Origin: Pseudomonadota bacterium
Lineage (GTDB): Bacteria > Pseudomonadota > Gammaproteobacteria > Burkholderiales > Burkholderiaceae_D
Assembly: GCA_021821365.1 (NCBI GenBank)
Contig: JAKACN010000025.1
Location: 1 to 32,528 of the forward strand
DNA: 32,528 nucleotides
Direction of reading: 5' to 3'
This document shows positions 1 to 32,528 of this stretch, in pieces. Every line of letters starts with the position of its first letter. Positions within the stretch are counted from its first letter, which is position 1. The notes below the pieces were generated by a model. The model was not told the DNA's origin and made no database searches. It saw only the letters and a list, made by a program, of their open reading frames with translations. The position numbers and the translations under genes were made by a program.

Positions 1-318
1 CGCCTGCACGATGTCGGGGACCTTGCGAACCGGCACGCGCGCGGCCTGCGATGCATGCGCTTCCGCCGACAGCGCCGGAAGCCGCTGCGGAACGACCGCC
101 GGCAGGGCCGGTTTGTGATCCGCCTGTTCCGGTTTTTCGTCCGTGGCGCCGTCTCGCAGCGCGGGGGATGAACGGCTTGCGTTCCCCGCCTCCTCCTGCG
201 GGACCGGCGCATCCGATGCATGCGACGCTGAATGATTTGATGATTCGCCCTGCGAGCATGCGGGCTGCCTGCCCCGATGACGTCGACGTGATGTACCTGT
301 TCCCGTGATCCGTGCCAT
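1..318 (-). CDS. Partial hypothetical protein (N-terminal 106 codons)
   Basis: On the minus strand an ATG at 318 opens a frame with no stop through base 1, giving 106 residues before the window edge. The product is rich in Ala, Pro, Ser, Arg and Gln with no predicted fold, and begins MARITGTGTSRRR. A GGGGA stretch lies a few bases before the ATG and could serve as a ribosome-binding site. The first ~30 codons use more A/T-ending codons than the rest, so the true start may lie further in. I do not recognise the family; it looks like a disordered N-terminal linker of a larger protein. The frame could also be open by chance in this GC-rich DNA. Confidence 0.4.
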   Translation of the reverse strand, partial: MARITGTGTSRRRHRGRQPACSQGESSNHSASHASDAPVPQEEAGNASRSSPALRDGATDEKPEQADHKPALPAVVPQRLPALSAEAHASQAARVPVRKVPDIVQA

Positions 319-556
319 GATGGTTCCCCGCAGATTTGCCTGCCTGTGACAAGGCTAAGACGGGGAACGCATGAGTTAGTTCCACAGGGCAACACATTTC
401 AGGAACCGGGTGGCCGGAGGGTGCGACCGAGATGTAACTTTCCCTCTCTTTCATTGACCCGATGACATGCCGCCGCTATCTTCGCGTCTGCTTCACTTGG
501 CGCAACGCCGCCGCCGTACGGCCCGGCACGCTTCCCCCATCTCTTGCATCAACAAC
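319..556. other. Intergenic region upstream of the small lipoprotein
   Basis: 238 bases with no credible gene. It should hold the promoter of the divergent minus-strand partial gene and that of the lipoprotein. TTGACC at about 454 is a possible -35 for the latter; no clear -10 follows at the right distance. Confidence 0.35.
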
Positions 557-718
557 ATGAAATACCTTCTGTCCGCCTTCATTGCAACCACCAGCTTCGG
601 TTTGTCCGGATGTGTCGTCGTGCCGGAATATCCCGCCGCGCAGGTCATCATTTCAGGCGGTCAAGGAGGTGGCGGGTATCATTGCCCGCCGGGACAGGCG
701 AAGAAAGGCCGCTGCTAA
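557..718 (+). CDS. Small outer-membrane-type lipoprotein, 53 aa
   Basis: A 53-residue protein starting at the ATG at 557. It has a short hydrophobic signal sequence and a clear lipobox, LSGC, with the lipidated Cys at residue 19. The mature part is only ~35 residues, Gly-rich in the middle (GGQGGGG), and ends HCPPGQAKKGRC with two Cys that could pair. An upstream in-frame ATG at 467 would put the signal peptide inside the protein, so 557 is chosen. Small lipoproteins with this kind of PPGQAKKGRC tail occur in Burkholderiales and have no assigned function. It stands alone and converges on the helicase gene. Confidence 0.7.
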   Translation: MKYLLSAFIATTSFGLSGCVVVPEYPAAQVIISGGQGGGGYHCPPGQAKKGRC

Positions 719-730
719 CGCGGCAGCGGC
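701..730 (-). terminator. Hairpin between lipoprotein and rep, probable rep terminator
   Basis: GCCGCTGC (708-715) and GCAGCGGC (723-730) form a perfect 8-bp stem with a 7-base loop that contains the lipoprotein stop codon. Read on the minus strand, coming out of the helicase gene, the stem is followed by CCTTTCTTC, a T-rich tail. On the plus strand no T-run follows, so it fits better as the helicase terminator. Confidence 0.5.
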
Positions 731-760
731 AACGGCTGTGGCGGACAGGGCCGAGCCCGG

Positions 761-2818
761 TCAGGCCACCGGCGTCTTCGACAGCAATGCCTTCAGGTTG
801 GCGAGCCGTGCTTGCGGCGTCAGCACTTCCTCTTCCTTCGGTACCGCATCGCCCTCGTCGAGCTTCATCTCCTTGATGAAGCGTGAGGGATCGCAGTTCA
901 CGCTTTCGCGCGCCCGCTTGCGTTTCTTGCACCAGGTGACGTGCAGGCTGCGTTGCGCGCGCGTGATGCCGACGTACATCAGCCGGCGTTCTTCCTCGAT
1001 GCGCGCGGCCAGCGTCTCGATCGGCGCGTCGGGATCGCCCTTGTGCGGCAGGATGCCCTCTTCCACGCCGACCAGGAACACATGCGGAAATTCCAGTCCC
1101 TTCGATGCATGCAGGGTGGACATGCGCACCGCATCCGGCTCCTCGTCCTTCCCTTCCAGCATGGTCATCAGCGCGACCATCTGCGTGAGTTCGAGCAGGC
1201 TCTTTTCCTCATCGGTGCCATCCTTGCCGCCGGTGCCCTTCTCTTTCAGCCAGGTGGTGAAGTCGAGCACATTCTGCCACTTCGACTGCGCCTGGCGCTC
1301 GTCGAAGGTCTCGTACAGGTAGGACTCGTAATGGATCTCCTTCATCATCTCGTCGAGCAGTTCGGCGGCGTTCTCGCCGCGCTTGGATGCGCGTGCTTCG
1401 AGGCCGTTGATGAAGTGACAGAATTCGCGCAGCGGATTGAGCTGCCGGTCGGCGAGTTTCGCCTCGATGCCACCCTTGAACACTGCTTCGAAGAGCGAGC
1501 ATTGCCACTGGCCCGCGAACGCCCCGAGCGCTTCCAGCGTCGATTGCCCGACGCCGCGCTTGGGCGTGGTGACAGCGCGAATGAACGCGGGATCGTCATC
1601 CTCATTCGCCACCAGCCGCAGGTAGGAAACGATGTCCTTGATCTCGGCACGGTCGAAGAAGCTCTGTCCGCCGGAGATGGTGTACGGAATGCGCTCCTTG
1701 CGCAGCGCCTGCTCGATCACGCGTGCCTGGTGATTGCCGCGATAGAGAACGGCATAATCGGAAAACTTCGCGCGGCGCTCGAACTTGTGCGCGGAGATCA
1801 TGATCGCGATCTGCTCCGCTTCCTGCTCGTCGTCCTGCATCGCCATCACTTTCACCGGATCGCCAAGGCCGTGTTCCGACCAGAGCTGCTTTTCGAACAG
1901 CTTCGGATTATTGCCGATGACGGCGTTGGCCGCCTGCAGGATGCGGGTGGAGGAACGGTAGTTCTGCTCCAGCTTGATCACTTTCAGGTTGGGAAAATCG
2001 ACCTGCAATTGCTTGAGATTCTCGATGGTCGCGCCGCGCCACGCATAGATTGCCTGGTCGTCGTCGCCCACGGCGGTGAACATCGGCTTCTTGCCGAGGC
2101 CGGTGACCAGCAGCTTGACCAGTTCGTACTGGCAGGTGTTGGTGTCCTGGTATTCGTCGACCAGCAGGTAGCGCAGCTTGCGCTGCCAGCGATCGCGCAC
2201 CTCTTCGTTGCTGCGGAACAGCTCGACCGGCAGGCGGATCAGGTCGTCGAAGTCGACCGCCTGGTAGGAAGACAGCGTGGCGACGTAATTGCGATAGATT
2301 CGCGCGGCTTGCGCCTCGTCTTCGGTGATGGCCTGCTTCAGTGCGGTGTCGGGATCGACCAGGCCATTCTTCCAGAGCGACATCGCCGTCTGTATGCGGC
2401 GGATCACCTGCTTGTCGGTGGTGCAGGCGAGATCCTGCACCAGTGAAAAACAGTCATCGCTGTCCATGATGGAGAAGCGGTCCTTGAGGCCGAGTTCCTT
2501 CGCTTCGCGGCGCAGGATCTGCACGCCGAGCGAGTGGAAGGTACAGACGGTGAGATGCTTCGCTTCCTTCGGTTCCTTGAGCAGCTTGGCAATGCGCTCC
2601 TGCATTTCCAGCGCGGCCTTGTTGGTGAAGGTGACGGCGGCGATGTTCTTCGCGTCATAACCGCATTGTTCGATCAGGTTCGCGATCTTCTGTGTGATCA
2701 CGCGCGTCTTGCCGGAGCCCGCGCCCGCCAGCACCAGGCAGGGTCCATCCATGTAGTTGACGGCTTCGCGCTGCGGGCGATTCATTCCGTGGGCGACGTG
2801 ATGCGGGGCGTGTGACAT
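761..2818 (-). CDS. rep: ATP-dependent DNA helicase Rep (UvrD/Rep, SF1A)
   Basis: Superfamily 1A 3'-5' DNA helicase of 685 residues, close to the E. coli Rep length. It unwinds duplex DNA ahead of the replisome and displaces bound proteins. Motifs in order: Walker A GAGSGKTR near residues 32-39, motif Ia FTNKAA, Walker B DEYQDTN, motif III GDDDQAIYAWRGA, motif IV QNYRSS, motif V with STLHASKGLEF and motif VI VGITRAQ. These match Rep/UvrD/PcrA. The call as Rep rather than UvrD rests on length and overall resemblance to betaproteobacterial Rep. The start at 2818 has no good ribosome-binding site; an internal ATG 11 codons in (MNRPQREAV) is an alternative. The gene is alone on its strand between a convergent lipoprotein gene and the AraC regulator. 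Confidence 0.93.
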   Translation of the reverse strand: MSHAPHHVAHGMNRPQREAVNYMDGPCLVLAGAGSGKTRVITQKIANLIEQCGYDAKNIAAVTFTNKAALEMQERIAKLLKEPKEAKHLTVCTFHSLGVQILRREAKELGLKDRFSIMDSDDCFSLVQDLACTTDKQVIRRIQTAMSLWKNGLVDPDTALKQAITEDEAQAARIYRNYVATLSSYQAVDFDDLIRLPVELFRSNEEVRDRWQRKLRYLLVDEYQDTNTCQYELVKLLVTGLGKKPMFTAVGDDDQAIYAWRGATIENLKQLQVDFPNLKVIKLEQNYRSSTRILQAANAVIGNNPKLFEKQLWSEHGLGDPVKVMAMQDDEQEAEQIAIMISAHKFERRAKFSDYAVLYRGNHQARVIEQALRKERIPYTISGGQSFFDRAEIKDIVSYLRLVANEDDDPAFIRAVTTPKRGVGQSTLEALGAFAGQWQCSLFEAVFKGGIEAKLADRQLNPLREFCHFINGLEARASKRGENAAELLDEMMKEIHYESYLYETFDERQAQSKWQNVLDFTTWLKEKGTGGKDGTDEEKSLLELTQMVALMTMLEGKDEEPDAVRMSTLHASKGLEFPHVFLVGVEEGILPHKGDPDAPIETLAARIEEERRLMYVGITRAQRSLHVTWCKKRKRARESVNCDPSRFIKEMKLDEGDAVPKEEEVLTPQARLANLKALLSKTPVA

Positions 2819-2932
2819 GCGGCAAACCGGTAATGCGAAAGCGGGTCATTTTATCAGCGCGACCCGTATTTCATCGGACAGTTGCCAGTTCGCCATGGGA
2901 ATAAATCGCTTGCATTTTTTCCGATGCCGCAT

Positions 2933-3958
2933 TCAGCGGTGTGCGCCGGATGCATTGTTCACGCGGCTGCGGTATTGCGTCGGCGTCAGATCGAACCAGC
3001 GCTTGCAGGCGCGGCTGAAGGTGCTCTGGTCGGTGAAGCCGAGCAGGCACGCGGCCTGTGCGAGGGCGAGTTGCGGCTGGCGCAAGTAGCGCTGGGCGAG
3101 TTCGCGCCGCGTTTCGTCCACGACCTGATGGAAAGTGGTTCCTTCTTCCGTCAGGCGGCGCTGCAGCGTGCGCTCGCTCATGTACAGCGCGCCGGCGATA
3201 TCGGCACGCGCCGGATCGCCCTTGGGCAGGCGCTTGATGATCAACTCGCGCGCGCGGATGCTGACGGGAACGCTTCCCATGCGGGCAAGCTGCTCGCGCG
3301 CGTAGCGGTCGTGCAGGTCGGCCAGGACGGGATTCGCGGCCTGCGGCGGCAGAGTGAGGTCGGCCCGCGAAAACAGCAGCCGGTCCGCCATGGCGTCGAA
3401 CGCGACCGGACATCCGAACAGATCGGCATACGGCTGCGGCGCGTCCGGTGCATGATAGGCGAACTCGACCGCAAGCGGACGTATCGCATGCCCGCTGCTC
3501 CAGCGCAGGAAGGTCAGCAGCGTGGTGAGCACGAATTCGATGCGTTGCCGCGGCACCGGCCGCTTGCCGCCGGAGAGCGCGATCGTCACCCACCAGCCGC
3601 GTTCCTCTTCCTGCAGCGATATGGTCACGTCATCGCTGACGATGCGCTGGTAGCGCACCAGGAATTGCAGCCCTTCCAACAGGTTCCGGCAGCTCATCAT
3701 CGCGTAGGCGACGACATCGAAGCCGGCGGGCTGCATGACCGGCGCGACCGCCAGGCCGATCTGCGGATCGCCGGAGCCGGCGACGGCGAGTTCCCACAGG
3801 AGACTGATCTTTTCCGTCGCAAAGCGCGCATCCGGATCATCCAGCCGGTCCAGGTCGAGCTGGGCTTCATGGAACAGGGCATGCACGTCCAGGCCGGCGC
3901 TCTTCAGGCGCCCTGCGATCCCTCTTACCCAGGATGCGGATGTCGTGCGTTCGCTCAT
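2933..3958 (-). CDS. AraC-family regulator (OruR/ArgR-like, 341 aa)
   Basis: Transcription factor with an N-terminal ligand-sensing domain of the Arabinose_bd/OruR type (residues ~15-200) and a C-terminal AraC double helix-turn-helix (~235-335). The second HTH contains the typical LLGFTDQSTFSRACKRWFDLTPTQYR pattern. The start at 3958 is chosen over a longer frame because AAGAGG lies about 9 bases upstream and 341 residues is the usual family length. It lies downstream of fadD on the same strand, but a strong terminator separates them, so it is probably expressed alone. Ligand and targets are unknown; this family often controls amino acid or lipid catabolism next door, making fadD a possible but unproven target. 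Confidence 0.88.
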   Translation of the reverse strand: MSERTTSASWVRGIAGRLKSAGLDVHALFHEAQLDLDRLDDPDARFATEKISLLWELAVAGSGDPQIGLAVAPVMQPAGFDVVAYAMMSCRNLLEGLQFLVRYQRIVSDDVTISLQEEERGWWVTIALSGGKRPVPRQRIEFVLTTLLTFLRWSSGHAIRPLAVEFAYHAPDAPQPYADLFGCPVAFDAMADRLLFSRADLTLPPQAANPVLADLHDRYAREQLARMGSVPVSIRARELIIKRLPKGDPARADIAGALYMSERTLQRRLTEEGTTFHQVVDETRRELAQRYLRQPQLALAQAACLLGFTDQSTFSRACKRWFDLTPTQYRSRVNNASGAHR

Positions 3959-4323
3959 TGCTTGCAGCCTCTTCTCTCGTCGCAAACGTGCGACGTCTTG
4001 AAATCGCTCTCGGGAGTTGTTTATACCTTGGATCGGCATCACCGGCAATCCAATGACAATCAATCAAGGACCTGCGCCCGCCGAAGAATGGACAGGTGAC
4101 GTGGTTAGCGCTGGCGATTAAACCACGCAGGTGGCGATCGGCGTGATGATTCGGTGTTTTCCGCAGACATCTTTCATGCAGCGGCCGTGCATTCGATACG
4201 CGGGTGACGCGTCATGAGAAGGCCGTGGAGGAGCCCGTTCGACATGACAAAAAGGAAGCCACCCGGGAACAGGCGGCTTGAGGTGAAGCGCGGATGTGGT
4301 CCGCAGGGCCGTGCCGTCAGGGT
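3959..4323. other. Intergenic region between the AraC regulator and fadD
   Basis: 365 bases without a convincing gene. The fadD-proximal part holds the fadD terminator (4249-4279). The remainder should hold the promoter of the AraC-family gene, but no clear -35/-10 pair was seen. Short frames crossing it lack ribosome-binding sites and recognisable products. Confidence 0.5.
4249..4279 (-). terminator. Intrinsic terminator of fadD
   Basis: Read on the minus strand downstream of the fadD stop: AAGCCGCC, a loop of TGTTCCCG, then GGTGGCTT, giving an 8-bp stem with one G-U pair (4272-4279 with 4256-4263), followed by CCTTTTTG. This is a standard stem plus T-run about 45 bases past the stop codon. 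Confidence 0.8.
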
Positions 4324-6006
4324 TTATGCGGCTTTCTTCTCATCCCGCAATTCGCGACGCAGGATCTTGCCGACATTGGTCTTCGGCAGGGCATCGCGGA
4401 ATTCAATGTACTTCGGTTTCTTGTAGCCGGTGAGTTGCGCCTTGCAGTACTCCGTCAGCTGCTGCGTGGTGAGCGACGGGTCCTTGCGCACCACGAACAG
4501 CTTGACGGCCTCGCCGGAATTCGCATCCGGCACGCCGATGCAGGCGCATTCCAGCACGCCGGGATGCGCGGCGATCACGGCTTCGACTTCGTTCGGATAG
4601 ACGTTGAAGCCGGACACCAGAATCATGTCCTTCTTGCGGTCGACGATGCGCACATAGCCGCGCTCGTCCATCACGCCGACGTCGCCCGACTTGAAGAAGC
4701 CGTCCGGCGTCATGACCTTCGCCGTCTCGTCGGGCCGCTTCCAGTAGCCGGCCATCACCTGCGGGCCGCGAATGGCGATCTCGCCCGGCAGGCCGGGCGG
4801 AAGCTGCAGGCCGTCGTCATCGAGGATTGCGATTTCCGTGGAGGAGATGGGAAGGCCGATGCTGCCGCTGTACGCGGTCGCATCCACCGGATTGCAGGTG
4901 GCGACGGGCGATGTTTCCGACAGGCCGTAGCCTTCGAGAATGACGCAGCCGGTAGTCTTGAGCCACTTGTCGTTGACCGCCTTCTGCACGGCCATGCCGC
5001 CGCCGATGCAGACTTTGAGCATGGAGAAATCGAGCCTGTCGAAGCCGGGGGTGTTCAGCAGGCCGTTGTAGAGCGTATTCACACCAGGGAAAATGTTCAC
5101 CTTGTACTTGCCCAGTTCCTTGACGAAGCCCGCCATGTCGCGCGGATTCGGGATCAGGATGTTCATCGCGCCGGCCCGGGCGCCGAACAGGCAGCATGCG
5201 GTCAGCGCCAGCACATGATAGAGCGGCAGCGCGCAGACGATGGTTTGCGCTTCGTTCGGCGGCAGCTTCTTCAATGCGGGCTGCGACCAGGCTTCATTCT
5301 GCAGCATGTTGGCGATCACATTGCGGTGCGTGAGCACGGCGCCCTTGGAGACGCCGGTCGTACCGCCGGTGTACTGCAGGAAGGCGATATCGTCATGGTT
5401 CAGGCGAACGCGCTTCAGGCTGGCACGAGCGCCCTCGGCGAGCGCCTTGTTGAATGGCACGGCGCCGGGCAGCGTGTAGGCCGGCACCATCTTCTTCACC
5501 TTGCGTACCGCGAAGTTGACCAGCATGCCCTTGACGCCGCCCAGCAGGTCGCCCATGCTGGCGACCACGATATGCTTGACGGATGTCCTGCTCAGCACCT
5601 GCTGCAGCGTGGTGGCGAAGTTTTCGAGGATGACGATCGCCTTCGCGCCGGAGTCGTTGAGCTGGTGCTCCAGCTCGCGCGGCGTGTAGAGCGGGTTGAC
5701 ATTGACGACGGTGTAGCCGGCGCGCAGGACGGCGGCAATGGCGATCGGGTATTGCAGCACGTTCGGCATCATCAGCGCCACGCGGTCGCCCTTCTTCAGC
5801 CCCCTCCCCTGCAGCCAGGCGCCGAGCCGGCGCGAGAGCGTGTCCACGTCCGCATACGTCAGATGCGTGCCCATGCAGGCGTAGGCATCGCGCGCGGCAT
5901 ATTTCTCGAATGCCTCTTCCAGCAAATGGGTCAGGGATGCGTATTGGTTGCAGTCGATGGCGGCGGGCACGCCTTGCGGATAGGACTTGAGCCAGATCTT
6001 TTCCAT
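4324..6006 (-). CDS. fadD: Long-chain-fatty-acid--CoA ligase FadD
   Basis: Activates long-chain fatty acids to acyl-CoA with ATP, forming an acyl-AMP intermediate, as the entry to beta-oxidation at the inner membrane. The 560-residue product is almost the same length as E. coli FadD (561) and starts MEKIWLKSYPQGVPA, the typical FadD beginning, which fixes the start at 6006 rather than an upstream ATG. Motifs: AMP-binding P-loop YTGGTTGVSKG near 212-222, GYGLSETSP for adenylate binding, the SGDVG motif, and the C-terminal hinge DRKKDMILVSGFNVYPNEVE with the acyl-CoA synthetase signature. A GAGAGAACCGAGA stretch precedes the start. It is divergent from the TetR-led efflux operon and ends in an intrinsic terminator. 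Confidence 0.95.
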   Translation of the reverse strand: MEKIWLKSYPQGVPAAIDCNQYASLTHLLEEAFEKYAARDAYACMGTHLTYADVDTLSRRLGAWLQGRGLKKGDRVALMMPNVLQYPIAIAAVLRAGYTVVNVNPLYTPRELEHQLNDSGAKAIVILENFATTLQQVLSRTSVKHIVVASMGDLLGGVKGMLVNFAVRKVKKMVPAYTLPGAVPFNKALAEGARASLKRVRLNHDDIAFLQYTGGTTGVSKGAVLTHRNVIANMLQNEAWSQPALKKLPPNEAQTIVCALPLYHVLALTACCLFGARAGAMNILIPNPRDMAGFVKELGKYKVNIFPGVNTLYNGLLNTPGFDRLDFSMLKVCIGGGMAVQKAVNDKWLKTTGCVILEGYGLSETSPVATCNPVDATAYSGSIGLPISSTEIAILDDDGLQLPPGLPGEIAIRGPQVMAGYWKRPDETAKVMTPDGFFKSGDVGVMDERGYVRIVDRKKDMILVSGFNVYPNEVEAVIAAHPGVLECACIGVPDANSGEAVKLFVVRKDPSLTTQQLTEYCKAQLTGYKKPKYIEFRDALPKTNVGKILRRELRDEKKAA

Positions 6007-6072
6007 GCTTTGTCTCGGTTCTCTCTTGTACTGGGAAGGAGGGAGGGTTTGGTCAGTCAACGCCCCTATTTT

Positions 6073-6091
6073 GCGCAAATCCTATTTGCGC
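6073..6091. promoter_or_regulatory. 19-bp palindrome upstream of fadD, candidate operator
   Basis: GCGCAAAT-CCT-ATTTGCGC is a perfect 8-bp inverted repeat with a 3-base centre, 67 bases upstream of the fadD start in the fadD/TetR divergent region. Its size and symmetry suit a dimeric repressor such as a fatty-acid-responsive TetR or GntR protein. The binding protein is not identifiable from the sequence. Confidence 0.4.
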
Positions 6092-6225
6092 GGCACGGCA
6101 CTGGCAAGCGGTCGACGCAAGCTTGTCTCGGCAAGTCACCAATTTGGCCGGAATAATCAAACGGCGCGTCCGCCTGTCGTCACCGGCAGGCAATATTCCC
6201 GGCTGGCTGGCGGATCGGATAGGGA

Positions 6226-6256
6226 TTGCATTATTATTAGTCGTTCGTATAATAAT
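6226..6256 (+). promoter_or_regulatory. Promoter and candidate autoregulatory operator of the TetR-led operon
   Basis: A perfect -10, TATAAT (6248-6253), lies 16 bases after a weak -35, TTGCAT (6226-6231). The -10 ends only six bases before the ATG at 6260, so transcription should begin at or next to the start codon. An inverted repeat ATTATTA (6233-6239) / TAATAAT (6250-6256) covers the spacer and -10 and could be the TetR operator. Confidence 0.55.
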
Positions 6257-6259
6257 TCC

Positions 6260-6901
6260 ATGGCACGCCCTTCCCGCAACATCGATCAACGGCTTTTGCA
6301 GGCCGGCATGGAGCTGCTGCCCAGCATGGGCTGCCGCGGCTTGTCCGCGCGCAAGCTCGCGGAACATGCGGGCGTCAACCTCGGCATGTTCCATTACCAC
6401 TTCCGCACCAAGGATAATTTCATCCGCACCCTGCTGCAGCAGATGTACGAACAGATGTTCTCGATGCTGGCGATCAAGGCCCGCGAAGGCGAATCGGCGC
6501 AGCAGAACCTGCGCAACGCCATGCTGGTGGTGGCGCACTTTGCGCGGACGCACCGCGGCATGCTGGTGCGCATCGCAGGCGACGCGCTGGCCGGCGAACA
6601 GGTCGCCGTCGAATTCCTGCAGGCGAACCTGCCGCGCCATCTCGGCGTGCTGTCCGATCTGATCGGCACCGCGCAACGCAATGGCGAGCTGGTGAAGGCG
6701 CCGGTCGCGCAGGTGTTCAGCTTCCTCGCCGGCGCGGTCATGGCTCCGGTGCTGCTCGGTGCGGCGCTGGCTGAAAACGGCGCCATGCCCGCCACATTGA
6801 GCGCGCGACTGGAGCGCGAGGTGTTATCGAAAAAAGCGGTCGAGCAGCGCATCGAATTCGCGCTGCGTGGCCTGGCCGTACCCGAACGGAGAATGGCATG
6901 A
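6260..6901 (+). CDS. TetR-family transcriptional regulator (CecR/YbiH position)
   Basis: 213-residue repressor with an N-terminal TetR helix-turn-helix at about residues 8-55 (LSARKLAEHAGVNLGMFHYHF and following RTKDNFI) and a variable C-terminal ligand domain. The start at 6260 is required because the HTH begins within ten residues. No Shine-Dalgarno site is visible, in line with a promoter whose -10 ends six bases upstream. Its stop overlaps the next start (ATGA, 6898-6901), so it is the first gene of the efflux operon and likely regulates it. The gene order TetR, HlyD lipoprotein, ABC ATPase, ABC-2 permease parallels E. coli cecR-ybhGFSR. Confidence 0.88.
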   Translation: MARPSRNIDQRLLQAGMELLPSMGCRGLSARKLAEHAGVNLGMFHYHFRTKDNFIRTLLQQMYEQMFSMLAIKAREGESAQQNLRNAMLVVAHFARTHRGMLVRIAGDALAGEQVAVEFLQANLPRHLGVLSDLIGTAQRNGELVKAPVAQVFSFLAGAVMAPVLLGAALAENGAMPATLSARLEREVLSKKAVEQRIEFALRGLAVPERRMA

Positions 6902-7860
6902 AGCGCGTGTGGTGGCTCGTGATTGCGGCATGGCTGGCGGGCTGTGCGGAAAGGACCGCCGATTATTTCCCCGGCTACGCCGAAGCGGAGTATGTGCGGC
7001 TGGCGACGCCGATTGCCGGCACGCTGGCGAAGCTGTATGTGAACCGCGGCGACAAGGTAACGCAGAACGCGCCGGCCTTCGTGCTGGAGCAGGAGAGCGA
7101 GCGTGCGGCGCGCGAGGAAGCGGCATCCCGCGTGCAGCGCGCGCAGGCGCAACTGGCGAACCTGGAGAAAGGCCGCCGCCCGGAGGAGATCACCGCGATC
7201 AAGGCGCAGCTGTCGCAGGCCGAGGCCTCGCTGCAACTTTCCGAAAGCACCTTCGCACGCCGCAAGCAGCTGGTGGCGGACAAATTCATCTCGCCCGCCA
7301 ATCTGGATGAATCGCGCAGCGCGCTCGAACGCGACCAGGGGCGGGTGAAGGAATTGCGCTCGCAATTGCGTCTCGCCCATCTCGGCGCGCGCAGCGACGA
7401 AATCGACGCCGCCCGGCAGGAACTGAAAGCAGCGCAAGCACAGCTTGCACAGGCCGACTGGCGGCTGGCGCAGAAGACGCAGCGCATGCCGGTCGCGGGC
7501 GAGGTCGCCGACACGCTGTACCGCGAAGGCGAATTCGTGCAGGCCGGCAGCCCGGTTGTGAGTCTGCTCCCGCCGCAGAATATCAAGGTGCGCTTCTTCA
7601 TTCCCGAACCCCTGCTCGGCACACTGCGCCTCGGACAGAATGTGGCGCTGCATTGCGACGGCTGCAAGGCTCCGATCCCTGCGAAGATCAGCTACGTGTC
7701 GAGCTCGCCGGAGTACACCGCGCCGCTCATCTACAGCAAGGAGAATCGCGCGACACTCGTCTTCATGATCGAGGCGCGCCCCGCTCCGGCGCAGGCGCAA
7801 CTGCTGCACCCGGGCCAGCCGGTGGAAGTGCATCTTGCCGGCGCGAAGGCGGCGCAATGA
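6898..7860 (+). CDS. HlyD/YbhG-family periplasmic adaptor, lipoprotein form
   Basis: Membrane-fusion (adaptor) subunit linking an inner-membrane ABC exporter to an outer-membrane channel. The 320-residue product starts with a lipoprotein signal whose lipobox is LAGC (Cys 16). A biotinyl-lipoyl half-motif (LATPIAGTLAKLYVNRGDKV) follows, then an Ala/Gln/Glu/Arg-rich coiled-coil hairpin (~65-190), then the second lipoyl half (MPVAGEVADTLYREGEFVQAGSPVVSL) and a beta-barrel domain. This is the YbhG/YhiI arrangement. E. coli YbhG has a plain signal peptide, so lipid anchoring here is a difference. The gene overlaps its neighbours by ATGA on both sides, indicating translational coupling. No outer-membrane factor gene lies nearby; a TolC-type channel encoded elsewhere is presumed. 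Confidence 0.9.
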   Translation: MKRVWWLVIAAWLAGCAERTADYFPGYAEAEYVRLATPIAGTLAKLYVNRGDKVTQNAPAFVLEQESERAAREEAASRVQRAQAQLANLEKGRRPEEITAIKAQLSQAEASLQLSESTFARRKQLVADKFISPANLDESRSALERDQGRVKELRSQLRLAHLGARSDEIDAARQELKAAQAQLAQADWRLAQKTQRMPVAGEVADTLYREGEFVQAGSPVVSLLPPQNIKVRFFIPEPLLGTLRLGQNVALHCDGCKAPIPAKISYVSSSPEYTAPLIYSKENRATLVFMIEARPAPAQAQLLHPGQPVEVHLAGAKAAQ

Positions 7861-8783
7861 CGGATGCCGAAGCGATCATCGACGTGCACGGCCTGACCAA
7901 GCGCTACGACGAGCGCGTGGTGGTCGACCATGTCGATATGCAGGTGCGGCGCGGCCGTATCTACGGCTTTCTCGGCCCCAACGGCAGCGGCAAGACCACC
8001 ACCATCCGCATGCTGTGCGGCCTGCTCACGCCGGACGACGGCAGCGGCACCTGCCTCGGCTTCGACATCCGCAAGGAATCGCGCAAGATCCGACGCCACG
8101 TCGGCTACATGACGCAGCGCTTCGGCCTGTACGAAGATCTGAGCATCGAGGAAAATCTCGACTTCATCGCACGCGTCTATGAAGTGCCGCAGCGCCAGCG
8201 CAAGGTGAAGGAAACGCTGGAACAGCTAGGACTGGCGAGCCGCCGAACGCAACTCGCGGGCGCCTTGTCGGGCGGCTGGAAGCAACGCCTCGCACTCGCT
8301 GCCTGCCTGCTGCATGAACCGCAATTGTTGCTGCTGGACGAGCCGACGGCCGGCGTTGACCCGAAGGCGCGGCGCGAATTCTGGGACCACCTGCACCAGC
8401 TCGCGCTCGACGGCCTGACCGTGCTGGTGTCGACGCATTACATGGACGAGGCGGAACGCTGCCACCAGCTCGCGTACATTGCCTATGGCCATCTGCTGGC
8501 GCAAGGAACGTCGAAGGAGATGATTGCCAATGCGCAGCTGACGACCTACTCTGCCTCGGGCCCTCGCCTGGCGGATCTGGCAAAGGCACTGCGCGCGTAC
8601 TCCGGTATCAATGTCGCTTCCTTCGGCACCACGCTGCACATCAGCGCGACGTCGGACGCAGGGCTTGAGGCGGCGCTCGCGCCCTGGCGCGACGGCGATC
8701 TGCACATCACGCGCGTCGACACCACGCTGGAAGACGTGTTCATCGCGCTGATGCAGCACACGACGGACAATTATTCATCATGA
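7857..8783 (+). CDS. ABC transporter ATP-binding protein (YbhF-like, single domain)
   Basis: Nucleotide-binding subunit of the efflux pump, 308 residues. Walker A GPNGSGKTT at 40-48, Q-loop near YMTQRFGLYE, signature LSGGWKQR at 137-144, Walker B LLLLDEPT ending near 164, and the H-loop STHYMDE near 193. The signature has Trp where Gln is usual after LSGG. The C-terminus (TTLEDVFIALM) is the usual tail of drug/ABC-2 ATPases. E. coli YbhF fuses two such domains; here only one is present, so the pump probably uses a homodimer. Start at 7857 overlaps the adaptor stop; its own stop overlaps the permease start. Confidence 0.93.
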   Translation: MTDAEAIIDVHGLTKRYDERVVVDHVDMQVRRGRIYGFLGPNGSGKTTTIRMLCGLLTPDDGSGTCLGFDIRKESRKIRRHVGYMTQRFGLYEDLSIEENLDFIARVYEVPQRQRKVKETLEQLGLASRRTQLAGALSGGWKQRLALAACLLHEPQLLLLDEPTAGVDPKARREFWDHLHQLALDGLTVLVSTHYMDEAERCHQLAYIAYGHLLAQGTSKEMIANAQLTTYSASGPRLADLAKALRAYSGINVASFGTTLHISATSDAGLEAALAPWRDGDLHITRVDTTLEDVFIALMQHTTDNYSS

Positions 8784-9904
8784 ACTGGTCGCGCCTGCTC
8801 GCCATCCTGATCAAGGAATTTCGCCAGATCCGACGCGACCAGCTGACCTTCGCAATGATGGTCGTCGTGCCGATCATGCAGCTGATCCTGTTCGGTTACG
8901 CGATCAACACCGACCCCAAGCACCTTCCGCTCGCCGTGGTGCAGGCCGACCAGAGCGAATTCGCGCGCAGCCTCGTCGCCAGCCTGGAGAACTCCGCGTA
9001 TTTCCGCGTCACCGCGCGGCCGCGCAGCGAGGCGGAGGGCAACGAATTGCTGGATGAAGGGAGCGTGCAGTTCCTGCTGGTGATCCCGCCCGACTTCGGT
9101 CGGCAGCTATTGCGCGGCGAACGGCCGGTGGTCCTGCTGGCGGCCGATGCCACCGATCCGGCGGCGGCCGGCAATGCCCTGGCGGCGCTGAACGGCATTA
9201 CGCGGCAGGTCGTGGCGCGTGACCTCACCGGCCCCTCTCGCGCGCTGCAGGCGGGCGATACCGCTTTTGAAATCCGCCCGCAGCGCCGTTACAACCCGGA
9301 AGGTGTGTCGCGCTACAACATCGTGCCCGGATTGATCGGTGTGATCCTGACCATGACGATGGTGATGATGACCGCGCTGGCGATGACGCGCGAACGCGAG
9401 CGCGGCACGATGGAAAACCTGCTCGCGACGCCGGTGCGCCCGCTCGAAGTCATGGTCGGAAAGATTGCGCCCTACATATTGATCGGCTACGTGCAAACGG
9501 CGGTGATCCTCATCGCGGCCCATTTGCTGTTCGACGTACCGATGGTCGGCAGCCTCGTCTTGCTCTCGGCGGCGCTGGTGGTCTACATGGCGGCGAACCT
9601 CGCGGTCGGTTTCACCTTTTCGACGATCGCGCGCAACCAGCTGCAGGCCATGCAGCTGACCTTTTTCTTTTTCCTGCCGTCGATGCTGCTGTCGGGCTTC
9701 ATGTTTCCCTTCCGCGGCATGCCGGAGTGGGCACAAGTGCTGGGCGAAGCGTTGCCGCTCACGCACTTCCTGCGTATCGTGCGCGGCATCATGCTCAAGG
9801 GGAACAGCTGGGTGGAAGTCGTGCCGAACGTCTGGCCGATCGCGCTGTTCATGCTGGTCGCGGGACTGGTGGCGTTGAAGCGCTATCGGCAGACGCTGGA
9901 TTAG
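8780..9904 (+). CDS. ABC-2 type permease (YbhR/YbhS/YhhJ-like)
   Basis: 374-residue membrane subunit. One N-terminal transmembrane helix (~25-45) is followed by a large extracytoplasmic domain (~46-175) and five more helices starting near NIVPGLIGVILTMTMVMMTA, the ABC2_membrane_3 layout. The cytoplasmic loop TRERERGTMENLLATPVRPLEVMVGKI is the coupling-helix region typical of these permeases. E. coli has two permeases (YbhS and YbhR); only one intact gene is present here, so a homodimer is likely. The last 39 bases of the gene occur again, nearly identical, at 10030-10068, which may be a duplication or the remnant of a second permease. Confidence 0.92.
   Translation: MNWSRLLAILIKEFRQIRRDQLTFAMMVVVPIMQLILFGYAINTDPKHLPLAVVQADQSEFARSLVASLENSAYFRVTARPRSEAEGNELLDEGSVQFLLVIPPDFGRQLLRGERPVVLLAADATDPAAAGNALAALNGITRQVVARDLTGPSRALQAGDTAFEIRPQRRYNPEGVSRYNIVPGLIGVILTMTMVMMTALAMTRERERGTMENLLATPVRPLEVMVGKIAPYILIGYVQTAVILIAAHLLFDVPMVGSLVLLSAALVVYMAANLAVGFTFSTIARNQLQAMQLTFFFFLPSMLLSGFMFPFRGMPEWAQVLGEALPLTHFLRIVRGIMLKGNSWVEVVPNVWPIALFMLVAGLVALKRYRQTLD
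9866..9904 (+). repeat. Direct repeat, copy 1: 3' end of the permease gene
   Basis: The last 39 bases of the permease gene, from CTGGTGGCG to the TAG stop, recur at 10030-10068 with one difference (CTGGATTAG against CTCGATTAG). In both places a long palindrome beginning TGTCCACG follows within 13 bases. Confidence 0.9.
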
Positions 9905-9916
9905 CGCGTATCAGGA

Positions 9917-9969
9917 TGTCCACGGAAAACACAGAAAACACGGAAAAATATTCCTGATTTCCGTGGACA
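9917..9969. repeat. Palindromic element 1 (TGTCCACGGAAA arms)
   Basis: Perfect 12-bp arms TGTCCACGGAAA (9917-9928) and TTTCCGTGGACA (9958-9969) around a loop with CACAGAAAACACGG repeats. It lies 12 bases after the permease stop. It can act as a transcription-stopping hairpin and resembles element 2, so it may belong to a dispersed repeat family. Confidence 0.75.
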
Positions 9970-10029
9970 AGGATTCGCAGCATGCGCAGCGCGCAGGATT
10001 GGTTGTAGCGGAGCACGCCGCATATCGTG

Positions 10030-10068
10030 CTGGTGGCGTTGAAGCGCTATCGGCAGACGCTCGATTAG
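10030..10068 (+). repeat. Direct repeat, copy 2: orphan copy of the permease tail
   Basis: 38 of 39 bases match the permease gene end at 9866-9904. The encoded tail would be LVALKRYRQTLD and a stop, but the frame meets a stop at 10006-10008 upstream, so it is not part of a working gene. Either a tandem duplication or the residue of a deleted paralogous permease. Confidence 0.85.
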
Positions 10069-10080
10069 GAATGCGTTGGC

Positions 10081-10144
10081 TGTCCACGAAAAATACGAAA
10101 AGTATTACTGGTTTCTTTCGTGTTTTTCGTGTTTTTCGTGGACA
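10081..10144. repeat. Palindromic element 2 (TGTCCACGAAAAA arms), likely bidirectional terminator
   Basis: Perfect 13-bp arms TGTCCACGAAAAA (10081-10093) and TTTTTCGTGGACA (10132-10144). Inside, the right side repeats CGTGTTTTT twice, extending the stem with one mismatch. It sits between the plus-strand efflux operon and the minus-strand kinase operon, where a shared terminator is expected; T-rich runs follow on the plus strand. Confidence 0.75.
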
Positions 10145-10198
10145 AAGATTTTCGTTTTTTCCTGATGCCACGAACGCCTGCCTTCCATCATGCGCGCA

Positions 10199-11761
10199 TC
10201 AATGCAGGCGCGGATAGCCGGTGATTTTCTGGATTTCCTTGTAGAGCGGTTGCAGGCGCGCATACATCTGCTGGTACACGCGGCGGTACAAGGCGTCGTA
10301 GATCTGCTGGTTGTGGCGCTGCGGCTCGAATACGCAGCCGATGCGCGTCATGGTTTTGATCGCGGTATTGAAATCGGGATGCAGCCGAAGCCCGACGGCG
10401 GCATCGATGGCTGCGCCGAGGCCGGAGGTTTCGTAGACGTGCGGGCGGGCGGTGGGCAGGCCGAAGATGTCGGCGGTCAATTGCATTGCCGCATCGCTCT
10501 GCGAGCCGCCGCCTGACACGCGCAGTTCCGTGATCGGCACGCCGCTGCGTTTCTCGATGCGCTCCTTGCCTTCGCGCAGCGCATAAGCCAATCCTTCCAG
10601 GATCGCGCGGTAGAAGTGCGCGCGGGTATGCACGTCGCCGAAGCCGATCACCGCTCCCTTCGCTTCCGGGCCCGGCACCTTGATGCCTGGCGTCCAGTAG
10701 GGTTGCAGCATCAGGCCCATGGAACCGGGCGGCACCGCGTTGACGAGTTCGTCGAACAGGGCTTCCGGCGCGATGCCCTGTTCGGTCGCGCGGTCCTTCT
10801 CATGATGGCCGAACTGCTCCTTGAACCAGTTGACCATCCAGTAGCCGCGGAAGATCTGCACTTCGGTGCTGTAGGCCCCCGGCACGGCGGCGGGATACGG
10901 CGGGATGAAGGGCGTGACTTCGAGGTATTTCCGGCTGGTCGTATTGATCGTCGCGGTGGTGCCATAGCTGAGGCAGCCGACGTGCTGTTCGAGGCAGCCG
11001 GCACCGATCACTTCGCAGGCCTTGTCGGCGGCCGCAGCCAGCAGCGGTGTGCCGGACGGGATGCCGGTTGCCTCTGCGGCGGCGCCCGTGATGCGGCCCA
11101 TCACCGTGCCAGGGGGCACCAGTGTCGGCAGCATGCGCCGCTCGATGGGCAGCGCCTGCCATTTCCAGTCGCGCTTGCCGGCCCATTGCAGGCCCTTGTA
11201 GTCGAAGGGAACATAGCCGACTTGCGATCCGATCGAATCGATGAACTCGCCGCACAGGCGGTAGTTCAGGTAACCCGACAGCAGCAGGTACTTGTCGGTC
11301 TTGTCCCAGATCTCCGGCTGGTGGGCCTTGATCCAGTTGGCCTCGGCCTCACCGAGAAAAAAGTTGATCGTGTCCTCCACGCGCGCCAGCTTGAACGCGG
11401 CCCGCCACAACGGTCCGAGCGTCGGCACCCGGTCGGTGCGGCGCTGGTCTAGCCAGAGGATGGCCGGGCGCAGCGGGCGGCCGAACCGGTCGAGGTTGAT
11501 GACGGTGCCGCGCTGCGTGGTGACGGCCACGCCCTTGATCGCGTCCTTCGGTAGGTCGCCCTGCGCCCACAGCCGCTGGCACGCCGTGCACAGCGCCTGC
11601 CAGTAGCCCTCCGGCTCGTGCTCGGCCCAGCCGGGCTGCACGGAGAAGTAGGCATCGAGATGCACCTGCGACCTGGCAACGATGCGGCCATGCAGATCGA
11701 ACAGCAGCGCACGCACGCTCTGCGTGCCGTTGTCGATGGCAAGAATGTAGTCGTTGGGCAT
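10199..11761 (-). CDS. FGGY-family carbohydrate/polyol kinase (glycerol-kinase-like)
   Basis: 520-residue ATP-dependent kinase. The N-terminal FGGY domain opens with [15 protein letters not shown] (phosphate-binding DxGTxxxR), and the C-terminal domain has the adenosine site around [22 protein letters not shown] and [15 protein letters not shown]. Start at 11761 ([13 protein letters not shown]) is set by a GGCGGAGA ribosome-binding site and by the position of the first motif; longer frames run into the upstream gene. It follows the GlpD gene by 19 bases and is the last gene of the three-gene operon. Substrate is not certain: glycerol is suggested by GlpD next door, but the sequence is not a close match to classic GlpK and could act on a related polyol or glycerol ether. 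Confidence 0.85.
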
Positions 11762-11780
11762 GGGTGTCTCCGCCTGAGTC

Positions 11781-13388
11781 TCACGCCGCCCGCCGCGGCG
11801 CTTGCGCGCCTTGCGCGGGCGGCACGCTGTAATGCTTCCGCCAGAGCGCGACGTACGCCGCCTGCTCGTTCGCCCAGCGCGCATCATCCCAGCCGAGCTC
11901 CGCCTGGCAGATCGCGCGCACGCGCGGCAGCAGTTCCGCGCCGCCTTCCCGCAGCAGCAATCCAAGCCGCGTGCGGCGCAGCATCAGGTCTTCCAGGTGC
12001 AGCACGGCTTCCCTGCGCGCAGCCCAGCGCAACTCCGCGTACAGCGTGTCCGTGCCGGGAATCGTCTCCAGCTCGCCTTCCTGCGCGGCGGCCACCAGCA
12101 AGCGTGCGAAGCCGCCGTGGCGGCCGACGAGCCGCCGCCGCTGAAACGAAGTCAATTTTCCATCGTACGGCAGCGGTGGCGCCGGCGCAAATACCGGACG
12201 CGAACGCCGGCTGATGTGCCGCCCGCGCAGCAGCGGCGCGGCATGGTTCAGGGCATCGCGCGCGATCAGGCGGAAGGTGGTGAGCTTGCCGCCTGTCACC
12301 GTCAGCAGGCCATCCTCCAGCCACACGGCGTGGTCGCGCCCTTCCTTCGACGGATCGGTCTTGCCGCTGTCGATCACCGGCCGCACGCCGGCAAAGGTGG
12401 CGATGATATCGTCGCGCGTGATACGCAGCTGCGGAAACTGAAAGTCGAGAGCCGCCATCAGGTAGGCCAGTTCCTGTTGCGTGATCGCCGCTTCGTTGCG
12501 CATGTCTTCGCGATGATCGACGTCGGTGGTGCCGACCAGGGTCACGCCTTCCCAGGGAAAGGCGAACACCGGGCGTCCGTCCTGCGGGTGCATCAGGCTG
12601 ATCGCCTGCGCGACCGGCAGGCGCCACGCGGGCAGCACCAGGTGGCTGCCGCGCAGCGGGCGCAGTTTCGCGCCGCTCTTCGCCTGCTGACGCAAGGCAT
12701 CGGCCCAGGCGCCGGTAGCGCTGATGACGGCCTTGGCTTCCACCGCCTGCCGCTGGCCCGTCACACCGTCCTGCAGCTCCACGCCGCACACCCGTCCGTC
12801 GCGGCGCACGAGCTGGCGCGCGGCCATGTAATTGATCGCCACGCCGCCTGCCGCGATCGCTTCCTGCAGCACGCGCAGCACCAGGCGCGCATCGTCGGTC
12901 TTGGCGTCCGTGTAGCACAGTCCGCCCTGCAGATCGTCGGTGGCGATGTGCGGCGCCAGCAGCAGGAATTCGTCGGGGCGGAAGTAGTGTCGCGAGCGCT
13001 TCCCGGCCATCATGTCGTACAGCGCGAGGCCGAGCGAGAACATCCAGCGCCCCGGCTTGCGTCCGCGATAGTCGGCGAAGGCGAAGCCTTGCGGCTCGAC
13101 CAGGCCGGCGGCGTCTTTCAGCAGCTGCTCCCGTTCGTGCACCGAATCGCGCGTCAGCAGCAGCTTGCCTTCCTTGAGATAGCGCAGGCCGCCGTGCACC
13201 AGCTTGGATGAGCGGCTGGAGGTGCCCCAGGCGAAGTCGCGCTGTTCCACCAGCAGCGCGCGCATGCCGTTGCGCGCGGCTTCCAGAAGAATGCCGGCGC
13301 CGGTGATGCCGCCGCCGATGATGACGATGTCCCACTTGCGGTCGCTGAGCATGGCGCTTGTGCGTTCGCGCCAATTGGTCTGCCACAT
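11781..13388 (-). CDS. glpD: Glycerol-3-phosphate dehydrogenase, GlpD family
   Basis: FAD-dependent membrane-associated enzyme that oxidises sn-glycerol 3-phosphate to DHAP and passes electrons to quinone. 535 residues, slightly longer than E. coli GlpD (501). The FAD-binding GGGITGAG is at about 25-32, followed by [36 protein letters not shown]-type GlpD sequence, VGTTDVDH, and the C-terminal DAO_C domain. The start at 13388 has AAAGGA eight bases upstream, overlapping the stop of the flavoenzyme gene, so translation is probably coupled. Being bound between a polyol kinase and an alkyl-DHAP-synthase-like gene, it may be a specialised second GlpD rather than the main glycerol catabolic enzyme. 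Confidence 0.9.
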
Positions 13389-13399
13389 GATGATTCCTT

Positions 13400-14998
13400 T
13401 CAGGACGCCGGTAGCAGCTTGCCGGGATTCATCATGCCGGTGGGATCGAAATGCCGGCACAGTTCGCGGATCGCGCCCATGCCCAGCGCACCTTTCTCCG
13501 CCTGCAGGTACGGCGCATGATCGACGCCGACGCCATGCTGATGACTGATGGTGCCGCCGTTGGCAAGGATCGCCGCGCACGCCGCGCCCTTCATCGCTTT
13601 CCAGCGTTCCAGGTCTTCTTCATACCGGCCCGCGAGGCGATAGGCGAAAGTGGTGTACACGCTCGCGCCCTGCGCGTACATATGCGAGAGATGCGTGTAG
13701 GCGTGCACCCGCTCGCCGAACGCGGACAAGGCGTTGCGCGCCGCCTGCTCCACCGACTGCATCATGCCGCGCACGCGTGGCCAGTCGACGGCGGTTTCGA
13801 CGGTATCGACCGCGTAGCCGCGTTGCCACAGGGCGTTGCGCAGGTAGACGTTGCGGAAGCGGTTCTGTTTCCACTTCTCGCCGATCGCCGCGCCGGCATG
13901 CACGCCACGATAACGGCGCGCGATGCGCAATGCCTGCTTCAGCGCATGCGCGACCGTGGCCGCATCGCCGCTGGCGCCGGCCAGCAGCATGCACTTCTGC
14001 TCGCCGCAGGCGCGCATGCCCAGATAGGCCTGCAGCAGGCCGATCATCCTGTGATGGCCGGCCATGGCCAGCGTGGTCTGCGTCTCGACCGGGTTGGACA
14101 GGCGCAGCATCGATAACGGCAATTTCGCCTGCGCGATGCTGCGCACCGCGTTTTCCGCTTCCGTCCAGGTCGGGAAGAACACGGCATGAAAGGCTTCGCG
14201 CTGCGGCAGCGGCGTGATGCGCACCGTCGCTTCGGTGAGAATGCCCATGCGCCCTTCCGAGCCGAGCACGATCTCGCGCAGGTCGGTACCGGCCGCCGAT
14301 GCGGGGTAAGCCGGAATCGCCAGCGTGCCGGTCGGCGTCTCCAGCCTGCCGCCCGCAAACAGTTGTTCGATGCGCCCGTAGCGCAGCGACTGCTGGCCGG
14401 AGGAGCGCGTCACGACCCAGCCGCCGAGCGTGGAATATTCGAAGGATTGCGGGAAATGGCCGAGCGTGTAGCCGCGTGCACGCAGTTGCGCTTCCAGGTC
14501 CGGGCCGGCAATACCCGCGCCGAACGTCGCCAGTTGCGCCTGCGGATCGAGGTCGATCAGGGTCGACAGCCTCGACAGGTTGACGGTGATCACCGGCTTG
14601 CCGGTCTCCGGCACCGTCAGGTGCCCGACCACGCTGGTACCGCCGCCGTAGGGGATGACCACGGCGTCGATACGGCGCGCGTGGTCGAGCAACTCGCGCA
14701 CCTGCCCGCTGCTTTCCGGAAATGCCACGCCATCCGGCACGCTTTCGACCCGGCCGTAGCGCAGCCGCAACCAGTCCGGCAGGCTCTGGCCGAACGCATG
14801 CCGCAGGCGCGCCTCGGGCGTGGCATCGATATATCTGTGCGGCGCCAACCTGCCGGGCGGCACGCTGCGGCAGGCCTCCGCCAGCGTCGCGTCGGCCGGC
14901 GGCTTGCCGTCGCCCACCCGCGCCCGCAGGAAATCCAGCATGTCGTCATTCAGCGCGAAGTCGATAGACTCGTCGCCCCAACCGTTCCAGCGTCTCAC
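13400..14998 (-). CDS. FAD-binding oxidase, alkyl-dihydroxyacetonephosphate synthase-like
   Basis: Vanillyl-alcohol-oxidase/ADPS superfamily flavoprotein, ~532 residues. FAD_binding_4 domain holds IPYGGGTSVVGHL near 115-127 and the stretch GHFPQSFEYSTLGGW followed by SSGQQSLRYGRIEQL, a pattern strongly like alkyl-DHAP synthase (AGPS), which swaps the acyl chain of acyl-DHAP for a fatty alcohol. The C-terminal FAD-oxidase_C domain has SHQHGVG near 485, the counterpart of the AGPS HHHG site. Start is placed at a GTG (14998, giving RRWNGWGDE) because GAGGA lies 7 bases upstream; an ATG at 15016 is possible but sits at the expected transcription start. First gene of the operon. Alternative function: another 2-hydroxy-acid dehydrogenase such as D-lactate dehydrogenase. 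Confidence 0.82.
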   Translation of the reverse strand: MRRWNGWGDESIDFALNDDMLDFLRARVGDGKPPADATLAEACRSVPPGRLAPHRYIDATPEARLRHAFGQSLPDWLRLRYGRVESVPDGVAFPESSGQVRELLDHARRIDAVVIPYGGGTSVVGHLTVPETGKPVITVNLSRLSTLIDLDPQAQLATFGAGIAGPDLEAQLRARGYTLGHFPQSFEYSTLGGWVVTRSSGQQSLRYGRIEQLFAGGRLETPTGTLAIPAYPASAAGTDLREIVLGSEGRMGILTEATVRITPLPQREAFHAVFFPTWTEAENAVRSIAQAKLPLSMLRLSNPVETQTTLAMAGHHRMIGLLQAYLGMRACGEQKCMLLAGASGDAATVAHALKQALRIARRYRGVHAGAAIGEKWKQNRFRNVYLRNALWQRGYAVDTVETAVDWPRVRGMMQSVEQAARNALSAFGERVHAYTHLSHMYAQGASVYTTFAYRLAGRYEEDLERWKAMKGAACAAILANGGTISHQHGVGVDHAPYLQAEKGALGMGAIRELCRHFDPTGMMNPGKLLPAS

Positions 14999-15013
14999 TT
15001 GCTCATCCTCATG

Positions 15014-15027
15014 CATGGCTTGTTATA
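15014..15027 (-). promoter_or_regulatory. Promoter -10 of the flavoenzyme-glpD-kinase operon
   Basis: On the minus strand TATAAC (15027-15022) is a good -10. No strong -35 is visible 16-18 bases upstream, as expected for a promoter needing an activator, here the divergent AraC-type protein. The predicted start at about 15014-15016 gives a ~16-base leader with GAGGA before the GTG start at 14998. Confidence 0.5.
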
Positions 15028-15091
15028 CTGCGTCGAACAAAATCTTATCCATCCAGCCACGCCGCGTATTGCGCTTTGATGACAGCCGACT

Positions 15092-15101
15092 TGTTCGAAC
15101 A
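15092..15101. promoter_or_regulatory. TGTTCGAACA palindrome at the AraC gene start
   Basis: A perfect 10-bp palindrome touches the ATG of the AraC-family gene. Its half TCGAACA recurs in the same orientation at 15033-15039, just upstream of the operon -10. Two such sites in an 84-base divergent region are plausible binding sites for the regulator. Confidence 0.35.
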
Positions 15102-16141
15102 TGCCAGCGCCAACTTCCACCGCTAGCCGATCCGGCGGCCGCGTCGCCGGTCCCTACCTGCAACCACTGATCGAGGCGGCAGCGGCACATGGCGTGGACG
15201 AGCGCGCGCTGGAACAGGCGGCCGGGTTGCCTGCGGGAACACTCGCGCCACTGCCGGAATCGCTGTCCGCCTCGGATTACGTGCGGCTGCTCGAACTCGG
15301 CGCGCAACGCGCGAACGATCCGCACTTCGGCCTGCATGTGGGCGAACGCGTGAAGCTCGGGACCTACAACGTATACGGGCTGATCCTGCTGAGCTGCCGC
15401 GATTTCGGACAGGCATTCCAGCAGACGCAGCGCTTCGAAGGTCTGGCGCATGATCTCGGCCGCTCGACGATGAGCATCGCCGACGGCGTCGCCGAATATC
15501 GCTGGGACAGCCTGTTCCCGAAGGCAACGCGCCATCTCGCGGAAAGCGTGTTCGCCGGCATCCGCGTTTTCGGCGGCTGGCTGGCGGGCAAGGCATTGCC
15601 GCCGGTGGAGGTGTCGTTTACGCACGACGCGCCGCAAGACCTCTCCGAATACCATCGTCTCTTCGGCGCCGAAGTTCGTTTCAACGCGCCGGCCCATGTC
15701 GCGCGCTTCGATGCGGCTTTGCTCGCCTGGCCGGTGCCGAACGCGGATGTCAGCCTCTATCCGGTACTGCAGCAGCATGCGGAGCGACTGCTGAAGGAAA
15801 AGCTGCGCGCGGAGAAGGAAGGCAGCGTGGTCGCGCAGGTGCGCGCAGCGATCGTGCAGAACCTCGAGCAGGACCGCGTGCGCCTGCCGCTGATCGCGCA
15901 GGAACTCCGCATCACGCCGCGCACCCTGCAGCGCAAGCTGAGCGACGCGGGCCTCAGCTTTCAGCAGTTACTGGATCAGACCCGGCACGAACTCGCGCTC
16001 GACTACCTGAAGCAGAAGAAGCTCGGCATCGCCGAAATCGCCTTCCTGCTGGGCTACCAGGAACAGAGCTCCTTCAACCACGCCTTCAAGGACTGGACCG
16101 GCATGAATCCGGGGGCATATCGGGAGAAGATGCGGGGATGA
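15101..16141 (+). CDS. AraC-family regulator (OruR/ArgR-like, 346 aa), divergent to the glpD operon
   Basis: Transcription factor with an N-terminal Arabinose_bd-type sensor domain (about 20-215) and a C-terminal double HTH (about 245-345). The HTH contains LPLIAQELRITPRTLQRKLSDAG and IAEIAFLLGYQEQSSFNHAFKDW, typical of AraC activators. It is divergently transcribed from the flavoenzyme-glpD-kinase operon with 84-100 bases between, so it is the likely local activator, responding to a substrate of that operon. It shares its architecture with the AraC gene at 2933-3958 but is a different sequence. No strong ribosome-binding site is seen before the ATG at 15101. Confidence 0.9.
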   Translation: MPAPTSTASRSGGRVAGPYLQPLIEAAAAHGVDERALEQAAGLPAGTLAPLPESLSASDYVRLLELGAQRANDPHFGLHVGERVKLGTYNVYGLILLSCRDFGQAFQQTQRFEGLAHDLGRSTMSIADGVAEYRWDSLFPKATRHLAESVFAGIRVFGGWLAGKALPPVEVSFTHDAPQDLSEYHRLFGAEVRFNAPAHVARFDAALLAWPVPNADVSLYPVLQQHAERLLKEKLRAEKEGSVVAQVRAAIVQNLEQDRVRLPLIAQELRITPRTLQRKLSDAGLSFQQLLDQTRHELALDYLKQKKLGIAEIAFLLGYQEQSSFNHAFKDWTGMNPGAYREKMRG

Positions 16142-16218
16142 TGCATGCCCTCCATGGACCAGGGTTTCTGCGAAGCGCAATGGGGCGCAATGCGCCGCCC
16201 GCAAGCGGTGCATCGCGA

Positions 16219-16569
16219 TCAGGCAAGGCGTTTGCGTCCGGAGAGCAACTGCCTGAACGCATGTGCCAGCCAGTCGATTGATGCCGGCAGGTAGACGCGG
16301 GATGGCGAATAGTCGAAGACGCGTGGCAGGTCGACGCGTATGCGGCATGCGCCGATTGCTTCGGCCAGCACCAGGCCATCGTTCGGCAGGGTGAACGCCT
16401 GGCCTGGGCGCAGGAAGATATCGGTCGCATGCCCGTAGACGGTGATCCATGCCACGCCGGAAACGCACTGGATGCGGCGGCCTGCGGCCTCGACCAGACG
16501 CAATGGATGATTTTCGTGCAGTTCGCATTCCACCTGGCTCTTGGATGCTGCCAGTATCTTCGGTTTCAT
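16219..16569 (-). CDS. DUF2917 domain protein, 116 aa
   Basis: Small cupin-like protein of the DUF2917 family, function unknown. The core has IQCVSGVAWITVYGHATDIFLRPGQAFTLPNDGLVLAEAIGA-type beta-strand sequence at about residues 32-75. The start at 16569 is set by AAGGAGA seven bases upstream. It is divergent from the MocR regulator; I recall DUF2917 genes next to PLP-dependent MocR regulators in Burkholderiales, which suggests it is a regulated target. Its 3' end faces the AraC gene across 77 bases, which include a GGCGCA-A-TGCGCC palindrome (16184-16196) without a T-run. Confidence 0.8.
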   Translation of the reverse strand: MKPKILAASKSQVECELHENHPLRLVEAAGRRIQCVSGVAWITVYGHATDIFLRPGQAFTLPNDGLVLAEAIGACRIRVDLPRVFDYSPSRVYLPASIDWLAHAFRQLLSGRKRLA

Positions 16570-16648
16570 CGCTGCTCTCCTTTCCTGGGATATGAAGCAA
16601 CAGAGTACGGGCATGCGCGCGAACGCAACAGGTGCAGCAAATCGGAAT

Positions 16649-16661
16649 TGTGACCGTCACA
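16649..16661. promoter_or_regulatory. TGTGACCGTCACA palindrome in the DUF2917/MocR divergent region
   Basis: Perfect 13-bp inverted repeat between the two divergent genes. A second, shorter palindrome GATTC-A-GAATC lies at 16730-16740, six bases before the MocR start, and CTGTTAT (16679) / CTGTATC (16704) form weak direct repeats. Any could be a regulator site; MocR proteins often bind direct repeats. Confidence 0.35.
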
Positions 16662-16745
16662 GCGCCATTGCCCTTAAACTGTTATGGTCAAAAAAGCAGC
16701 CCGCTGTATCTTTGTCCATGTCGGCCTTCGATTCAGAATCAATCC

Positions 16746-18212
16746 ATGTCCGCCCAAATCAACCTGTACGAGCGCCTCGCCGATGAGCTGGGTGCGCTGA
16801 TCGAAAGCCGGGTGTTCGCGCCGGGCGACCGCTTGCCGTCGATCCGGCACCTGTCGCAGCAGAAGCGCCTGTCGATCAGCACGGTGATGCAGGCGCTGCG
16901 CTTGCTGGAAGACCGCGGCCTGGTGGATGCAAGGCCGCAGGCGGGCTTTTACGTGCGCCATCGCGCGCGCAACCTGGCGGCCGTGTGCGATTCGCACTGC
17001 ACGACCTTGCCGACCTATGTCGGCATCAACAATCTGCTCATGCGCGTACTGCGCGCCAACAAGACGCCCGGCGCGCTGCAGCTCGGCCTGTCATGGCCGC
17101 CGGACGAACTGTTGCCGGTCAAGCGCCTGCAGCAGATCATGGCATCGACAGCGCGGCGCGCACCGGAACTGCTGGCGCAGGATGGCTGCTTCGATACCAA
17201 CGAGCCGCATTTCGTCCGCCAGGTAACCCGACGCGCGCTCGACTGGGGACGCATCGATCCGCAGGAAATCATCGCGACCAACTCCTGCACCGAAGCGATA
17301 AGCCTGGCATTGCGTGCGGTGGCCAAACCCGGCGACACGGTCGCCATCGAATCGCCGACCTACTTCGTGCTGCTGCAGCTGATCGAAAGCCTGGGCATGA
17401 AAGCACTGGAGATACCGACCGATCCGAAAACCGGACTGTCGATCGACGCGCTGGAACTCGCCATGCGCGAAGGCCTGGTGCAGGCCTGCCTGCTGGTGCC
17501 GAACGTGAACAATCCGCTCGGCAGCATCATGCCGGAGGAGAGCAAGAAGCGCCTGGCGGGGCTGGTGTCACGCTACGACATTCCACTGGTGGAAGACGAC
17601 GTGTACGGCGACCTGTGCTTCATGGCGGAGCGTCCTTGGCCGGTGAAGGCCTATGACACGAGCGGCCATGTGTTGCTGTGCTCCTCGTTTTCGAAAGTGG
17701 CGAGTCCGTCGCTGCGCGCCGGATACATCCTTGCAGGACGCTACACGCAGGAGGTGGCGTTCCTGAAGAACGTCTCCAGCGGCGGCAACAGCGTATTCAT
17801 CCAGGCCGTGCTGGCCGACTACATCGGCAGCAGCAGCTACGACAACCAGGTCCGGCGCATCCGGCGCACGATGACGCAACGCATCGCGCGCATGTCGGAT
17901 GCGGTATCCGAATTCTTTCCGGCGGAATGTTCGGTGTCCGCGCCGCAGGGCGGCTTCGTGTTATGGATTGCGCTGCCCGAGGGCGCCGATGCAATGGCGC
18001 TGCATGAGCAGGCGATAGAGCACAGGATTGCCTTCATGCCGGGTCCGCTGTTCTCCGCGTCGGGCCGGTTCGGCAACTGCATCCGCATCAACTGCGGCAA
18101 TGCGTGGAGCAGCGAAGTGGACCATGCGGTGCGCTGCCTGGGCACGCTGGTGCGGCAGTCGCTCGACCGTGTGCCGCTGCGCCCCATGGCGAAACTGGCC
18201 AGGGCTAGCTAG
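16746..18212 (+). CDS. MocR-type regulator: GntR HTH fused to PLP aminotransferase fold
   Basis: 488-residue regulator. Winged HTH of GntR type at about 4-75 (APGDRLPSIRHLSQQKRLSI and following STVMQALRLLEDRGL), linked to a fold-type I aminotransferase domain from ~110. PLP site residues: the NNPLGS loop, VEDDVYGDL with the pyridine-contacting Asp, and SSFSKV with the Schiff-base Lys 317. Start at 16746 because the HTH begins immediately; the longer frame has no ribosome-binding site. Divergent from DUF2917. Effector is likely PLP-linked to an amino compound, unidentified. Its stop overlaps the stop of the convergent J-like gene. Confidence 0.92.
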   Translation: MSAQINLYERLADELGALIESRVFAPGDRLPSIRHLSQQKRLSISTVMQALRLLEDRGLVDARPQAGFYVRHRARNLAAVCDSHCTTLPTYVGINNLLMRVLRANKTPGALQLGLSWPPDELLPVKRLQQIMASTARRAPELLAQDGCFDTNEPHFVRQVTRRALDWGRIDPQEIIATNSCTEAISLALRAVAKPGDTVAIESPTYFVLLQLIESLGMKALEIPTDPKTGLSIDALELAMREGLVQACLLVPNVNNPLGSIMPEESKKRLAGLVSRYDIPLVEDDVYGDLCFMAERPWPVKAYDTSGHVLLCSSFSKVASPSLRAGYILAGRYTQEVAFLKNVSSGGNSVFIQAVLADYIGSSSYDNQVRRIRRTMTQRIARMSDAVSEFFPAECSVSAPQGGFVLWIALPEGADAMALHEQAIEHRIAFMPGPLFSASGRFGNCIRINCGNAWSSEVDHAVRCLGTLVRQSLDRVPLRPMAKLARAS

Positions 18213-18582
18213 CCGGCTGTTGCACTACGGGCACCGATGTGCGCGGCAATGCCGTCGACGCCTGCATCCGGCCTACCACGCTGCCGCCGATCAGCGACAG
18301 GCCGGCAACCAGGAGCAGAATGCATGCGGCCATGCGCAGACGTTCGCGCGACTGCCGCCGGGCATGCGCCTGCTGGTGCAGCTGCTGGTCATAGTCCAGG
18401 CGCCGGCTCGGCGAAGACAGCGTCAGGTAGGCTTCCCGCAGCGCCCGCAAGCATGCCGGATCCCGCCCGCCCGTGGTGGCGGTGCCGGCGATGTGCTCAT
18501 TCAATGCGCTGCGGTAAGCGTGCTCGATATCGATCGTCAACGCTTCGCGATCGACCTCCAGCACATCGTAATGCGTTTTCAT
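18205..18582 (-). CDS. J-like domain membrane protein lacking HPD, 125 aa
   Basis: Starts MKTHYDVLEVDREAL and continues with an ALREAYLTLSSPSRRLDYDQQL segment, matching helices I and III of a DnaJ J-domain (residues 4-68). The HPD tripeptide needed to stimulate DnaK ATPase, expected near residue 33, is absent; the loop reads NEHIAGTATTGGRDP. A single transmembrane helix follows at ~84-105 after a basic stretch, then a short tail. Probably a J-like protein anchored in the inner membrane, without classic co-chaperone activity. No clear ribosome-binding site. The gene ends in a palindrome, GGCTAGCTAGCC, shared with the convergent MocR gene. Confidence 0.7.
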   Translation of the reverse strand: MKTHYDVLEVDREALTIDIEHAYRSALNEHIAGTATTGGRDPACLRALREAYLTLSSPSRRLDYDQQLHQQAHARRQSRERLRMAACILLLVAGLSLIGGSVVGRMQASTALPRTSVPVVQQPAS

Positions 18583-18860
18583 CGCGTCATCGGATGTCTG
18601 TTCGGGAGGTCGCACTTTATCCAAGGCGCCTGTACGCAACAATCCCGCGAATATGGGATCCGCACTGCAACGCCTTCGCCGGTGCGCCGCAGCCATGTTG
18701 CAGATGCACAATCCTTGTCTTCCTGCGCGCATAAATGCTTTATTATTGGAAAGACTTGGTTGACGAAAATCAACATGGCAGGCTGCTGAAAGAGGCAGCG
18801 AGCGATTTGAACAACTGCCTGCCCCGTGCCGGCCCCTGCTTGACCGACAGATACGATGCC

Positions 18861-20078
18861 ATGACAAAAAATCATCCGGTTCCGATCGGCGATCTTCGCT
18901 TCCTGATCGCCGAAGACGATGCGTTCCAGCGCCACTGGTTGAATGTGATGCTGTGCAAGCTCGGCGCGCGCCACATCGCCGAAGCGGAAAACGGCCGCGT
19001 TGCACTCGCCTTGCTGCAGGACCGCGGCACGGCCTTCGACATCAGTTTCATCGACCTCAACATGCCGGACATGGACGGCATCGAGCTGGTGCGCCATCTC
19101 GCCAACGGCGATCACCGGACGGCGGTCGTGCTCACCAGCGCGCTCGGCTCCGCCCTGCTGTTTTCCGTGGAAACGATGTCGAAAGCCTATGGCGTCCACC
19201 TGCTCGGCACCTTCGAAAAGCCGGCGACACCCGAAGTGCTGCAAGCCCTGATTGCCCGATACGAACCGCGCGAAGCGCGCCAGGATCGCATCAGGAAATC
19301 CTTGCCGGTATTGACGCTGCAGGAGATCCGCGACGGCATCCGCGCCGGGCAGTTCGAACCGTTCTATCAGCCCAAGGTCGAGCTGGCGACCGGCAAGGTG
19401 AAGGCGGTGGAAGCCTTCGCCCGCTGGCATCATCCGCAATACGGACTGGTCACGCCGCCGGCCTTCATCCCCATTCTGGAAGCCAGCGGCCACATGGAAG
19501 ACCTGACCTGGGCCGTGGTCGAGCGCTCCATCGCGGCCTGCCGCGCCTGGCACGACCAGGGACTGATGCTGTCGGTGTCGATCAACCTGTCCGCCACCTC
19601 GCTGGCCGAGCCGGGCCTGGCGGAAAAGATCCTGACCTACATCACGCAGCACGGCATCGAGCCGCAATACTTCACGATCGAAATCACCGAGCTGATGGCG
19701 ATGACCGACGTGCCGGTCTGCCTGGAAAACCTGGCGCGCCTGCGCATGAAGGGTTTCGGCCTGTCGGTCGACGATTACGGCACCGCGCATTCCAACGTGC
19801 AGCAACTGTTGCGCATTCCCTTCCTCGACCTGAAGATCGACCGTTCGTTCGTTGCCGGTGCTTCGCAGAACAAACAGATGCACATCGCGCTCGGCTCCTG
19901 CCTGGAACTGGCGAAGAAGCTGCGGCGCAACTCGGTGGCGGTCGGCGTGGAGACACGGGAAGACTGGGATCTGCTGCGCGACCTGGGTTGCACCTATGCA
20001 CAGGGGTATTACATCGCCAAGCCGATGGAGCGCGATGCGATTCCCGGCTGGATCGAGGAATGGTCGCAATTTTTTTGA
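18861..20078 (+). CDS. REC-EAL response regulator, predicted catalytically defective
   Basis: 405-residue RocR-like protein. Receiver domain 12-135: acidic D19/D20, phospho-acceptor D65 in FIDLNMPDMDG, T92, K120 in FEKP. EAL domain ~150-395. Ligand and metal residues keep exactly RocR spacing: E184 (in EAF), N242, E274, D304, D305, K325 and Q381. The general base (RocR E352, in AEGVE) falls on V361 in AVGVET. All but the base are kept, so it may bind c-di-GMP without cleaving it. Start at 18861 is chosen because REC begins ~12 residues later; an in-frame ATG at 18735 would add 42 unrelated residues. No histidine kinase is adjacent. Confidence 0.9.
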   Translation: MTKNHPVPIGDLRFLIAEDDAFQRHWLNVMLCKLGARHIAEAENGRVALALLQDRGTAFDISFIDLNMPDMDGIELVRHLANGDHRTAVVLTSALGSALLFSVETMSKAYGVHLLGTFEKPATPEVLQALIARYEPREARQDRIRKSLPVLTLQEIRDGIRAGQFEPFYQPKVELATGKVKAVEAFARWHHPQYGLVTPPAFIPILEASGHMEDLTWAVVERSIAACRAWHDQGLMLSVSINLSATSLAEPGLAEKILTYITQHGIEPQYFTIEITELMAMTDVPVCLENLARLRMKGFGLSVDDYGTAHSNVQQLLRIPFLDLKIDRSFVAGASQNKQMHIALGSCLELAKKLRRNSVAVGVETREDWDLLRDLGCTYAQGYYIAKPMERDAIPGWIEEWSQFF

Positions 20079-20161
20079 CGTGGCTCAGTTTTTTCAGTGC
20101 GCCTTTTATCGGGCGGAGCTTGGCGTTACACTGAGCGATTACCTACCGCTGGTTCTGCATC

Positions 20162-20641
20162 ATGAAATTCGCCCATCTCGTTGAAATCAACGATCCGCTC
20201 AACCCCCTGATCGACCCGCTGACCCGTGAGCAACTGTGGCGCGGACTCGTCCTGCGCGCCGAACTGCCGACCGCCTTCGTACCCCACCTGGACCGTTGCA
20301 CCATCCTGGAAAAGTCGGAACTGTCGGTGTCGCGCGAGTTGCAATACGGCGAGCTGGTCGTGCGCGACCGCGTCACGTATCTGCCACAGGAGCAGGTCGT
20401 CTACCACGTGCCGCAGCAGAAGGATATTCCCGAATCGCAGCTGACGATGACCATCGAGGAACCTGAGCCGAACATCCTGTTCGTGCGCTTCGAATACGAC
20501 AATGGCGGCGGTGAAACGGAAAGCGCCACGGAGGCGATGTACAACGACTTCCGCCGCTCCGCTTACACCGAATCTGACATCGATACCATCAGGACGATCC
20601 GGGAAATGGCGGAAGACGGCCGGCTGGCGCAAGCGCGCTAG
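20162..20641 (+). CDS. AtaL-like SRPBCC family protein (DUF1857)
   Basis: 159-residue protein of the DUF1857/AtaL branch of the START/Bet v 1 (SRPBCC) fold. It opens with MKFAHLVEINDPLNPLIDPL and has the usual LTREQLWRGLVLRAE helix, alternating strands in the middle, and the TESDIDTIRTIREMAEDGRL end helix. The fold binds hydrophobic ligands in a cavity, but no substrate is known for this subgroup. It follows the REC-EAL gene by 83 bases on the same strand and may be co-transcribed. No strong ribosome-binding site precedes the ATG. Confidence 0.8.
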   Translation: MKFAHLVEINDPLNPLIDPLTREQLWRGLVLRAELPTAFVPHLDRCTILEKSELSVSRELQYGELVVRDRVTYLPQEQVVYHVPQQKDIPESQLTMTIEEPEPNILFVRFEYDNGGGETESATEAMYNDFRRSAYTESDIDTIRTIREMAEDGRLAQAR

Positions 20642-20657
20642 CCGCCGGCAAGATCGA

Positions 20658-20701
20658 CGGCGGGAGCGCACCGAGCGCACCGTTTACACGCGCTCCCGCC
20701 G
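20658..20701. terminator. 12-bp GC-rich hairpin between convergent genes
   Basis: CGGCGGGAGCGC (20658-20669) and GCGCTCCCGCCG (20690-20701) are perfect complements around a 20-base loop. The hairpin sits between the convergent SRPBCC and DUF2382 genes and could stop transcription from both sides. No T-run follows, so it may instead be a dispersed repeat. Confidence 0.55.
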
Positions 20702-20715
20702 GCTCTGCACGCATG

Positions 20716-21825
20716 TCAGTGACGATGTCCCGACACGCGTTCGGCGCCGTAGCGCACCGCATCCTTCACCTTGTCCCAGGCACTTTCCGGATGCTGCCGT
20801 TCCCAATCGCTGCGCAGGTCGGGCTCCGCGTCTTCCCAGCGATAGTTCCGGAAACGCTCGGTGCCGGCCATGCTGGACCCGTAGCGGTACGCTGCATCAT
20901 AGTCTTCGTAGCGCTCGCCCGTGGTGCCGTAAGCGCTCTGCCAGTGGTGGCGGAAATCGGCATCGTCGGCCGTCGCCTTCGATGCGCCTAGCTGTTCGAC
21001 GTCAACGTCGGTCCTGCGCACCGTGTCGTTCACATCCTGCGTTTCCTGCGTTACTTCCTTGCCGACCACGACTTCCTCGACCACGCGTGCGGTCTTCGAT
21101 ACCACCGGTTCCTCAGCGGTCTCGCGCAGTTCGACCGAACCTTCCTTGAAGGCGGCCAGATCGGCCTCGCTCGCCGGCTGGTCGACCGGGCGGCGATCGA
21201 CGTTCACATGCTCCTGGCGCAGCTCGACGGTCTCATGCACCGGCTTTTCCCGCACGCGGGTGTAGACACGCACGCCGCCGCGCTGCACTTCGCGCTTGCC
21301 GACGCGCAGTTCTTCCTCGACCACCGGGATGCGCGTCTCGCCCTCGCGCGCCTGTTGCCGGATCGTCTCCGGCGCAGTGCCGGCGTTGCGTTCCTGCGCA
21401 TATCGTTGGCGCTCCGTGTCGATCTCGCTCTGGGTATACCGCGGCGCATTCTCGTCATAGCCGGCCCAGCCCTGGCTGCGCCATTGCGCGGCGCGCTCTT
21501 CGATGTCCACCGGGTCATAGCGGTTCATGACTTCGATCGCGCGGTCGCGTTCCTCATCGTCGTCCGCGTCCACGGTCAACACGCAACTTCCGCGGCGCAC
21601 CGCTTCCGCATACACGTCGCGTTCCTCGCGGCGCTCGTCCATCCCGAACAGCGAGCGGAAAAAATTGCCGATCGCGCTGCCGCCCGTTTTCGTTGTTGTC
21701 GCCTCGGTTTCGGACTCCGGGCTCAGTTCCACCTCGTCGCGGGAAAATCCGCTGGCGAGCAATTCGTTCATCGCGTTCTGCGCCTGTGCGTAACTGTCAT
21801 ATACGCCAACTACCGTGTTCTCCAT
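20716..21825 (-). CDS. YsnF/AvaK-type DUF2382 stress protein, 369 aa
   Basis: N-terminal ~105 residues resemble the general stress protein 17M domain (TVVGVYDSYAQAQNAMNELL start, SRDEVELS, then RRGSCVLTVDADDDEERDRAIEVM). A DUF2382 domain follows at about 160-270, beginning IPVVEEELRVGKREVQRGGVRV, with its strand-rich repeats of Glu, Val and Arg. The C-terminus is acidic and aromatic (YEDYDAAYRYGSS). Start at 21825 is supported by AGGAGA eight bases upstream. The domain is linked to stress response and photosynthetic-reaction-centre-like PRC barrels in other proteins, but no biochemical function is known. It is followed (upstream on this strand) by a second DUF2382 gene, 84 bases away. Confidence 0.85.
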   Translation of the reverse strand: MENTVVGVYDSYAQAQNAMNELLASGFSRDEVELSPESETEATTTKTGGSAIGNFFRSLFGMDERREERDVYAEAVRRGSCVLTVDADDDEERDRAIEVMNRYDPVDIEERAAQWRSQGWAGYDENAPRYTQSEIDTERQRYAQERNAGTAPETIRQQAREGETRIPVVEEELRVGKREVQRGGVRVYTRVREKPVHETVELRQEHVNVDRRPVDQPASEADLAAFKEGSVELRETAEEPVVSKTARVVEEVVVGKEVTQETQDVNDTVRRTDVDVEQLGASKATADDADFRHHWQSAYGTTGERYEDYDAAYRYGSSMAGTERFRNYRWEDAEPDLRSDWERQHPESAWDKVKDAVRYGAERVSGHRH

Positions 21826-21909
21826 GATGAATCTCTCCTGTGAAGTAATTGCCCGGCGCCCCGCCGGATCCTGGGTGAGTGGTGCGCCGAACGCATATCC
21901 CGTGCCCGC

Positions 21910-22551
21910 TTACCGATGCTCGCGTTCCCGCCCCTCGTCGAAGCGCTCGACGGCGATGTGCTCGGTACGCAACAGGACCTTCTGCGGCGCCCGCACCGCT
22001 TGCCGCTCGCGCGTGATGCGCACTTCTTCCTTCAGGACGAGCTGCTTCTGCACGACCAGCACTTCCTCCAGCACCGGCACCACCAGCGTGTCGCCTTCGT
22101 AACGCGCCTGCGGCAGTTCCGACTCGGGCACGATGCGCCCAACCGGCACATGCTCGACCTTCAGTTCCTCATGCATCAGCGGCTGATCGACCACGCTCTC
22201 ATGCGCTTCGACCGTCTTGTGAATGCGTACCCCGCGGCCGGTATCGATCACGCGCCTGGCCACCTGCAGTTCCTCTTCCATCACCGGGAAACTCATCTGC
22301 AACGGCTGCTGCGGCTGGCCGGACGCGTGGAAGGCAAACGGAAGGCGGTAGACGCCCTCGTTCTGTTGGGACATGAGGCTCATGGGGACAAGCACCTGCG
22401 TGCCGTCGGGCAGCCGCACCCAGGCGTGCGGATCCGATTCGACCTGCTGCACACCGATGATGGATGCGTTGTTGCCCTGCGCGTCGATCACGGTCGCATG
22501 CGCGAGCTTATCGGTCAGTGTGGCGTCTCCGCCGGCGGGGACATGCTCCAT
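21910..22551 (-). CDS. DUF2382 domain protein, 213 aa
   Basis: The first half (about 15-85) has a PRC-barrel-like short beta domain (ATVIDAQGNNASIIGVQQVESD, VRLPDGTQVLVPMSLM). The second half (~100-205) is DUF2382: FPVMEEELQVARRVIDTGRGVRI, then VPVLEEVLVVQKQLVLKEEVRI. Start at 22551 is chosen because GGAAAG lies ~8 bases upstream; a start at 22587 (MAFPLTEW) is possible. It is the first gene of a likely two-gene minus-strand unit with the 369-residue DUF2382 protein and is divergent from the glycine-zipper gene. A 16-bp palindrome CTGCAT-GCGG-ATGCAG (22623-22638) lies in the divergent region. Confidence 0.82.
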   Translation of the reverse strand: MEHVPAGGDATLTDKLAHATVIDAQGNNASIIGVQQVESDPHAWVRLPDGTQVLVPMSLMSQQNEGVYRLPFAFHASGQPQQPLQMSFPVMEEELQVARRVIDTGRGVRIHKTVEAHESVVDQPLMHEELKVEHVPVGRIVPESELPQARYEGDTLVVPVLEEVLVVQKQLVLKEEVRITRERQAVRAPQKVLLRTEHIAVERFDEGREREHR

Positions 22552-22762
22552 CGCTTGCGCTTTCCACTCTGTCAAAGGGAAAGCCATGCATGCAATTAAC
22601 GGGCCGGCACATGGCGGGAGATCTGCATGCGGATGCAGCAGTCGCAAGCGAGTTTTTACCACCCGTCGCGGAAAAAATTACACGGCGAGCATGGGCCAGA
22701 ACTATTCGTAAAGCCTGCCCTCTCATTCCATTCATTCTGTCGCTTCTCGGAAGGAGGTTGAC

Positions 22763-23362
22763 GTGACAAGCATCATTGCAGGACGGTTCCAGCTGCAAAC
22801 CGAAGTCGAGGATGCGATCGAAGAATTGCAGCGAGCCGGATTCGCGCGCGAGGGCATTTCCGCGTTTTACGTAAATCCCCCCGGACAACACCATACCTTC
22901 CCCATCGGCGGCGACCGCGCGGAATCGCCGGGAGCGAAAGAATCCGGCAAGGGCGTGGCCGCGGGCGCAGCGGCCGGCGCCGCCGCGGGACTTGCCGCGG
23001 CGCCCTTCCTCGGGCCGGTCGGCGCGGTCACCGGCAGCCTGGTCGGCGCGCATGTCGGCGGCCTGGTCGGCGGCCTGTCGCAAATGAAGGAGCGCGGCGA
23101 AACCGGCGAGCATGCGGAAGATGTGGAAAACGCAGCACCGATCCGCAAGGCCGGCATGATGATCGCCGTCGCGACCGGTGACCACGACCAGGAAGGGTGC
23201 GCCATCAATGTGCTGCGTTCGCTCGGCGCGGCCGACATCGAACGCGCGCAGGGCACCATCGAAAATGGCGACTGGCGCGACTTCAACCCGGTGTCATCGC
23301 CGGAACTGATCGAACCTTCACCAGATCAGCCTCGCCCCGAGCAGCCGTATCGGAGGCCGTGA
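22763..23362 (+). CDS. Glycine-zipper stress protein (general stress 17M-like), 199 aa
   Basis: GTG start at 22763 with a near-perfect AAGGAGG six bases upstream. Residues 4-38 (IIAGRFQLQTEVEDAIEELQRAGF) look like the 17M-type helix-strand fold also seen at the start of the 369-residue DUF2382 neighbour. Residues ~65-115 form an Ala/Gly-rich glycine zipper (AAGAAAGAAAGLAAAPFLGP, then GSLVGAHVGGLVGG), able to insert in membrane. A second alpha/beta segment (MMIAVATGDHDQEGCAINVLRSLGA) follows, then a Pro-rich tail. Known relatives are stress-induced and of unknown role. Together with the two DUF2382 genes it makes a small stress cluster around a shared divergent region. Confidence 0.82.
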   Translation: MTSIIAGRFQLQTEVEDAIEELQRAGFAREGISAFYVNPPGQHHTFPIGGDRAESPGAKESGKGVAAGAAAGAAAGLAAAPFLGPVGAVTGSLVGAHVGGLVGGLSQMKERGETGEHAEDVENAAPIRKAGMMIAVATGDHDQEGCAINVLRSLGAADIERAQGTIENGDWRDFNPVSSPELIEPSPDQPRPEQPYRRP

Positions 23363-23397
23363 GGATGTTTTCCGTGGACAATCCGCCTTTTAACAGA

Positions 23398-24141
23398 TCA
23401 TCCATCGATATGCGCAATCAGAGGCAGGTGGTCCGACGCAATGCGTGCCAGGCGTGTCGCATGCACCTCGACGTGCACGAGGCGGTGGCGGGGGCGGATC
23501 CAGATACGGTCGAGCGCAAAGATCGGCCTGCGCGAGGGAAAGGTGCGCGGCGCCGGCACGGCCTGGAAATGCGAAACCAGCCAGCGTAGCGACCTTCCCC
23601 AGACGAACCATTCATTGATGTCGCCGAGCAGGATGACCGGCATCTCCTCGGTATCGAATACCTGCAGCAGGCGGCGGATCTGCGCGCGGCGTTCGGCCGG
23701 ACGCAGGCCGAGGTGCGTCGCCACCACGCGCAGCAGGTGGCCATGGCAATCCACGTCCGCATCGAGCGCGCCGCGCGGTTCGCGGCTGCCGAAGGACAAG
23801 TCGATGGTGCGCATCGACAGGATCGGATAGCGGGTCAGCACTGCGTTGCCGTAGCGCCGTTCGGGACGATCGCAGGCCGGCCCCTCCGCGGCAATGAAAC
23901 CGGTCGCTTCCTGCAGCATGGCCAGCACGTTGGGCGTCCTGCTGTCGCCGAGCGGAACTTCCTGCAGCGCAATGATGTCGGCCTTGATCTCGTGCAGCAC
24001 GTCCGCCACGCGCTCGGGCGCGAAACCGCCATCGGTGCCGACCGCACCGTGGATGTTGTAGGTGGCGATGGTCAGCGGCCAGGGATCGACGTCGGCTACG
24101 GCTTGCCGCAGCGGCGGCGCATCGGCAACATGTTCAATCAT
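23398..24141 (-). CDS. Endonuclease/exonuclease/phosphatase (EEP) family protein
   Basis: 247 residues of the EEP (DNase I-like) fold. Motifs: TIATYNIHGAVG with the metal-site Asn, IIALQEV with the catalytic Glu, THLGLRPAERRAQI, LLGDINEW with the Asp/Asn pair, LDRIW, and SDHLPL with the final Asp-His. This metal-dependent fold cuts phosphodiesters in DNA, RNA or lipids. Its start overlaps the stop of the PLD-VTT gene (ATGA, 24138-24141), so the pair is translationally coupled. The partner gene and typical pairing suggest a role in lipid headgroup or phosphodiester processing rather than DNA repair, but this is inference. Confidence 0.88.
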   Translation of the reverse strand: MIEHVADAPPLRQAVADVDPWPLTIATYNIHGAVGTDGGFAPERVADVLHEIKADIIALQEVPLGDSRTPNVLAMLQEATGFIAAEGPACDRPERRYGNAVLTRYPILSMRTIDLSFGSREPRGALDADVDCHGHLLRVVATHLGLRPAERRAQIRRLLQVFDTEEMPVILLGDINEWFVWGRSLRWLVSHFQAVPAPRTFPSRRPIFALDRIWIRPRHRLVHVEVHATRLARIASDHLPLIAHIDG

Positions 24142-26315
24142 GCCGCGGGATCCTCCCTGCGCTTGAGCAACCGCTGCAAGCCGATCGCGACTGCAATGAT
24201 CAGGACGGCCACGGCGCCGAGCACGGCGACTGTTTCGGGGCTGGGATCGCGCACTGCTTCGGCCAGCTGGTGCACGAACGTCACCGTCAGCATAATGCCC
24301 GGCATCATCCCAAGCAAGGTGCCGATCAGGAAGTCGCGCAGTTTGATGTGCGAAGCGCCGGCAACGACATTGACAACCGAGTAGGGGGCGATCGGCAGGA
24401 TGCGGACCACGATCATTGCGAGGATGCCGCGCCGGGCAATGCGCTTGCTCAACCGGTTGACGCGCTTGCCCAGCAGGCGCTGCACCGCGTCGCGCCCCAG
24501 CCAGTGGCCGAGTCCGTACGTGGCGGCGGCGCTGAGCAGCGTGCCGGCGATCGCATAGAGCGAACCGTAAAGCGGCCCGAACACGATGCCGGTCACCGCG
24601 ATCAGCAAGGTGACCGGCACGACGAGAAAACCTGCCACCACGTAACTTGCGACCACTGCGACGGGCGTGAACGGCAGGTCATCGAGGCCGCGCGCGAACG
24701 CCACCAGCGCGCCCAGGTTTATCCAGTCGCGCAAGGGCGTCCAGCGCCACGCGATCGCCAGCAGCGCCAGCGCGATGGCGAGCACGCCGATTCCGGTCAG
24801 GCGGCGCGGCAGCGGCTTGCGCGATTCGCTCGGCACGAACTGGACCACGAGCGCATCCGGATCGATCGGCGTTTCCGGATCGAACAAGGCCTGCTCGGGA
24901 ATGAGCGCATCGAGTTCCGGCGACACGACCGGATCGAACGAACGCAAGGCACGCTGCGAATGCTGCAAGGCCTCGACCGCGCGGTGCAGGCTGCCGCGCC
25001 TGCGCACCTCCGCGTCCATCGTATCCACGCTGGTGTCGCTGTGCTCCGCCAGCAGGCGGCTGCGCAGGCGGGAAATCGCGGAAGCAATCCGCTCCGCGTC
25101 CGGCCCGCAGGCTTCGATCGTGAGGTTGCACTCCGTATCGAGCGCCATGGATCGGCTGCTCAGATTGGCCGAACCGATCGAAAACAGGCGGTCGTCCACC
25201 GCGAACACCTTGCTGTGCACGTTCAGGCATTGACCATCGTTCAGGTCGGGCAGGTGCGGACAGACCATTCGATAGCGCCCGAAGTAATCTGCCTCCTTCA
25301 GGCGGCGATGCACGCGCGCACGCAACACGCCCATGGTCACTTCTTCCAGCCATCCGCTCTGCAATTGCGGCGACACGATCATCACTTCCGGCCCGTCGAT
25401 TTCGGCCAGACGCGCGGCCAGCGCATTGGCAATCATGCCGGAGGTGAAATACTGGTTCTCGAAAAACAGGTGGCGGCGCGCGGCAGCGATCGCGTCCAGG
25501 TGCAGCTGCCGCACTTCATGGACGCCGCTTGCGCCGTCGAAGGCCGGTTCGGTCCGCGAAATGGCAACGTCGACATCGGTCAGATCGGGGATGACGTCGT
25601 TCGGCCAGGGATCGATCGCCGCGTCGTAGCGGTCGATGGCCGCCTTGCCGTCGGTGCGCCGCCAGCGGGCGCGCGCCAGTTCGCCCAGCGCGCGGGCGGC
25701 GTCGCCATCAACCATGGCCTGCACATCGTGAAAGGGACCATGCGGCTTGCCGTCACTGTCGCGGCGCCGGATTTCCTTCCCGGAATGCGCCGGCGTGTCC
25801 CAGCGACAACGGGTGAGATCCAGTCCGCCGACAAACGCGAGGCAGTCATCCACCACGACCACTTTCTGATGATGCGATGCGCCGAGCGGATGCCGGCCAT
25901 CCATACGGAAGGCAAGCCGGCGATGCGTCCGCCACTCCAGCTTGTACACCGGCAGCCATTCGCGCTCCAGCGCATAGAGCATGGCGAAGTCCCAGTTCAG
26001 CACATAGGCATGCAGCCCGGGGCGCGCCGCCACCACGGCGTGCAGGAAATCGCCGAGCGGCTCCGGATAGCCGTCGTTCGCGCCTTGCGGAACCAGCCAG
26101 GTGCGGCTGTCGATGTCCCAGCTCAGGATGTAGATGCTGTGCCGCGCCTGGCGAATGGCGGCGCGTACCGCGCGGAAATAGGCATCGGCGTCGACCAGCA
26201 TCGCGAAACGGTGCGCATGTTCGATCCGCCAGCAATTGCGTCCCGCCTTCAGCAGGCCGGGCGCAGCGCCGGGAAGTTCAAGGCACGTCTCGGAATCGTG
26301 AAGTGGCATGTTCAC
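24138..26315 (-). CDS. PLD-superfamily phosphatidyltransferase fused to a VTT membrane domain
   Basis: 725 residues. The N-terminal half is a phospholipase D/cardiolipin-synthase domain with two HKD motifs: HHQKVVVVDD (H149, K151, D156) and VHSKVFAVDD (H367, K369, D374), followed by GSANLSSRSM. The C-terminal ~215 residues form a TVP38/TMEM64 (VTT, DedA-like) domain with several membrane helices, GPLYGSLYAIAGTLLSAAATYGLGH and RILPIAPYSVVNVVAGASHI being characteristic. The first codon at 26315 is GTG; an ATG at 26309 (MPLHDSE) is equally possible and no clear ribosome-binding site decides. The fusion suggests synthesis and flipping or translocation of a phospholipid by one protein. The EEP gene overlaps its end. 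Confidence 0.9.
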   Translation of the reverse strand: MNMPLHDSETCLELPGAAPGLLKAGRNCWRIEHAHRFAMLVDADAYFRAVRAAIRQARHSIYILSWDIDSRTWLVPQGANDGYPEPLGDFLHAVVAARPGLHAYVLNWDFAMLYALEREWLPVYKLEWRTHRRLAFRMDGRHPLGASHHQKVVVVDDCLAFVGGLDLTRCRWDTPAHSGKEIRRRDSDGKPHGPFHDVQAMVDGDAARALGELARARWRRTDGKAAIDRYDAAIDPWPNDVIPDLTDVDVAISRTEPAFDGASGVHEVRQLHLDAIAAARRHLFFENQYFTSGMIANALAARLAEIDGPEVMIVSPQLQSGWLEEVTMGVLRARVHRRLKEADYFGRYRMVCPHLPDLNDGQCLNVHSKVFAVDDRLFSIGSANLSSRSMALDTECNLTIEACGPDAERIASAISRLRSRLLAEHSDTSVDTMDAEVRRRGSLHRAVEALQHSQRALRSFDPVVSPELDALIPEQALFDPETPIDPDALVVQFVPSESRKPLPRRLTGIGVLAIALALLAIAWRWTPLRDWINLGALVAFARGLDDLPFTPVAVVASYVVAGFLVVPVTLLIAVTGIVFGPLYGSLYAIAGTLLSAAATYGLGHWLGRDAVQRLLGKRVNRLSKRIARRGILAMIVVRILPIAPYSVVNVVAGASHIKLRDFLIGTLLGMMPGIMLTVTFVHQLAEAVRDPSPETVAVLGAVAVLIIAVAIGLQRLLKRREDPAA

Positions 26316-26521
26316 GTAACGAAAGGAAATGCGATGTTGTTTTCGTTCGACGCGGCGCCAACCGGTTAGTTTCTCCGACCATCATGCGCCAGCTTCGCCG
26401 CGGCACACTTGTGCGAACGCAGCATTTCGCGCGGCTTTTCCCGCCGCAATCATTTCTTCGGATAAGATCGCATTACGATCAACAACAGGCCGTTGCCCGC
26501 TGCGTCGAGGTGTCCGACCGC
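26316..26521. other. Divergent promoter region between the PLD-VTT and TonB-family genes
   Basis: 206 bases with no gene. It must hold promoters for both directions. A TAAGAT at about 26463 is a weak -10 candidate for the TonB-family gene; no convincing -35 was found. Confidence 0.3.
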
Positions 26522-28288
26522 ATGAGTTCCGCTCCGCATTCCGCACCTGCCAGGCGCAGCCGGCCGATGTCACCCGGCATGCGCCTCGGCGTCGGCATTG
26601 CGGGTTCGCTGCTGGTGCACGGGCTGATTCTTTCGCTGCAATTCGGCCTGCCCGGCCTGGGTCTGCCCGGACTTGAATTGCCATGGAGCGAACGACGTGC
26701 GCAGCCTGCTCCGCTCAGCGTGCGCCTGGCCGGCGTAACGCGCCCGCCGGAAATGCCAACCGGCATCGTACAGCCTGAACGCGCTCCTGCGGTTCACGAA
26801 ACGCCCGCGCCTGCCGCAAGCGCCACGCCGGGCGATGCGCGCATGCAGGTTCGCGTTGCTCCACCTCCGTCGGTTGAAGCCAGTCCGCCTGCGCCCGCGA
26901 AGAAATCCCGGCGCAAGCCGAATCCGCCGGCTCGCATCGCCCGCAGCAGGCCGGCGCGTCCCAAGGTGCCGGACGTCATTGCGTTGAACGAAACGAAGCC
27001 GGATACCTTCGTGCTGCCCGCTCCTGCGCCCGACGAGATCGCTCCGCCGACGCCCCTCCCCGAAGTGCAGTCACCGCCAACGGAAGTCCCGGCGACGGAA
27101 TCGCCGGGCGACGATCCTGCCGTGCAGCTCCAGCAGGAGCTGGACGCGCAACGCCGCGAAGAGGAAACAGCGCGTGCGGATACCGCGGCCGCTGCCCGGC
27201 GGCAGGCGGAAGAGGAACGCGCGCAGCAGATGGCGGAGGAAGCGGCACGGCAGGAAGCGGAAGTGGAAGCCGCGCGGCGGAAGGCCGAGGAAGCTGCCCA
27301 TCTCGCGCGGGAAGAGGCGGCTCGGCGCGCGGCTGAACAGGACGCGCGACGCGTCGAAGAAGCGCAGCGACAGGCATTGGAACTGGAGACGAAACGCCGC
27401 GCCGACGAAGCCGCGTTGATCGAAGAAGCTCGGCGGCAGGAGGAGGCGCGAACGCGTCAGCAGGCATTGGAGCTGGAAGCGCGTCGCAACGCCGAAGAAG
27501 CAGCGCTGGCGTTGCGCAACCAGGAGGAACAACGTGCGGCGCAAGAGGCGGCGCGGCGCGCCGAACTCGATGCAAAGCGTCTGGAAGAGGAAAAGGCAAG
27601 GCGGGAAGCGATGGAGCTTGCTGCACGCCAGCAGGCCGAGGCGCTAGCACGCCAGAAGCAGGCGGAACAAGTGGAAATGCGCAGGCAAGCCGAAGCGGCC
27701 GCCGCGCAACGCCGCGAACAGGAACGTCTCGCCGCCGAGGACGCTGCCCGTGAGGCCGCCGCGGCACGTGCAGCGGAGAGCAACAAGATGGCGGCGGGAT
27801 CGCCGCGCACCTTGTCCGGCAGCGACCTCGCCAGCCGCGCGCTCGAGCAGGCACGGCGCCCCGATCCGTTGCGCCTGGAACCGCGCGCCCCTGCCCCCGC
27901 GCCGACATCCACGCCCGCAGACGCACCGCAACGCCGCTCCCTCTTCGGCAGCAGCAAGGTCGACGTCAACGTGATGATGTACATCGAAAGCTGGCGCCTG
28001 AAAATCGAGCGCAACGGTCGTCTCAATTATGCGCAGTCGTCGACGGAGAAGGCACGCGGAGATCCGGTCGTCACGGTGTCGATTCGCAGCGACGGCAGCG
28101 TGGAGGACGTTGTGATCAACCGCTCCAGCGGCCGGCCCGAACTCGACGCGGCGGTGCGCCGCATCGTCCGGCTCAATGAGCGCTATGGCGCGTTCCCCCC
28201 CAATCTCGCGCGCCAGTATGACGTGATTGAAATCCGCCGCGTGTGGAATTTCGACGAGGTATTGCGCCTTCTCGAGGAAGTACGCTGA
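26522..28288 (+). CDS. TonB-family protein with long TolA-like charged helix, 588 aa
   Basis: Inner-membrane anchor helix at ~22-40 (LGVGIAGSLLVHGLILSLQF) with the His that is conserved in TonB anchors. A Pro-rich section (~60-200) is followed by ~230 residues of Ala/Glu/Arg/Gln-rich repeats (about 200-430, AARRQAEEERAQQMAEEAAR style) like the TolA periplasmic helix. The end is a TonB_C-type domain (about 480-588; GDPVVTVSIRSDGSVEDVVINRSSG, then RRIVRLNERYGAFP). Start at 26522 has GAGGTG ten bases upstream and gives a TonB-like N-terminus; a longer frame from 25877 overlaps the PLD gene. No exbB/exbD neighbours are seen, so it must use motor proteins encoded elsewhere. Its stop faces priA 12 bases away. 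Confidence 0.85.
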   Translation: MSSAPHSAPARRSRPMSPGMRLGVGIAGSLLVHGLILSLQFGLPGLGLPGLELPWSERRAQPAPLSVRLAGVTRPPEMPTGIVQPERAPAVHETPAPAASATPGDARMQVRVAPPPSVEASPPAPAKKSRRKPNPPARIARSRPARPKVPDVIALNETKPDTFVLPAPAPDEIAPPTPLPEVQSPPTEVPATESPGDDPAVQLQQELDAQRREEETARADTAAAARRQAEEERAQQMAEEAARQEAEVEAARRKAEEAAHLAREEAARRAAEQDARRVEEAQRQALELETKRRADEAALIEEARRQEEARTRQQALELEARRNAEEAALALRNQEEQRAAQEAARRAELDAKRLEEEKARREAMELAARQQAEALARQKQAEQVEMRRQAEAAAAQRREQERLAAEDAAREAAAARAAESNKMAAGSPRTLSGSDLASRALEQARRPDPLRLEPRAPAPAPTSTPADAPQRRSLFGSSKVDVNVMMYIESWRLKIERNGRLNYAQSSTEKARGDPVVTVSIRSDGSVEDVVINRSSGRPELDAAVRRIVRLNERYGAFPPNLARQYDVIEIRRVWNFDEVLRLLEEVR

Positions 28289-28300
28289 TATCAAGCCTGT

Positions 28301-30325
28301 TCAGATATCGACCGGATCCACTTCCAGCGTCCATTTCGCCCTGGTCTTCGTTGCGCGCAGCAGCGCAAGCCACTCCTTCAGAAACGCCTGCAGCGCGGGA
28401 CGCGAAGCGCACTCGACCAGCAGCTGCGCGCGGTCGACATTCGCCACGCGCGTCATGGTCATCGGGATCGGGTCGTTGATGACGATGCCGGGATGCTGCA
28501 GGCATTCGGCCGCCAGCTTCAGGAAGTCGAGCGCGGTGTCGAGCTCCTTCGCCTCCGCACGCAGCAGCGCCTGGTACAGGAAAGGCGGCAAGCCGGCCTG
28601 CTGCCGCTCTTCGAGCAGGCCGCTGGCAAAGCGATCGTAGTCGTGCGCCATCACGGCGCCGTACAAGGGATGCTGCGGATAGCGGGTCTGGATCAGGACT
28701 TCGCTGGCGCTGCCGCCCTCCTTCTGTCCGGCGCGGCCGGCCCGCCCCGAAACCTGCATGAGCTGCGCGAACAAGCGCTCGCTGGCGCGGTAATCGTGCG
28801 AGAACAGCGCAGTGTCCGGGTTCAGGATGCCGACCAGGGTGAGGTTGCGGAAGTCATGCCCCTTGGCCACCATCTGTGTGCCGATCAGGATGTCGACCTC
28901 GCCGCGGTGCACGCTATCGAACGCCGCCTGCGCGCTACCCTTGCGGCGCGTGGAGTCGGCGTCGATGCGCGTGATGCGCGCCTGCGGGAAGACGTTCTGC
29001 AGGCCCTCTTCGACGCGCTGGGTGCCGCGCCCGAGCGGTTGCAGGTCGACGTTGCCGCAAGTGGGGCAGTGCCGGGGAATACGCTGTTCGAGGCTGCAAT
29101 GGTGACAGCGCAGCCTGTGCTCCGGCTTGTGCAGCACCATGAAGGCGGTACAGCGCGGGCAGTTGCTGATCCAGCCGCAGGCATCGCAGGCGAGGACCGG
29201 CGCGTAGCCGCGGCGATTGAGGAACAGCAGCGACTGCTCGCCGCGTTCGAGCCGCAATTTCAGTGCAGCGACCAGGGTCGAGGTCATGCCTTCGGCGGGC
29301 TTGTCCCGCTCCATGTCGATCAGGCGCACTTTCGGCAGCACGGCGTCCTTCGACGCGCGCTCGCGCAATTCGAGCCTTCGATAGCGGCCGGACTGTGCGT
29401 GGTGCCAGGTCTCCAGCGAAGGCGTGGCAGATCCAAGCACGATGGGTATGCCAAGCTGGCGCGCGCGCCACACCGCAAGGTCGCGCGCCGAGTAGCGCAA
29501 GCCTTCCTGCTGCTTGTAGGACGGATCGTGCTCTTCGTCGACGATGATCAGCTTCAGGTGCGGCAACGATGCCAGGATCGCAAGCCGCGTGCCGAGGATG
29601 ATGCGCGCGCGGCCGAGATGGGCGGCCAGCCAGTGTGTCATGCGCTCGCCTTCCGCCAGTCCGCTGTGCAGAGTCGCAACATGGAGATTCGGGAAGCGCG
29701 CCCGCACGTTGTTTTCGAGCTGCGGCGTGAGGTTGATTTCCGGGACGAGGACCAGCACCTGCGCATCACCCTGCCGCGCGAGAATCTGCGCGGCTGCCTG
29801 CAGGTAGACCTCCGTCTTGCCGCTGCCGGTCACGCCATACAGCAGGATTGGGGTAAATTGCCTGGCGTCGGCAATGACGTTGGCGGCGTGCTGTTGCGCG
29901 GCATTGAGCAAGGGTGGCTGATCGGGAGTAGCGTCACGGGCGTTGTCCACCCTGGCGAGTTTTTTCAGGGCTCGGTCAAGCGCCACGGTCTTGGGTATCC
30001 GCAGGTTCTTCGGCAATCCGGGGATCGCGACCTCGCCCAGCGGTCTCTGGTAATAGTCGGCGGCAAATGCACACAATTCCAGCCAGGCGGGGGACAGGGG
30101 TGCGAGTTGCGTCCGTACAGCAATCACGTCCTTCAGCTTGTCGATCGGAACATCGGTTTTTTCGCGCACTGCCAGCACCAGCCCGATCACCTCGCGCCTG
30201 CCAAACGGCACCAGCACAAGCTGCCCGGCGCATGGCGCTGGCGCCCCGGCCTCGCCCGTCCAGCGATAGTCGAAACAGGTCGCGAGCGGGGTATCGAGCA
30301 CAACTTGCAGTATGGAATGTTCCAC
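28301..30325 (-). CDS. priA: Primosomal replication-restart helicase PriA
   Basis: 674 residues. 3' DNA-binding domain at the N-terminus, helicase core with Walker A VTGSGKTE, DEEH box (IIVDEEHD), and motifs IV-VI (NPDTALFSHDYRASERLFAQ, SGRAGR). The eight zinc Cys are present as CDACGWISNCPRC and CHHC/CPTC pairs. It reloads the replisome at stalled forks. The first codon is GTG (30325; VEHSILQVVLDTPL); no strong ribosome-binding site precedes it, but the alignment with the usual PriA start (LRVALDTPL-like) supports it. A palindrome AGGTA-T-TACCT lies at 30332-30342, 6 bases upstream of the start. The DnaA-box repeats begin immediately upstream. Confidence 0.95.
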   Translation of the reverse strand: MEHSILQVVLDTPLATCFDYRWTGEAGAPAPCAGQLVLVPFGRREVIGLVLAVREKTDVPIDKLKDVIAVRTQLAPLSPAWLELCAFAADYYQRPLGEVAIPGLPKNLRIPKTVALDRALKKLARVDNARDATPDQPPLLNAAQQHAANVIADARQFTPILLYGVTGSGKTEVYLQAAAQILARQGDAQVLVLVPEINLTPQLENNVRARFPNLHVATLHSGLAEGERMTHWLAAHLGRARIILGTRLAILASLPHLKLIIVDEEHDPSYKQQEGLRYSARDLAVWRARQLGIPIVLGSATPSLETWHHAQSGRYRRLELRERASKDAVLPKVRLIDMERDKPAEGMTSTLVAALKLRLERGEQSLLFLNRRGYAPVLACDACGWISNCPRCTAFMVLHKPEHRLRCHHCSLEQRIPRHCPTCGNVDLQPLGRGTQRVEEGLQNVFPQARITRIDADSTRRKGSAQAAFDSVHRGEVDILIGTQMVAKGHDFRNLTLVGILNPDTALFSHDYRASERLFAQLMQVSGRAGRAGQKEGGSASEVLIQTRYPQHPLYGAVMAHDYDRFASGLLEERQQAGLPPFLYQALLRAEAKELDTALDFLKLAAECLQHPGIVINDPIPMTMTRVANVDRAQLLVECASRPALQAFLKEWLALLRATKTRAKWTLEVDPVDI

Positions 30326-30330
30326 GACTT

Positions 30331-30605
30331 AAGGTATTACCTGAAAAGAGCGTCTAAATACACGTTTCATAAGGGCTTTTTCAGCTATCCACACAAGCTG
30401 TGGATAACTTTGTGGACAAGGAGCCCTTGACATCCGGAAACGCCTGATTTCATGCGGTTTTCATTACATTGCCCATTTGAAAAGCAAAAATATTTTGCTT
30501 AAAAATCAAAGACTTGAAAAGTCAAGCGCTGAGGCGAAAAAAAATTCTCGAAAAAAAGTTGTTGCCATGCACAAGCTTCCCCGACAACCGGTAAATGTGA
30601 ATAAG
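30331..30605 (+). repeat. Diverged direct repeat A of the priA upstream region
   Basis: Aligns with repeat B at 30763-31026 with an offset of ~421-432 bases. Shared blocks include CTAAAT, GCTTTTTCA, the DnaA-box pair, CTTGACA, an exact 20-mer starting CCTGATTTCATG (30443-30462), TTGAAAAGCAAAAAT (30477-30491) and GTGAATAAG. It is AT-rich, mostly outside coding sequence and starts at the priA start. Confidence 0.8.
30385..30419. promoter_or_regulatory. DnaA-box cluster A
   Basis: CTATCCACA (30385-30393, one mismatch), a 5-base spacer, TGTGGATAA (30399-30407, perfect on the complement of TTATCCACA) and TGTGGACAA (30411-30419, one mismatch). The first two are convergent, making an 8-bp inverted repeat. 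Clusters like this are typical of oriC and dnaA-promoter regions. Confidence 0.65.
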
Positions 30606-30762
30606 TCGCATGAAACTGGCCGCCGTTCGTTTCTTTCCGCTTACAAACCCTGACAAATTGCAAGCACTTTCTTGCAACCGGGAAAGATACTTCTAGCCGT
30701 GGCCGATAGGCAAGTCAACTATGGGAGCGCTTCAAAATAGTTGAAAGTCTTCTACAGGACCT

Positions 30763-31026
30763 CATGTAATTTTTGAAAAACCGATCTAAATGCCCGATTC
30801 AAAAGCGCTTTTTCAACTATCCACAAAGTCTGTGGATAACTTTGGGGACAACACCCTCTTGACACGCCGAAGGCCCTGATTTCATGCGGTTTTCGATAGA
30901 GTGCCAAATTGAAAAGCAAAAATTTTCCCCTTTAATTTCAATGCCTTATAAAAGTACTTCTTGGCAGAAAAATAGATCTGAATAAATAGTTTTGTTGCTA
31001 TGCAGAAGAGCGATTCTGTGAATAAG
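30763..31026 (+). repeat. Diverged direct repeat B of the priA upstream region
   Basis: Counterpart of repeat A. The exact 20-mer lies at 30875-30894 and TTGAAAAGCAAAAAT at 30909-30923. Indels and point changes are spread across it, but the DnaA-box pair and CTTGACA block are kept, suggesting selection on these parts. Confidence 0.8.
30817..30851. promoter_or_regulatory. DnaA-box cluster B
   Basis: CTATCCACA (30817-30825), 5-base spacer, TGTGGATAA (30831-30839, perfect) and a poorer TGGGGACAA (30843-30851, two mismatches). Same order and spacing as cluster A. Confidence 0.6.
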
Positions 31027-31133
31027 CCGATGGAAAGGCTGACAAAAACGATCTGGTATTTGCGGATCATCAATTCGGATTCTTGCAGCGGCAATGGGGG
31101 GCAAATAACACCTCTTGGTGTCCACGGACGACA
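31027..31133. other. AT-rich spacer between repeat B and the insertion sequence
   Basis: No gene. Contains GCAATGGGGGGC (31091-31102), which is complementary to GCCCCCCATTTGC just inside the predicted IS end. Short open frames here have no ribosome-binding site and no recognisable product. Confidence 0.4.
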
Positions 31134-31136
31134 TAC

Positions 31137-31148
31137 ATGGACGCCCCC
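31137..31148 (+). repeat. Right sub-terminal inverted repeat of the IS
   Basis: ATGGACGCCCCC, reading inward, matches the left repeat at 32508-32519 in 11 of 12 bases. Confidence 0.75.
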
Positions 31149-31395
31149 CATTTGCAAGGCTTTCAGTTCATGTCAGCGAGATAGGTGAAGATTGCAGCCA
31201 TACATCCGGACTTTTGGTGAGCTTGGCAGCTCTGTCCCTGATGGAATTTGCTGGTGGAGATCTGATCACGGAAGCGTGCTCAAGGCACCGTGTCTTTGCA
31301 AGATTTTCCCCACCCCGGTCCGACCTGTCCTGCCATCATTGCATGATTGCCCAAGCAACCGTTGGAGAGTGTTTCTGTTCCGTTTCCTTTATCGG
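31149..31395 (-). ncRNA. Candidate guide (seek/bridge) RNA region of the IS
   Basis: About 247 bases between the transposase stop and the right inverted repeat hold no gene. In IS1111 elements this position encodes a short RNA that directs target choice. The exact limits and the guide loops cannot be set from a single copy. Placed on the transposase strand because that is the known arrangement. Confidence 0.4.
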
Positions 31396-32439
31396 TTAAA
31401 TCGGCCGGGCTGATCGTGCGAACGCATGATCAGCCCGGAACTCGGATTGATGCGCCAGGAGTGCCCACGCAATCCGGGCATTCTTGTTGGCCTGCGCCAC
31501 CGTCGCGATATTGCGGTTGCGTCGTATCAGCAGACGTTCAAGCCAGGTCCCGGTCGGTTCGGCCCTGGTCAACACCGTTCGCACCACCGAACGCGCGCCG
31601 TGAATCAGTAACATGCGCAAATAACTGTCGCCGCGTTTGCTGATGCCCAGCAGGCCGGGCTTGCCGCCCGTGGAATGCTGGCGCGGCACCAGTCCCAGCC
31701 ATGCCGCCATTTGCCGCCCATTCTTGAAACACCGGGCATCGCCCACGGACGCGACCAGGGCGCTGGCCGTCAGCGGGCCGATGCCGGGAATCTGCGCCAA
31801 TGTGCAGCTGGCCTGGTTGTCGTGATGCCAGCGCCGGATTTGCTGCTCCAGTGCGTCGATTTGCGTGCCCAGCTCCTTGAGATGATCCAGCAGGCGAGCA
31901 ATGAGCTGCTGGAAACAGGCGGGCACCGCATCGGACTGGTCTGCCAGCAACTGGGGAACATCGTGAACCAGATGGCCGATCCCCTGGATAACGGCGATGC
32001 CGTATTCCGCCAGCAAACCGCGAATCTGGTTGGCTTGCGCTGTCCTTGCCTTGACGAATCCCTGGCGCGCGCGGTGCAGGCTGAGCAAGGCTTGTTGCTC
32101 GACACTCTTGATCGGAACGAAACGCATGTTCTTGCGGCCGACTGCTTCGCATATCGCCTCGGCATCGGCCATGTCGTTCTTATTGGTCTTGACGTAGGGC
32201 TTGACGAATTGCGGCGCCATCAACTTCACGGTGTGTCCCCATTCCTGCAATTTTCTCGCCCAATGATGCGCACTGCCACAGGCTTCCATGCCGATCAGGC
32301 ATGGCGGCAACTTGATAAAGAACGTCGCGACCTGGTCGCGCCCGAGCCGTTTTTTCAACACCGTATGACCTTGCGCATCGACCCCGTGCAGCTGGATACA
32401 ATTCTTCGCCAAATCGACGCCGATTGTCGTAATCTTCAT
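31396..32439 (-). CDS. IS110-family transposase (DEDD + Tnp_20), IS1111 type
   Basis: 347-residue intact recombinase. N-terminal RuvC-like DEDD domain with D9 (IGVDLAK), E52 (GMEACGSAHHW), D89 and D92 (NKNDMADAEA), and C-terminal Transposase_20 domain with IPGIGPLTASALVASVGD and QHSTGGKPGLLGISKRGDSYLR, which holds the candidate catalytic Ser. No frameshift or stop was seen, so it may be active. AAAGGAGG lies 9 bases before the ATG at 32439, but this site is complementary to the left inverted repeat and could be masked in a transcript read from outside the element. Confidence 0.93.
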   Translation of the reverse strand: MKITTIGVDLAKNCIQLHGVDAQGHTVLKKRLGRDQVATFFIKLPPCLIGMEACGSAHHWARKLQEWGHTVKLMAPQFVKPYVKTNKNDMADAEAICEAVGRKNMRFVPIKSVEQQALLSLHRARQGFVKARTAQANQIRGLLAEYGIAVIQGIGHLVHDVPQLLADQSDAVPACFQQLIARLLDHLKELGTQIDALEQQIRRWHHDNQASCTLAQIPGIGPLTASALVASVGDARCFKNGRQMAAWLGLVPRQHSTGGKPGLLGISKRGDSYLRMLLIHGARSVVRTVLTRAEPTGTWLERLLIRRNRNIATVAQANKNARIAWALLAHQSEFRADHAFARSARPI

Positions 32440-32442
32440 TTT

Positions 32443-32458
32443 GGATGCCTCCTTTTCA
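32443..32458 (-). promoter_or_regulatory. Transposase ribosome-binding site within a hairpin arm
   Basis: Minus-strand TGAAAAGGAGGCATCC (32458-32443) carries the Shine-Dalgarno AAAGGAGG. It is complementary, with one mismatch and one bulge, to GGACGCCTCCTTTCA at 32517-32503, which overlaps the left inverted repeat. Confidence 0.65.
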
Positions 32459-32507
32459 AGGTGGTTGGTGACAACTCCACTTTGGCACTCAGATGCCGTT
32501 TCTGAAA

Positions 32508-32519
32508 GGAGGCGTCCAT
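32508..32519 (-). repeat. Left sub-terminal inverted repeat of the IS
   Basis: ATGGACGCCTCC read inward on the minus strand; partner of 31137-31148 (11 of 12 bases). Confidence 0.75.
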
Positions 32520-32528
32520 TCCATTACG

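Follow-up and report, generated by a model that had tools for sequence, protein, structure and literature searches.

The stretch of DNA upstream of priA is probably a tandem pair of DARS2-type, IHF-dependent elements which would turn ADP-DnaA into ATP-DnaA, an assignment that covers class and function jointly and that was made on DnaA boxes and IHF sites. Recharging of DnaA at DARS has been worked out in E. coli. The anatomy of the two modules, i.e. their arrangement, spacing and conservation, is read directly from the sequences, and the genes of Hda and IHF alpha are present.

Two box-bearing repeats upstream of priA

The window, i.e. the whole stretch of DNA that was analysed, is the entire contig JAKACN010000025.1 (32,528 nucleotides). 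The gene of the replication restart helicase PriA was identified at 28301..30325 on the minus strand (TIGR00595, 560 bits for a cut-off of 230.35), and upstream of it lie two repeats which have diverged from each other. A repeat search of the window gave a direct repeat of 198 nucleotides (30323-30520 and 30755-30952, 74% identity) and an additional block at 30596-30615 and 31017-31036 (80% identity). With these blocks, the whole priA-proximal repeat, module 1, extends over 30323..30615 and the distal one, module 2, over 30755..31036, both on the plus strand. By reading the sequence we observed that the exact 20-mer CCTGATTTCATGCGGTTTTC and the motif CTTGACA are common to both. The region is AT-rich (GC content of 0.478 over 30001-31000), and four of the five TTWTNCACA DnaA boxes of the window fall within the repeat stretch; the shuffled window contained a mean of 0.71 such boxes and none of 100 shuffles reached five. 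The repeats with their 20-mer, CTTGACA and paired boxes, as announced in a preliminary description of this DNA, are therefore real.

In each repeat the series of boxes is CTATCCACA, 5 bp, TGTGGATAA, 3 bp and TGTGGACAA, the third box being TGGGGACAA in module 2. Box I of module 1 (CTATCCACA, 30385..30393, plus strand) gives position 0 of the DARS core. Box II (TGTGGATAA, 30399..30407, minus strand) is opposed to box I across a gap of 5 bp and starts at +14, and box III (TGTGGACAA, 30411..30419, minus strand), 3 bp past box II, starts at +26, both starts being those of the two E. coli sites, DARS1 and DARS2. In module 2, box I (CTATCCACA) was found at 30817..30825 on the plus strand by sequence reading and core search, and box II (TGTGGATAA) at 30831..30839 on the minus strand by box scan and core search, while sequence reading gave a degenerate box III at 30843..30851 on the minus strand (TGGGGACAA, two mismatches to TGTGGATAA). 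Box III of each module is the "weaker box" of the preliminary description.

Two further sites belong to each repeat. Beyond what the preliminary description had noticed, a consensus scan detected an IHF consensus in module 1 (AATCAAAGACTTG, 9/9, 30504..30516, plus strand) and an IHF-like site in module 2 (TTTCAATGCCTTA, 8/9, 30936..30948, plus strand), both at an offset of +119. A box scan then gave a fourth DnaA box (TGTGAATAA) on the minus strand at 30596..30604 in module 1 (offset +211) and at 31017..31025 in module 2 (offset +200); this box IV is a constant part of the module.

The question of further copies in the genome, raised in the preliminary description, received a double answer: at its full length of 701 bases the stretch is single, matching only itself, but a further core with an IHF site lies in the same genome beside xseA, whose identity was confirmed.

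Several other features of this part of the contig were noted. The CTTGACA motif and the TTTCATGCGG block that follows it (30425-30460 and 30858-30893) are seen again in many of the family's modules and face away from priA. An IS110-family transposase gene (31396-32439) closes the contig, as part of an IS110-family element in 31115-32528 of the window; from near 31115 onwards, about 90 bp past box IV of module 2, the DNA also occurs at other places in the genome. Since this insertion element ends the contig, hemE, which adjoins the priA-linked modules in the relative G003, is absent from the window. An Rfam scan of 30000-32528 gave no match at E values up to 1.

Comparison with E. coli DARS1 and DARS2

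We observed that the boxes start at 0, +14 and +26 in E. coli DARS1 (NC_000913.3, 813107), in DARS2 (2969135) and in both modules of the window. The box geometry thus matches exactly that of DARS, which the preliminary description had not considered: three boxes, with box I opposed to boxes II and III, at the E. coli spacing, box III of module 2 being weak. The same spacing in DARS1 and DARS2, and the opposition of box I to boxes II and III, are described in the excerpt of the review PMC5742627. The core at 2969135 is the published DARS2 core, because the DARS2 deletion primers given in the excerpt of PMC4585315 flank it; for the same reason another candidate, at 2969451, was rejected as the DARS2 core. 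The stretch at 2969451-2969582 of NC_000913.3, which is 316 bp away from the DARS2 core, is a weaker core-like sequence whose IHF-like AATCAGAGAATTG stands at exactly +119; it is possibly a decayed second module, like the tandem of the window.

As in DARS2, an IHF site lies downstream of the core in the same orientation and at a set distance, but this distance differs. E. coli DARS2 has two IHF sites, 13-mers separated by 3 bp according to the excerpt of PMC4245941, and we recognised them at +93 and +109 from box I; the second one, IBS2, is at +109 where the window has +119, so that the window site is about one helical turn farther out. In addition, each module of the window has a single IHF site where DARS2 has the pair IBS1 and IBS2. 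In E. coli, IHF sites moved by 5 bp towards the Fis sites were only partly effective and those moved by 10 bp were moderately effective (PMC4245941, excerpt), which agrees with the natural difference of about one turn.

Other differences from DARS2 are the presence of box IV beyond the IHF site, the two tandem modules and the surroundings. E. coli DARS1 and DARS2 are both between oriC and terC, and DARS2, which is upstream of mutH, needs the Fis sites FBS2-3 placed after its IHF sites. In contrast, the window element is beside priA and near the presumed origin, as seen in the relatives G003 and G015; chromosomal place is however a matter of location, outside the functional definition of DARS2. 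DARS1 has, besides the identical orientation and spacing of boxes, an identical box II (TGTGGATAA) and, like the window element, adjoins a DNA-repair gene; its best IHF-like match near the +119 distance reaches only 7/9, at +121. The gene neighbours of both E. coli sites differ from those of the window element.

Conservation of the core, the IHF site and box IV upstream of priA

We searched for cores in 80 named PriA loci, the best 80 of 581 relatives, taking 2 kb of DNA upstream of the gene. At least one core, always in the same orientation, was present in 49 of these 80 loci: 24 of them have one core, 24 have two (364-457 bp apart) and Herminiimonas fonticola has three. Two Ralstonia loci and one Cupriavidus locus are among those with a single core. 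At the thresholds used, no core was detected in the other 31 loci, one of which had just 145 upstream bases; five of the 31 belong to the closest relatives (ES-bin-46, Keguizhuia sedimenti, Massilia niastensis, B12_bin-2784 and Massilia timonae) and the others are more distant. The core search gave no match in 894,157 flanking bases or in 20 base shuffles, and each of the alternative box spacings that we tried occurred in at most two of the 80 loci. DNA similarity to the region was detected in 41 of 60 genomes, own genome included, with some of the matches away from priA; by rank, it concerned 15/15 members of the genus, 19/21 other members of the family and 7/24 other members of the order. 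Conservation of the spacing is owed in part to shared descent.

The IHF site was then monitored in 77 modules, 75 from the named PriA loci and the two of the window, counting the consensus WATCAANNNNTTR at 8/9 or better. It was present at +118 to +120 in 76 of the 77, while any other forward offset gave a match in at most four modules and any reverse offset in at most seven. Box IV, taken as a reverse box at +178 to +211 with at most one mismatch to TGTGGATAA, was also found in 76 of the 77 priA modules. In these 76 modules the distances from IHF site to box IV cluster at 60-61, 69-73, 79-83 and 91-92, and the vector length R is 0.88 for a period of 10.5, the largest of the periods tried (0.85 at 10 and 0.86 at 11). 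In 37 modules of a wider set the clusters are at 71-73, 81-85 and 92-94, with R of 0.85 at 11 and 0.84 at 10.5. The distances of box IV thus step by about one helical turn, which is to be read as a pattern and not as a probability, the sequences being related; this suggests that a DnaA molecule bound to box IV would have to keep its face towards the bent core.

Distribution beyond priA

The core alone, with up to two mismatches, was found in at least 53 of 60 relatives, own genome included; in this search at least one control match, in G028, was among the matches listed. We then used a strict composite pattern, in which the core is followed by ATCAANNNNTTR within a 30-bp range. It matched 74 of 300 genomes drawn from the order, 87 of 369 from the class and 25 of 299 from the phylum, the own genome being counted in all three draws and some other genomes being shared between them, and the reversed pattern gave no match in any of the three draws. 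Eight of the matching genomes of the phylum draw are from other classes, seven of these from one family.

A set of 67 wider copies, spread over many families, was assembled from 60 copies hand-chosen among the composite matches and from seven of ten further loci, leaving out two duplicates and the window; since genomes with several matches are over-represented, the fractions in this set are no estimates of frequency. The IHF offset was 117-122 in 64 copies, 124 in one and 109, as for E. coli IBS2, in two, for a pattern that allowed a 30-bp range. In this hand-chosen set, box IV was present in 42 of the 67 copies and not found in 25. Two neighbours recur. Of the 67 hand-chosen copies, 21 adjoin priA and turn their core end to it (in 20 the open frame is less than about 225 bp away, in one a partial frame is at 634 bp), and nine adjoin xseA, to which they turn their IHF end.

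Eight single-core loci elsewhere in the genus (L149-L154, L163 and L164) have an IHF match at +119 or +120, and box IV was not found in these eight. Six of them are the xseA locus, recognised in five cases from a called frame of xseA and in one from the adjacent genes; the other neighbours at this locus are, by eye, exbB/D-like genes, lpxK and kdsB. In four relatives of other genera (L155, L159, L161 and L162) the xseA locus contains rows of 4 to 8 DARS-like cores, with an IHF site only at the last core in two of the four arrays and none found in the other two. In two relatives (L158 and L160), a core-plus-IHF pair about 3.5 kb apart flanks a UvrD/Rep-like helicase gene (by eye). No core of DARS geometry was detected in 22 dnaA loci from 21 genomes.

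We tentatively suggest, and would stop short of calling it probable, that these modules are the common form of DARS in the class to which both the Burkholderiales and the classical gammaproteobacteria belong, and in at least one further family of the phylum beyond that class. This form would have a core with IHF at +118 to +121 and would be kept by priA (often with a helically phased box IV) and by xseA. A genome would have one copy or several, in some cases as arrays whose cores share a single IHF site. E. coli DARS2, in which IHF is one turn closer and Fis has been added, would be derived from this form. Statements on the spread of DARS vary among sources, each known here from excerpts: the DARS2 core is said to be conserved specifically among E. 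coli-related gammaproteobacteria (PMC4245941), DARS is attributed to E. coli-proximal beta- or gammaproteobacteria having IHF and Fis in one review (PMC5742627) and to many proteobacterial species in another (PMC10380432). Our literature search, with the primary DARS paper (Fujimitsu 2009) outside its scope, found nothing joining DARS with betaproteobacteria and nothing for a DnaA box "upstream of priA". With the sequence rule, a core with IHF at +118 to +121, such sites are picked up in distant families; they recur beside two genes and have a fourth box in helical phase. The rule makes it testable whether these bacteria generally recharge their initiator, and in what way the bent complex is assembled.

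Proposed mechanism

Hda (230.5 bits for a cut-off of 194.8) and IHF alpha (157.2 bits for a cut-off of 120.25) are encoded, which makes both a pool of ADP-DnaA and a bend by IHF plausible. Boxes I and II would bring two ADP-DnaA molecules head to head, and box III would bring in another DnaA. The IHF bend would then let the DnaA on box IV, or on the neighbouring module, touch the core complex, a role of box IV that we infer. The core complex would release ADP, apo-DnaA would leave and rebind ATP, and the level of ATP-DnaA would be raised ahead of the next initiation. For the binding of DnaA and IHF, the bending, the release of ADP and the timing, this scheme relies on the work in E. coli, where the excerpts of PMC4245941, PMC8682772 and PMC10380432 describe a loss of ADP on the opposed boxes I and II which IHF activates.

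The assignment to DARS2 also has points against it, namely the degenerate box III of module 2, the failure to detect a core, at the thresholds used, in 31 of the 80 PriA loci (the best 80 of 581 relatives), the place near the presumed origin and the different neighbours. To these are added the 25 of 67 hand-chosen copies and the eight single-core loci in which box IV was not found, the control match of the core-only search, the part of shared descent in the conserved spacing, and the boxes on either side of an IHF site, which are reminiscent of datA.

DnaA titration and control of priA

Among the other functions that we considered, a datA-like site is unlikely but survives best. At such a site the boxes around an IHF bend would retain ATP-DnaA and favour its hydrolysis, or would simply titrate DnaA near the origin. 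The DnaA boxes of the window do flank the IHF site, as those of datA do, and in G003 and G015 the locus is close to the presumed origin, just as datA is near oriC in E. coli (PMC10380432, excerpt). However, datA consists of boxes around one IHF site without an opposed 5-bp pair, whereas the window has such a pair; in the E. coli datA region that we fetched, neither a core of DARS geometry nor an opposed pair with a 5-bp gap was found, and the gene neighbours are different. The head-to-head pair of boxes I and II is moreover described as characteristic of DARS in the excerpt of PMC10380432, and the eight single-core loci of the genus keep the core and the IHF site without box IV.

We consider it less likely still that the stretch is a DnaA-controlled promoter or operator region of priA, as the preliminary description had proposed among its options. 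Such a role would fit the core upstream of priA in 49 of the 80 named loci (the best 80 of 581) and the 21 of 67 wider copies that adjoin priA, and E. coli DARS1 is itself located between bioD and uvrB. The proposal is weakened by the orientation of the signals: the two promoter-like matches, for 1.0 expected from shuffles, are both on the plus strand, opposite to priA, and the CTTGACA block points away from the gene. In addition, the core end is towards priA in 21/21 copies and the IHF end towards xseA in 9/9, and a 290-bp IHF-spaced tandem module exceeds the needs of an operator. The broader idea of the preliminary description, a DnaA-binding regulatory element adjoining priA near the origin region, is supported.

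Position relative to the origin of replication

The origin oriC probably corresponds to another conserved site, which in the relative G003 is located about 11 kb upstream of gidA. At this locus DnaA boxes lie beside TAGTAGTAG-type repeats, which we take to be DnaA-trio-like. With the G003 copy as query, 15 of 40 genomes matched, one of them from elsewhere in the family and 14 from the genus (out of its 15, with the own genome and G003 itself counted); the own genome carries the locus on another contig. In G003 this presumed origin occupies 4.057-4.060 Mb, with about 29 kb between it and the priA-linked modules. After gidA come gidB, a parA-like gene and parB, then atp genes, hemE, the modules and finally priA, gidB and the atp genes being named by eye.

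The preliminary description had also proposed to check the positions of dnaA and of the GC-skew minimum. The gene dnaA is elsewhere, on another contig in the own genome and about 183 kb from the modules in G003, and in G015 the cumulative skew is still rising through dnaA, which is therefore off the turning point. The skew itself is noisy in G003 and G015 and gives only a broad turning region with the modules inside it, so that it fits an origin anywhere in this region.

That the stretch is the chromosomal oriC or a duplicated piece of it is thus very improbable in spite of its AT-richness, DnaA boxes and IHF sites, its proximity to gidA-par-atp in G003 and its place inside the skew turning region, since TAGTAGTAG-type repeats were not found in it but lie beside DnaA boxes at the other conserved locus, in the own genome too, since modules are present at several places in genomes, e.g. 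at xseA, where an origin would be one locus at the skew minimum with a DnaA-trio or unwinding element by its boxes, and since the boxes of oriC are described as head-to-tail and boxes I and II of DARS as head-to-head (PMC10380432, excerpt). In G003 the presumed origin has two inverted copies, which flank a lysR-type and an aldehyde dehydrogenase gene (by eye).
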